A model generated the notes under the pieces. The model was given only the letters and a program-made list of their open reading frames with translations. It ran no database searches and was not told where the DNA came from. From positions 44,306,064 to 44,370,063 of the forward strand of contig CM045734.1 in the NCBI GenBank assembly GCA_024760905.1: a DNA stretch of 64,000 nucleotides, read 5' to 3'. Source of the stretch: Plotosus lineatus. Taxonomy: Eukaryota > Chordata > Actinopteri > Siluriformes > Plotosidae. Position numbers and translations under genes: made by a program. This document shows, piece after piece, positions 1-64,000 of the stretch (its first letter is position 1; each line of letters opens with the position of its first letter).

Positions 1-260
1 GGATGCCCTTCCTGTCACAACCCTTTTTAGTAAGGGACAGAAACACACTGACGACTTTGCAGCTACTCTTTACGAAAGTCAGTAATGGTTCTTTTACATG
101 AACCTCTCACCATAGACAGTGAGAGACATGGCCTGCCTTTGATAACCCAGTTAGCTGCACTGGGGGGGGGACAGTGACAACCTTGTGGAGAGTGGGACTC
201 GAACCCCCAACCTTTGGATCAGCGATCCAGCGCCCTATACCACTAGACCACCACTGCCCC
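1..260 (-). mobile_element. SINE-A, cut by the window edge
   Basis: The minus strand reads the tRNA-like head (GGGCAGTGGTGGTCTAGTGG, from base 260 leftwards), the B-box-like GGGTTCGAGTCCC, a C-run, the body and the start of the RTE-derived 3' part. The rest lies outside the window. It interrupts a pogo-type MITE whose right part follows directly. Confidence 0.85.
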
Positions 261-640
261 CAATGCATATGTGTATATAATATCAATAAATACGTATTCA
301 ATGCTATAAATGCTTATAATAACAATTAAACATTCAAAAATAACGGATAAGATGTAAATAAAATATAAATACACACACATATAGACGCACGCACACACAG
401 ACGCGCACGTAACATAAAAATATAAGTAGTTTTGTTGGGGGGGGTATTTTGTTTTGGGTTTTTGTTTGTTTTGAGTTGTTTTTTTTGGATAATTGGCCTT
501 GCTTTGTGGTATTTTCCTTAACTTTTCCCCTATTTTTCCTTAATTTCCGTATTTTTTATTTTTCAATGAATATTTTTGAAAAACCCGCGATGCACTGAAG
601 CCGCAGGAACTGAAGCACGAAGTAGCGAGGGATCACTGTA
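261..640 (+). mobile_element. pogo/Tigger-type MITE, copy 1 (right part)
   Basis: This aligns along its length with the copies at 8431-8910 (inverted) and 18176-18608. The right end reads AAGTAGCGAGGGATCACTGTA and finishes in TA, as expected for a pogo-type element with a TA target duplication. The left part is lost to the SINE-A insertion and the window edge. It has no coding capacity. Confidence 0.7.
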
Positions 641-701
641 CTACTATCAGCATATATTTATGAATAAGCACCTGACTGTATTCAATGGGGATGTAAATTT
701 A

Positions 702-989
702 CTCATTCATTTTATGAACCGCTTAATTAGGGCCATGGGGAAGCTGGCACCCGTCTCAGCTGACTCTGGGCAAGGGCATCACAGGGTAGAAACACACTTG
801 ACAGAAGTCAGCAATGGTTCTTTTACATGCCTCGCACCATACACAGTGATTTCCTTTGATAACCCAGTTAGCTGCGCTGGTTCGACAGCAGTAACAACCA
901 ATTGATAGTGCGGCTTGAACCACCGCCCCCCCCCATCCCCCCAACTTTGGGATCAGTAATCCAGCACCCTTCCACCGGACTACCCTGAT
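702..989 (-). mobile_element. SINE-B, diverged
   Basis: On the minus strand the order is tRNA-like head, the body ending in AAAAGAACCATTGCTGAC, then the SINE-D type tail (GCCAGCTTCCCC, CCTAATTAAGCGGTT, AAAATGAATGA). The head has many substitutions, so this is an old copy. Confidence 0.75.
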
Positions 990-1019
990 GTAAACTTAAT
1001 CGGTTTGAATCCAATAGAC

Positions 1020-1694
1020 CAGTGGTTCTTAACCTTGTTGGCGGTTCTGAACCAGTTTCAGATGGGCATTCACCGAACCCTTCTTTATTGAAAAATAAAA
1101 TATGATTTTTTTTCAAATTCAAGACAAAGGTATATGTTTTCCTGGGGCGCCAAAATGAACCGTGCATTACCCTCACTGTGTTCAAAGAACAAAACCAATA
1201 CAATGCATGAACTCTCAACAAATTACAAACCTTTTCACAAAGACATGACCTCATTTAATCTTACCATCCTGAAATGGTTTTAATTTTTAACCTTATGATT
1301 CCAATAATGAACTTATTGTATTTATATTATTTATTATTTTGAACATTTCAACACACACCCATCACCTACTGTCCATCAGGCTACAATAATAATGAATATT
1401 TACTGCAAATCAGTGTGACTTCTGCTGTTGTCTTTGAGAGACCAGTTCAGGAATACATGGCTTCACCTTGGACAGTCCCACTCTCATGTCATTTTCACAG
1501 CAACGTCTGTTCCTTTTCTTTATTTTTATGTCCAACATCCTCGAAAAGAATTGTTCGCAGAGATATGTCGTAACAAATGGTATACAATTGACGTCACGTA
1601 TATGAGTCGGGTGTGTGTCTTGGCCTCCGCCGAACCCCTGAGACTGACTCACCGAACCCCTAGGGTTCGATCGAACCCAGGTTAAGAACCACTG
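1020..1694 (-). mobile_element. hAT transposon, internally deleted, with exact ends
   Basis: The element begins CAGTGGTTCTTAACCTTG and ends with its near-perfect inverse, CCAGGTTAAGAACCACTG. It is flanked by a perfect 8-bp duplication, CAATAGAC (1012-1019 and 1695-1702). Terminal CAGTGG and an 8-bp duplication are hallmarks of the hAT superfamily. At 675 bp it is too short for a full transposase and keeps only the C-terminal coding remnant on the minus strand. Confidence 0.9.
1410..1538 (-). pseudogene. hAT transposase C-terminal remnant
   Basis: The last 42 codons before a TGA stop read a basic stretch (IKIKKRNRRC), then ENDMRVGLSKVKPCIPELV and a terminal QRQQQKSH. Vertebrate ZBED/Charlie-like hAT transposases typically end in a similar K-rich, ENDLRVALS, IPELV, SH pattern in the dimerisation region. 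The catalytic region and BED finger are absent, so this is a fossil. Confidence 0.7.
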
Positions 1695-1702
1695 CAATAG
1701 AC

Positions 1703-2165
1703 CAATAACTCAATAACTCAAAAGTAAATCTGCCTACAACTACTGTGTTCCATTATTGTGAAATTCTGAAATAAAAAGCTGAGTAAGTGGCAACAGATAG
1801 ACAAAATATTCATGTACAATTCTAAGTAATGGCTCTAAGTGTGGATGGCTTACACTCCAACAGAACTGTACACTGAGGGAAACAGTAGAATTTGTTGACA
1901 GAGGCAGGGTCCCTTGTTGCAAATGTGAATATCTTGTTCTAGGATGTTGTTTTTAAACTGTGACTTGACAAGGAGCTGTTCTTCAACTTTCACTGCAGCT
2001 GAAATGTTTTCCATATGCTGATGTTACTGTTGATTGTCAGCAGAACAACATGCACATTGTACAGCAAAATTGTTTTTGGTTCTGTATGCCTTGCTTTTTC
2101 TTGGCCAATCATAGTACAGCACAAGAAAATAAATGACAGATTTTTCCAGCCTTTAAGATCAAAGA
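1703..2165. other. no recognised feature
   Basis: AT-rich sequence without a convincing open frame, terminal repeat or SINE motif. Confidence 0.5.
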
Positions 2166-2571
2166 CTTTGTTTGGAATCCGCTGATGTCGCTCCTGAGTG
2201 GCGCGTCAACAAGGAGCGTGACCAATAACCTGGAGATCGCGAGTTTGAATCCAGGTTGATGCCACAGCCATCCTTGACCAGAAGTCCATTGGAGCTAATT
2301 AACTGAGCTCTCAAGGGAGGCAGGGATGGAATATGCTTACTTTCCTGTCGCTCACAATGATCATCAACCAATCATGGGCGTCTGTGAGCTAATTCGGAAG
2401 GGGCTGATCTGTCTTATAGAGGGTGTGGTGTTCCTTTGTTTAAATATACAGTACTGAAAAAATCAACACGTGCTGAACTTTAATCTTCAAATGAATGAGG
2501 ATATAGTACAGTATTAATATCCAGATACCTTACTTATAAACCCCCAATATCTGAAGTTTTTTACTCCCTTT
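2166..2571 (+). mobile_element. SINE-C (tRNA-like head with long 3' flank)
   Basis: It starts with a tRNA-like segment (CTCCTGAGTGGCGCGTCAAC, then GAGTTTGAATCC as a B-box), followed by GCCACAGCCATCCTTGACCA and GAAGTCCATTGGAGCTAATT. The last motif resembles the 'gattgggagtcc' body of salmonid-type tRNA SINEs, recalled from general knowledge. A diverged relative is at 27556-27800. Confidence 0.55.
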
Positions 2572-2910
2572 GAGATCACGAGTTTGAATCCAGGTTGATG
2601 CCACAGCCATCCTTGACCAGAAGTCCATTGGAGCTAATTAACTGAGCTCTCAAGGGAGGCAGGGATGGAATATGCTTACTTTCCTGTCGCTCACAATGAT
2701 CATCAACCAATCATGGGCGTCTGTGAGCTAATTCGGAAGGGGCTGATCTGTCTTATAGAGGGTGTGGTGTTCCTTTGTTTAAATATACAGTACTGAAAAA
2801 ATCAACACGTGCTGAACTTTAATCTTCAAATGAATGAGGATATAGTACAGTATTAATATCCAGATACCTTACTTATAAACCCCCAATATCTGAAGTTTTT
2901 TACTCCCTTT
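2233..2910 (+). repeat. 339-bp near-perfect tandem duplication
   Basis: Bases 2233-2571 are repeated as 2572-2910 at an offset of 339. I find one difference (CGCGAG versus CACGAG). The unit contains the SINE-C body and its AT-rich 3' flank. Such identity implies a recent duplication, or an assembly artefact. Confidence 0.9.
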
Positions 2911-3324
2911 GATGAATTCTGTTGATATTCACATGATTCTATCACAAGAATTCAAAAGAAAGGGAGCGAGTGAAGGAAATGCATGTCACACTAACCCTGG
3001 AATGACACATCGCCTTCCTTCCTGTCCATGTGTCTGAACATTTTGCTGACATCGAAAACGACTTTTATCTAGCCTGGGGAACGGAGGAGGTAACAGATTT
3101 CTACAAAGATATGTACAGAATTAAAACAAAATGTAAAAAAGAATTTAAGATAAAATAGTATGAAGTGAAGTTTCTTGTGAAATCATCCTTGAGTTTTGCT
3201 TTACAACAGGATTGGAAAATATATTTTTTAATAATCTAGATTTCATTTGTGAGTCTATGTCGGTTAGACAAAAATATGGTGTCTGATTAAGGGTAAGCAT
3301 TTATGTAGAAAATGTAATTATGTA
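2911..3324. other. no recognised feature
   Basis: AT-rich, no open frame of note, no repeat boundary seen. Confidence 0.5.
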
Positions 3325-3640
3325 GGGTGGCACGGTGACGTAGTGGTTAGCACGTCCACCTTACTGCAAGAAGGCCTGGGTTCAAGTCCCGGCCTGGCCA
3401 TTTCTGTGTGGAGTTCGCATGTTCTTTCTGTGCTTGCGTGGGTTTCCTCCCACAGTCGAAAAACTTGAACAGTAGGTTGATTGCCCCTGGTTGTGAGTGT
3501 GAATGGTTCTGTCAGTGTTGGCTCTGTGATGACCTGGCAAGCTGTCCAGGGTGTACCTTGCCCTTGCCTAGAGCCGGCTGAGATGGGCACAAGCCTCCCT
3601 GAAACCCTAATTAGAATTAAGCAGTTCAGAAAATGAATGG
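3325..3640 (+). mobile_element. SINE-D, full length
   Basis: Head GGTGGCACGGTGACGTAGTG, B-box GGGTTCAAGTCCC, the body with GTGTGGAGTTCGCATGTTCT and GGTTTCCTCCCACAGTC, then CTGGCAAGCTGTCCAGGGTG and a 3' tail AATTAAGCAGTTCAG plus AAAATGAATGG. This copy shows the family layout without the internal (CA)n expansion. Confidence 0.85.
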
Positions 3641-3959
3641 CTTTATGCAGTTTGCAAGAAAAAATGGTATCATAGCCACCTAAGACCCAAACGCCACGGT
3701 TACAAATCTTGCTATTTCTCCACAAAGCTTCTGTTTCTTACAACCAGATTACGTACGACTAAATTTCTTCATGTCTGCAAACAGGAAGCGCTTTGGCAAA
3801 AGAGTGATACTCAATGGTCCTCATATGATGAAATTACAAGGACATAATGAACGTGATATAAGGTATAGGAGCAGATCTGGGGGTTCTCAGGCATAGATAG
3901 TTCTGGTAAACCCTGATGATTTGAATGGTTTCACTACCTCACTCTCAATGCTCACCCCA

Positions 3960-4246
3960 CTCCCACTCTCCACAAGGTTGTCACTGTCCCCCCCAGTGCG
4001 GCTAACTGGGTTATCAAAGGCGGGCCATGTCTCTCACTGTCTATGGTGAGAGGCATGTAAAAGAACCATTGCTGACTTTCGTAAAGAGTAGGCTGCAAAG
4101 TCGCCAGTGTGTTTCTGTCCCTTGCTAAAAAGGGTTGTGACAGGAAGGGCATCCGACGTAAAAACCTATGCCAAATCAAACATGCGAATCAGATGATTCG
4201 CTGTGGTGACTCCCGAGTAAAAGGGAAAAAGCCGAAAGGAAGACAG
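3960..4246 (+). mobile_element. SINE-A, 5'-truncated
   Basis: A perfect 19-bp duplication ACTCTCAATGCTCACCCCA (3941-3959 and 4247-4265) flanks it. It starts inside the tRNA-like head, so the A-box is missing, and ends GCCGAAAGGAAGACAG. Truncation at the 5' end with a direct repeat is the signature of target-primed reverse transcription. Confidence 0.9.
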
Positions 4247-4354
4247 ACTCTCAATGCTCACCCCATCCTTTGACAATGGAGTGGCTGATGTCACAAGGTG
4301 CCCTCATGTAGCTGTTCACTCTTTCCAATTATGCTGCTGTAGTCAGTAACACCA

Positions 4355-7300
4355 GAGGCACTAACCAGTGTCTCTCCCCCTCATGCCGGTCCCAAGCTCG
4401 GAGAAATGCAGAGGGTTGTGTCAGGAAGGGCATCTGACGTAAAACCAATGCCAATTATTTATGATGCAAATCAAAAGTATTACCTCCATACCGGATCGGT
4501 CGAGGCCCGGGTTAACAACGACCGCCATCAGTGCTGTCAATCAACAGGGTGCTGATGGAAATTGGACTACTGTTGGTCGAAGACGTCGAAGAAGGAGAGG
4601 TGGGAGGCGTGTCCGTAGGCAGAGAGAGAAGAGGAAAGGCATGAGTCTAGGACTGAGAGTGGGGACTTTGAATGTTGGAACAATGCACAGAAAAGGTAGA
4701 GAGCTGGTTGACATGATGCAGAGGAGGAAGGTGGACATACTGTGTGTTCAGGAGACCAGGTGGAAAGGTAGCAAAGCTAAAAGCTTAGGAGCAGGGCTTA
4801 AGCTATTTTATCACGGTGTGGATGGGAAGAGAAATGGAGTCGGAGTCATCTTGAAGGAGGAGTTTGTCAGGAATGTTCTAAAAGTGAAAAGAGTGTCAGA
4901 CAGAGTGATGAGTCTCAAGTTAGAAATTGAAGGTGTAATGCTCAATGTTGTTAGTGCTTATGCCCCACAGGCAGGATGTGAGCTAGAAGAGAAGGAGAGA
5001 TTCTGGAGTGACTTAGATGAAGTGATGCAGAGTACCACCAGAGGTGAAAGAGTGGTCATTGGTGCAGACTTCAATGGACATGTTGGTGCAGGCAACAGAG
5101 GGGACGAGGAAGTGATGGGCAGGTTTGGTATCCAGGACAGGAACGCAGAAGGACAGATGTTGATAGATTTTGCAAAAAGGATGGAAATGGCTGTGGTGAA
5201 TACTTTCTTCCAGAAGAAACAGGAGCATAGGGTGACTTATAAAAGCGGAGGTAGGAGCACACAGGTAGACTACAGCTTGTATAGGCGATGTAATTTGAAG
5301 GAAGTCAGTGACTGCAAAGTCATAGTGGGTGAGAGTGTTGCCACACAGCATAGGATGGTGGTGTGCAGGATGACTCTGATGGTGAGAAAGGTGAAAAAGG
5401 CAAAGGCAGAGCAGAAGACAAAGTGGTGGAAGCTGAAAAAGGAAGAGTGTCGTGTTGTCTTCAAGGAGGAGTTGAAACAGGCTTTGGGTGGCCAGGAAGT
5501 GCTTCCAAATGACTGGACAACCACAGCAAATGTGATCAGGGACACAGGTAGGAGAGTACTTGGTGTGTCCTCTGGAAGGAAAGTAGATAAGGAGACTTGG
5601 TGGTGGAATGAGGAAGTGCAGGAGTGTGTACAAAGGAAGAGGTTAGCCAAGAGGAAGTGGGACATTGAGAGGACCGAAGACAGTAAACAGGAGTACAGGG
5701 AGACACAGCGTAAGGCGAAAGTAGCAGTGGCTAAGGCCAAACAGAGGGCGTATGATGACTTGTATGATAGGTTGGATAGTAAAGAGGGAGAAAATGATCT
5801 ATACAGGTTGGCACAGCAGAGAAATAGAGATGGGAAGGACGTGAAGCAAGTTAGATTGATAAAGGACAGAGAGGGAACTGTATTGACTAATGACAGAAGT
5901 GTGCTGGGAAGATGGAAAGAGTACTTTGAAGAGCTGATGAATGAGGAAAATGAGAGAGAAAAAAGAGTAGAAGAGGTAACCATTGAGGAGCAGGATGTAG
6001 CAAAGATCAGTAAGGGTGAAGTGAGAAGGGCATTGAAGAGAATGAAGAATGGAAAGGCAGTTGGTCCTGATGATATACCTGTGGAGGTATGGAAGTGTCT
6101 AGGAGAGGTAGCAGTAGATTTTCTGACAAGAACATTCAACAAGGTACTAGAGAGTCAGCAGATGCCGGAGGAGTGGAGGAGAAGTGTGCTGGTGCCCATC
6201 TTTAAGAACAAGGGAGACGTGCAGAGTTGCAGCAACTACAGAGGGATAAAGTTGATGAGCCATACGATGAAGTTATGGGAAAGAATAGTGGAAGCTAGAC
6301 TAAGGGCAGAGGTCAGCATTTGTGAACAACAGTTTGGTTTCATGCCAAGAAAGAGCACCACAGATGCAATGTTTGCCTTGAGGATGTTAATAGAGAAGTA
6401 CAGAGAAGGTCAGAGGGAGCTATTGTGCCTTTGTGGATCTGGAAAAAGCATATGACAGGGTGCCAAGAGAAGAACTGTGGTATTGCATGAGGAAGTCTGG
6501 AGTGGCAGAGAAGTATGTTAGAGTGGTGCAGGACATGTATGAGAGATGTAAGACAGTGGTGAGGTGTGCTGTTGGTGTGACCGACGAATTCAAGGTGGAG
6601 GTGGGACTGCATCAAGGGTCAGCTCTGAGCCCCTTCTTGTTTGCTATGGTGATGGACAGGCTGACAGACGAGGTGAGACAAGAATCTCCATGGACTATGA
6701 TGTTTGCAGATGACATCGTGATCTGTAGTGAGAGCAGAGAACAAGTGCAGGAAAATCTAGAGAGGTGGAGGTATGCCCTGGAAAGGAGGGGAATGAAGGT
6801 TAGCCTCAGAAAATCAGAATACATGTGTGTGAATGAGAAGGACCCAGGAGGAACGGTGGTGTTACAGGGAGCAGAGATAATGAAGGTGGAGGATTTTAAG
6901 TACTTAGGCTCAACAATCCAGAGCAATGGAGAGTGTGGAAAAGAGGTGAAGAAGCGTGTGCAGGCAGGCTGGAATGGTTGAAGAAAAGTATCCGGTGTGA
7001 TGTGCGATAGGAGAGTGTCAGCAAGAATGAAGGGAAAAGTGTACAAGATGGTGGTGAGGCCAGCGATGTTGTATGGCTTAGAAACAGTGGCGCTGAGGAA
7101 AAGGCAGGAGGCAGAGCTGGAGGTAGCGGAGATGAAAATGTTGAGGTTCTCCCTGGGAGTAACGAGGATGGATAGGATCAGAAATGAGTATATCAGAGGG
7201 ACAGCCCACGTAAGATGTTTTGGAGACAAAGTCAGAGAGGCTAGCTTGAGATGGTTTGGACATGTACAGAGGAGGGATAGTGAGTATATTGGCAGTAGGA

Positions 7301-7487
7301 TGCTGAGGTTGGAACTACCAGGCAGAAGGCCTCGAGGAAGACCGAAGAAGAGATTTATGGATGTGGTGAAGGAAGACATGAAGGTCGTTGGAGTCAGAAA
7401 AGAAGATGCGGAGGACAGGGTGAGGTGGAGGCGGATGATTTGCTGTGGCGACCCCTGAAGGGAGCAGCCGAAAGTAAAAGAAGAACT
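4355..7487 (+). mobile_element. RTE-clade LINE, copy R1, nearly full length
   Basis: A non-LTR retrotransposon with an apurinic-like endonuclease followed by reverse transcriptase in one frame. The short 5' leader has the motifs CCAGTGTCTCTCCC and AGGAAGGGCATCTGACGT shared with R3 and R5. The 3' noncoding part is only about 30 bp (CCCTGAAGGGAGCAGCCGAA then AAGAAGAA), typical of RTE elements, which lack a long poly-A. I see no clear target-site duplication. Confidence 0.9.
4461..7458 (+). pseudogene. RTE endonuclease/reverse transcriptase ORF of R1 (broken)
   Basis: The first frame (4461-6455, 664 codons) contains the endonuclease: GTLNVGTM, LCVQETRWKG, NVVSAYAPQ, VIGADFNGHVG and QHRMVVCRM. 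The reverse transcriptase begins with [11 protein letters not shown] and FGFMPRKSTTDA. A 2-base deletion near 6420, compared with R3, shifts the frame. The second piece (6433-6981) carries [22 protein letters not shown] and the catalytic FADD (6703-6714). A TGA at 6979-6981 replaces the TGG tryptophan of R3. The third piece (6997-7458) has the C-terminal domain GRRPRGRPKKRFMDVV and ends ICCGDP. Predicted database copies of this protein are often named craniofacial development protein 2-like, a misnomer from the endonuclease domain. One frameshift and one stop make it inactive. Confidence 0.9.
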
Positions 7488-8034
7488 AGTAATCTCTCTT
7501 TTTTAACTATTAAACTGTTATGAGCATACTGAACACCTCCCCCCATTTTTGTTGAGGTACACATGCTACTTCTGATATATGAGTGATCCTGATGCTTCTG
7601 CTTTCTGAATCCCGTGATCCATCCCAATCTGCTACTACCGGTTGTACTTATTTTAAAAACCCCTCAGTCCTGCTGAGATGAGGTTTCACTGCTGGTGATA
7701 TAAACTCTTTTGCTACAATGATTCATCACGACAATTACTATAATAGTTATACCATGTAATATTTTATGTTAAACTATAGTGAAGTTTCTGCTACATGGTT
7801 TGTATTTTTATCTGGGTTCACCCACATGAGGATGAATTTCTTCCTCATGTCTTCTGATTAAGTTTTTCCTTGCCACCATCAGCTCAGGCTTGATCATTGG
7901 GGATGTGTAGGGTTGAGAGAGAAATGTTTAAATTGTTTAAAAGCTGTTTTGCAACAATTTAAATGATAAAGGTTCTATAAAAATAAGACTAAATCGAATA
8001 TAATTGGGAGGAAATCTGATGTCCCCGCATGAGG
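7488..8034. other. no recognised feature
   Basis: AT-rich spacer between R1 and a SINE-D. No supported gene or repeat. Confidence 0.5.
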
Positions 8035-8300
8035 ACAGAGGGGTCTTAAGAGGATTATGGTTAGCACATCTGCCCCACAGCAAGAAGGTTCTGGGTTCAA
8101 GTCTCTGGCTGGATACTCTAGTTTTATCCCGCAGTTCAAAATGCACATGAAGCTAATTGGACATTCCAAATTGCCCTTAGGCATGAGTGTAAATAAAAGT
8201 TTGTTTGTATTTACCGTGCAACGACCTGGCAAACTGTGCATGGTATACAACAAATTTGCACAGAGTCGCCTGAGATAGGCTCCAGCAACTCAATGACCCC
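8035..8300 (+). mobile_element. SINE-D, diverged
   Basis: GGTTAGCACATCTGCCCCAC, CAGCAAGAAGGTTCTGGGTT, GCTAATTGGACATTCCAAAT and CGACCTGGCAAACTGTGCAT occur in the family order. Parts of the middle body are deleted. Confidence 0.7.
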
Positions 8301-8378
8301 AGTAGGCTTAATAAATTTAGCAAATGGATTTGCAGATAGTAAAATGTCACATAAGATAAAAATACATGAGTAATTCAG

Positions 8379-8379
8379 G

Positions 8380-8430
<51 letters not shown>
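8379..8430 (+). repeat. (TTA)n microsatellite, left part
   Basis: A TTA run that resumes at 8911, after the MITE. The MITE therefore inserted into a TTA microsatellite at a TA dinucleotide. Confidence 0.85.
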
Positions 8431-8433
<3 letters not shown>

Positions 8434-8907
8434 AGTGATCCTTCGCTACTTCGTGCCTCAGCTCCTGCGGCTTTAGTGCCTCATGGATTTTTCAAAAAAG
8501 ATTGATCTAAAAATAAAAATATAAGGAAATTAAGGAAAAATAGGGAAAAGATTAAGGAAAATGCCACAAAACAAGGCCAATTATGCAAAAAACCCCAAAC
8601 AAACAAAAACAAACAAAAAAAACTTTCCAAACCCCCCCCCAACAAAACTGCGTACAGTACTTTCGTTTTTATGTGAGGTGCGCATCTGTATGCGTGTGTA
8701 TTCATATTTTATTTATATCTTATGCATTATTTTTGAATGTTTAATTGTTATTATAAGCATTTATAGCATTGAATATATATTTATTGATATTATATACATA
8801 TATACATGTACGCATACATCAATCACGGGGGTTGATCATACTTTGCAGAAATCGGCGGTCGCGGAAGGGTCTTGGTCCCCATTAACCGCAGAAAGTGAGA
8901 GATCCCT

Positions 8908-8910
<3 letters not shown>
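8431..8910 (-). mobile_element. pogo/Tigger-type MITE, copy 2, complete
   Basis: It runs from TACAGTGATCCTTCGCTACT to GAGAGATCCCTGTA. The terminal inverted repeats begin CAGTGATC / CAGGGATC and are bounded by TA. It is the inverted homologue of copies 1 and 3, including the GGCCAATTATGC and GTGAGGTGCGCATCTG blocks. It has no transposase. Confidence 0.75.
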
Positions 8911-8947
<37 letters not shown>

Positions 8948-8960
8948 CATCACCGTGCCG

Positions 8961-9005
<45 letters not shown>

Positions 9006-9027
9006 CCATCATCATCATTATTATTAC
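8911..9027 (+). repeat. (TTA)n then (TCA)n microsatellites
   Basis: TTA units to about 8946, a short ACCGTGCCG interruption, then TCA units to about 9018 and a few TTA units. Confidence 0.85.
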
Positions 9028-10105
9028 AAGAGGCTGATGAACCTTTTTCAAAAATCATTTCAATCTGGTTGATTATTTTTATGCGTATCGTACCTTCAAC
9101 GCTATAATTCAAATTAAGCACATTTCCAAGTCAAGCCTGCAGTTCACCCTTCCCCCAATTCAAGGTTAAAGATGAGGAGTATCTTTATCTGCTCTCCTGA
9201 CATTCTTAATAATCTTATCATAAACACTTGTAGATAGTGTAAACCTTTTGAGTTACGCCCTTTCTGGTTGTGGGATAACCAGCAAACAGCTTGGAGAACC
9301 TAGAACCTGCACATATTTTCTCTACACACTACTCCAGTAGTAAATGTTTTACCAGACATTACAAGAGACGAGCCATCCACCTACAGTACTACAGGCTCAG
9401 GCTGTGGAACATTGTTGCCATGGCAGAATCAACTGCTTTGTGTTCATCTCACACTTTGACTGTTTAAACAGCAGCTCTGAGTCATCCACTGACCTCTGAA
9501 GGTATTCTTCTCCAAAAAAAGCAAGAGAGAAGAAGAGCAGATGAAGAAATATTAATGCAGTGGAAAATCCATGAGCGATTTAAGGCTCTCTATCTGGGAA
9601 CGACTTTCATGACTTCCTGGAAAGTCGTTCATTCTTCCGAGGCATCCAGAGTTTATGGGTCACATGGTTTCACCTCATCTTTCACCCCCGATTTCCACTC
9701 ACAAGAACTTCTTTAACAGGAAGGGGATCACTGATAAAGCCTACATTCATCATGGGGTTGTAATCTGATGAATTTTTGAAATGTAGATGTTCAGTCTGTT
9801 CTTTGTGCTTACTGTAGTGAAACACTGATGTGTCTTTGTGGCTGAATTGCATCAGGCCAAATGTTTAGGGTTACAATGGAGGCAGCATATCAAAGGCAAT
9901 TGTTTTGCAGAGGGTCTTAGTGATGCCCGATGAGGCAAAAAGATCCACGACTGTGTTAATAGTCTAAAAGTTTTTACATTTCTCTTGAGATTTATTGAAA
10001 TCGGCAGGGTCAGTTTTTCAGCTAATTGTGCACAAACATTCTGAGTTTGAGAGCCAGGGATTGCGTGGAGTTTTGCTATAATCTCATTCATTCTTTTGCC
10101 AAACC
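9028..10105. other. apparently unique noncoding sequence
   Basis: One of the longest stretches here without a recognisable repeat. No open frame looks coding. Alignment to other fish would show whether it is conserved noncoding DNA. Confidence 0.45.
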
Positions 10106-10209
10106 TCTTAAATCTATCTGGGTCACAGGGAGGAACTTATCTCAGCTGACTCTCGGCAAAAGGCAGAGTACACCCTGAACAGTTTGCCATCCCATCACAG
10201 GGCAACACA

Positions 10210-10250
<41 letters not shown>

Positions 10251-10832
10251 CCATTCACTTTCATATCATCATCAGTTCATTTTCTGTAACCGCTTAATCC
10301 TAATTAGGGTCACGGGGAGGCTGGCGCCCATCCCAGCCAACTCCGGGCGAGGGCAGGGTACACCCTGAACAGCTCACCAGGCAATCGCAGGGCGGAAACA
10401 CGTTGATGGCTTTGCAGCCTACTCTTGTCGAAAGTCAGCAATGGTTCTCTTGTATGCTTCACACCATAGACAGTGAGAGACATGGCCGGCCTTTGATAAC
10501 TCAGTCAGTTGCACTGGGGGGGACAGTGACAACCTTGTGGAGAGTGGGACTCAAACCCCCAATCTTAGGATCAGCGATCCAGCACCTATACCACTAGGCC
10601 ACCGCTGCCCTCACTTTCATATGTATGGTAAATTTGGAACAACCCATGTCAGCCTAATGTGCACATCTTTGGACTTTGGGAGGGAATTTGAATACTCAGA
10701 GGCAGCACCCAACAGCAGGAAGACATGAAACTGCACACAGAAATGCCTTCACTGTGCATGGGACTCAAACCCCACACCTCCTTACTATGAGGCAGACATG
10801 CTAATCACTATGCTACAATGCCACCTGCGTCT
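10106..10832 (-). mobile_element. SINE-D split by a SINE-B
   Basis: On the minus strand the head and body lie at 10832-10623 and the 3' part at 10255-10106, with (CA)n at 10212-10247 in the middle of the element. The SINE-B at 10267-10610 separates the halves. Confidence 0.8.
10267..10610 (-). mobile_element. SINE-B, full length, 12-bp duplication
   Basis: A perfect TCACTTTCATAT duplication (10255-10266 and 10611-10622) defines exact ends and a length of 344 bp. The minus strand reads head, body, CCCTGCGATTGCCTGG, CCTAATTAGGATTAAGCGGT and a short (ATG)n tail. It inserted into an older SINE-D. Confidence 0.92.
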
Positions 10833-11107
10833 CATAGTTGTACAGCAAAATGGACTAAAACTATTGTAAATTATGATGATCCAACATGGCAACGAATGAA
10901 ATAATAGATTTAGAATAGTAGTTCTTGTTGTAAATTTCAACCAATGAACCAAAAACAAACACACAAACTGGTGATATCCTTCTCCAGATGTTCGGCTCCA
11001 AAGTCTCCTGAAAGGTCAGCAAACTGCAAAGAACAATTTCTTACATCATATCCTCTTCTCCACAATTCTATCGTCACTCAAGCTGCCTAGAAACTGCACA
11101 GCAAAAA

Positions 11108-11191
<84 letters not shown>

Positions 11192-11973
11192 TCACACACA
11201 CTCACACACACTGCATGGGAGTTGTTCTCTCAGTGGATTCCTTTCCTGAAAATCTGCTTGCTAAATCCGCTTGTAGGTCTGTGGCTCATTCCTGATAGTG
11301 TTTTTCACATCCACGAGGCACAGATGTTCTCTCCCTGTAGTCTTGGTAAGAGCTAAGAAAACAAATATTTCCCATAACTCTTGAAACATTTTGTTCCATT
11401 CTAATGAGTTGTTGTAATCATTAGAAGAAAAAAGTATGTCATGGAATAAATGGCTCTGTTAAGTGAATTCTGCAGCAATATATGATAATAACTGAGATAA
11501 TAAATGTTATTGTGTCATGATGTTTACAGAAATTCAGCTAACAAAAGTCATCTAAATGTGCCATGTTTGTCCCAAATACTTGTTTTTACATTTTTTCAAT
11601 AACCTTTCAGCTTACAAAACAAAAGGAATTGAGAGTTTATGAGCACAGTATGGAGCGAATGGGAAGGGACCTTCTGAAATCATGTTGGACTTCAAAGATT
11701 GTGAAGTGAACCCCAAACATACTTAAGGAATGAACCCAATTCGTATCTAGTTTCATTCGTAAACCAAATTTCCATCTATATCAATGATGATGTCATGTTT
11801 GCTAACACTATTTTTGATATTTATACAATTTTCTTCAAACAACCATGACACTTCTCCGTTAAACACATAATGGCGTATTGTCATTTTTCTGATTAAGTAT
11901 ATACTACACAGGAATGGCACAATTGCTATCTCAGGGTAGCACTGAATGAGGTGAAATATGCTATTCAGGTCTA
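10833..11973. other. noncoding sequence with a (CA)n tract
   Basis: A (CA)n run lies at about 11116-11211. Nothing else recognisable: no coding frame and no SINE body. Confidence 0.5.
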
Positions 11974-14534
11974 ATCATGGTGTGGATGGGAAGAGAAATG
12001 GAGTAGGAGTCATCTTGAAGGAGGGGTTGGTCAGGAATGTTCTAAAAGTGAAAAGAGTGTCAGAATGATGAGTCTCAAGTTAGAAATTGAAGGTGTGATG
12101 TTCACTGTTGTTAGTGCTTATGCCCCACAGGCAGGATGTGAGCTAGAACGGAAGGAGAGATTCTGGAGTGACTTAGACGAAGTGATGCAGAGTACCCCCA
12201 GAGGTGAAAGAGTGGTCATTAGTGCAGACTTCAATGGACATGTTGGTGCAGGCAACAGAGGGGACGAAGAAGTGATGGGTAGGTTTGGTATCCAGGACAG
12301 GAACACAGAAGGACAGATGTTGATCGATTTTGCAAAAAGGCTGGAAATGGCTGTGGTGAATACTTTCTTCAAGAAGAGACAGGAGCATAAGGTGACTGAT
12401 CAAAGCAGAGGTAGGAGCACACAGGTAGACTACATCTTGTGCAGGCGATGCAGTGTGAAGGAAGTCAGTGACTGCAAAGTAGTAGTGGGTGAGAGTGTTG
12501 CCAAACAGCATAGGATGGTGGTGTACAGGATGACGCTGATGGTGAGGAAGGCGAAGAAGGCAAAGGCAGAGCAGAAGACAAAGTGGTGGGAGCTGAAAAA
12601 GGAAGAGGGTCGTGTTGTCTTCAAGGAGGAGTTGAAATAGGCTTTGGGTGGTCAGGATGTGCTTCCAGATGACTGGACAACCACAGCAAATGTGATCAGG
12701 GAGACAGGTAGGAGAGTACTTGGTATGTCCTCTGGAAGGAAAGGAGATAAGGAGACTTGGTGGTGGAATGAGGAAGTGCAGGAGTGTGTACAAAGGAAGA
12801 GGTTAGCTAAGAAGAAGTGGGACATTGAGAGGACCAAAGAGAGTAAACAAGAGTACAGGGAGACACAGCGTAAGATGAAAGTAGCGGTGGCAAAGGCCAA
12901 ACAGAGGGCGTATGATGACTTGTATGATAGGTTGGACAGTAAAGAGGGAGAAAATGATCTATACAGGTTGGCAGAGATGGGAAGGATGTGCAGCAAGTTA
13001 GATTGATAAAGAACAGAGAGGGAAATGTATTGACTGATGACAGAAGTGTGCTGGGAAGATGGACAGAGTACTTTGAAGAGCTGATGAATGAGGAAAATGA
13101 GAGAGACAAAAGAGTAGAAGAGGTGACCGTCAAGGACCAGGAAGTAGCAAAGATTAGTAAAAGTGAAGTGAGGAGGGCACTGAAGAGGATGAAGAATGGA
13201 AAGGCAGTTGGACCCGATCATATACCTGTGGAGGTATGGAAGTGTCTCGGAGAGGTAGCAGTAGATTTTCTGACAAGAATATTCAACAAGGACTTAGAGA
13301 GTGAGCAGATGCCAGAGGAGTGGAGGAGAAGTGTGCTGGTGCCCATTTTTAAGAACAAGGGAGATGTGCAGAGTTGTGGCAACTACAGAGGGATAAAGTT
13401 GATGAGCCATACGATGAAGTTATGGGAAAGAATAGTGGAAGTTAGACTAAGGGCAGAGGTCAGCATTTGTGAAGAACAGTTTGGTTTTCATGCTAAGGAA
13501 GAGCACCACAGATGCAGTGTTTGCTTTGAGGATGTTAATAGAGAAGTACAGAGGTCAGAGGGAGCTGCATTGTGCCTTTGTGGATCTGGAAAAAGCATAT
13601 GACAGGGTGCCAAGAGAAGAACTATGGTATTGCAGGAGGAAGTCTGGAGTGGCACAGAAGTATGTTAGAGTGGTGCAGGACATGTATGAGAGATGTAAGA
13701 CAGTGATGAGGTGTGACCGATGAATTCAAGGTGGAGATGGGACTGCTATGTTTGTAGATGACATTGTGATCTGTAGTGAGAGCAGAGAACAAGTGGAGGA
13801 AAATCTAGAGAGGTGGAGGTATGCCCTGGAAAGGAGAAGAATGAAGGTTAGCCTCAGTAAATCAGAATACATGTGTGTGAATGAGAAGGACCCAGGAGGT
13901 ACGGTGATGTTACAGGGAGCGGGAGATAAGGAAGGTGGAGATTTTAAGTACTTAGGCTCAACAATCCAGACCAATGGAGAGTGTGGAAAAGAGGTGAAGA
14001 AGCATGTGCAGGCAGGTTGGAATAGTTGGAGAAAAGTGTCCGGTGTGATGTGCAATAGGAGAGTATCAGCAAGAATGAAAGGAAAAGTGTACAAGACGGT
14101 GATGAGGCCAGCGATGTTGTATGGTTTCGAAACAGTGGCGCTGAGGAAAAGACAGGAGGCAGAGCTGGAGGTAGCAGAGATGAAAATGTTGAGGTTCTCT
14201 CTGGGAGTAACGAGGATGGATAGGATCAGAAATGAGTACATCAGAGGGACAGCCCATGTAAGATGTTTTGGAGACAAAGTCAGAGAGGCTAGATTGAGAT
14301 AGCTTGGACATGTACAGCGGAGGGATAGTGAATATATTGGCAGTAGGATGCTGAGGTTGGAACTACCAGGCAGAAGGCCTAGAGGAAGACCAAAGAAGAG
14401 ATTTATGGATGTGGGGAAGGAAGACATGAAGGTCGTTGGCATAACAGAAGAAGATGCAGAGGACAGGGTGAGATGGAGGCGGATGATTTGCTGTGGTGAC
14501 CCCTGAAGGGAACAGGTGAAAGGAAAAGAAGAAG
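11974..14534 (+). pseudogene. RTE-clade LINE, copy R2, 5'-truncated and broken
   Basis: It starts within the endonuclease (HGVDGKRNGVGV region) and ends in the usual CCCCTGAAGGGAACAG plus AAGAAGAAG. Candidate flanking repeats AGGTCTA are short. Frame breaks occur at a TAG near 12638, near 12980, near 13490 and in the reverse transcriptase. About 110 bp between the EFKVE and FADD regions are deleted (around 13739-13747), removing the [10 protein letters not shown] motif. The catalytic FADD is FVDD (13751-13762), an A-to-V change. A further TAG lies near 14300. This is an inactive copy. Confidence 0.9.
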
Positions 14535-14614
14535 GTCTACAAAATTCTTCAGGTCTTACAAAAGCCAAATTATATCATTTGCCTATAATTCTGCAATAAC
14601 ATTATTGATCAAAA

Positions 14615-14832
14615 ATTGTAAAGGGCAACAGGTGTCTTAGTCATGAGCACGTCCGGATCACAGCAAGAAGGCCTGGTTTCGATTCCCAGCTCGGGCGTTT
14701 CTGTGTGGAGTTTGCATGTTCTTCCCGTGCTTGCAAGGGTTTCCTCCGGGTACTCCGGTTTCCTCCCACAGTGCAAAAACATGCACAGTATACTGATAAT
14801 CACACAGTATACCAAATCGTCCCCAGGTATCA

Positions 14833-14903
<71 letters not shown>

Positions 14904-15024
14904 ATTGGGTGACTGTTGGCACTGCAATGGCCTGGCAAGCTGTCCAGGGTGTACCACGCCTTTGCCTGGAATTGGCTGAGATGGGCCCCAGTTCATTTTC
15001 TGAACTGAATGATGATGAATGAAT
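14615..15024 (+). mobile_element. SINE-D with (TG)n expansion
   Basis: CAGCAAGAAGGCCTGGTTTC, GTGTGGAGTTTGCATGTTCT and GGTTTCCTCCGGGTACTCCG are followed by (TG)n at 14836-14899, then GGCCTGGCAAGCTGTCCAGG and a GAATGATGATGAATGAA tail. The microsatellite sits at the same internal site as in other SINE-D copies. Confidence 0.85.
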
Positions 15025-15126
15025 TGTAAAGTAAATTGTAATCAGGGTGAGTCATCCAGAAGTGAAAAATCCTGTTCTCTGTTAAGTGATGAATTCTAGA
15101 CAAATTCCATGAAATTATTTATACAT

Positions 15127-15345
<219 letters not shown>

Positions 15346-15637
15346 ACACGCGCGTGTATTAAAATAATTTGATGGTAAGGGTATAACTTTAATTTTCGAG
15401 AATTACTTTTTTTCTGAAAAAAGGGACTTGAGTGGCTTGTTGTGAGATACATACCTCCAGTTATTAAATTGGGCAGCCATTTTCCCCACTAGCATTCTCT
15501 GGGAGGAGAGAGAAAGGAGAAACATAGATATGAAATAAGCTAGATCAGCTACACCCAGCAGACAGCCCTGTTGGTGGCGGATCTAGTTGCTGCCATCTTG
15601 GTCATCGCTACACACATTCAGATATGGCTTACAACAG

Positions 15638-15989
15638 CATAATTTCATTTTCTGAAACCGCTTAATCCTAATTAGGGCCAGAGAGAGGCTGCCGCCCATC
15701 TCAGCCAATTATGTGCGTGTGCAGGGTATACCCTGGACAGCTTTCCAGGATATTGTAGGGTATTAGCAGGCTGATGTCAACTCAATGGTCAACTCTTTAT
15801 GAATGATAGCAATGGTTTTTTAAATGTCTCTCCCCATGGACAGTGAGAGACATGGCTGGCTTTTGATAACCTAGGTATTCAGTAACCCAGTACTTGGTGA
15901 GAGCAGTGACAAATCGGTGATAATGGGGCTTCAACCTTTGACCTTGGGATGAGTAATCCAGAAACCTACTACCGAGCCATAATTGTCCC
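15638..15989 (-). mobile_element. SINE-B, old copy
   Basis: The whole family order is present on the minus strand but heavily substituted, with a short insertion near the head (ACCTAGGTATTCAGTAACCC). Confidence 0.75.
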
Positions 15990-16295
15990 AGTTTAAGTAA
16001 TGAAAAATTAAAATTAAATTTTTGACAGGTTATGAGCAGTGTCAAGACGAACCAAGATGGCGGGCAAGTGTAACCTTGTGGAGTAGCTTATCTTGTTTAA
16101 TATCTACGTAAAGGGGTAATGGTGCATGCGAGTCATGGAATAATCCTTCAATTTATCCAATGAATAAGGGTGAACAAGTTTTATAATAAAAGAATAACAA
16201 TAATTAGCACCAGGGACAAGAAATTATTTTAAATAATAATGGCAGAAAACGCCCGTTTGATCTGAATAAATTTAATATCATACTTCACCTCATTC

Positions 16296-16650
16296 GGGCA
16301 GTGGTGGTCTACTGGTATAGGGCGCTGGATCGCTGATCCAAAGGTTGGGGGTTCAAGTCCCACTCTCCACAAGGTTGTCACTGTCCCCCCCACAGTGCGG
16401 CTAACTGGGTTATCAAAGGCGGGCCATGTCTCTCACTGTCTATGGTGAGAGGCATGTAAAAGAACCATTGCTGACTTTCGTAAAGAGTAGCTGCAAAGTC
16501 GTCAGTGTGTTTCTGTCCCTTGATAAAAAGGGTTGTGACAGGAAGGGCATCTGACATAAAAACCTAGGTCAAATCAAATGTGCGAAACAGATGATTCGCT
16601 GTGGCGACTCCCGAGTAAAAGGGAAAAAAGCTGAAAGGAAGACAGACAGA
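16296..16650 (+). mobile_element. SINE-A, full length (reference copy)
   Basis: It is flanked by CTTCACCTCATTC (16283-16295) and CTTCGCCTCATTC (16651-16663). In order: tRNA-like head (16296-16369, A-box-like TGGTCTAGTGG, B-box-like GGGTTCAAGTCCC); a C-run; an unassigned body with GGTTATCAAAGGCGGGCCAT and AAAAGAACCATTGCTGAC; about 60 bp matching the RTE 5' leader (GACAGGAAGGGCATC, GACATAAAAACC); then the RTE 3' end (GATTCGCTGTGGCGAC, then AAGCTGAAAGG). It ends in an (AGAC)n tail. Transcription is presumably by RNA polymerase III from the internal boxes. Confidence 0.9.
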
Positions 16651-16759
16651 CTTCGCCTCATTCAATATTTGCATATCATCCGCCTCACAGTATTCCATAG
16701 AGACGGAATCTCATATCCTCACAATTTAACAAAATGCTGACATCATGCATATGAAGAAA

Positions 16760-16915
16760 GTTTGGTGGTGGAGCAGCGGTTACTGATCCAAAGGTTTTGG
16801 ATTGCAACACCATGCTGACACTGCTGGGCCTTGAGCAAGGCCCTTAATCCTCAGTTGCATAAAAAAATATATAAATGTAACGGCATCGGATAAGGGTGTC
16901 AAATATAAACTTAAA
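16760..16915 (+). mobile_element. SINE-G fragment
   Basis: It contains TGCTGGGCCTTGAGCAAGGC, CCTTAATCCTCAGTTGCATA and AAATGTAACGGCATCGGAT. The same block with a better preserved tail is at 56340-56462. The motif is widespread in fish SINEs and L2-like elements. Confidence 0.6.
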
Positions 16916-17252
16916 ATAAGAAAGCTATGCAGTACGGCTTTCACAAGTAAAAACTGTATTTAAACTGCGGAGGAATTTCAAAATGTTAGAATCAGGCATA
17001 TGTGGCCAATGTGAAGCTTTAGAAATGTCAATAATAAATCATAAAAAAAAGAGTTTTTAAAAAAATATCGAATGTTAAATAAGAATCAAATGATGCCGTA
17101 ATGGTGCGCACGTGAATATTGTGATAGAGCGCACACGCAGTCATGGTTTAAAACGCAAAAACAAATCACAGGAGGTTCATTTAATTTACTTTTCTTATTA
17201 CTATGCATTCACCTCAGGCTCACTTCATATTTTTCATCATTAGAATGTCTTG

Positions 17253-17473
17253 AGGGGCGGCATGGTAACTCAGTGCTTAGCACATCCGCCTCACAGCAAT
17301 AAGGTCCTGGGTTTGAGTCCCAGGCCTAGAAATTTTGTTTAGTTTGCATGTTCTCAGCATGTTTGGATAGGTTTCCTCCAGGTCCTCCTCCAACAGTCCA
17401 AACGTATGAGCGTTAGACTTTCTGGCTGTTCAAAATTACCCCAAATGTGGATATGTATGCGAATGGTTTTGTT

Positions 17474-17547
<74 letters not shown>

Positions 17548-17670
17548 GGCCCTGCGATAGCTTTTAAGGGTGTATCCTGCCTTCACCCACTGCCACTTGA
17601 GATAGACTCCAGACTCACTCTGATCGTAATTGGATTAAGCGGTTTGGAAAATTAGTGAGTGAAATTAGTG
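17253..17670 (+). mobile_element. SINE-D with (TG)n, 11-bp duplication
   Basis: Perfect AGAATGTCTTG repeats (17242-17252 and 17671-17681) flank it. The head GGGCGGCATGGTAACTCAGT, B-box GGGTTTGAGTCCC and 3' part are present. (TG)n at 17478-17546 occupies the usual internal position. Confidence 0.85.
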
Positions 17671-17817
17671 AGAATGTCTTGGAGACTATTCAGCAATATT
17701 TGCACAAGTAATTATTATTATCATTCGTTTTTGAGATATCGCTCGCATTTTTGCATAAGCTGTCCTTTTAAAAGGATTTAAACTGCAGTGATTTCCAGTA
17801 TAATTTTATCCTGTTTG

Positions 17818-17859
<42 letters not shown>

Positions 17860-18175
17860 TATCTCCAATTCTACAATAATATTTATTCTTAGTTTAGCAT
17901 CTTGTTATTTTTACTATGATGCCAAAGCTGAAGCAGCTCTGACTTCATGATGATATTAGTCCATAATGTGCTGACATACGGTCAGCAGAGGAGAATTCTA
18001 GACTGCAGTAAGTATTCACAGCGACACAATGACACAGGCATTCTATTATCCTCTGACTTTGCTAATTAACATTACTTTTCATCAAAATACATAAAGATGG
18101 TGGCTGAAATTAATATAGGGGTTTTATTCACTACTTTCTGCAAGGATTTTATTCACACCTGTAATGTATTAGCTG
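17671..18175. other. noncoding, (TG)n at 17820-17858
   Basis: AT-rich sequence with one dinucleotide run. No gene seen. Confidence 0.5.
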
Positions 18176-18608
18176 TACAGGGATCCCTCACTTTGGACGG
18201 TTAATGGGAGCGAGACCGAGACCCCCGCGACCGCCGATTTCCGCAAAGTAGGATCGACCCTCCTGACTGACGTATACGTACATGTATATGTGTATATAAT
18301 ATCAATAAATACATATTCAACACTATAAATGCTTTTAGTTGCTACTATAATGCATAAGATGTAAATAAACTATAAATACACACACATACACTCAGATGCG
18401 CACCTCACATAAAAATGAAAGTAGTTTTGTTGGGGGGTGTTTGTTTTGTTGTTTTTTTTTTTTTGCATAATTGGCCTTGTTTTGCGGCATTTTCCTTAAC
18501 TTTTTTTTTTTCAATTTTTGCTTAATTTCCTTATTTTTTTAAAATTTTCGATGAAAACCTGTGATGCACTGAAGCCGCTGAAGCTCGAAGTAGCGACGGA
18601 TCACTGTA
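18176..18608 (+). mobile_element. pogo/Tigger-type MITE, copy 3, complete
   Basis: It runs from TACAGGGATCCCTCACTTTG to AGTAGCGACGGATCACTGTA, with TA at both ends. It shares the whole internal sequence with copies 1 and 2 (for example GTTTTGTTGGGGGGTGTTTG and GGCCTTGTTTTGCGGC). Confidence 0.75.
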
Positions 18609-19334
18609 TTATGAACTGCCCTAGTTTTCAGTTGGGTTTGAATCCATAGACGAAAGGTATTTTTCATACCTGGCTTATTTCGGCTCCGTCCGTCTGAGCA
18701 ATATGTAAAAGCTTCAAATGAACTCAGACCCAAAAGCCGGCCCAACTCATCCCAATCTCGTATGTTGACACACTGCAAATGCAAGGCCCAGCCAGCATGC
18801 TTCTCAAAAGTTATTGCTTTTTAAAACAATTTTGACCCAAAATATTTTTGTACATTGCTCAGTTCATGTTACATCTGAGCTGAGATGTGGAGTTGTGTGG
18901 TCAGAGGACACACGCGCTCTCTTTGACACTTGGAAGAGGGAATCATTTGCAGTCCATTAAAAACACTGAACTCTTTGCGCAGACTACAGAAATTTGAAGG
19001 TCAGTGGGTTCACAATGACCTATAAACAATGCTGGCTCAAGGTTATATTTGCTTTTCTGTATTATTGTGTAATACTATGAAGTACATGGTAAGTCAGGTG
19101 CAGCCAGCCTGCTCCAGAAGAAATTATCCACAAATCTTGGTGGTTATTGGTCTTACTCCAAAAGAAACAAATGAGAAATGGGAAGTGAACAAGGGTTTCA
19201 TAAGAGCTAAAGAGAGTTGACTACACTTTCCAAACCAGGGAAAATGTGCATGCAAAAATAAAAAGAAAGTTCTCATTTTAAGGCTACTTTCTGGATCACT
19301 TAAAAGAAACTGAGCCCAGTTCTTAAAAAAAAAG
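18609..19334. other. no recognised feature
   Basis: No convincing coding frame, terminal repeat or SINE motif. Possibly unique sequence. Confidence 0.45.
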
Positions 19335-19436
19335 TGACACAAAGGTTAACATGTCTGCCTCACAGCAAGAAGGTCCTGGGTTTGGGTACTGAGCTCGGCA
19401 AGGATATTACTGTGTGGTATTTTTTTGTATGGTATT

Positions 19437-19680
19437 AGATTTATATAGCGCTCCATCTACACTACATGCTCAAAGCGCACCCCGGTGCCCCGGGCACCCA
19501 TCGCCACTGTAGAGCGCCAGTTATTGTGTTGTTCTATCCTTTGATGCTGAGCACCAAGCAGGAAGCAACAACTCCCAAATTTTAACATCTTATGGTATGA
19601 CGCGGCCGGATTCGAATTCCGACCTTCCAGAGGATAAAGCGGACGCTCTACCAGCTGAGCTAAATCCCCGGTCTGGTAAA
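19437..19680 (-). mobile_element. SINE-F (tRNA-headed)
   Basis: The minus strand begins GGGGATTTAGCTCAGCTGGT, a typical tRNA D-arm, with B-box GAATTCGAATCC. The body includes GGGAGTTGTTGCTTCCTGCT and the 3' end GGAGCGCTATATAAATCT. It is not a tRNA gene because no proper acceptor stem closes it. Confidence 0.7.
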
Positions 19681-19681
19681 T

Positions 19682-19972
19682 TAAAAAAGGTAAAGTCTGT
19701 TGGGTTTTTACACCCGAGCCTAGTGGCTCATCAGGCCGGTGCTTATCCTCGGTTTCCGTAGCGTGAAGCGACCAGGAGTTCAACTGCTCCTGGATGGGAT
19801 GCTCGTCCATCACAAGTTACCTTCCCAGTATATTTTTACTGGTACCCATTTATACTGCTGGGTGAACAGAGGCACACTTGTGGTTAAGACCTTGCCCAGG
19901 GGGTCTTAGCACAATAGGGGTCAAACTGGGATTTGAACACACAACTTCCCAATAATGAGCTGGCCTCACTGT
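19682..19972 (-). mobile_element. SINE-E (tRNA-Met-like head)
   Basis: Inverse of the copies at 52493 and 52810. The shared blocks are CCAGCAGTATAAATGGGTAC, CAGTAAAAATATACTGGGAA, GGATAAGCACCGGCC and TGAGCCACTAGGCTCG. Confidence 0.75.
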
Positions 19973-20118
19973 TACTGCGTGGGTTTTTGTTATTATTCTT
20001 CTATGATTGTGTGTATGTCCTCTGGGTGCTCCAATTTCCTCCCATAGTCCAAAGACATGAATATTAGGCTAACTGCAGGTTCCAGTTTGGCCCTAGGAAT
20101 GTATGTTGGCCCTGGATT

Positions 20119-20487
20119 CGAACCTTGTAGATGCGTCACTTGGGAGCCCTCAATCAGCCAATCTTATGGCAGCAGTCTGTAGGTTAATTGGCCATTCTAA
20201 ATTGACCGTAGATTCTCTCCTGCAGCGGCACTGGAACCCAGTCGTATCGGCACTTGCCTTTCCATTGGATCCTTCCGGTGGCGCCGAGACGGGGGACTTG
20301 CTGCTTGGGTAACAGCCTGTCCCTCATTACTCCCTACCCAGGCTCTGCACACTGGGGAGTATCACCAGCCGGGATACCAACCAGAGCGCAGCCATAGTCC
20401 TTCGGGACTGACGGAGGCCTACCATACCATGGCAGCAGTGCATAAGGACCATGCAGATCTAGATTACAAGCTGCGGTTAGTTATTAT
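20119..20487. other. unassigned GC-richer segment
   Basis: It includes a SINE-D-like snippet (GTCTGTAGGTTAATTGGCCA) and a block with CCTTCCGGTGGCGCCGAGAC and CTCTGCACACTGGGGAGTAT that looks like LINE leader sequence but that I cannot assign. Confidence 0.35.
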
Positions 20488-20745
20488 AGGTGGCACGGTG
20501 GGCAAGTGGTTAGCACGTTAACCTTACAACAAAAAAGTGGTGGGAATCTCTGTGTCCAGATTGCATGTACTCCCGTGCTTGTATAGGTTTCCTCTGAGTT
20601 CTTGAATTTCCTCCCACAGTCCAAAGACACACACATTTGGCTAATTAGCTGTTCCAAATTATCCCTAGGTGTGAATGTTGGAGTGAATGGTTGGGCCTGT
20701 GGGCTGGCGAGCTGTTACCCTACTCTTGGAAAAACCACCGGCTTT
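20488..20745 (+). mobile_element. SINE-D, 3'-truncated
   Basis: Head GGTGGCACGGTGGGCAAGTG, then TTGCATGTACTCCCGTGCTT, CACAGTCCAAAGACACACAC and GGGCTGGCGAGCTGTTACCC. The 3' tail is missing. Confidence 0.75.
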
Positions 20746-21039
20746 TCAAGATGCTTGGTTGTTCAAGGTCGTGTCCCCTGCATTTTTATTTCATCATTTT
20801 AACACTGCTTTTTAAATGTATTTCTCCATTACATGATATCAACATCCATCTGTTTCTTTAATGTGCAACATTATTTGGCTTAGAATAGAACAATGTGTAC
20901 CCATTTATTTTATGAGTTCTAATGGCCCTATGAGAATAATTTCTGAAAGAAAATGCAATGTTTTCTTTAGCTTTCACCAGTACTAACTGTAAAATTCAAA
21001 CCACTCTAAGTTTACATGACACATCTGAGTTGTCCAAAT

Positions 21040-21362
21040 GTTAATCCGACTTGGGTTGCAGGGAGGCTGGAGCCTGTCCCAGGTGAAGGCAGGGTACACC
21101 GTGAACAGCTCATCAGCCCCCCGCACGGTAAAACACACACACACACAACCATTCACACTCACGCCCAGGGGAAATTTGAAACAGCCAATTAGCCTAATGT
21201 GCATGCCTTTTGGACGGTGGGAGAAAACTGCAGTACTCAGAGGAAACCCATACAAGCTCAGGGAGTACATGCAATCTCCACACACAAACACCTAGGCCGG
21301 TAATCAAGCCCAGGACCTTCTTGGTGTGAGGTAAACATACTACTCCACAACCGTGCCACCCA
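21040..21362 (-). mobile_element. SINE-D
   Basis: The minus strand has GGTGGCACGGTTGTGGAGTA, CAAGAAGGTCCTGGGCTTGA, the middle body and a short (TG)n at the internal site (21131-21148), then the 3' part. Confidence 0.8.
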
Positions 21363-22185
21363 GGTATTTTACAATCTCTGATTAAATCAACAATTAATTT
21401 TTTTTTCATTATTTTAAGTTAATCTGGCAGCATTTAAACTTCAGTTTATGGTGAACACCATCTTCCTTTCGCTTTGTTCTCTTCCTCTTCTGCATAAGTC
21501 ACCTCCCAAGTGGACAACAAACAACCCAGAGCTTGTGCCAAGAGACTGAGGAATGCTGCAGCCTTCACATCGCATTCTCCTTCTACAAACACAACAACAA
21601 CAAACATACCAAAGGCTTAATGTTTGCTGGTCCACCCCTTTGTTGACAGAGGGATCGCCACCTCTGTAAGCATGTTTTAAGAAACTAAAGATCCTCAGAT
21701 TTATTGTTTTCTTGTTTCTGTTGCAAAGAGAAAACCAATAGCTTTTTTCCTTCAAGTGTGGGTCAAAGTCCTGGCTTACGAAGTAAGCACAAATAACCCA
21801 AAGTGCTTGGTGTTGCGTGAGTCTCACCAAAACAATACGACGCCTAAATACGACCAAAGTACCTTTTTCACACTCAGCCAGCGGCTTTATTAGCGTATTA
21901 GGTGGGAAAGTCTGGCATGTTGCCCAACACATAACAGAGGTGGCCTTGTTGCATACCAAACGAGGTGTACCCTGGCACTCAGTCACTTACACAGAATCAA
22001 GCAAAACATTTTTTTTTCTTTTGAGGCAGCGGAGAATTAGTTTAAAGCCTCACATATGGAACTTGTTACGGTCCTTGGAGACGAAGCAGCCAAGGCCAAG
22101 ACAAATGCTGTAATGAGGTGCACACACCAACGCATGCAGAGATATAAAACAACCTCCTGAAATATTAGACAATAATGGTATGGGT

Positions 22186-22235
<50 letters not shown>

Positions 22236-22594
22236 CACAGCATACGTATGTTTAAAAGCGTACTTACATGGACGATGTTTACAAAAGCTGAACATGGAAC
22301 AAGAATTAATGGTATAGTTCCTCATAATTCAAAACATTCACGCTATATGCTTTTCTCCTCTGCCTACCCGTTTTCAGGACAGGTTGACAATAGTAGGTCG
22401 TATTCCTAGACTGAAGGAAAGGGTTTATCATGCTATTGCTGGCCAGTCTTCTACACAAATTGGTTAAAGGTGCAACGGTTAATTTTCTTTCCATTGTGGT
22501 ATAGATAATGAAATAAATATGTAGAGTATGGTCTTTGGAATAATATCAATGTTTATACAGTATGTGTGTGGATGAGAAAACTGTGGAACGATCA
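21363..22594. other. no supported gene; (TG)n at 22187-22229
   Basis: A 181-codon minus-strand frame (21441-21986) is cysteine-rich and shows no family I recognise. The block around 21810-21970 (GCGGCTTTATTAGCGTATTA) could be an LTR fragment, but I see no matching ends. Confidence 0.4.
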
Positions 22595-22868
22595 GAACTG
22601 CTCATCTTTGTTTACATGTTTTTCACATAGTTCATTGGCGTAGGAACTAATTTTCTTTATCTTTATGAGATCCTTACCGTCACGTGACGTTTGGCTGAAT
22701 AGATCAACACGTACTGGACTCCTTGTCATCTCCAGAGAGCTTTCCTCACATTGATGAATGCTGCTTTGCCTCGCCCTGGCGATGTTGGTGGTGTAGTCAG
22801 GGAATATAGTGATGTGATTCCTGTTGTGACTGAATGGAGCCCTGTATCTTGCTTTCCTTAAAATCTCC
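22595..22868 (-). pseudogene. L1-type ORF1 C-terminal fragment
   Basis: The minus-strand frame reads EILRKARYRAPFSHNRNHIT then IFPDYTTNIARARQSS. This resembles the C-terminal RNA-binding domain of L1 ORF1 proteins, which has the order ILRKAR, a short gap, IFPDxS and xxRR. The continuation DGKDLIKIKKISSYANELC fits the usual F-x-S-x-x-E-A end only loosely. No ORF2 follows, and a SINE-D abuts its 5' side. Confidence 0.5.
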
Positions 22869-22869
22869 A

Positions 22870-22965
22870 CACACTCACTCTCTCACTCATTTGCCGAACC
22901 GCTTAATTGTATGAGAATCAAGGGAAGGCTGCAGCTGATCTCAGCTGATAGTCTATCACAGGGCA

Positions 22966-23020
<55 letters not shown>

Positions 23021-23044
23021 GACAGACAGACAGACATACAGACA

Positions 23045-23104
<60 letters not shown>

Positions 23105-23109
23105 GACAG

Positions 23110-23140
<31 letters not shown>

Positions 23141-23416
23141 GACAGACACACACACACACACACACTAAGACAGACAGACAGACACACACACACACACACA
23201 CACACACAATCATTTACAATCACATTCAATTACGAACAGCCAGTCAGCCTAATGTGCATGTCTTTGGACTGTGGGAGGAAACCAAAGTACGTTTTGTAAA
23301 CCCACGTAAGCATGAGGAGAACATGCCAATGTCACACAGATACACAGATACCCCCGCGACTCAAACCCAAAACCTTGTTGCTGTTTGCTAATCGATGCAC
23401 TACCTTGCCGCCCTGT
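22870..23416 (-). mobile_element. SINE-D with compound (CA)n/(CAGA)n
   Basis: The 3' part is at 22887-22965 and the body from 23215 (AACAGCCAGTCAGCCTAATG, TGGACTGTGGGAGGAAACC) to the head near 23414. Between them 22972-23210 is a compound array alternating CA and CAGA blocks, expanded at the usual internal site. Confidence 0.85.
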
Positions 23417-23500
23417 AAAGAAATCACATGCAATTATTATTTTTTAAAAAGTAATCATAGCGTGAAGCTAAATAAAGTGGCTAGAGTTAAAAAAGAGAAG

Positions 23501-23550
<50 letters not shown>

Positions 23551-24225
23551 ACATGTGTACTGGGGGATTTGGGACCATTTATTGGAAGAACGTGGAAGAT
23601 TCATTCCAGGGATTCTATTACAGCACATGAGTCACTGAAAAACATCTGATCTCCAATAAAACACACTAGTGCCTCTGCCAAGTGAACCACGTCACATGAG
23701 TTTCTCTTCCTCTGCTTAACCTCTTAATTTCATCATAGCCCTTAATGTTTGCTTAATTTTAGGAAAATCTATAAATTAAAAGTCAGCACTTTTCATTCCT
23801 TATGTATTTCTGACTCACAGGCCAAAGTGGGTTTGGTAAAAAAGTTTGTACTTACAGGGAAAATGTCTGCAAACGTTCCCGACACAAATCTTTTCAAAGC
23901 TCACGAGGCTGAGACAGTTTGACACAGAAGCTTGAATCGAATTTAGCATTAAAGTCCTTCAACACAACTTCAGTTGTATGTAGTGGTTTAAAAGCAAATA
24001 TGGAATTTATATAAAAACATTACAGATGCGATGACGAGAAAGAAAGAGTAAATTCATAATTGTGTATAAAATAAAATAATAATAAAAAAACAAGTGTGAC
24101 TGATATGGAAAAAGACGCCAGGTGTCACCACGACTAAGTAAGCAACGTAATAGGATTCACACGGACAAGATTGTATCACATAATTCCCGACAACTGCACA
24201 TTTATGCTGACAGTCATTAAAAACT
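23417..24225. other. noncoding, (TG)n at 23502-23548
   Basis: AT-rich, no coding frame or repeat boundary recognised besides the dinucleotide run. Confidence 0.5.
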
Positions 24226-24614
24226 TCAGGTCAGTTTCTGCAACCGCTTAATTCTAATTAGGGTCACGGGGAGGTTGGCACCCATCCCAGCTGACTCTGG
24301 GCAAGGGCAAAGTACACCCTGAATGGCACACCAGGCCATCACAGGACGGAAACACGCTAGCGACTATGCAGCTAATCTTGTCGAAAGTCAGCAATGGTTC
24401 TTTTACATGAACCTCGCACCATAGACAGTGAGAGACTTGGCCGGCCTTTGATAACCCAGGTAGCTGCACTGGGATGGGGGGGGGCACGACGACGACGACA
24501 GTGACAACCTTGTGGAGAGTGAGACTCGAACGCCCAACCTTCGGATCAGTGATCCAGCACCTTTATCACCAGGCCACCACCGTGCCCTTTTTTCCACCAA
24601 GCCACCACTGCCCG
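24226..24614 (-). mobile_element. SINE-B
   Basis: Complete family order on the minus strand. The C-run is joined by a short (GTC)n expansion (24487-24500), and the head end is partly repeated (GGGCACGGTGGTGGCC and GGGCAGTGGTGGCTTGG). Confidence 0.8.
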
Positions 24615-24759
24615 TACCCGAAACCGGATTTTTGTAATATAGATCATTTGTTTAGTGTGTTAGCTTAAAATAAAAAATTAAAAAAAAAACAGAAAAAAGT
24701 GTTAAGAATAAATTACACAACTCAAAAACAACAAAACAAAATGGCACCTGCAAAACTGA

Positions 24760-25150
24760 ATTTCAAAACAGTCAGTATTGGGTATGGCCTTCGTTTTTGT
24801 TGATCCAGCTGGTGATTTCTGGTGATACAGGCGGTGATGTATTGCGATACAGAAAAGCGAAACTGCTTTTAAAAGTGCGGCAAACGGATGTAGCGATCCT
24901 GTTCGGAAGTCATCACTCTCTGTCACCGTGGACGTTGGCTGCTGTCAACTGACCAAGTCATGCTGTGGCAGACAATCAGGTTTCTGATGGTGAGTTGTGT
25001 ACAGCCTATATGCCTCACTACCTCACTGTAGCTCAACCCGGACTCCACCATACCCATTGCCCGGTGATATTGTTCACTTGATGGATGTGGCATTATGAAG
25101 TGCACTAGACTAGTGGACATTTTTGAGCCTTTACACACTTTCCAATCCAC
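24760..25150 (-). pseudogene. Tc1/mariner-like transposase N-terminal remnant
   Basis: The minus-strand frame 25150-24923 includes RAMGMVESGLSYSEVVRHIG then CTQLTIRNL. This fits the first helix-turn-helix of Tc1-like transposases (a GMxxxGxSxxxVxRxxG pattern). A SVDSSQRPR segment fits the linker before the second helix-turn-helix. Downstream the frame shifts and decays. No DDE catalytic region or terminal repeats are visible. Confidence 0.45.
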
Positions 25151-25229
25151 TTCTCAAATTGTGCAGGTGCACATTGTGTTTTTCTCAAACTGCACTTAGT
25201 CTACTTTTGCGAACCGACCTACACATGTG

Positions 25230-25450
25230 CAGTGAAGTGTGACAAATTCATCGTTTTCTCAAGTGCCAGCGTGTTATCATCAGTAAAGCCACAGCGTAAA
25301 CTCCCGACCCAAACCCTGGTCTGGTCTGGTACCTTCCGAGTCATAGGCTGACTCTTGACGACCTGCCATGAAGGATAACTCCTTGATTATCATCTTCATG
25401 GAGGTTTTCTTGGCAAGGATAGTGCAGTGGTTTGCCATTGCCTTCTGCAC
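25230..25450. other. unassigned repeat-like block
   Basis: It contains GAGGTTTTCTTGGCAAGG and GCAGTGGTTTGCCATTGCC. Similar wording occurs in old tRNA-SINE/LINE families of mammals, as far as I recall. The family is not established. Confidence 0.3.
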
Positions 25451-25454
25451 GATG

Positions 25455-25640
25455 CGAAACTACGGGCAATTTAGAACAGCCAGTTAGCCAACTGTGTATG
25501 TTTTTGGACTGTGGGAGGAAACCCACGTGAGTACGGGGAGAACATGCAAACTCCGCAGAAAAACGCCCAGGCCTGGAATCAAACTCAGGCCTTCTTGCTG
25601 TTCGGCGGATGTGCTAACCACTACGCCACCGTGCTGCCAA
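25455..25640 (-). mobile_element. SINE-D, 5' half
   Basis: The minus strand has GGCAGCACGGTGGCGTAGTG, the B-box region, GCGGAGTTTGCATGTTCTCC and GGTTTCCTCCCACAGTCCAA. The 3' half is absent. Confidence 0.8.
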
Positions 25641-25892
25641 CCCAAACCCTACAAGTGCAGATATACAGGAATTTCTCCCTCAACATTTTTAATGACTTGT
25701 CAGTATACTTGTTCTACGGCAAAGTAAAGGTCATTCAAAGGTGGATTCAAATTGGTGACTGTGAAGGCCACTTAAATATACAGAAATTATTGTAATGCTC
25801 ATAGATTCAGTGTGAAATGTTTTGGGGTTTTTGAAGTGACACATTACTATAGTGTAACCCTTATTGATTGATTGATAAAATGAATTAATTTG

Positions 25893-26143
25893 CCAAAGTC
25901 TAATCCTGCTAAGGTCACACAGAGGATGGAGACTATCTTAGCTGGTATTGGGCAAAGGCACGGTATGTTCTAAACAGCCCAATGTGCATTTTTTTTTGGA
26001 TTGTGGAAGAATAGCGGAGTACCCAAAGGAAACTCATGCAAGCACAGGGAACCTGCACACTGAAACTCCCTTACCGAGCTCTGGACTTGAACCCATGGCC
26101 TTCTTGCTGAGAGGTAGATATGCTAACCACTCTGTTGCCCTCA
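25893..26143 (-). mobile_element. SINE-D, internally shortened
   Basis: Head GAGGGCAACAGAGTGGTTAG, CAGCAAGAAGGCCATGGGTT and the 3' part (ACCTTAGCAGGATTAGAC) are on the minus strand. The internal CA-prone segment is deleted. Confidence 0.75.
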
Positions 26144-26192
26144 AGCCTTTCGTAACATGGATACTTAGCCATACTCCGTAACAGTAAAACAA

Positions 26193-26896
26193 TACTGTAT
26201 TCGACATGATAAGCGGCCAAGGCGCTTTAAAAATTGGAGTGGGTGGGGGCTTATTAAAATGTTACCAGCGGAGTGGAAGGGTAAGTGCTTATTACCATCG
26301 GGGTGGAAAACATGAATAATAACAGAACAATAACAGAGTTTTACTGGTATTTGTGTTATTCATTTTGTGGTATCAACCAAATTACTAACATGAAAGCTGA
26401 AAATAAACAGATAACAGCATAAATTTTTAATACAAGTCCCCTTACTTTTCCCTCCTGGTGCTGATCCTGTAAACATTTTCCGGGAAGTAAAATCGAGCCA
26501 ATCAACATGAACGTGAACTTTAGCACATGGCACGTTGAACCAATCAACACGAACATAAACAAAAGCACATGGGCAGGAATGTCTTTAAATTTATGAAGTT
26601 AGTGAGCAGAAGAATCGGGTGAAAAATACTCATCATCACTTTCTGATAGCTCCATATCTGGCTCATCGCTCCATTCATTCAGCGCATCTCATAGTTTTGC
26701 TGTAGCAGTTTCTAATGGTTCATCGGTTGTTGGACATTTACTAAGAAAACACAACAAAATATTTTCCTGTTTTTTAAAGCATGGCGGAACAATCAATCAC
26801 ATGTGCTGTTACTGATGAACATTATAGACATTCCTCAGTGGCAGTGTGTGGGGGGGTGCTTATTGGAGCAGGGCACATATTACGTCAAATACGGTA
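26193..26896. mobile_element. TIR DNA transposon, probably Tc/mariner-related, internally deleted
   Basis: The left end TACTGTATTCGACATGAT and right end ATTACGTCAAATACGGTA form imperfect inverted repeats bounded by TA. Inside, the minus strand near 26620-26735 reads a short acidic stretch (NEWSDEPDMELSESDDEYFS) like the C-terminal tails of pogo/Tc2-type transposases. No catalytic region remains. Confidence 0.5.
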
Positions 26897-27235
26897 ACTT
26901 GAACTGTTGATGAAAGGCGGGCTTGATCTATGATGCTGACACTACCATGTCACTGTTCAAATGTCTAGCTTCAGAAAATTTTCTGAGATTTTGGTTATGG
27001 ATTGACACCACTGGAACCTGAAGTAGGTTTGCTGTAGCCCATTGATCTCAAGGTTTGACCACTGAGGCTCTGGATATGTTTTTGTTTTCCACAGACTCTA
27101 GAAACTGTTGTGCATCAAAGTCTTCATGAGATCAGCAGTTACTGAAATATTGAAAGTAACCTGTGCAGAATCAGTAACCATTCCACATGCTGGAGTGGAG
27201 GCTGTGTCTATATCATCTGACAATGGGTACATTTA
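26897..27235. other. no recognised feature
   Basis: No coding frame or known repeat seen. Confidence 0.5.
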
Positions 27236-27247
27236 GGGTACACACGA

Positions 27248-27289
<42 letters not shown>

Positions 27290-27495
27290 ACCTAGTGGCA
27301 ATTCGGAACAGACAATTAGCCTGATGTGCATGTCTTTGAACTGTGGAAGGCAGCTGAAGTACTCAGAGGAAACCCATACAAGCACGAGAAGCACATGCAA
27401 TCTCCACGCAGAAATGCTTGAGCCAAAGACTCAAACTCAGGGCCTTCTTGTCTTAAGGTGGATATGCTAACCACTATACCACTGTACAGCCTATA
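27236..27495 (-). mobile_element. SINE-D, 5' half with (CA)n
   Basis: (CA)n at 27249-27290 lies at the internal site. The body (AATTAGCCTGATGTGCATGT) and the head near 27490 follow on the minus strand. Confidence 0.8.
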
Positions 27496-27555
27496 ATAAC
27501 AAACCGCAGCTCTTAATCTATATCTGGATGTTTTTTTATGCATAGCTGTCATGTG

Positions 27556-27800
27556 ATTGACTGATTAAGAGCTGCCATGTCATGCATCTACAAGGTGTGT
27601 AACTATCAACCTGTAGACGGCAAGTTCGAATCCATGTCAATGTTGCAGCCATCCGTGATTGGGAGTCCATGGGAGTTAATTGGGGAGGGAGGGATGGCAT
27701 AAGCTCCCTTGTCACTCACGGCAATCACGAGCAAATGCATGGGCATGGGCACATTTATATATAATCACACATACTTTCACTGTTAGGCCGCCTCCAAATA
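27556..27800 (+). mobile_element. SINE-C, diverged copy
   Basis: B-box GCAAGTTCGAATCC, then TTGCAGCCATCCGTGATTGG and GAGTCCATGGGAGTTAATTG, parallel to the copy at 2166. Confidence 0.6.
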
Positions 27801-28246
27801 CACAGCAGTTGGTAAAGAGGTGGGTGATTGAAATGAACACATGAATGAATGAAAACTAAAATAGTAAAACAAAACATGAACACAAATTAAAGGCCCAGCA
27901 CCAAACACAGAAATATTTATATACAGAAACATGTGAGATGATAAATGACAAGGCAACTATTGCTAAACCACATTTAAAACAATGAAGGAAAAAGAGTTGT
28001 TTATCGCCATGTGTGACTTATTAAAGCAACTAGTAAAAATCAATAAAACCCGAGAATAAATAATTAGAGAGTACAATCATGGTTAAAATGAGGGCAACCA
28101 TTTTCAACTATGCACAACAAATAAACACACAGATCAGTGACCAGCACCAGACAACTCAACAAAAAGTAAATCCAGTGACAAGACTGGCTGATTGGATAAG
28201 TGCATGATAAGTGGTGCTGGTGTTCCCAATAATGAACTGGATCTTA

Positions 28247-28283
<37 letters not shown>

Positions 28284-28686
28284 AAATTAGCAAAAATTAC
28301 TAGTGTGATGCAACCGAACTGTAATTTTAAATAGAGGTCATAACCTCCCTTTGTATTTTTTATATGAACTGCATGGTTCGACCATATATATGTAGAAATG
28401 AGAGCGTCCCTCAAAAACTTGCTGCGTATGGATATTTAAAAGTATATCTTGTGTTTTTCATCTTAAAATGCATTGTTTCAGCATGAAATAAATCACTCCA
28501 CGTCTGTAATGTTTAGGGATGGAAAAGGAAGTTTCTATGTTGAAAATGTCCTGTGTGAGCTTCCATTATTGCTGCTTCATCAACTTATTTCCAGTAAGGA
28601 AGACTGCTCCTCCCCCGAAATAGTCTATAGCCTGTATAGATATCCTTACTCCGCAGATCAGTTTTCTTTCTTTTTTTTTACTCTTT
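27801..28686. other. noncoding, (TG)n at 28248-28281
   Basis: AT-rich 5' flank of R3. Apart from the dinucleotide run I see nothing. Bases 28687-28704 are the left target-site duplication of R3. Confidence 0.5.
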
Positions 28687-28704
28687 ATAGGGTACATTTT
28701 GGTA

Positions 28705-31700
28705 ATGCAGCCATGAGGCGGGGGGGGCACGAACCAGTGTCTCTCCCCCTTATGCCGGTCCCAAGCCCGGATAAATGCAGAGGGTTGCGACAGGAAGGGC
28801 ATCCGGCGTAAAACTTCTGCCACATTTAAAAAATGCAAATGATCAAAACAAAATTCATACCGGATCGGTCGAGGCCCGGGTTAACAACGACCGCCATCAG
28901 TGCTGTCAACCAACAGGGTGCTGATGGAAATTGGACTACTGTTGGTCGAAGACGTCGAAGAAGGAGAGGCGGGAGGCGTGTCCGTAGGCAGAGAGAGAAG
29001 AGGAAATGTGTGAGCCTAGGACTGAGAGTAGGGACTTTGAATGTTGGAACTATGCAAGGAAAAGATAGGGAGCTGGCTGACATGATGCAGAGGAGGAAGG
29101 TGGACATACTGTGTGTTCAGGAGACAAGGTGGAAAGGTAGAAAGGCTAGAAGCTTAGGAGCAGGGTTTAAACTGTTTTATCATGGTGTGGATGGGAAGAG
29201 AAATGGAGTAGGAGTCATCTTGAAGGAGGGGTTTGTCAGGAATGTTCTAGACGTGAAAAGAGTGTCAGACAGAGTAATGAGTCTCAAGTTAGAAATTGAC
29301 GGCGTGATGGTCAATGTTGTTAGTGCTTATGCCCCACAGGCAGGATGTAAGCTAGAAGAGAAGGAGAGATTCTGGAGTGATTTAGATGAAGTGATGCAGA
29401 ATACCCCCAGAGGTGAAAGAGTGGTCATTGGAGCAGACTTCAATGGACATGTTGGTGCAGGCAACAGAGGGGACGAGGAAGTGATGGGCAGGTTTGGTAT
29501 CCAGGACAGGAACACAGAAGGACAGATGTTGATCGATTTTGCAAAAGGATGGAAATGGCTGTGGTGAATACTTTCTTCAAGAAGAAACAGAAGCATAGGG
29601 TGACTTATGAAAGCGGAGGTAAGAGCACACAGGTAGACTACATCTTGTGCAGGCGATGTAATTTGAAGGAAGTCAGTGACTGCAAAGTAGTAGTTGGTGA
29701 GAGTGTTGCCAAACAGCATAGGATGGTGGTGTGCAGGATGACACTGATGGTGAGAAAAGTGAAAAGGCAAAGGCAGAGCAGAAGACAAAGTGGTGGAAGC
29801 TGAAAAGGAAGAGTGTCGTGTTGTCTTCAAGGAGGAGTTGAAACAGGCTTTGGGTAGTCAGGAAGTGCTTCCAGAGGACTGGACAACCACAGCCAATGTG
29901 ATCAGGGAGACCGGTAGGAGAGTACTTGGTGTGTCCTCTGGAAGGAAAGTAGATAAGGAAACTTGGTGGTGGAATGAGGAAGTGCAGGAGTGTGTACAAA
30001 AGAAGAGGTTAGCCAAGAAGAAGTGGGACATTGACAGGACCGAAGAGAGTAAACAGGAGTACAGGGAGATACAGCGTAAGGCGAAGGTAGCAGTGTCAAA
30101 GGCCAAACAGAGGGCGTATGATGACTTGTATGATAGGTTGAACAGTAAGGAGGGAGAAAATGATCTATACAGGTTAGCACAGCAGAGAAATAGAGATGGG
30201 AAAGACATGCAGCAAGTGAGAGTGATAAAGGACAGAGAGGGAAATGTATTGACTGATGACAGAAGTGTGCTGGGAAGATGGAAAGAGTACTTTGAAGAGC
30301 TGATGAATGAAGAAAATGAGAGAGAAAAAAGAGTAGAAGGGGTGACCGTTGAGGAGCAGGAAGTAGCAAAGATTAGTAAGGGAGAAGTGAGGAGGGCATT
30401 GAAGAGGATGAAGAGTGGAAAGGCAGTTGGCCCTGATGACATACCAGTTGAGGTATGGAAGTGTCTAGGGGAGGTAGCAGTAGATTTTCTGACAAGAATA
30501 TTCAACAAGGTCTTAGAAAGTGAGCAGATGCCAGAGGAATGGAGGAGAAGTGTGCTTGTGCCCATTTTTAAGAACAAGGAGATGTACAGAGTTGTGGCAA
30601 CTACAGAGGGATAAAGTTGATGAGCCATACAATGAAGCTATGGGAAAGAATAGTGGAAGCAAGACTAAGGGCAGAGGTCAGCATTTGTGAACAACAGTTT
30701 GGTTTCATGCCCAGAAAGAGCACCACAGATGCAGTGTTTGCTTTGAGGATGTTAATAGAGAAGTACAGAGAAGGTCAGAGGGAGCTGCATTGTGCCTTTG
30801 TGGATCTGGAGAAAGCCTATGACAGGGTGCCGAGAGAAGAACTGTGGTATTGTATGAGGAAGTCTGGAGTGACAGAGAAGTATGTTAGAGTGGTGCAGGA
30901 CATGTATGAGAGATGTAAAACAGTGGTGAGGTGTGCTGTTGGTGTGACAGAAGAGTTCAAGGTGGAGGTGGGACTGCATCAAGGGTCAGCTCTCAGCCCC
31001 TTCTTGTTTGCTATGGTGATGGACAGGCTAACAGGCGAGGTTAGACAAGAATCTCCATGGACTATGATGTTTGCAGATGACATCGTGATCTGTAGTGAGA
31101 GCAGAGACCAAGTGGAGGAAAATCTAGAGAGGTGGAGGTATGCCCTGGAAAGGAGGGGATTGAAGGTTAGTCCTAGTAAGACAGAATACATGTGTGTGAG
31201 CGACAAGGACCCAAGAGGAACTTTGAGGTTACAGGGGGCAGAGATAAAGAAGGTGGAGGATTTTAAGTACTTAGGCTCAACAATCCAGAGCAATGGAGAG
31301 TGGGGAAAAGAGGTGAAGAAGCGCGTGCAGGCAGGTTGGAATGGATGGAGAAAAGTGTCAGGTGTGATGTGTGATAGGAGAGTATCAGCAAGAATGAAGG
31401 GAAAAGTGTACAAGACGGTGGTGAGGCCAGCAATGTTGTATGGTTTAGAGACAGTGGCCCTGGGGAAAAGACAGGAGTCAGAGTTGGAGGTAGCAGAGAT
31501 GAAAATGTTGAGGTTCTCTTTGGGAGTAACGAGGATGGATAGGATCAGAAATGAGTACATCAGAGGGACAGCACATGTTAGATGTTTTGGAGACAAAGTC
31601 AGAGAGGCTAGGTTGAGATGGTTTGGACATGTACAGAGGAGGGATAGTGAGTATATTGGTCGTAGGATGCTGAGGTTGGAACTACCAGGCAAAAGGCCCA

Positions 31701-31853
31701 GAGGAAGACCAAAGAGAAGATTTATGGATGCGGTGAAGGCGGACATGAAGGTCGTTGGAGTAAGAGTAGAAGATGCAGAGGACAGGGAGAGATGGAGGCA
31801 GATCATTTGCTGTGGCGACCCCTGAAGGGAACAGCCGAAAGGACAAGAAGAAG
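28705..31853 (+). mobile_element. RTE-clade LINE, copy R3, full length with target-site duplication
   Basis: A perfect 18-bp duplication ATAGGGTACATTTTGGTA (28687-28704 and 31854-31871) gives exact ends and a length of 3149 bp. The 5' leader is about 130 bp (ATGCAGCC, a G-run, CCAGTGTCTCTCCC, GACAGGAAGGGCATCCGGCG). One long coding region follows. The tail after the stop is 28 bp (AGGGAACAGCCGAAAGG, then AAGAAGAAG). This is the youngest RTE copy here and the best reference for the family. Confidence 0.95.
28833..31825 (+). pseudogene. RTE endonuclease/reverse transcriptase ORF of R3, four 1-base gaps
   Basis: Four frame pieces (28833-29567, 29549-29803, 29790-30614, 30617-31825) cover what would be roughly 1,000 residues. 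Endonuclease motifs: LCVQETRWKG, SAYAPQ, VIGADFNGHVG and STQVDYILCRR. Reverse transcriptase motifs: [64 protein letters not shown] and FADD at 31070-31081. The C-terminal part has KYLGSTIQSNGE, RPAMLYGLETVAL, RLRWFGHVQRRDSEY and RPRGRPKRRFMD, ending ICCGDP. Compared with R1, each gap is one base missing from a homopolymer: A-runs at 29543, 29762 and 29802, and a G-run at 30578. No in-frame stops are seen otherwise. Whether the gaps are real or assembly errors decides if this is a pseudogene. Confidence 0.9.
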
Positions 31854-32007
31854 ATAGGGTACATTTTGGTATTTAAAAGTAAGAATCCTATTTTCGTTTT
31901 TATTTTTTTGCACATGAAACATATAATTTTGTGATGTGATTCAAAAGACAATACTTACTGTGTTGTGTGTAAAATTAAAAAGTAAATGTAGATTATAAAA
32001 AAAGAGT

Positions 32008-32590
32008 TGGTACTGTGGCATAATGGTTAGGTCCTGGGTTCGAATCCTGGGCTCTGGTGTTTCTGTATGGAGCTTGTGTGTTCTCCCTCGTTGAGTTTCC
32101 TCCTACAGTCCAAAGGCACGAACATTAGGTTAATTGGTTTCAAGTCCCAGGCTCGGTGAGGGCATTTCTCTGAGAAGTTTGCATGTTCTTCCTGTGCTTG
32201 TGTGGGTTTCCTCCAGATACTCTGGTTTTCTTCTACAGTCATTAGGCCAATTGGCTGTTTCAAATTGCCTCAGATGTAAGTGTAAATGGTAGTGTTGGTT
32301 GGCACTGTGAGAGCCTACTGAGTTGTTCAGGGTGTACCCCACCTTCGGCTGAGATACAATCTAGGTCATTTTTGTATTTTATGAGGCTTTCATTGATCAT
32401 TCAATAAACGTATAAGCAGGTAAGAACTTGTCTATTTAAATTGATCATGTTTTCATGTGGGCCCTGTGATGGACTAGTGAACTGTACAGGGTGTATCTCG
32501 TCCTCCCTAAGCTGAGATGGATGCCAGCCTCCTCGCAACTTTAATTTGGGTTAACTATCTTAGACAACGAATGAATGATTGAATGAACAA
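32008..32590 (+). mobile_element. three SINE-D fragments in a row
   Basis: First 32008-32134 (GGTCCTGGGTTCGAATCCTG to TTAGGTTAATTGG), then a second 5'-truncated copy 32135-32375 (TTTCAAGTCCCAGGCTCGGT onward), then a 3' fragment 32450-32590 (GTGATGGACTAGTGAACTGT, AACGAATGAATGATTGAATG). Confidence 0.75.
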
Positions 32591-32977
32591 ATGGTTTCAT
32601 GCTTGTTCAGTAAAATAGTGTCGAGTGATGCACCACCAGTCCAGCAAGTTCAAAAGTCCCTTTCATCAAACAGTATGGCATCACACACAATTCTACAAAT
32701 GTGCAATCAGATCATAGATTCTGTATCTCATAGAGAATACAATGTTTTGGTAAACCAGAAGTACTTGACTGGATAAAATGACTAGCTACATAATACGCTT
32801 TTAACCAGACACAGAATATAAAATTTGCGGGGCTTTGGAGTAGTGGACAACCGCATCACATCAAGGAGGTCCAGGGTTTAATACCAGCGTTCAAGGTGTA
32901 TATATATCCAATGTTGGCTGCAATGGCCACCAGCCTTGGACAAACATAAGCATTAGAATATATATATATATATATAA
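32591..32977. other. AT-rich, short tRNA-like fragment
   Basis: At 32829-32885 GGCTTTGGAGTAGTGGACAA and AGGTCCAGGGTTTAATACC resemble a decayed SINE head. A short (TA)n follows at 32960-32975. Confidence 0.4.
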
Positions 32978-33160
32978 ACAAAAATAAAAGGACAGGACAA
33001 AGACTTTCTATTGAAACTTCAGGTGATTATAGATTATAGATTATTTCTTCTATAATCACCTGAAGAGAGAGGATGGTTTCACCACCCCTCGAAACAGATC
33101 TGTAGTGATGAATAGATTTTTAATAGAAAGTCTTTGTCCTGTCCTTTTATTTTTGTTATT
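32978..33160 (+). mobile_element. foldback fragment, probably a Penelope-like element terminus
   Basis: The left arm (32978-33035) is an inverted, internally deleted copy of the right arm (33036-33160). The outer blocks match exactly as AAAGACTTTCTATT versus AATAGAAAGTCTTT with the adjoining GTCCTGTCCTTTTATTTTTG. The inner blocks match as CTTCAGGTGATTATAGA versus TCTATAATCACCTGAAG. The right arm holds a hammerhead motif. Inverted partial terminal copies and short-stem hammerheads are known from Penelope-like retroelements, hence the inference. No reverse transcriptase is adjacent. Confidence 0.5.
33049..33116 (+). ncRNA. hammerhead ribozyme, type I, short stem III
   Basis: Core CTGAAGA (33060-33066, fitting CUGANGA) and GAA (33091-33093) are intact. 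Stem II is 33067-33090: GAG/CTC, GG/CC and TGGT/ACCA around a TTC loop, with one bulged A and one A-C mismatch. Stem III is ACAG/CTGT (33094-33097 with 33100-33103) around a 2-base loop. The A-U pair at 15.1-16.1 is present, and the cleavage triplet is GTA, so cutting is expected after 33104. Stem I pairs GTGAT (33105-33109) with ATCAC (33055-33059), then, after a GA/A internal loop, ATAGA (33112-33116) with TCTAT (33049-33053). Every required core base is present. Very short stem III is known for retroelement hammerheads that act as dimers. Confidence 0.8.
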
Positions 33161-33211
33161 TGCTCAACCAAAAAGTATTGAGCACTCTCCTACAGAAGGA
33201 TCTACTCAGAA

Positions 33212-33217
<6 letters not shown>

Positions 33218-33292
<75 letters not shown>
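33218..33292 (+). repeat. (CT)n-(TA)n microsatellite
   Basis: CT units to about 33247, then TA units up to the tail of R4. Confidence 0.9.
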
Positions 33293-33294
<2 letters not shown>

Positions 33295-34622
33295 CTTCTT
33301 CTTCTTTTCCTTTCGGCTTTTCCCTTCAGGGGTTGCCACAGCGAATCATCTGCCTCCATCTCACCCTATCCTTTGCATCATCTTCTCTTACATCAACGAC
33401 CTTTATGTCCTCCTTTACATCTATGAATCGTCTCTCTTGTCTTCCTCTCGGCCGTCTGCCTGGTAGTTCCAACCTCAGCATCCTACGACCAATATACTCA
33501 CTATCCCTCCTCTGTACATGTCCAAACCATCTCAATCTAGCCTCTGACTTTGTCACCAAAACGTCTTACATGTGCTGTCCCTCTGATGTGCTCATTCCTA
33601 ATCCTACCTCAACATTTTCACCTCTGCTACCTCCAGTTCTGCCTCCTGTCTTTTCCCCAGGGCCACTGTTTCTAAACCATACAACATTGCTGGCCTCAAC
33701 ACCGTCTTGTACATTTTTCCTTTCATTCTTGCCGATAACCTCCTATCACACATCACACCGGACACTTTTCTCCAACAATTCCAACCTGCCTGCACACGCT
33801 CCTTCACCTCTTTTAGTCCATGAGGAATCTTGTTTAACCTCGTCTGTCAGCCTGTCCATCACCATAGCAACAAGAGGGGGCTCAAAGCTGACCCTTGATG
33901 CAGTCCCACCTCCACCTTGAACTCTTCTGTAACACCGACAGCACACCTCACCACTGTCTTACATCTCTCATACATGTCCTGCACCACTCTAACATACTTC
34001 TCTGCCACTCCAGACTTCCTCATGCAATACCACAGTTCCTCTCTCGGCACCCTGTCATATGCTTTCTCCAGATCCACAAAGGCACAATGCAGCTCTGTCT
34101 GACCTCTGTACTTTTCTATTAACAACCTCAAGGCAAACACTGCATCTGTGGTGCCCTTTCTTGGTATGAAACCAAACTGTTGTTCACAAATGCTGACCTC
34201 TGCCCTTAGTCTAGCTTCCACTATTCTTTCCCATAACTTCATCGTATGGCTCATCAACTTTATCCCTCTGTAGCTGCCACAACTCTGCACGTCTCCCTTG
34301 TTCTTAAAAATGGGCACCAGCACACGGCATCCTCTCACTCTCAAAGACCTTATTGAATGTTCTTGTCAGAAAATCTACTGCTACCTCTCCTAGACACTTC
34401 CATACCTCCACCGGTATTTCATCAGGACCAACTGCCCTTCCATTCTTCATCCTCTTCAATGCCCTCCTCACTTCACCCTTACTAATCTTTGCTACTTCCT
34501 GGTCCTCAACAGTCACCTCTTCTACTCTTTTTTCTCTCTCATTTTCCTCATTCATCGGCTCTTCAAAGTACTCTTTCCATCTTCCCAGCACACTTCTGTC
34601 ATCAGTCAATACATTTCCCCTT
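33293..34622 (-). pseudogene. RTE-clade LINE, copy R4, 5'-truncated
   Basis: The minus strand starts at the GNVLTDDRSVLGRW region, just before the reverse transcriptase, and runs to the standard tail (AAGCCGAAAGGAAAAGAAG at 33313-33293). The motifs [30 protein letters not shown] and [18 protein letters not shown] are readable (34344-33859). A deletion near 33820 removes several hundred bases including FADD. Its 5' end abuts the 3' tail of R5 directly. Confidence 0.88.
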
Positions 34623-37600
34623 CTTATTCTTTTACTTTCAGCTGCTCCCTTCAGGGGTCGCCACAGCAAATCATCCGCCTCCACCTCACCCTGTCCTCCG
34701 CATCTTCTTTTCTGACTCCAATGACCTTCATGTCTTCCTTCACCACATCCATAAATCTCTTCTTTGGTCTTCCTCGAGGCCTTCTGCCTGGTAGTTCCAA
34801 CCTCAGCATCCTACTGCCAATATACTCACTATCCCTCCTCTGTACATGTCCAAACCATCTCAATCTAGCCTCTCTTTGTCTCCAAAACATCTTACGTAGG
34901 CTGTCCCTCTGATATACTCATTTTTGATCCTATCCATCCTCGTTACTCCCAGAGAGAACCTCAACATTTTCATCTCCGCTACCTCCAGCTCTGCCTCCTG
35001 CCTTTTCCTTAGCGCCACTGTTTCTAAACCATACAACATCGCTGGCATCACCACCGTCTTGTACACTTTTCCCTTCATTCTTGCTGACACTCTCCTATCG
35101 CACATCACACCGGACACTTTTCTCCAACCATTCCAGCCTGCCTGCACACACTTCTTCACCTCTTTTACACACTCTCCATTGCTCTGGATTGTTGAGCCTA
35201 AGTACTTAAAATCCTCCACTTCCTTATCTCTGCTCCCTGTAACATCACCGTTCCTCCTGGGTCCTTCTCATTCACACACATGTATTCTGATTTACTGAGG
35301 CTAACCTTCATTCCTCTCCTTTCCAGGGCATACCTCCACCTCTCTAGATTTTCCTGCACTTGTTCTCTGCTCTCACTACAGATCACAATGTCATCTGCAA
35401 ACATCATAGTCCATGGAGATTCTTGTCTCACCGCGTCTGTCAGCCTGTCCATCACCATAGCAAACGGGCTCAGAGCTGACCCTTGATGCAGTCCCACCTC
35501 CACCTTGAATTCGTCGGTCACACCTCACCACTGTCTTACATCTCTCATACATGTCCTGCACCACTCTAACATACTTCTCTGCCAATCCAGACTTCCTCAT
35601 GCAATACCACAGTTCTTCTCTTGGCACCCTGTCATATGCTTTTTCCAGATCCACAAAGGCACAATGTAGCTCCCTCTGACCTACTCTGTCTGTCTGTCTG
35701 TCTTCCTTTCGGCTTTTTCCCTTTTACTCGGGAGTCGCCACAGCGAATCATCTTGATTCGCACATTTTGATTTGGCAGAGGTTTTTTACGTCAGATGCCC
35801 TTCCTGTCACAATCCTTTTAGCAAGGGACAGAAACATGCTGACGGCTTACTCTGTATTTCTCTATTAACATCCTCAAAGCAAACATTGCATCTGTGGTGT
35901 GCTTTCTTGGCATGAAACCAAACTGTTGTTCACAAATGCTGACCTTTGCCCTTAGTCTAGCTTCCACTATTCTTTCTCATAACTTCATCGTATGGCTCAT
36001 CAACTTTATCCCTCTGTAGTTGCTGCAACTCTGCACATCTCCCTTGTTCTTAAAAATGGGCACCAGCACACTTCTCCTCCACTCCTCCGGCATCTGCTGA
36101 CTCTCTAGTACCTTGTTGAATGTTCTTGTCAGAAAATCTACTGCTACCTCTCCTCGACACTTCCATACCTCCACAGGTGTATCATCAGGACCAACTGCCT
36201 TTCCATTCTTCATCCTCTTCAATGCCCTTCTCACTTCACCCTTACTGATCTTTGCTACATCCTGCTTCTCAATGGTCACCTCTTCTATTCTTTTTTCTCT
36301 CTCATTTTCCTCATTCATCAGCTCTTCAAAGTACTCTTTCCATCTTCCCAGCACACTTCTGTCATCAGTCAATAATTTCCCTCTCTGTCCTTTATCAATC
36401 TAACTTGCTGCACGTCCTTCCCATCTCTATTTCTCTGCTGTGCCAACCTGTATAGATCATTTTCTCCCTCTTTATTATCCAACCTATCATGCAAGTCATC
36501 ATACGCCCTCTGTTTGGCCTTAGCCACTGCTACTTTCGCCTTACGCTGTGTCTCCCTGTACTCCTGTTTACTCTCTTCGGTCCTCTCAATGTCCCACTTC
36601 TTCTTAGCTAATCTCTTCCTTTGTACACACTCCTGCACTTCCTCATTCCACCACCAAGTCTCCTTATCTACTTTCCTTCCAGAGGACACACCAAGTACTC
36701 TCCTACCTGTGTCCCTGATCACATTTGCTGTGGTTGTCCAGTCATTTGGAAGCACTTCCTGACCACCCAAAGCCTGTTTCAACTCCTCCTTGAAGACAAC
36801 ACGACCCTCTTCCTTTTTCAGCTTCCACCACTTTGTCTTCTGCTCTGCTTTTGCCTTTTTCACCTTTCTCACCATCAGAGTCATCCTGCACACCACCATC
36901 CTATGCTGTGTGGCAACACTCTCACCCACTATGACTTTGCAGTCACTGACTTCCTTCAAATTACATCGCCTACACAAGATGTAGTCTACCTGTGTGCTCC
37001 TACCTCCGCTTTTATAAGTCACCCTATTCTCCTGTTTCTTCTGGAAGAAAGTATTCACCACAGCCATTTCCATCCTTTTTGCAAAACCTACCAACATCTG
37101 TCCTTCTGCGTTCCTGTCCTGGATACCAAACCTGCCCATCACTTCCTCGTCCCCTCTGTTGCCTGCACCAACATGTCCATTGAAGTCTGCACCAATGACC
37201 ACTCTTTCACCTCTGGCGGTACTCTGCATCACTTCATCTAAGTCACTCCAGAATCTCTCCTTCTCTTCTCGCTCACATCCTGCCTGTGGGCCATAAGCAC
37301 TAACAACATTGAGCATTACACCTTCAATTTCTAACTTGAGACTCATCACTCTGTCTGACACTCTTTTCACTTTTAGAACATTCCTGACAAACTCCTCCTT
37401 CAAGATGACTCCTACTCCATTTCTCTTCCCATCCACACCGTGATAAAATAGCTTAAACCCTGCTCCTAAGCTTTTAGCTTTGCTACCTTTCCACCTGGTC
37501 TCCTGAACACACAGTATGTGCACCTTCCTCCTCTGCATCATGTCAGCCAGCTCTCTACCTTTTCCTGCCATAGTTCCAACATTCAAAGTCCCTACTTTCA

Positions 37601-37905
37601 GTCCTAGACTCATGCCTTTCCTCTTCTCTTTCTGCCTGCGGACACGCCTCCCGCCTCTCCTTCTTCGATCAACAGTAGTCCAATTTCCACCAGCACCCTG
37701 TTGATTAACAGCACTGATGGCGGTCGTTGTTAACCCGGGCCTCGACCAATCCGGTATGTCATTCTTTCTTGTGATTCGCATATTTTATTTGGCATTTGCT
37801 TTATGCCGGATGCCGTTCCTGACGCAACCCTCTGCATTTATCCGGGCTTGGGACCGGCGTGAGGGAGAGACAGTGGTTTGGGCCCCCCCTTAACGGCTGC
37901 ATTAA
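34623..37905 (-). pseudogene. RTE-clade LINE, copy R5, full length, broken, with SINE-A inside
   Basis: The minus strand begins near 37905 with the family leader (G-run, CCGGTCCCAAGCCCGG, CCAAATAAAATATGCGAATC). The first long frame, 37781-36369 (470 codons), carries the whole endonuclease (LCVQETRWKG, SAYGPQ, VIGADFNGHVG). The frame then shifts near 36370; the next piece, 36372-35977, includes [11 protein letters not shown]. After the SINE-A insertion the reverse transcriptase continues ([10 protein letters not shown] 35654-35620, FADD near 35400). C-terminal pieces lie at 35219-34651. It ends ICCGDP and CCCTGAAGGGAGCAGC near 34640. At least four frame breaks make it inactive. Confidence 0.9.
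35690..35847 (-). mobile_element. SINE-A, 5'-truncated, inserted in R5
   Basis: It is flanked by TACTCTGT (35682-35689 and 35848-35855). It contains only the RTE-derived 3' portion of SINE-A plus its (AGAC)n tail. A short element built from RTE ends has thus inserted into an RTE copy. Confidence 0.85.
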
Positions 37906-37914
37906 TCAATCAAT

Positions 37915-37919
37915 CAAAA

Positions 37920-37984
<65 letters not shown>

Positions 37985-37992
37985 TTTTTGGA
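37915..37992 (+). repeat. poly-A, (TA)n, poly-T
   Basis: An A-run, TA units from about 37937 to 37976, then a T-run. It adjoins the 5' end of R5. Confidence 0.9.
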
Positions 37993-38020
37993 AGAGTGAC
38001 ATGGAAATCAATTTCCTTGT

Positions 38021-38358
38021 GGGGGCAGCAGTGGCCCAGTGGTATTGTGTTGCCTTTCTGTTCCCAAGGTCAGGGTTCAAGCCCCATTGTCACTAGCTTG
38101 TCATTGCTGTACCCCAAGTGCAGCTAACTGGGTTATCAATGGCGAGCCATTGCTGTCACCATCTGTGGTGAGAGGCAAGTGAAAGACCCATTGCTTACTT
38201 CTGTCAATAGTAGGCTGCATAGTGTTTCTGCCTGGTGATGGCCTGACAGGCAGTCCAGGTTGTAATCTGCTCTTGCCCAGAATCAGCTAAGATGGGCGCC
38301 AGCCTCCCTGTGACCCTAATTTGGATTTAACAGTTCACAAAATGAACAATGACGAACA
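38021..38358 (+). mobile_element. SINE-B, old copy
   Basis: Head GGGGCAGCAGTGGCCCAGTG, B-box GGGTTCAAGCCCC, the body, then the SINE-D type tail (GATGGGCGCCAGCCTCCCTG, ACAAAATGAACAATGA). Confidence 0.8.
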
Positions 38359-38639
38359 ATGTCCTTTTCGAGGGAAATTTTATCCAAGGAAATGGCCTTT
38401 GTATGACATTTGGGTTAGTCCTCTGCTGCACTCTAGTGGACACCTAACAAATTGTAGTACTAAAAATAAGGTGATTGCTCGAGGTATTTTGAGTATTTTC
38501 TGAGATCTTTATGCTTAGCTTAGCATTCTTATATTGAAACCTACAGTCCACGAAGATTCTTTAAATTCTATTCCAGCAGGATAACTCTTAATTGTTCACA
38601 ATTTCCAAAGAACATACAATAAATGCTTAAAAGTCACTA

Positions 38640-38945
38640 ATTTATTTAAGATCCCTCTAATTAGGGTTACAGGGAGGCAGTGCCTCTAACAGCTAAACTA
38701 TGGGTGAAGGTGGGGTACACCCTGAGCAGTTGGCCAGGCCATGGTAGGGCCAACACCATGTAAGGATGATGTCCAACAGCCAATGAGCCTAGTATACATT
38801 TTTTGAACTGTGGGAGGAAGCCGGCGTACCTGGAGGAACCTCATACAAACACAGGGAGAACTCCTCTTGGAAACACCAGAGCTCGGGAATCAAAAACAGG
38901 ACCTACTTCCTGTGAGGTGGACATAGTAAGCACTATGCCGCCCTG
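38640..38945 (-). mobile_element. SINE-D, old copy
   Basis: On the minus strand, head GGCGGCATAGTGCTTACTAT, the B-box region, GGTTCCTCCAGGTACGCCGG and the tail are recognisable but diverged. The internal CA site is unexpanded. Confidence 0.75.
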
Positions 38946-39074
38946 TACCTAAAATTATTATTATTATTAGGTTATGATTATTTTATTGATTTTCTTGCCC
39001 TTTTAAATCTTTGGTCGTGAAAAACTTTTGGGCATATACTGTGGTAGAATGGTTCTCAATATTTTTTCCTTTAA

Positions 39075-39236
39075 CCCTTTACTGGGCACACGTTTTCCCA
39101 TTTTCTAGCCATGTGCAGCCAAGATTTTTAAAGATTTTTGTGATATATATATAAGGAAGTATTGTTCACAGCCACATTCAGACGTTTTGTCCAATCACTA
39201 GATTGGCTGCTTTCGGCCAAATTGACCAGTAAAGGG
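39075..39236. mobile_element. piggyBac-type MITE
   Basis: Inverted ends CCCTTTACTGG and CCAGTAAAGGG are flanked on both sides by TTAA (39071-39074 and 39237-39240), the piggyBac target site. It is 162 bp long and noncoding. Confidence 0.8.
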
Positions 39237-39265
39237 TTAACATTATTCTGCTTAACACTTAGCAA

Positions 39266-39592
39266 AGGGCAGTGGTGGTCTAGTGGTAAAGGGCGCTGGA
39301 TTGCTGATCCTAAGGTTGGGGGTTCAAGTCCCACTCTCCACAAGGGCCCCCCGTGCAGCTAACTGGGTTATCAAAGGCCGGCCATGTCTCTCACTGTCTA
39401 TGGTGAGAGGTTCATGTAAAAGAACCATTGCTAACTTTAGTAAAGAGTAGCTGCAAAGCCGTCAGCATGTTTCCGCCCTGCAATGGCCTGGCGAGTTGTC
39501 CAGGATATATGCTGCCCGAAGTCGGCTGGGATGGGCGTCAGCCTCCCCGTGACCCTAATTAGGATTAGTAAACGGTTACAGAAAATGAACTG
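39266..39592 (+). mobile_element. SINE-B, 12-bp duplication
   Basis: Perfect AACACTTAGCAA repeats (39254-39265 and 39593-39604). Full order of head, body, CCGCCCTGCAATGGCCTGGC and CCTAATTAGGATTAG, with the GTTACAGAAAATGAAC tail. Confidence 0.92.
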
Positions 39593-39604
39593 AACACTTA
39601 GCAA

Positions 39605-41388
39605 TGCCAAGCGGCATCTAGTGGTGATGTTCCAGATTACAATCAACTGAAATTTCATTGCTGACCCCTCTGCTTTAAAGCCTGTATCAGTCTACTAATA
39701 TGTACCACTTGTGTATCAAAGAGATTTTTCAGATTCCCACCTACACAAATTTTATTAGCTGAGCTCCTGAGTTGCCATAAGAGCTGCAGCCTCAGCCAGT
39801 CATAGATTTAACCTTTTTGAGAAGATTCCAGGTGAAAGGCCAGACAAATTGCAACACTTGGTTCTAGAGGTTGGGGGTTGGACGATGATACAATGCCCCA
39901 TCCCTTTACAGAAACCACATTACTGAAAACAGACACACTATTCAAGGAAGTTTTGGGCAAGAAGAATAACTGGTTAAGTACCTCCAGACACTGATATTTG
40001 TTTTATGGACTACCAGTGCAATATGACATTGGCTGGTGAAAGCTACTCAGAAGCCCGTCATTCCAAGATGTCACCTCTGAAACCCGAGAAGACATTGGTC
40101 TTCAGAAATTGGAATTGAAGCACCATGTATGCTGTTGGTAAGTCAGTGCAAGTTGCCAAAGAAATGTGAGAGTACATCATCAACATGTTAGGAAGTAGTG
40201 AATGCAGATGGACTGGATTTGGGAAGATGAGGCTTATTGTTTGGCAAAGTTTGGTGGCCAGCCCGTTACCCTGACCTCTTGCTTTGCAAGTTTTTTTCTG
40301 TGGAGTCACCTTAAATCACGAGTGTATTCTCATTGGTCCAATCTCTTGGAGATCTTAAGGTTTTGATTCAGCAGGGGATAGCCGCTGTTAAACCCTACAG
40401 TACATGACCAGTCAAGCCATGGCAGCCTTCAGTAATCACCTCCAGACGCACATAGACAATGATGGCCACAATTCGGAGGAAGATTCTGTAGTTTAAAATG
40501 TTGCATGTATGCAAATAATATTTTTTATCTTTTCTTTAATTTCCATTTGAATTGTGGGAGGTGTTTTGGGTGACCTATTTTTCCACTATAGTTAAACGTG
40601 CACCACGTAGAAGATTTTTATTTTTTCATCTGGGACCAGATCACTCACCATCATGGCAGCACCCAGTACGGAATCTGCGGGCTCCCAGATCAGCTTTAAA
40701 CTTTATAATATGCTACTTCAATACAGAAACAACAAATTATTTGTATACCTGGGATGTCCCGCTAACTGAAATTTGATGTTAAAACCCACATTCGATTTGA
40801 ACGTTTGATGGAGTTTCACCAGGGAAAAAAAACACGGGACATTCGTAATGCTTTAAAGATTCAAGATGGCGACCCCTTCAATCAAAAGAATGCAGAGCTA
40901 GCCTGAGAGCTGTGTTTTTAGGCACCGATCCGAATCCACCAGTGAAATTGTGATGATGTCTTCACAGTGGCCGAGATATACAGGTGAATTGGGGCAGTTC
41001 AAGTTCCTAGTATAGGTCTGTTCATTAGGGAGGTGCTGCAGAAAAATACATTTGAAATCTCACTCACATATCAAACTGATTATTCTTACTAGGGTTAAAG
41101 TTAAACTGAAGCCTATCTCAGCCAACGCGGGGTAAAAGCAGGGTACACCTCTGGATAGTGTGGCAGACCACTACTGGGCTTTGGAAGCTGCCGTCAGTCA
41201 GAGATAACCATGGAAGAAGCATCCTTTGTCCTTCTTGGGTAGAGTTTTTGGTAGCTATAAAGGGCTACGTGGTAAAGGCAAGCCCCGTAACAATAGGCAC
41301 ACTTGTGCGAGACTCTGTTGGTCTCGCAGCACTGCTTTATGCTCGTCATATTGTCTGCTACTCCATCAGCTTCTGCTCCCAATTGGAG
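39605..41388. other. mostly unrecognised noncoding sequence
   Basis: No coding frame I can support. A short SINE-D 3' fragment lies at about 41105-41165 (minus; CAGGGTACACCTCTGGATAG). The block around 40020-40310 has short frames on both strands but no recognisable family. Confidence 0.4.
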
Positions 41389-42612
41389 TACAGTAGGCCA
41401 TTGACCATTTGTGGTTTAGTGCGCATGCCCCTGCATACTCGCGGATTGGCGACAAACTCGGAAGTAACTGGCACGTGATTCAAATTTAGCCAATGGCTGA
41501 GAGCTTTTGTTTCTCCCTCCTGCTGATTGGTTGCAGATGATGTGTACACCTCTTTTTTCTCCTTCGCGCACAAGTTAGCAACGTGATTGCTTGAATTACG
41601 AAGTAAATTTTTTTGTGCGTTTTTAATGATTATTTAAGCCCTATGATGTCACTCAAACACCCTGCATCTTCTCTAGCTTCTGGTAAGAAGAGCTTTATTT
41701 ATTCACAAATATTATCATAGTGCAAAATTAAAAGGTTTTTACTTAATCATTACTACATTTTACTGCATTATTACTATTATTATTATAATACTCACAGATT
41801 CCATGACTCAAATTTAGCCAATGGCTGAGAGCTCTTGTTTCTCCTTCCTGCTGATTGGTTGCATATGATACACCTCTTTTTTTCTCCTTCGCACACGTCA
41901 TCAATGTGATTGCTTGAATTGTCAATTCATGTTTTTTTTAATGATTATTTAAGCCGTATGATGTCACTCAGACGCCCTGCATCTTCTGTAACGAGCCTAA
42001 GCACTTTACTTATAAATAAATATTAATCACAGGCAAAATTTAAAACGTTTTCACTTAATCATTACTACATTTTACTGCATTATTACTGTATTAATGAGTA
42101 AGACAGTCTATAGAATGTGTTTAAGAAGAATATTTTAGCGCATGTAATATCACATAGTCTGTCAGGTCAGGTCATGCCCTGCTACTGGTAACATGTAAGC
42201 CAGTACAACCTGTTGCACAGTCGAGTGGTCGGCGACTAAACCGGCTCCCCCACCAGGTTCCAAATTTGGCGAGTAGAGTGGCTAACAACCCAGTAGGAAT
42301 AAAAACAAGACCTATCAAAGGGCGAATGAACTCTTTAGAGCAAACAGCCAGCTAGCTAGAGATGGCGTGTCAATAAAAACACCCTGCAGAAAGAACTTTG
42401 GATCTCTACGGCGGATTTTTTGGCCTTTCATATACAGCCATGACAAAGGCTGTTATGGCTGCCGCCTACACCAGAATTCTGGCACTGCACCCAGATTGAT
42501 TGACTGAATATCATACACAGGGTTTTAAAACCACATCAAAAAGTCGCGGATTTTCTTGATCTGTGGGAAGGGCCAGGAACCGAACCATCGTGTAAAACGA
42601 GGGCCTACTGTA
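41389..42612. mobile_element. pogo/Tigger-like nonautonomous element, 1.2 kb
   Basis: The ends TACAGTAGGCC and GGCCTACTGTA are exact inverted repeats. The subterminal AAACGAGGGCC with GTCGCGGATTTTC, and the left-end CTCGCGGATTGG, fit the CAGTxxxCCTCGTTT style of pogo/Tigger ends, bounded by TA. The interior carries a diverged tandem duplication and an unassigned block (42180-42480). No transposase was seen. Confidence 0.6.
41475..42095 (+). repeat. diverged tandem duplication, about 330-bp period
   Basis: The blocks ATTTAGCCAATGGCTGAGAG, TGCTGATTGGTTGCA, AATGATTATTTAAGCC, GATGTCACTCA and TTAATCATTACTACATTTTA occur twice in the same order, about 325 bp apart. Identity is moderate, so the duplication is old. 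Confidence 0.8.
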
Positions 42613-42959
42613 GCCGGTGCATGGTGGATAGGGCGCAGGATCGCTGATCCTAAGGTTGAGGGTTCGAGTCCCCACAAAGGTTGTCACTGTCGTGTGTCCC
42701 CCCCCAGTGCAGCTAACTGGGTTATCAAAGGCGGGTCATGTCTCTCACTGTCTATGGTTTGAGGTTCATGTAAAAGAACCATTGCTGACTTTCGTAAAGA
42801 CTAGCCACAAAGCCGTCAGCGTGTTTCTGCTCCTTGCTAAAGGATTGTGTCAGAAAGGGCATCCGATGTAAAAACCTCTGCCAAATCAAACGTGCGAATC
42901 AGATGATTCGCTGTGGCGACCCTTGATAAAGGGAAAAAGCCAAAAGGAAAAGAAGAAGA
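42613..42959 (+). mobile_element. SINE-A
   Basis: Head GGTGCATGGTGGATAGGGCG, B-box GGGTTCGAGTCC, the body, GTCAGAAAGGGCATCCGATG, then GATTCGCTGTGGCGACCC and a tail GGAAAAGAAGAAG identical in style to RTE tails. It abuts the right end of the pogo-like element. Confidence 0.85.
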
Positions 42960-42984
42960 CTGTAGTTGATGCATGGTACCTGTC

Positions 42985-42996
42985 CACTCTGTATGG

Positions 42997-43036
<40 letters not shown>

Positions 43037-43175
43037 GTGGATAAGTTACAACAGCTTCCTGTGCATGTCTTTGGAATGTGGGAGGAAACTGGAATACCCA
43101 GAGGAAACCAAGCATGCACAGAGAGAGGAACCCTCGCCCAGGGAATCGAACCCAGGCCTTTTTTGGCTGTGAGTT
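42985..43175 (-). mobile_element. SINE-D fragment with (CA)n
   Basis: (CA)n at 43001-43035, then the minus-strand body (GACATGCACAGGAAGC, GTTTCCTCCCACATTCC) and B-box CTGGGTTCGATTCCC. A SINE-A inserted into its 5' side. Confidence 0.8.
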
Positions 43176-43184
43176 GGGGCTACT

Positions 43185-43527
43185 GTCTGTCTTCCTTTCG
43201 GCTTTTTTCGCCACAGCGAATCATCCGATTCACACGTTTGATTTGGCAGAGGTTTTTACGTCGGATTCCCTTCCTGTCACAACCCGTTTAGCAAGGGACA
43301 GAAACACGCTGACGACTTTGCAGCTACTCTTTACGAAAGTCAGCAATGGTTCTTTTACATGCCTCTCACCATAGACAGTGAGAGACATGGCCCGCCTTTG
43401 ATAACCCAGTTAGCTGCACTGGGGGGGGGGGGGGGGTCAGTGACAACCTTGTGGAGAGTGGGACTCGAACCCCCAACCTTTGGATCAGTGATCCAGCGCC
43501 CTATACGACTTAGACCACCACTGCCCC
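43185..43527 (-). mobile_element. SINE-A, full length
   Basis: Flanked by AGTTGGGGCTACT (43172-43184) and AGTCGGGGCTACT (43528-43540), one mismatch. The C-run is expanded (43422-43437 on the plus strand as G). Confidence 0.9.
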
Positions 43528-43579
43528 AGTCGGGGCTACTAAACATTTCAAACGATTCGTCGTTTTTTTTTTTTTTTTT

Positions 43580-44640
43580 TTTGCGCGCGTGTATCAAGAA
43601 TAAAAGACGTGTTTCCGGTCCGTGAGGCGCGTTTGGCTTTCCATACGCGCATGTACGCACGGAGCGCACGAACGCTCCAGAGGAATGACGCGCAGCACGT
43701 TGCAAAGCGCCAGGAAGCCGCACCGCGTGTCGCGCGCGTGTGCGGAGCCGCGCGTCAGTACGCGCTGATTGGTCGGACAGCACATCCGTCAGCGTATCCG
43801 GAAAACGCAAAACGGAAACACGCGCGCAAACGCACACTGCACGCGGGACGCATAAAATAACAAACAAACAAACAAACACAAAACACCCCCAGAACACCAA
43901 CAAGGGCCAAATGGGGCCGTTCGAGGGTCTGCTGGTTGAAGAAGTGCGCCGTTATAAACACTTATACGACCCGTCCTCCAAACATTACAAACACAGTGAC
44001 GTAGTGCTGAAATCCTGGAAGGAAATTGGTAGAACATTGGGAGAAGATCCTGAGGTGTGCATGAAGAAATGGAAAGCTATCCGAGATAAATTCGTGCGCT
44101 TGAAGAAGAAACTCAAGACCCGAACCGGGGACTCGGGCCCCGACGAGGACAAAGAACCGGAATATTACGTGAGGCTGTCGTGGCTCAAAGGATTCATTAA
44201 ACACCGAGACACGAAGAACGAGTCCGGGCTTAAAGATGACGCGGGGGACTGGAGGAGGAGGAAGAGGAGGAGGAGGAGCGGCGAGCCGCACGTGTCGGGC
44301 ACCGACGACGACGACGAGGACGACTCCGCGTGCACGGAAGTGTCGTCAGCGAGCCAACCGATCAACAAGAGGAAGCGGCTGTCCAAGGGGCGGGACATAG
44401 CGGACAAGGTCTCAACTTTACGGAAGGAAATGGCGAACTGTACGGCGCTGGTGTCCCAGCTGAGCTCCATGACCGAGTCCCGGCGGAGCAGCGACGAGTT
44501 CTGCACGTTCGCGCAGGCTGTGGCGGACTCTCTCCGGAAACTCCCCCCTGAACGAGTCGAGGCGACCAAAGTGAAACTGTTCACGGTGCTCGGAGAAGCG
44601 CACAGTTGTCTGACGTCAGAAAAAAAGGAGTGACATGACT
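43580..44640 (+). promoter_or_regulatory. CpG-rich region over the MADF gene
   Basis: A dense run of CpG (for example GCGCGTTTGGC, CGCGTGTCGCGCGCG) begins just after a T-run at 43563-43582 and covers the upstream region and the whole reading frame. This contrasts with the CpG-poor repeats around it. There is no TATA box near 43740-43860, which suits a CpG-island promoter. The start site is not determinable. Confidence 0.6.
43911..44633 (+). CDS. MADF-domain (Adf-1-like) nuclear protein, single exon
   Basis: A 240-residue protein. Residues about 6-97 fit the MADF (Myb/SANT-like) DNA-binding fold: LLVEEVRRYKHLYDPSSKHY, KSWKEIGRTLG, CMKKWKAIRDKFVRLKKKL and a YYVRLSWLKGFI end. A basic stretch RRRKRRRRS (115-123) and KRKR (153-156) look like nuclear localisation signals around an acidic run (131-138). 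Residues about 195-230 (DEFCTFAQAVADSLRKLPPE, then AKVKLF-like) resemble the BESS interaction motif that often accompanies MADF. The ATG at 43911 was chosen for its strong context (CCAAATGG) and because the domain begins at once. An in-frame upstream ATG at 43740 would add 57 low-complexity residues. The frame is open, with no poly-A tract or flanking duplication suggesting retroposition. Likely a sequence-specific transcription regulator; the target is unknown. Fish carry many such genes, some related to Harbinger transposon DNA-binding proteins. Confidence 0.8.
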   Translation: MGPFEGLLVEEVRRYKHLYDPSSKHYKHSDVVLKSWKEIGRTLGEDPEVCMKKWKAIRDKFVRLKKKLKTRTGDSGPDEDKEPEYYVRLSWLKGFIKHRDTKNESGLKDDAGDWRRRKRRRRSGEPHVSGTDDDDEDDSACTEVSSASQPINKRKRLSKGRDIADKVSTLRKEMANCTALVSQLSSMTESRRSSDEFCTFAQAVADSLRKLPPERVEATKVKLFTVLGEAHSCLTSEKKE

Positions 44641-44853
44641 GTTGTTTTTGATTGTTTTTGATGTTCTGTATTTAACAACCACCGTTTCTACAACACGTTT
44701 TCCTTACGAAGACACGCCCCTTTCCCAAGACACGCCCCCTTTTAGGTAGCGGCTGCTCCAAAGTTCCTCTTGGTGTGAGTGTGAATGTGTTGGCCTTGTG
44801 GAGGACTTATGAGCTGTCCAAGGTGTTCATTCGCTGTCTTGTAGTCGGAGTAG

Positions 44854-44859
<6 letters not shown>

Positions 44860-44885
<26 letters not shown>

Positions 44886-45012
44886 CACACACACGACTGG
44901 CCACTCGCCATGACCCCCCACACACACACACACACACACACACATTGCTGAAGAGTTACATTTACAAAGGGAGAGAGATTTTCAGTTGGTGTTTCACCAC
45001 ACACACATACAC

Positions 45013-45081
<69 letters not shown>

Positions 45082-45134
45082 CTGGCCAGTCACATTTCAG
45101 AGGGAGAGAGAGATTTTCAGTTGTCGCCATGACA

Positions 45135-45192
<58 letters not shown>

Positions 45193-45245
45193 CTGACCAG
45201 TCATATTTCAAAGGGAGAGAGAGATTTTCAGTTGTCGCCATGACA

Positions 45246-45279
<34 letters not shown>

Positions 45280-45290
45280 GACTGGCCAGT
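44860..45290 (+). repeat. minisatellite with (CA)n in every unit
   Basis: About four units, each with GACTGGCCAGTCACATTTC, a GGGAGAGAGAGATTTTCAG block, TTGTCGCCATGACACCA and a (CA)n run. Unit lengths vary from about 80 to 130 bp with the CA run. A SINE-D fragment (44770-44830) lies just upstream. Confidence 0.85.
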
Positions 45291-45295
45291 TCCAT

Positions 45296-45687
45296 TTATA
45301 AGGGAGAGAGAGTTTCACCTTGCTATACAGTTACCAGGAATTCAGCAGGAATTCAATTTCTCTGTTGGCTGCGTTGTCCATAACGTCTGTAACCCAGACT
45401 AGACCTGTCAAATGGCCAATACAGCCTTGTAATATGCAAAAGACTTTAGACTAGTCCAATATGACACCCAGTGTTGTCAAGTTAGTCATGTGACCATGTC
45501 CGACTTCAAGAATTATGGTGAATTTGTTGACATTTTCTACTGAACTTTTTTGTTGTTGATAAATTTGAAAATTGAACTGCTTTCCAGCTTTACTGAACAC
45601 CCTTTCTGAATAGCTTTCACTTTTGTGATCAGATGTAAAACAGTGCACACAGAAAACCCATACAGGCACTGGGAGAATATGCCTACA
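45296..45687. other. no recognised feature
   Basis: No gene or repeat recognised. Confidence 0.5.
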
Positions 45688-45856
45688 TTGGGGTAGTCGT
45701 AGCCTAACGCTTAGAGAAGTGACGTTGGGATTGAAAGGTTGGTTTGATTCCTGAACCAGCAGGAAATAATAAAGAGAATGAGCAGCACCTTTCCTTAATC
45801 CACGTTAAATGGCTGAGCAAGGCAACTAACACCCAACTGCTCTCCGGGCGCCACCA

Positions 45857-45906
<50 letters not shown>

Positions 45907-46008
45907 CAGTCCACTGCTCTGACTGTGTGCTTGTGTGCTCAACTTTTACGTGTGTGTGTGTGTGTTTTGCTCACTTTGAATGGGTTAAATGCCGAGGAAA
46001 TAATTTCC
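45688..46008 (+). mobile_element. SINE-H with (TG)n
   Basis: Head GGGTAGTCGTAGCCTAACGC, B-box-like GGTTTGATTCCTGAACC, CTGAGCAAGGCAACTAACAC, CCAACTGCTCTCCGGGCGCC, (TG)n at 45857-45904 and the end TGGGTTAAATGCCGAGGAAA. This arrangement is a common tRNA-type SINE of fish. Confidence 0.7.
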
Positions 46009-46030
46009 CTTACTGTATATCAAAATAATG

Positions 46031-46370
46031 GGTCAGTGATGGTCTAGTGGATAGGGTGCAGGATCGCTGATCCTGAGGTTGGGGGTTCGAGTCTCCACAG
46101 GGTTGTCACTGTCCCCTCCAGTGCAGCTAACTGGGTTATCAAAGGCGGGCCATGTCTCTCACTGTCTATGGTGAGAGGCATGTAAACGAACCATTGCTGA
46201 CTTTCGTAAAGAGTAGCTGCAAAGCCGTCAGCGTGTTTCTGTCCCTTGCTAAAGGGTTGTGACAGGAAGGGCATCCGATGTAAAAACCCATGCCAAATCA
46301 AACGTGCGAATCAGATGATTCGCTGTGGCGACTCTCGAGAACGGGAAAAAGCCGAAAAGAAAAGAAGAAG
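46031..46370 (+). mobile_element. SINE-A, full length, 15-bp duplication
   Basis: Perfect TATATCAAAATAATG repeats (46016-46030 and 46371-46385). The tail GCCGAAAAGAAAAGAAGAAG matches the RTE tails almost exactly, so this is the clearest SINE/LINE tail match in the window. Confidence 0.93.
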
Positions 46371-46505
46371 TATATCAAAATAATGATAATAAAAAAATTA
46401 AATCTTCACCAAGCCCAGTATTTAACCATCTTGTTGAAGAACAGACAAGCAAACCACTACGCTACTGTTACACTGAGTTAAATAGAATTTACCAGTTTCT
46501 TCGTA

Positions 46506-46856
46506 TGGGGCAGTGGTGGTCTAGTGGTATAAGGCACCGGATCGCTGATCCAGAGGTTGGGGGTTCGAGTCCCACTCTCCACAAGGTTGTCACTGTCCCT
46601 CCAGTGCAGCTAACTGGGTTATCAAAGGCCGGCCATGTCTCTCACTGTCTATGGTGTGAGGCATGTAAAAGAACCATTGCTGACTTTCGTAAAAAGAGTA
46701 AGCTGCAAAACCGTCAGCGTGTTTCCGCCCTGCGATGGCCTGGCAAGCTGTCCAGGGTGTACTCTGCCCTCGCCCTAAGTTGGCTGGGATGGGCACCAGC
46801 CTCCCCGTGACCCTAATTAGGATGAAGCGGTTACAGAAAATGAACTGAATGACGAA
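46506..46856 (+). mobile_element. SINE-B, full length
   Basis: CAGTTTCTTC duplicated (46493-46502 within the left flank and 46857-46866). Complete head, body, CCGCCCTGCGATGGCCTGGC and CCTAATTAGGATGAAGCGGT tail. Confidence 0.9.
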
Positions 46857-47095
46857 CAGTTTCTTCATAATGATGACGTCACGCTCATTTCAACAACAAA
46901 TTCTGATTGCAAACTGAATTCTCTGTGAAAGTCTCTACTGTGTGAGGAAAGCTCAGCTTATATTAAAGAACATCTGTTAGTGGGCAGACTTTGGGGATTA
47001 GAACATTCTTCAGTAAAATTGATTTTTCTTACTGTTTTTACATTAAAATGCATTATAACCAGAAGTAATTAAGCTTAAACAATATTCTTCTACAG

Positions 47096-47345
47096 GGATG
47101 GCATGGTGGCGTTGTGGTTAGCTCGTCCGCCTGACAACAAGAAGATGATGGGTTCAAGTCCTGGACGTTTGGGCATTTCTGTGTGGAGTTTGCATGTTCT
47201 CCCGGTGCTTGTGGGGGTTCCTTCTGGCTGCTCTGGTTTCCTCCCAACGGCAACCACATTGGGTTAATTGGATGTTTTAAATTGACCTTAGGTGTGGATA
47301 TGAGTGTAAATGGTTCAGTGTGTCTTGGCCTTGCAAGGATCCAGA
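47096..47345 (+). mobile_element. SINE-D, 3'-truncated
   Basis: GGCATGGTGGCGTTGTGGTT, the B-box GGGTTCAAGTCC, GTGTGGAGTTTGCATGTTCT and GGTTTCCTCCCAAC. The 3' tail is lost. Confidence 0.8.
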
Positions 47346-47755
47346 CGTATATCCTTGAACAGTCAAGTACATGTTGTATTTTAATCCACTTACACTGTAC
47401 TGAATCGATAGCTCATTCTGTAGAATAATAAAAGTAGGATAATGTAATTTGACTTGTGTACGGGCGACTGTATACCCAAGGAGCACTGTGTGGTTTTTAT
47501 CGGTGCCAGCGTGCTCTATTCATCTGTCTTTAAGTTGTGAAAATATTTGTGCAAAACAAATTAAAATAGTAAATGTTTAAAAATATTGTGATATTCATGT
47601 GTGTAATCTGATAAATATTGAATTATTATTATTATTTTTTTTTTATGTGAGAGTGCATGCCATTTCTGATTTGCATTCAGTGGTACAAACAGATGACCAA
47701 CGTTCACAAGGAAGTGAGTGACTGAAGTGAAAGTTTTATTTTTTAAAAAAATGTT
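47346..47755. other. no recognised feature
   Basis: AT-rich, no coding frame or repeat found. Confidence 0.5.
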
Positions 47756-47758
47756 TTA

Positions 47759-48169
47759 TACCCACATTTCACTGGAGCACGGCAGACTTACAGAGGCAAA
47801 AATGTTGTCATCCGCAAACGTTCCGCGATTATTCCCTCATCTTCCGTGTCATTCCATGTGCTTCCGTAGTTATTCCTCAAGTCCTCCTCCACTTCCGTAT
47901 GCTTCCGGCAGGCCAAAATATTCCGTGAACATCTTCAAAAGCACGTTCACGGAAAAAATTCCGTGAGTGTTCCGTGCGGTCACTTTGGCGTACTTTGGCG
48001 TACTTGTTCCGCACATGCTGTGAACGTTTTGAGAGTGTAAGAATTTCCACTTTTCTGTAGGATTTTCACCCATTTTCCGTGTAAAAATGCCAAAGCTCTT
48101 CTATAGGATGCGTTCTGCACCTTTCTGCCACAATCATTGCATATGCCGTGCTCCAGTGAAATGGGGGTA
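47759..48169. mobile_element. MITE, probably PIF/Harbinger-type
   Basis: The first 26 bases (TACCCACATTTCACTGGAGC and on) and the last 26 are inverted repeats with one mismatch. TTA (47756-47758 and 48170-48172) is a 3-bp duplication, fitting PIF/Harbinger. The interior repeats TTCCGTG/TTCCGTA many times in both orientations, and GCGTACTTTG is tandemly doubled. It has no coding capacity. Confidence 0.7.
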
Positions 48170-48214
48170 TTAAGGAAAAAGTAACAGATTATAGCCTGAA
48201 TCCTCGTGTACATG

Positions 48215-48485
48215 TACAACCCCCCCCCAGTGCGGCTAACTGGGTTATCAAAGGCGGGCCATGTTTCTCACTGTCTATGGTGAGAGGCATGTAAAAGAAC
48301 CATTTCTGGCTTTCGTAAAGAGTAGCTGCAAAGTCGTCAGCGTGTTTCTGTCCCTTGCTAAAAAGGGTTGTGACAGGAAGGGCATCCGACGTAAAAACCT
48401 CTGCCAAATCAAATGTGCGAATCAGATGATTCGCTGTGGCGACTCCCGCGAAAAAAGGGAAAAAGCCGAAAGGAAGACAGACAGA
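48215..48485 (+). mobile_element. SINE-A, 5'-truncated
   Basis: Perfect CCTCGTGTACATG repeats (48202-48214 and 48486-48498). It starts at the C-run, so the whole tRNA-like head is missing, and ends with (AGAC)n. Confidence 0.92.
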
Positions 48486-48803
48486 CCTCGTGTACATGAA
48501 AGTACTCTTCAATATACAGTACAGTACTCTATTGCTTTGAATGGGTGATTCTATAATTATTGATACCCTTCAAGTCCAAGGTGGTGAATTTGTCAATTTG
48601 ACCAAATATTATTGGTCATTACATCACACAATATTATATTATATGATAAATATTATATTATTTATATTTCTCTTTAATTTCATACAAAAAATTAACAGGT
48701 TCCATAATTTATTTTGAAAAAAAAAAAGTGCAAATTATTAGAATTTGCAGGTTTTGTGCTGTCTGATTTCTTAAATATCAAATTTGTGCTTAAAACTTAA
48801 CAA

Positions 48804-49097
48804 TTGAATACATGTGTTTATATATTATTTACCCATGAATTGTTCAAATATGATGATGACATTTATCCTGGAATCATACAAGAGGCGAACAAAACTCATG
48901 CTCAGGTAAAATGTATGCATCAAATTGGAATCAACCGCTATTACTGGCCGCTGAGGGACCATGTCCTGTGGTACTTGTATGAAGATTTACTAAGAATAAT
49001 GATCCGAGATCCCAGAACTGTGAACTGTTATTTCAGGGGGTTTCATTTTTTTGAGTGGAAGGAAACACGAACCACACAAGCATTGGACAAGTTGTGA
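48804..49097 (+). pseudogene. fragment of an unidentified protein, possibly Tudor-like
   Basis: The frame includes FKYDDDIYPGIIQEANKTHA, QVKCMHQIGINRYYWPLRDH and VLWYLYEDLLRI. The pattern YPGxI, a VKxMH strand, a WP turn and a closing W/Y-rich strand looks like a small Tudor/agenet-type beta barrel seen at the C-terminus of many uncharacterised fish proteins, from memory only. The part after about 49031 is in a MITE arm. It could be an exon piece, since GTTATTTCAG resembles a splice acceptor, or a transposon gene fragment. It has no visible start or partner exons. Confidence 0.35.
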
Positions 49098-49140
49098 AAG
49101 TAAATAATTCAGTATTAATCATCCATGATGTTTTTTATTA

Positions 49141-49501
49141 TACAATCATGATCCGAGTTACGACATACACGAGTTACGACCACCCGTACTTACGACCACG
49201 TCTAGCAGATGCCTATATGAGTTTACTGTATATGTCCAGCAGCGGGCGCGTAAGATAGTTGTGGAAGCGCAGTATCCCAGCATCTCACACTCACAGCATT
49301 CTACCAGTACACTCAGTGACGAGATTCCGTCGCAGTAACATCTGTTTTACAGTACAATTTTGCATTCATTTACTGTACACCGTTACCATGGCCCCCAACA
49401 GGAAGTCCGATTCATCAGATGGCAATTCGACCAAGAAAGCAAGGAAGGCACTGTCGTTACAGATGAAGATGAACGTGAAAGTGAAATCTCCGTCTCTCCC
49501 A

Positions 49502-49535
<34 letters not shown>

Positions 49536-50583
49536 TTCTTCCGCTTAGTCCAGGGTCGGGTCGCGGGGGCAGCAACCTCAGCAAAGAGGTCCAGACGTCC
49601 CTCTCCCGAGCCACTTCCTCCAACTCTCCCGGGGGGACACCGAGGCGGTCCCAGACAAGCCGAGAGACATAGTCCCTCCAGCGTGTTCTAGGTCGACCCC
49701 GGGGTCTCTTCCCGGTTGGACATGCCCGAAACACCACACCAGGGAGGTGTCCGGGGGGCATTCTGACCAGATGCCCGAGCCATCTCAACTGGCCCCTCTC
49801 AATGCGGAGGAGCAGCGGATCTACTCCGAGCTCTCCCCGGATGGTTGAGCTTCTCACCCTATCTCTAAGGGAGAACCTCGCCACCCGGCGAAGGAAGCTC
49901 ATTTCAGCCGCTTGTATCCGTGATCTTGTTCTTTCGGTCATTACCCAAAGCTCGTGACCATAGGTGAGGGTTGGAACGTAGATCGACTGGTAAATTGAGA
50001 GCTTCACCTTGCGGCTCAGCTCCTTTTTCACCATGACGGACCGGTACAGGCACCGCTTAACAGCAGAGGCTGCAGCAATCCGTCTGTCGATCTCTCGCTC
50101 CATCCTTCCCTCACTCATAAACAAGACCCTAAGATACTTAAACTCCTCCACTTGGGGCAGGACCTCATTCCCGACCCGGAGGGTGCATTCCACCATTGTC
50201 CGACTGAGAACCATGGCCTCGGACTTGGAGGTACTCTCCCACTCCACGGTGTCGACAATTTTGAAGGACAAGCACCGCATTAAGGAAGCAGTGAAAGCTG
50301 CAGCCCCGATTAAGTCAACTATCATCACAAAACAGTGAGAGGGACCGATTGCAGAGATGGAAAAGTTGCTGTCCACGTGGTTGGAAGATAATAGGCAAAG
50401 AAACGTGAAAGTGATGTTGCGAGCAGTGCAAAGTAAGGCCAGAAGTTTATTTCGTGTGTTGAAGGAACGTGCAGGTGAAGAATACACTTCACATGAATTC
50501 ATAGCGAGTGCTGGGTGAATGGGATCCGACTTACGACTGGTTGGTCGGAACCGATCTAGGTCGTAACTCGGATAGTGAGTGTA
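49141..50583 (+). mobile_element. Tigger/pogo transposon, internally deleted, split by a LINE
   Basis: The ends TACAATCATGATCCGAGTTA and AACTCGGATAGTGAGTGTA are inverted repeats sharing ATCCGAGTTACGAC, with TA at both ends. Coding remnants on the plus strand: MAPNRKSDSSDGNSTKKARK (from 49388), typical of Tigger/jerky proteins; STVSTILKDKHRIKEAVKAA (about 50245-50304); then MEKLLSTWLEDNRQRNVKVM and EYTSHEFIASAGW (50357-50517), the CENP-B-like second DNA-binding domain. A TGA near 50336 and a frame change break it. The DDE catalytic domain is gone, so it is nonautonomous. Confidence 0.85.
49507..50246 (-). mobile_element. Rex3-like LINE, 5'-truncated, inside Tigger
   Basis: CTCTCCCACTCCA is perfectly duplicated (49494-49506 and 50234-50246). 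The minus strand keeps an open frame through the C-terminal domain: EFKYLRVLFMSEGRMEREID, YVPTLTYGHELWVMTERTRS, GQLRWLGHLVRMPPGHLPG, RPRGRPRTRWRDYVSRLVWD and SLLRLLPPRPDPG. It ends CGGAAGAA with a (GAT)n tail. Rex3, an RTE-clade fish LINE, is known for GATG-type tails, so I assign it there with moderate certainty. Confidence 0.85.
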
Positions 50584-50668
50584 TATTTGAATTAACTACA
50601 TTCACAACTTGTCCAATACCTGTGTACTTCATGTTTTCCTCACACTCAACAAAATGAACCCCCTGAAA

Positions 50669-51308
50669 TGATAGATTTACGTAATAATGTTATGTCAACT
50701 GGTTCCACACAATAACTTTGCATTACCTTTATTTGACTTCTAACGTTTTTGGCCAATTTAATGAATTGCTTTGAGTGTAATGTACTTAACTCAGTTTTAA
50801 GGTTAACTCGGGGGAAAGAGAGCGAGAGGACTGAGAAGAATAACCTAAGGATGGAGATAAAGAAGGGAAGAGACGACAGGGGAGAAGGCAAATAAAAAAA
50901 GAAGAATAAAAGGAGAGGAGTGAGGATGAAAGGGAGAAGCGGAGAAATGACAATGGGGAAAAATGAGTGAAGGAAGAACAGATCAACGGAAGAATCAACA
51001 AAGCAGAAGGGACTGACGGGAGGCGATGGGGAATGTTAAAAAAAAACATTCAATTGAAAATAAATCAAACAAAATAAAGTTTTGGTCTCAAAGAAAGGTT
51101 TCTCTCTTCTTCTAATGTGTCCTATCAACTGTGTTACTTCTGTCCACTGTGTGTATGATTTTTGTGCCAAAATTACTTTAAATGTTGGATAAATTATAAT
51201 ATAAATGATGAGGGACATTTCTAGAGAGTGATGACTTACAAATTAATGTTGAGTAACTTTTAAATTGAGTAATATGGATTTATATTGAAAAAAAAAAAAT
51301 CATTATCA
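50669..51308. other. purine-rich noncoding stretch
   Basis: 50810-51030 is almost all A and G on the plus strand (AAAGAAGGGAAGAGACGACA and similar). No repeat unit and no coding frame I support. Confidence 0.5.
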
Positions 51309-51323
51309 TTAATGATGATATCC

Positions 51324-51697
51324 TAAACTACTTTTCCTTTTTTCTCAGGGGTCGCCTTACGTCGGATGCCCTTCCTGACACAACCCTATAGCAAGGGACA
51401 GAAACACGCTACTCTTTACGAAAGTCCGCAATGGTTCTTTTACATGAACCTCTTACCATAGACAGTCAGAGACATGTCCGGCCTTTGAGAACCCAGTTAG
51501 CTGCACTGGGGGTGGGATGGGGTGGGGTGGGAGTGGGGTGGGGATGGGGTGGGGTGGGGGTGGGATGGGGTGGGGGTGGGGTGAGAGTGGGGTGGGGTGG
51601 GGGATGGGACAGTGACAACCTTTTGGAGACTGGGCCTCGAACCCCCAACATTAGGATTAGCAATACAGCGCCCTTTACCACCAGGCCACCACTGCCC
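51324..51697 (-). mobile_element. SINE-A with expanded G-rich tract
   Basis: TTAATGATGATATCC (51309-51323) and TTAATGATAATATCC (51698-51712) flank it. The C-run after the tRNA-like head has expanded to about 110 bp of GGGGT/GGGAT repeats on the plus strand (51507-51610). Confidence 0.85.
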
Positions 51698-51712
51698 TTA
51701 ATGATAATATCC

Positions 51713-52197
51713 CAATGATGATAATTATATTCAAAAGAGTTAGATAAATAACAACAAAATCCTGGATGAATAGACCCAAGAGGTTGCGAACAAGTGTTTT
51801 ATTAAATACGCAGTACGTATTTCATTAGTGTCTTCTACGACACAACTTTTGCCTGTAACACAGTCGACATAATAATGAACCAGGTGCTTATTCTGATTTG
51901 AATATTTAAGAAATAATTCGAGCTGAAGCTTGCCAACTAATGGATGTCACACAATCCAGGGACACACTATAGAAACAAATGGAATATTACAACAAATAAC
52001 ACAGTGATTTTTTCACTTTTAGATTGATCTGAACTGTAGCTCTATTTATGGAATCAATCAGAAATATTTAAATATTTACATCATCATTGATTCATATTCA
52101 GAATGTTTCACTGATCCCGGAGGAAATTGTGTGCACACAGTTGTACCATACCAAGTACCGTAAAGAACAAGATAAAGATAAAAGTCATGAAAAATCT

Positions 52198-52283
<86 letters not shown>

Positions 52284-52492
52284 CACACACACAGAACTCT
52301 GAGTGATATGTACAGTATTATCAATATGATAAACAGTAGAATTCAATATATAACAGTGTGTGTGTGTGTGTGTGTGTGTGTTTGTGTGTAAGTTTAAAAT
52401 TCAATTTAAATTTAGTTCAATTTAGTTAAATTTAGTTAGTAATATCTATATAAATAAATAAAGAAGAAATCCTGTTAGTGAGTGATATTGTG
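51713..52492. other. noncoding with (CA)n and (TG)n
   Basis: (CA)n with rare CG at 52199-52293 and (TG)n at 52357-52391. The short block GTACAGTATTATCAATATGA (52311) recurs at 53115, which indicates a local duplication. Otherwise unrecognised. Confidence 0.6.
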
Positions 52493-52800
52493 GGGCCGGT
52501 GGTGTAGTGGTTAGAGTGTTGGGCTCATGATCGGGAGGTTGTGAGTTCAAATCCCACTGAGACCCTCACTGTACTAAGACCCCTGGGCAAGGTCTCAACC
52601 ACAAGTGTGCCTCTGTTCACCCAGCAGTATAAATGGGTACCAGTAAAAATATACTGGGAAGGCAACCTGCGATGGACTAGCGTCCCATCCAGGAGGAGTT
52701 CAACTTCTGATTGCTTCACGCTACGGAAACCGGGGATAAGCACCGGCCTGATGAGCCGCTAGGCTCGAGTATAAAAACCCAAACAGTTAATCAATCAAAA
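52493..52800 (+). mobile_element. SINE-E, copy 2
   Basis: Head GGGCCGGTGGTGTAGTGGTT with GGGCTCATGATCGGGAGG (CAT anticodon-like loop, so tRNA-Met-like) and B-box GTGAGTTCAAATCCC. The body includes CCCAGCAGTATAAATGGGTA and GGGGATAAGCACCGGCC. Confidence 0.8.
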
Positions 52801-52809
52801 TCAAATACT

Positions 52810-53105
52810 GGGGCCGGGGGTGTATTGGTGAGGGTACTGAGCTCATGATCAGGAGGTTGTGTGTTCAATTCCCAATTAAATCCCACTGTGTTAAGACCCC
52901 TGGGAAAGATCTTAACTGCAAGTTGTGGCTCTGTTTCACCCAGCAGTATAAATGGGTACCAGTAAAAATATACTGGGAAGGTAACTTGTGACGGACTAGC
53001 GTCCCATCCCGGAGGAGTTGTACTCCTGGTAGCTTCGCGCTACAGAAACTGGGAATAAGCACCGGCCTCATGAGCCACTAGGCTCGGTTTGAAAAAGCCC
53101 AACAG
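52810..53105 (+). mobile_element. SINE-E, copy 3
   Basis: Same order as copy 2 with more substitutions and a small insertion at the B-box (CAATTCCCAATTAAATCCC). The two copies are in direct tandem, about 317 bp apart. Confidence 0.8.
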
Positions 53106-53180
53106 TGAGTGACATGTACAGTATTATCAGTACGATAAACAGTAGAATTAAATATCACAGTGAGTGCTGTTGCTACTATA

Positions 53181-53677
53181 GGGGCCAGTGGTGGTCTAGT
53201 GGTATAGTGCGCTGGATCGCTGATCCAAAGGTTGGGGGTTCGAGTCCCACTCTCCACAGGGTTGTCACTGTCCCCCCCAGTGCAGCTAACTGGGTTATCA
53301 AAGGTGGGCCATGTCTGTCACTGTCTATGGTGAGAGGCATGTAAAAGAACCATTGCTGACTTTCGTAAAGAGTAGCTGCAAAGTCGTCAGCGTGTTTCTG
53401 TCCCTTGCTAAAAAGGGTTGTGACAGGAAGGGAATCCGACGTAAAAACCTCTGCCAAATCAAACGTGCGAATCAGATGATTCGCTTTGGCGACTCCCGAG
53501 TAAAAGGGAAAAAAAGCCGAAAGGAAGACAGAATAACAATAAACATATAGGGGCAGTGGTGGTCTAGTGGTATAGTGCGCTGGATCGCTGATCCAAAGGT
53601 TGGGGGTTCGAGTCCCACTCTCCACAGGGTTGTCACTGACTCCCGAGTAAAAGGGAAAAAGCCAAAAGGAAGACAGA
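53181..53677 (+). mobile_element. dimeric SINE-A with a 23-bp duplication
   Basis: The first unit, 53181-53529, is a complete SINE-A. A linker of about 20 bp (AATAACAATAAACATATA) follows. The second unit, 53549-53677, is a tRNA-like head joined directly to the last 40 bp of the 3' end (TTGTCACTG to CTCCCGAGTAAAAGGG). One perfect 23-bp direct repeat (53158-53180 and 53678-53700) encloses both, so they appear to have inserted as one unit. Confidence 0.88.
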
Positions 53678-53700
53678 CAGTGAGTGCTGTTGCTACTATA

Positions 53701-54087
53701 TGGAGGATTTTGTATAGTTAATGACCGACAGGCAGGAATGATGTCCTGTGTTGTTCAATGGAGCATTTAGGTGATATCAGTCTCTCACTGAACCTGCTCC
53801 TGTGACTGATCAGTATATTGTGAAGGTATTGTTCAATATTACTTTTATTTTGGCCAATATTCCCCTCTCCGCCACTACCATCAGAGAGTTGAGTTCCATC
53901 CCCACAATGTTACAGACCTTGCAGATCAGCTTGTTCAGTCCGTTTGCATCACATATATATATAAATACTGAATACAGCTAAATTGAAAAAGAAGACCAAC
54001 AATTTGACAGTATAATAAGACTCTGAATTTATTTTTAAACGACATTGTCATAACAAAGTTATTTATTAATAAGAAAAGTACTTCTTA
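53701..54087. other. no recognised feature
   Basis: AT-rich, no gene or repeat recognised. It may be part of the hAT remnant to its right. Confidence 0.45.
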
Positions 54088-54755
54088 CTATTGCGACTTC
54101 TGGTGCTGCATGGTTTTGCTGATGGCTTTGTAGTCTGGTTGATACGTGCTGAGGTTCAGCTTCATGCAGGGGTTTATGCTTCCATCTATTATCCGTGACC
54201 ACAGCTTGGTCTTGATGTTTTTCAGGTGAGAAGGACTACTCGCGTGCGCATGTGGAGCCAAACATGGTCAATACGACAGGACTCACACTGCAGTGTTTAT
54301 GTGACAGGAAGCGCGTCCCAGGTTTTGGCAATCAGCTGGTCTGCGGGTTGGAGTTTCTCCATGTCTGTCCATTTGTGTTTCGTGCAAATGAGTCGATCAA
54401 AAACGAGGGAAATTTACCTCTTTACTCAAAAACAACACGCGCAGGTGGGGATGTTGTTATAATCCAATAAAATTAGAGTTTCAAGGTTTCGGACCCGCCC
54501 GCACACTGGCGTACAGAAAGGATTGGCTCTCCGCTGCGCGCTACAGTGACGGGGCATTGAAAATAAATGATGATTTAAAAGCGCGAGATTTATTCATTTG
54601 TTTTTGTTTTATTTGATGGCATTTTTTCATATTTTCATTTAAATGACAATGAAATTATGTATTCATTATTCTGTTAAGAAAAGCCACCTGATTTATCTGA
54701 GAGCCAGATACAGTTATCAAAAGGGCCACATCCGGCTCGCGAGCCATAGGCACAG
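54088..54755 (-). pseudogene. hAT transposase C-terminal remnant with a hAT-like end
   Basis: On the minus strand 54222-54088 reads NIKTKLWSRIIDGSINPCMK, LNLSTYQPDYKAIS and a QHQKSQ stop. This fits the C-terminal end of GTF2IRD2/Charlie8-like hAT transposases (NxK, RLTD, YxPDY, KxxQ-S pattern). The block GGCCACATCCGGCTCGCGAG (54725-54744) resembles hAT subterminal sequence. Most of the transposase is deleted and the far end is not identified. Confidence 0.5.
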
Positions 54756-54877
54756 AGGATAGTGTTGGCCAAAACAGACTCATAGAACATCCTGAGCAGT
54801 GTTCAAGTGTCAAATCTAATTTTGGAAAAGGTTTGCTCCTGACTTCACAGATGAGTTTAACTTCATCCAGATCTTCA

Positions 54878-55010
54878 AATCTAAATCCATGTAGAACTGT
54901 GAGAAGAAACCAGAGTACCCAGAGGAAGCATGTCTTCAATGAGCCCATGACTTCAAGCCAGGACCTTCTTATCATGTGAGGCTGACCTGATAACCACTGC
55001 AACCCTTTAG
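54878..55010 (-). mobile_element. SINE-D fragment
   Basis: The minus strand has GGGTTGCAGTGGTTATCAGG, AAGAAGGTCCTGGCTTGAAG and GGTACTCTGGTTTCTTCTCA. The 3' half is missing. Confidence 0.65.
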
Positions 55011-55399
55011 AGAAAACGCAGAGGTGAATTTGGTGTTGTTCGATGCAATCCCAGTTAATTTATAGTAAATGGTTGAACACAAAACTCTCGTGCCTTATGT
55101 ACGTGTTTTCCACACACCAGAAATCAGGAAATACTTTTTCACAGCACTGCATATATTTTATTGCAACCTGCTTTGTACTGCAAAGAGAACAAGAAAATTT
55201 TTATTTATAGTATCAGTATGTACTTGGAGTTTTTTTGCTCAGATATGAAGCTCTGTATTGGCACAAACTTTTTTTTTTTTTTAATTATTTGTTCACATAG
55301 CAGCACACAAAGCCTTTGCACTGCATACAGGCCCAGGGTCAAGTTTTGTAAGAACTGTTTGCTTTATTAAAAGTTGTGTAATATTTGTCTGGTATGGTT
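55011..55399. other. no recognised feature
   Basis: AT-rich, no coding frame or repeat recognised. Confidence 0.5.
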
Positions 55400-55416
55400 T
55401 AAGGTTTTATGGTTAG

Positions 55417-55774
55417 GCCAGTGGTGGCCTGGTGGTAAATGGTGCTGGATCACTGATCCTAAGGTTGGGGGGGTTTGAATCCCACTCTCCACAAGGTTGT
55501 CCCTCCCCCCCCCCCCCCCCCCCCCCCCCAGTACAGCTAACTGAGTTATCAAAGGCCGGCGATGTCTCTCACTGTCTATGGTGAGATGTTCATGTAAAAG
55601 AACCATTGCTGACTTTTGACAAGAGGAGCTGCATAACCGTCAGTGTGTTTCCGCCCTGTGATGGCCTGGCGAGCTGCCCCATGCTAAGGGTTGTGTCAGG
55701 AAGGGCATCCGATGTAAAAACCTATGGTGACCCCTGAAGAAAAAGGGAACAGTTGAAAGGAAGAGAAGAAGGTG
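55417..55774 (+). mobile_element. chimeric SINE: B-type segment followed by A-type tail
   Basis: The flanks TAAGGTTTTATGGTTAG (55400-55416) and TAAGGATTTATGGTTAG (55775-55791) differ at one base. Head and body are followed by CCGCCCTGTGATGGCCTGGC (B/D-type) and then directly by TGTGTCAGGAAGGGCATCCG and CCCCTGAAG, GGGAACAGTTGAAAGG, AAGAAGG (RTE-type). The C-run is about 27 long (55503-55529). Confidence 0.88.
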
Positions 55775-55814
55775 TAAGGATTTATGGTTAGTGTGGAGAT
55801 TTTGGGAAAAAGAA

Positions 55815-55818
<4 letters not shown>

Positions 55819-55850
<32 letters not shown>

Positions 55851-56339
55851 AAATCCTAGTTTCAAATATAACACCAAAGCAATCAGAAGCAAGATTCTGG
55901 GTTTGTGCTTCCTAACTGACTGTGTGTGGTTTGGATGGGTTTTCTCTGAGTGCTAAGGTTTTGTTTCCTTCCACAGCTCAGAATGAAATACAAGAATCTT
56001 TCCAAACTGAAACTTGAAAGAAGCCCAGGGTTGCACCGACCATTAATATTTGCCACCTGCGCGTTCCATTTTTCATCCTGAATCTCACCAGATGTTGGAG
56101 TTTATGGACTCTAGATGTGCTTCTGACATCAGTACAGATGAGGAGAGCGTTATTAGGAATACATCATGTAGAATGTCCCTGTCTCGCTGTAACAGTGATG
56201 AGGTCCATGCACAAAACGAGAACATATAATGTTAATGTAATGTTTAAATACTTAGTAGATATAATGCGTAAATGCAAAGTAGTGTCATTAAAGAATGTTT
56301 TGCGAGACAATAGAGCAAAATATCCTATCTGAAATATCC
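55819..56339. other. (CAA)n then unrecognised sequence
   Basis: (CAA)n at 55819-55850. From 55870 there is a weak SINE-D-like snippet (GGTTTTGTTTCCTTCCACAG), then nothing recognisable. Confidence 0.5.
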
Positions 56340-56462
56340 AGCTGTTACTGTTGGGCCCTGAGGCAAGGCCCGTAGTTGTAATTGCGTAGCTGTATAAAAA
56401 TGATCGTTGCGAGTTGCTCTGGATAAGAGCATCAGCTAATCAGCAGACGTGTAAATGTAAAT
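56340..56462 (+). mobile_element. SINE-G 3' fragment
   Basis: CTGTTGGGCCCTGAGGCAAG, GTATAAAAATGATCGTTGCG and GTTGCTCTGGATAAGAGCAT then GTGTAAATGTAAATT. The CTCTGGATAAGAGC hairpin and TGTAAA tail are common to fish SINE/L2 3' ends. Confidence 0.65.
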
Positions 56463-56484
56463 TAATTTTAAACTTCTTTCACTG

Positions 56485-56841
56485 AGGGCAGTGGTGGCCT
56501 AGTGGTACAGGGTGCTGTATCGCTGATCCAAAGGTTGGGGGGGGGGGGGGGTGTTCTAGTCCCACTTTCCACAAGGTTGTCACTGTCCCCCCCCAGTGCA
56601 GCTAACTGGGTTATCAAAGGCCGGCCATGTCTCTCACTGTCTGTGGTGTGAGGCATGTAAAAGAACCATTGCTGTCTTTCAACAAGAGTAGCTGCATAGC
56701 CGTCAGCGTGTTTCCGCCCTGTGATGGCCTGGCGAGTTGTCCAGTTTGTACTCTGCCCTCGCCTGGGATCGGATGAAACGGGCTCCAGCCTCTCTGTGAC
56801 CCTAATTAGGATTAAGCGGTTACAGAATCTGAACTGAACTG
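56485..56841 (+). mobile_element. SINE-B, 14-bp duplication
   Basis: Perfect AACTTCTTTCACTG repeats (56471-56484 and 56842-56855). An extra G-run (56536-56551) has expanded just upstream of the B-box, in addition to the usual C-run. Confidence 0.92.
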
Positions 56842-56855
56842 AACTTCTTTCACTG

Positions 56856-57347
56856 CCTTCATACAAAATTACTAATGATTAATAATATGTAGAGTTCAGG
56901 GCAATATGGTCAGAAATGTGGCTTAGTTATATTATTTAAACATTGAAACTATTTTCAGTCATATTGAGTATTTTTGGTGTTTTATGCCTTTTTATTACAA
57001 TGCCATGTGAGACCGTCTGTTATTTATTTTTGTTTTCCATACATGCTGCTTTGCTGCACCGAGCATGAAATGCATGGGAGAAAAAATTCCAGCTGTAACT
57101 CACCTTGACAGCTGCACCATTACAACACCTCATTAAATTTCTTCTGGTGTGTTCTAAATCATTCTCCAGCTTACATTAAACACTCTGCATGTCACTATAG
57201 CTTTATTCAAGGTAAACAAGCTATATTCATAATCTAAAGTTAGTAATTAATTTGTAGTTAAAATTTACATAATGCCAAAAATTATCCTGAAATATCTTAA
57301 AAGGAAGTTATTTTTCATAGAATTATAGAAAAACAAAAAAAAAAATT
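56856..57347. other. no recognised feature
   Basis: AT-rich, no gene or repeat recognised. Confidence 0.5.
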
Positions 57348-57738
<391 letters not shown>

Positions 57739-57799
57739 GCTTGAGTGCTTGTTGGCCCAGGGCTGGCCTACTGAGCTGTCCAGGGTGTATATGGCTGCT

Positions 57800-58219
57800 T
57801 TCTTTTGAATATCATATATAAACTACATTCTTACGATACAGCACTGGCAACCATTTAAGCCGGTGGATTATACCTTCCCTTGGCAAAAAATAAGTCATGC
57901 TTTTTCAGCAGGGAAGTGATAGAATAATATAGAATTTAAATTCCAGCAACACAAATGGCCTTTTGTTCAACTGCTTAGAGTCCTCCACTGCTCCTACCAT
58001 CATAGCAGTCTGCAGGTACATTACTGGTTATAATGTTTGTATAATATATTTAGTTGTGTGACCTTCACATGCAGTATCCAATCATCTCTTAGTCGTTTCT
58101 AAGCCATCTCACTAATTTTTAGCCCATACACAATACAATGTTGTCTAATTACAATGATTTATAGGCTATTTTGATGAAACTCAAATCAATGATGAACCCT
58201 GTTGAATTTATTGAATCAC
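57800..58219. other. no recognised feature
   Basis: AT-rich, no gene or repeat recognised. Confidence 0.5.
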
Positions 58220-58425
58220 TTTATCCCACCAGGGTCACGGGAGACCAAGCCTATCTCAGCAGACAATGGGTGAAGGCGATGTACATCCTGTACAGCTTGC
58301 CAGACCATCGCAGGGCCAGTTATCCTAACCTATATGCTTTTGGAGTGTAGGAGGAAACCCACGCATACATGGGCAGAGCATGAAAACTCCACACAGAAAC
58401 CAACGAGCCCAGGAGCAGGCGTTTG
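58220..58425 (-). mobile_element. SINE-D, shortened
   Basis: The 3' part (GGTCACGGGAGACCAAGCC, CATCGCAGGGCCAG) and middle body (GGAGTGTAGGAGGAAACCC, AACTCCACACAGAAACC) are present. Head and CA site are lost. Confidence 0.7.
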
Positions 58426-58540
58426 AGTAATATTATTACTAATGTTGTGCTGTAGAGGGCAGCATTGAGCCTACAATGAGTCTATTCACTACGATCCAAT
58501 AGTCTTTTCATTAAAAAATAAAAAATAAAAAAAATAAAAT

Positions 58541-58545
58541 TATAT

Positions 58546-58612
<67 letters not shown>
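58541..58612 (+). repeat. (TA)n microsatellite
   Basis: Nearly pure TA with two AAATA interruptions, about 290 bp upstream of the CpG-rich promoter. Confidence 0.9.
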
Positions 58613-58899
58613 TATACATGATAACTTTGCACATCTGCATAAAATGTAATTTAACTCTATTGGATTGTTACATGTTTATTCTTACCAAAAATACTTTCAC
58701 CGTCGTAAATTAAATATTTTATTAAAACTAATTACTGTAATATGTAAAGAAATAAAAGTTACATTTTTTTTCTTCAAATAAATCGCGAGCATGTATTTTA
58801 AAATACTTTATAAAGAGCGCACAACCCGAATCTCATCCACGACAACAAACCCACGCTAATTTCTCATATTTCTGAGTATCGGGTTTGAGTAACAGTGTC

Positions 58900-59157
58900 C
58901 CTGACTAATGAACTCCTTCGGAAGGCGAGCGCCATCCAATCGCGGCGGCTCAGAGGCGGAGCCTTCTCGGAATCGCTTCTCCTCCCCCCCCGCCCCTCCC
59001 CCCCCCCCGCCTGTGCCGCCTCCCACCTGACGTCATGCGCGAGCGGCCGGTCCGTCGCGAGACGCGAAGATGTGGACGGGCGCGGTAATATAAACTGGCG
59101 GCCAGCCGCTCTCGGAAAGGTGAAACCTCTGGTCGTTTTTTTTTTTTTTAAATCGCG
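58900..59157 (+). promoter_or_regulatory. CpG-rich promoter and 5'UTR
   Basis: CCAAT at 58936-58940, GGCGGAGCC near 58952, a C-rich tract at 58981-59010, a full CRE TGACGTCA at 59028-59035 overlapping CACCTG, then TATAAA at 59089-59094 and, from about 59115, the presumed 5'UTR before the ATG at 59158. CpG is dense over the whole block. The order CCAAT, CRE, TATA, ATG in one direction strongly suggests a plus-strand promoter; cAMP/CREB-type regulation is an inference. Confidence 0.7.
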
Positions 59158-59242
59158 ATGCGGCGGCTCGGAGACGTGAGGTCGGAATCGGGCCGCGTGC
59201 AGCTCCTCGTGCTCATTTCCGCTCATCTTTGCTCGATCACAG
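59158..59242 (+). CDS. first coding exon with signal peptide, gene unidentified
   Basis: 28 codons plus one base, then a perfect splice donor AG|GTGAGT at 59243. The peptide begins MRRLGDVRSESGRVQ and continues LLVLISAHLCSIT, a basic N-region followed by a hydrophobic core, like a secretory signal sequence. A phase-1 boundary straight after a signal peptide is typical of secreted and cell-surface proteins built from phase-1 modules such as immunoglobulin-type domains. The ATG context CGCGATGC is ordinary. No second exon is evident before 64000, so intron 1 would exceed 4.7 kb. The gene cannot be named from 28 residues. Confidence 0.6.
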
Positions 59243-61486
59243 GTGAGTGAGTGAGTGAGTGAGTGAGTCCGTGCGCGCGCGCGCGAGAAAGAGGTCCGGT
59301 GTTGATGCGGAGGCGCTGTCCCTTTTGTGGTGGTGCTGAAACCCTTGGTTTCTGTTTGCTGGTCGCCGGAGCAGCCGTGTTTCGGATGTTTTTTTTTTGT
59401 TGTTTTGTTTTTTACTGCTGAGCATTTAGTTCGGGGAAGATTCTTTGGTGTGAAAGGACCAGTAGCGTTCGCTTAATACTTTCCAAGCTTTACTTTTACT
59501 GAAACGCACTGATCTGTACAAATAAACCGGCGAACAAAGTAAGCACGAGGTAGTTCCAAAGTAGATCATCATAATAAACATCAACAATAGTGACAACAGT
59601 AATAAACTCCGACCTCTCCGCATCACTGTGCCTGAATATATGTGTATATAAAAAAAAAAAACATAATTACTAAAAGTCAAACCAGACCAAGAGAGGGAAA
59701 TTCGTGATCTTTGTTTACGCACACAGTTCCTGGTGGAACTTCTTTTCCATCTCTATGTATTAGTCAAGATAATAAGTATAACATACACGTAGTTACTTTA
59801 ACATGTATCTACATTCAAGTTTGAGAGCTTTTACTCTTCGTGCCTCATCATCATGGAGCGACTCACACAGTCATTAATTAATCATCATCAGACCTCAAGC
59901 TATTTATGCATTCGTTTGTAGGGAATTTTTTTCTCTTCCTGTGCTATTCAAAGTGTTGTTTGTTACGTCTTTCACAAAGATGGTGTAGTTTGTGGTACTG
60001 TACCTGCTGTGTTGTCTTCCTGGCTTGTTTCTCCACCTCACTGTGCCTACCCTGCTTAAATAAACATTAAACAGCAAATCAAAACAAGCAAAAATAATTA
60101 AACAAGGCGACTGCAGCAGGTAGTGTATGAGGACATTGCTCACGCCGCAAACAGTCCCCAGTGTTGCGTGCACATCTGCAATCTTACAGGACTGACATTT
60201 AACTTGATTACTTTTTACAACTAATAACTTTTCTAACAGGCTGTACAATATTAAATTTCTAAGAAAGCACAATTCGTGCTAATTCGTTTGTACAGATACA
60301 GACAAAGAGAGCAGATGAGATACCAGAGTGAGACAATAATAACCTTGGCAACCAGACAGTGATTAATAACGCACTCTGTTGACATGGCGCCTTTGTGTCG
60401 TGAGAATTAAATTCCTTCCCCCCCCCCCAAAAAAAAATCTAAAACATACATGAATTGATAGTTCTCATCTGGGACTGAAACAATTAATGCTCGTCTCCAA
60501 GAAATCTGGTATTCTTCATTCATTCATTTCTGTCCCTGTTATACTTTTCATAACCTTACGGTCAGTGTTCTCTCTGAACAATCACGTAATTATGCTCCTC
60601 TGTATGACTTTCACTTCTATTATTTTGTAACAAAGAGTTCGCGTAGAAGCTTTTCTGAAAGAAAGCACATCTGTTGTACATGTTCTGCCTTCCTTACAGC
60701 AAACCAAGGAACAAACACCCTTTGAGGAAATAAATTCTATCTCCTTTTCTAAGAGAGCGGAAACTGGCCTTGGCAGTAAAGCAAAGATCTAGCAGATGTT
60801 GCTGTTATGTTTAAAAGCTGAAAATTGTACAGTATGTTGGACTTAAAATTGACAGCAGGGCACCACTTTAAAGGCAGTCATTAAAAGACAGGATGGAGGA
60901 GGTGCTGTTATATAATGGCGTTTCATGGTATCATTTCTCTTCTTTAATTTCACAGTTTAAAAAGATACGAGTTGGAGTTTAATAGGTCGTGTTTAACACA
61001 TTGCGAATACTTTTGGATTTATAAATGAATTTATTGAACTAAATTACCATTACCACACAATATACTGCATGCTGGAGGAACTACAGTCAGGCTGAGTGTT
61101 GAAGCGATTCATAAACACTATTGAACTGATAAACAGTACAAAGTGTGCTAGGTGATGTCCAGGGAGCACAGAAAGCATATGCAAAGCTCTGCTGTTTACT
61201 TACATTTATTGCTGTATCGATGGGTAGCGAAAGCGCAGTGATCCGCAGAGGCATGCATAACCATGCTCGAATTATAAGCAGTGTGGTCTCATGGGACAAT
61301 GAGTCACAGCAGACTGAAGGTAGCAGTTTAATCAGATAGATTTTCATGGAGAAACAGATGTCAACCAAGATCTGTGTGTGTGTGTGTGTGTGTATGACTC
61401 TGTTTCAGAAAAGTAAATTCTGCCTTATTGGTCGGTATGTCCATGTTGCTCAGATAGACGGATGGTGTACAGTAATAATAATAATA

Positions 61487-61521
<35 letters not shown>

Positions 61522-61939
61522 ACATGAAGTTCCTTAGTATGGTGTCGAAGCACACTGAGCCACCAGATCAGCTTAAATGTGCTATTTGGCACGGATTGTC
61601 CAAGTCTCTGGAGGGAGGAATGGCATCCTTCCACAGCACCTTCTTTATTTTGGTGTTTGGTGGCGATGGCTCAGCCGGATGAGTTATTTCAAAATCCCTC
61701 AGAGCGGTTCAATCAGGGTGAGGTTTGGTGCAACTCAAAACTGTGACCTTGTACCTTGTGTTTGGGGGGTTGAGTTATCTTAAAGAAATCTCTCTGAGCA
61801 GATAAGAAATGTTTCGTCATAAGATAAAGATGATTAGGTGGAAGAATTTTGTGCTAATTTGAAGTGATGCGTCACTTCAGTGGGGCAAACGTGAGCATAC
61901 AACAAATCTCAGAGCCAGCATTCATTCATTCATTCATTT
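59243..61939 (+). other. presumed intron 1, mostly repeat-free
   Basis: It begins with GTGAGT followed by (GAGT)n and (CG)n. It contains a C-run at 60418-60428, (TG)n at 61373-61392 and (TAA)n plus poly-A at 61473-61518. About 2.7 kb with no SINE is unusual in this window. A block at 61560-61640 (GCACGGATTGTCCAAGTCTC) may be an old transposon but is unassigned. Confidence 0.45.
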
Positions 61940-62815
<876 letters not shown>

Positions 62816-63005
62816 ACATTTTTTTCTTTAATTTGTCACAAATATGTACTACATGATTGGAGGGATTATATTAAACAAGAATGGAAAGAAGGAAAAAATA
62901 GAACTAGAACAAGAGCTGCAGTGGTTTTTGCTGGTCAGTACGAGTTTCAAATATTGTTCAAACAAGTGCGAAGGGCTAATTTATTCATGTAATATTTACT
63001 TTTGG

Positions 63006-63338
63006 GCAGTGGTGGCCTGGTAGTAAAGGTGCTGGATGACTGATCCTAGGGTTGTGGGTTCAAGCCCCACTCTCAACAGGTTGTCACTGCCCCCCCAGTG
63101 CAGCTAACTGGGTTATCAAAGGCCGGCCATGTGTCTCACTGTCTGTGGTGTGAGATTCATGTAAAATAACCATTGCTGACTTTCGTAAAGAGTAGCTGCA
63201 AAGCCGCCAGCGTGTTTCAGCCCTGCGATGGCCTAGGTCTTCTCTACCCTCGCCCGCAGTCAGCTGGGATGGGCGCCAGCCTCCCTGCGACACTAATTAG
63301 GATTAAGCGGTTACAGAAAATGAATGACTATTATTAGC
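63006..63338 (+). mobile_element. SINE-B
   Basis: Head GGGCAGTGGTGGCCTGGTAG, B-box GGGTTCAAGCCCC, body, shortened tail region and ATTAGGATTAAGCGGTTACA, AAAATGAATGA. CTATTATTAG and similar AT sequence follow. Confidence 0.88.
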
Positions 63339-63419
63339 AAGCTGTATTGAGATTTTAAACAAGCTATCATCTGAATGATAAAGCTGAGTGTAGGTGTATG
63401 GTTATTGCCTGTTATTAAG

Positions 63420-63700
63420 ATTCGGCCCCCAACTTACAAAGACCCCTGTGTACGAAATCCCCGGGTTACGAAAAACATTTTCCCGAGTTTCTGTCCCAAA
63501 GATACGAAACAACCGCTTCTTATGAAAAGAAATTCAAAATTCAAACGCGCCAATCAAAATTTCACACGACGCGCGAGTTGCTCTCTCATTCGCTGTCTCT
63601 CAACATCCCGCCCCGCTGGCCTCCTAGATAGAGACAGAAGGAAGCTTCACACTTTAGTTTTTAGTTTAGTGTTTTAAGTTTTTTTTAATTCAGAAAATGT
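63420..63700. other. unassigned, possibly a Tigger-like transposon end
   Basis: CCCCCAACTTACAAAGACCC, CTGTGTACGAAATCC and GGGTTACGAAAAAC resemble the TTACGA-rich ends of the Tigger at 49141. A partner end would lie beyond the window. Confidence 0.3.
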
Positions 63701-63830
63701 TTAATAAATGTGGGCGCATTTGAGCTCATCTGGAATTCCGATCCCTCAAGGAATCAAATTAAAGTTGAGTTTGTCAAGCAGGGAATGCGCTTTGAATTCA
63801 CGTCTTGTGGGTGTGGCCTGCAGTGTGCGG

Positions 63831-63831
<1 letters not shown>

Positions 63832-63879
<48 letters not shown>

Positions 63880-63895
63880 CAGAGAGAGAGGTATG
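63832..63895 (+). repeat. (GA)n microsatellite
   Basis: GA units with two GACA interruptions near 63872, running into (TG)n. Confidence 0.9.
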
Positions 63896-64000
63896 TGTGT
63901 GTTTTAATAAAAGATGTTTAATAATGGTTTAATTGATAAATATGTTAATAAAATGGTTTAATATGTTAATAAAATGTTTAAATGGTTTAATAAATAATTT

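Follow-up and report, generated by a model that had tools for sequence, protein, structure and literature searches.

A hammerhead ribozyme motif in the leader of a probable Penelope-like element of Plotosus lineatus and a peak of genomic arm ends at its predicted cut

Type I hammerheads with a weak stem III are already known from the pLTRs of Penelope-like elements (PLEs), where the available text describes them as thought to act as dimers (PMC6155905, PMC7761336). A review of 2020 uses the words 'still a mystery' of the in vivo cutting and the retention of these minimal PLE hammerheads (PMC7761336). For dimers of a mosquito hammerhead, a palindromic stem III with all 10 bp paired has been proposed (PMC3088659). 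For the anole PLE PAc (Poseidon, Anolis carolinensis), the text at hand describes cutting and extension of both target strands, with synthesis starting at internal sites that delimit the tail; its ribozyme needs protein, mutation of the ribozyme leaves insertion in vitro normal, and the cut site yielded no read ends (PMC11167929).

The element of Plotosus lineatus described here shares the type I fold, the weak stem III, the location in pLTRs and the supposed dimeric action with the PLE pLTR hammerheads, and in the available text of those reports nothing basic in architecture differs; a new family and the evidence from genomic ends are added (PMC6155905, PMC7761336). It resembles PAc, as far as the accessible description goes, in the hammerhead at the start of pLTR and ORF, in the AT-rich target with both strands apparently cut and extended, and in a tail that would lie between two internal start sites of reverse transcription. 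In contrast, the ORF of PAc starts at stem II, whereas an ORF start was not found in the present element, and PAc gave no reads at the cut, whereas the genomic arm ends of the present element peak there (PMC11167929). With the Penelope families of Adineta vaga it has in common inverted, 5'-truncated pLTRs placed head to head, an optional 3' tail on one pLTR and palindromic junctions; those families have few copies, most with ORF remains, against thousands of leader-only copies here, and a hammerhead is unmentioned in the part of that text searched (PMC3846280). The amphibian retrozymes, in the text available, likewise have a type I hammerhead with palindromic loop III that is efficient as a dimer, but they form tandem repeats of 330-350 bp and not head-to-head copies of a PLE leader (PMC7229834). 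No report of genomic insertion ends at the cut was found in the PLE hammerhead literature searched, most subscription journals lying outside that search. The kind of element is known, and the genomic footprint of the cut appears to be new.

The window, that is, the whole stretch of 64,000 nucleotides analysed, lies on contig C7 of the P. lineatus assembly. Around the hammerhead motif it contains an inverted repeat (32977-33157) that the original prediction had overlooked. The features of the insertion are as follows.

32958-32976, no strand: (TA)n run, left end of the insertion and likely target (sequence; compare the flanks of the family loci)
32977-33016, minus strand: inverted arm, outer part, tail-less and covering leader unit about 75-114 (98% complementarity with 33118-33157 over 40 nt)
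33017-33033, minus strand: inverted arm, inner part, leader unit 6-22 (sequence and fold)
33034-33043, no strand: filler at the head-to-head junction (arm comparison)
33044-33157, plus strand: leader unit, 3' part of the pLTR, with unit position 1 at 33044 (family comparison)
33055-33109, plus strand: hammerhead, comprising inner stem I, CTGAAGA, stem II, GAA and the stem III palindrome
33104-33105, plus strand: predicted cut between A33104 (unit 61) and G33105 (unit 62) (NUH rule; peak of genomic arm ends)
33158-33215, plus strand: tail, beside one arm only (tail motif and genome matches of its core pattern)
33216-33290, no strand: (CT)n and (TA)n run, right end of the insertion (tandem repeat finder)

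The copy at 32977-33215 thus consists of an inverted leader lacking the middle of the unit, a plus-strand unit that holds the hammerhead, and a one-sided tail. Within the hammerhead, the core CTGAAGA (33060-33066, plus strand), a stem II of nine pairs with loop TTC (33067-33090), its bulge A33070 and mismatch A33073/C33085, GAA (33091-33093), the palindrome ACAGATCTGT of stem III (33094-33103) and the GTA triplet (33102-33104) were all found where they had been predicted. The pairs next to the core are standard throughout, and the invariant core and the three helices, open at stem I, of a type I hammerhead are present. The predicted cut, 3' of H17, is placed between 33104 and 33105 by the NUH rule. 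Inner stem I is formed by 33055-33059 with 33105-33109 and outer stem I by 33049-33053 with 33112-33116, so the predicted 5 plus 5 pairs do exist in the window copy, but the outer five are private to it: at that position the other family copies have GATAAATGGAG, with few one-base variants (by eye). The predicted stem III of 4 bp with a 2-base loop needs correction for the monomer, where no more than 3 bp form around a GATC loop, at a probability of 0.013; in the monomer fold the core CUG pairs with the CAG of stem III instead (probability 0.68). The fold of the 68-nt motif is slightly better than those of shuffles (z -2.2, 6/200).

With a descriptor of stem I>=5, stem II>=3 and stem III>=3, the motif was the single match on both strands of the window. 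Order-2 Markov windows gave 4 matches in 1,000 and 123 in 15,000; among the 123, stem II was equally stable in 7, stem III equally short in 27 and both in 2, while the summed stem energy was reached by 26. A motif of this quality is thus expected in about 1 of 7,500 windows, or about three times by chance in the 1.33 Gb genome, so that the evidence from the family, and not the motif alone, is decisive. The Rfam model of the type I hammerhead (RF00163) gave 10.7 bits on 76 nt against a cut-off of 34 (E 6.5) and was absent, up to E 10, from the matches obtained with 401 nt around the motif; at the gathering cut-off no Rfam match was obtained over the motif or in three relatives. The check proposed with the original prediction therefore returned a background score, one half of the combination, together with absent cleavage of monomer or dimer RNA, that was to count against it. 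Matches over the motif to MIR408, SNORD2 and mir-29 were rejected, as each scored under its own cut-off. With the family evidence described below, the observation of a hammerhead is confirmed.

In the window copy itself the ribozyme is predicted to be masked. The inner part of the inverted arm (33017-33033) is a perfect complement of the 5' strand of stem I plus the core CUGAAG, and because these 17 nt pair with that strand and the core, stem I is lost (probability 0.0 in the predicted fold with the inverted arm present). Without the inverted arm its probability is 0.013 for a transcript of 33034-33157 and 0.29 for one starting at 33049. The fold of 32965-33165 has -96.8 kcal/mol (z -17). The copy is a decayed insertion, and its ribozyme is predicted to be hidden by the inverted arm. 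One frame is open through hammerhead and tail in 33033-33215 and in another copy (L076:875-1120), the family majority sequence having no ATG there; this may be a decayed ORF start. The tail as an ORF start was rejected, its similarity to the N termini of homologues being reached by 177 of 500 shuffles.

Several other features were noted in the window. Large LINE fragments with RT frames occupy 4443-7458, 11975-14302, 28830-31825 and 33301-37784, RVT_1 being confirmed by Pfam among them for 30572-31825 only; a LINE fragment starting near 33291 adjoins the right-end (TA)n of the hammerhead element. Four near-identical matches to a tRNA model (30-34 bits), at 184-257 (minus strand), 16298-16371, 39269-39342 and 46510-46583, are probably the heads of tRNA-derived SINEs. 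An open frame at 43689-44633 contains a MADF DNA-binding domain (PF10545) and is likely a host gene or a transposon-derived gene.

The family was collected from the genome to which the window belongs. Of 935 candidates, 40 were scored, which favours good matches, and 30 loci (L002-L031) stem from these. All 30 carry the tail motif and follow one plan, in which a leader unit is joined by an inverted one, complete or truncated, and the tail stands next to one of the two arms. TA or TA/CT runs stand at both sides of 28. The leader unit starts at TTCTTC, the hammerhead occupies unit 12-66 and the tail follows the unit, while the junctions vary from copy to copy. In this set, biased as it is to good matches, the arms show 71 differences in 5,605 positions compared with the majority sequence (about 1.3%), of which 5 fall among the 534 core positions and 66 among the other 5,071. 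The core pattern of the tail matched the genome 9,476 times at <=2 mismatches, and its reversed control gave 0 matches. From the first 100 zero-mismatch places listed, all on contig C1, 70 further loci (L032-L101) were read. Of the 119 full arms in the 100 loci, 102 keep an intact hammerhead core; about 10 of the 70 loci (by eye) belong to a subfamily with GCC for GTC. No relatives were found in viral contigs, and the sole match in a set of genome contigs, a stretch of Nereida ignava, was dismissed by eye as a chance match.

The original prediction assigned the ribozyme to a Penelope-like or other retroelement, and the PLE assignment is supported: the leader occurs as inverted and direct pLTRs on either side of an open frame with RT and GIY-YIG-like parts, and the one-sided tail and the AT-rich target point the same way. 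In the most informative copy (L102) the order is tail, inverted pLTR, 5'-truncated open frame, direct pLTR without tail and (TA)n; both pLTRs carry the same hammerhead and are 98.9% identical over 261 nt. In two other copies (L076 and L100) an RT frame lies antisense and faces the leader head to head. The direct and inverted pLTRs of PLEs, with a tail on one, are thus seen in L102 and in the short copies, and the AT-rich insertion of PLEs in the 28 loci mentioned above. A PLE-type reverse transcriptase is indicated by the frames of L076, L100 and L102, all of which contain YRDD, and by RVT_1 in homologues. The frame of L102 has 2,050 homologues among 8,000 scored; among the 120 listed, RVT_1 was found in P0165 and P0180 and GIY-YIG (PF01541) in P0121. 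The GIY-YIG match of another homologue, P0117 (17.3 bits), lay under the cut-off. The Pfam search of the element's own RT frames, including that of L102, found neither RVT_1 nor GIY-YIG, so that the putative endonuclease is assigned by homology and by reading the GIY-YIG-like end of the frame by eye. For one RT frame of the L076/L100 pair, 1,240 homologous proteins were counted, with identities of up to 79%, and the RT matches in the genome number 141, from 140 scored of 629 candidates; a PDB search with the RT piece gave no match.

Two observations concern PLEs more widely. The PLE protein (L076:1-678, L102:1102-3255) is 78% identical to a protein of the sea anemone Nematostella, versus 68% for that of Entelurus, the only named fish protein among the homologues listed; judged from these sequences, horizontal transfer of the PLE is possible. 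PF01541 matches the genome 25 times, all elsewhere than the RT matches of the hammerhead family. Six of these matches lie at G000:C3:74878184-74909708 with spacings of 6.1-6.4 kb, like a tandem array, and four lie <42 kb from a contig start (C6:27939, C14:41308, C18:18449 and 24747); the array and the contig-start matches possibly represent another, subtelomeric PLE family.

The arms of the short copies allow the route of insertion to be considered. Among the 70 loci picked by tail, the tail-side arm begins at unit 1-9 in 38 (25 of them at position 2), at 19-81 in 17 and at 102-130 in 15, the last being a class of short insertions in some of which a second arm was not found. An opposite arm, sought close upstream only and with a few long junctions among the loci, was of full length in 33 loci and truncated in 12; in the other 25 none was found. 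The sharp 5' end at TTCTTC suggests an RNA start there; pLTR sequence upstream of it is present in 7 of the 100 loci. Since the tail adjoins a full arm in some loci and a truncated arm in others, the folding back of a single cDNA was rejected as a general route, and two priming events would explain the pairs. Each of the two nicked target strands would start reverse transcription at an internal site of the RNA, one at the tail's end and the other at TTTTTGTT, and the two cDNAs would reach the 5' end of the template or stop early and then be joined end to end. Microhomology is seen at some junctions, such as GAAA at unit 48 in 6 of 30. The two-priming model agrees with the cutting and extension of both strands in the available account of the anole PLE (PMC11167929). 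The short insertions noted above hold hardly more than the tail (L062, L068, L069, L079, L096, L099 and others), and three successive tail copies, 60 bp apart with (TA)n between, occur in L061 (G000:C1:4072521-4072669).

If the RNA is cut between A61 and G62, arms should start at 62, and this prediction was tested on junctions with both arms truncated. A pattern centred on the cut region found 246 such junctions in the genome, against 43 in an upstream and 68 in a downstream window of equal gap; the anchors were 14+14 nt in the control windows and 17+17 nt in the cut window, so that the controls were if anything favoured; but the GCC-for-GTC subfamily is lost from the downstream control only. 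Listed were 50 of the 246 junctions of the cut window, all 43 upstream, 50 of the 68 downstream and 100 of the 168 found in the genome with one full and one truncated arm; counting identical strings once left 44 distinct junctions in the cut window and 87 in the full-plus-truncated class. Among the 88 arms of the 44 listed, 21 start at 62, 16 at 61, 8 at 60, 9 at 63, 8 at 64 and 7 at 52-59, although some ends at 61 may be ends at 62 with a chance matching base. Unit 61-62 thus holds 37 of the 81 listed ends within 52-70, where a flat distribution predicts 8.5 (p 9e-16; p 3e-8 with the numbers halved, since arms come in pairs), and both arms fall within 60-63 in at least 17 of the 44. In the listed full-plus-truncated junctions no peak was found, 6 of 57 arms within 52-70 lying at 61-62 with 6.0 expected; a rise at 63-65 (17 of 57) is what stem I stops, or trimming, would give. 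The two classes, as listed, differ at 61-62 (Fisher p 1e-5), which indicates that ends at the cut come in pairs. The downstream window has a rise of its own at 79-80 (20 of 100 arms listed).

These ends suggest the footprint of a cleavage in vivo that hits both templates of one insertion. The original claim that the ribozyme processes transcripts gains indirect support from the genomic arm ends at the cut, but it does not extend to most insertions: 38 of the 70 tail-side arms reach the 5' end of the leader, so that those templates were uncut, and most insertions sampled used uncut RNA, as judged from their arms. Ends at 61-63 occur in only three loci of the tail-picked sample, in both arms of L051 and L094 and in a lone arm at the target in L070, so that cut templates would make up a few per cent of insertions. 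This minority would derive from RNA already cut by the hammerhead, both cDNAs being copied from cut RNA. Taken together, we give a probability of about 0.7 to the reading that the motif is a hammerhead in the pLTR or leader of a PLE, present in thousands of short, mostly ORF-less insertions of which a minority came from cut RNA.

The same ends could have arisen on a PLE leader with a hammerhead fold through stops of the reverse transcriptase, trimming or microhomology and not through cut RNA, an explanation that we consider unlikely but not negligible. Ends at 63-66 do occur, and the GAAA junctions at unit 48 clearly reflect microhomology; yet an enzyme halted by stem I should end near 67 and not at 61-62, the fillers at the 61-62 junctions vary, and the same stop would be expected in the full-plus-truncated junctions, where the peak is missing. 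Palindromes are unstable, and the two ends of the 61-62 junctions are often nearly equal, as they would be if these junctions were later symmetric deletions at the centres of long palindromes. Deletions near the centre should then dominate, however, whereas the upstream window has 43 junctions against the 246 and merely 7 of the 88 listed arms fall at 52-59, and we hold this origin to be quite improbable.

Two further explanations concern the nature of the element, and both are given next to no weight. The small size, the type I hammerhead and the weak palindromic stem III recall the amphibian retrozymes in the available description (PMC7229834), and a metazoan retrozyme would spread through circular RNA; but the arms stand head to head, full arms begin at unit 1-9 and not at the cut, the leader flanks a PLE frame, and the head-to-tail repeats of 170-400 nt, with one ribozyme each, that mark such elements were not seen in the loci read. 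The 40-nt terminal inverted repeats, with a motif expected by chance at the rate given above, could suggest a MITE or fold-back DNA transposon in which the hammerhead is accidental. The matching ends and fixed structure of such elements were not found, target duplications being unreadable in (TA)n: the ends are unequal with a tail at one side, the arms are truncated at many positions, and the leader is also found on both sides of an RT frame.

For the preferred reading, a PLE leader inserted in part from cut RNA, paired ends at the cut imply either that one cut RNA was copied from both target strands or that both RNAs were cut together, the latter being what a dimeric hammerhead predicts. Dimer formation through the palindromic stem III, as originally suggested, is upheld by the isolated motif: the two-strand minimum-energy fold is an exact double hammerhead both for the window copy (-46.0 versus -35.4 for two monomers) and for the family majority (-39.4 versus -28.8). 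It is not upheld by the whole leader with tail (-82.4 versus -71.4), whose two-strand fold is by eye not a double hammerhead; stem I is hidden in the predicted fold of the whole leader (P 0.003). It is a tentative proposal, which we think more doubtful than probable, that the genome keeps a fossil record in which the two RNAs of an insertion complex pair via stem III and are cut together, while uncut complexes leave full arms.

Because each head-to-head junction records two template ends, leader insertions in their thousands allow cleavage to be tested without an experiment. If the peak at 61-62 holds genome-wide and follows the ribozyme across species, the question of cutting in vivo would be answerable from assemblies alone, and cuts in pairs would mark the action of dimeric hammerheads in genomic data.
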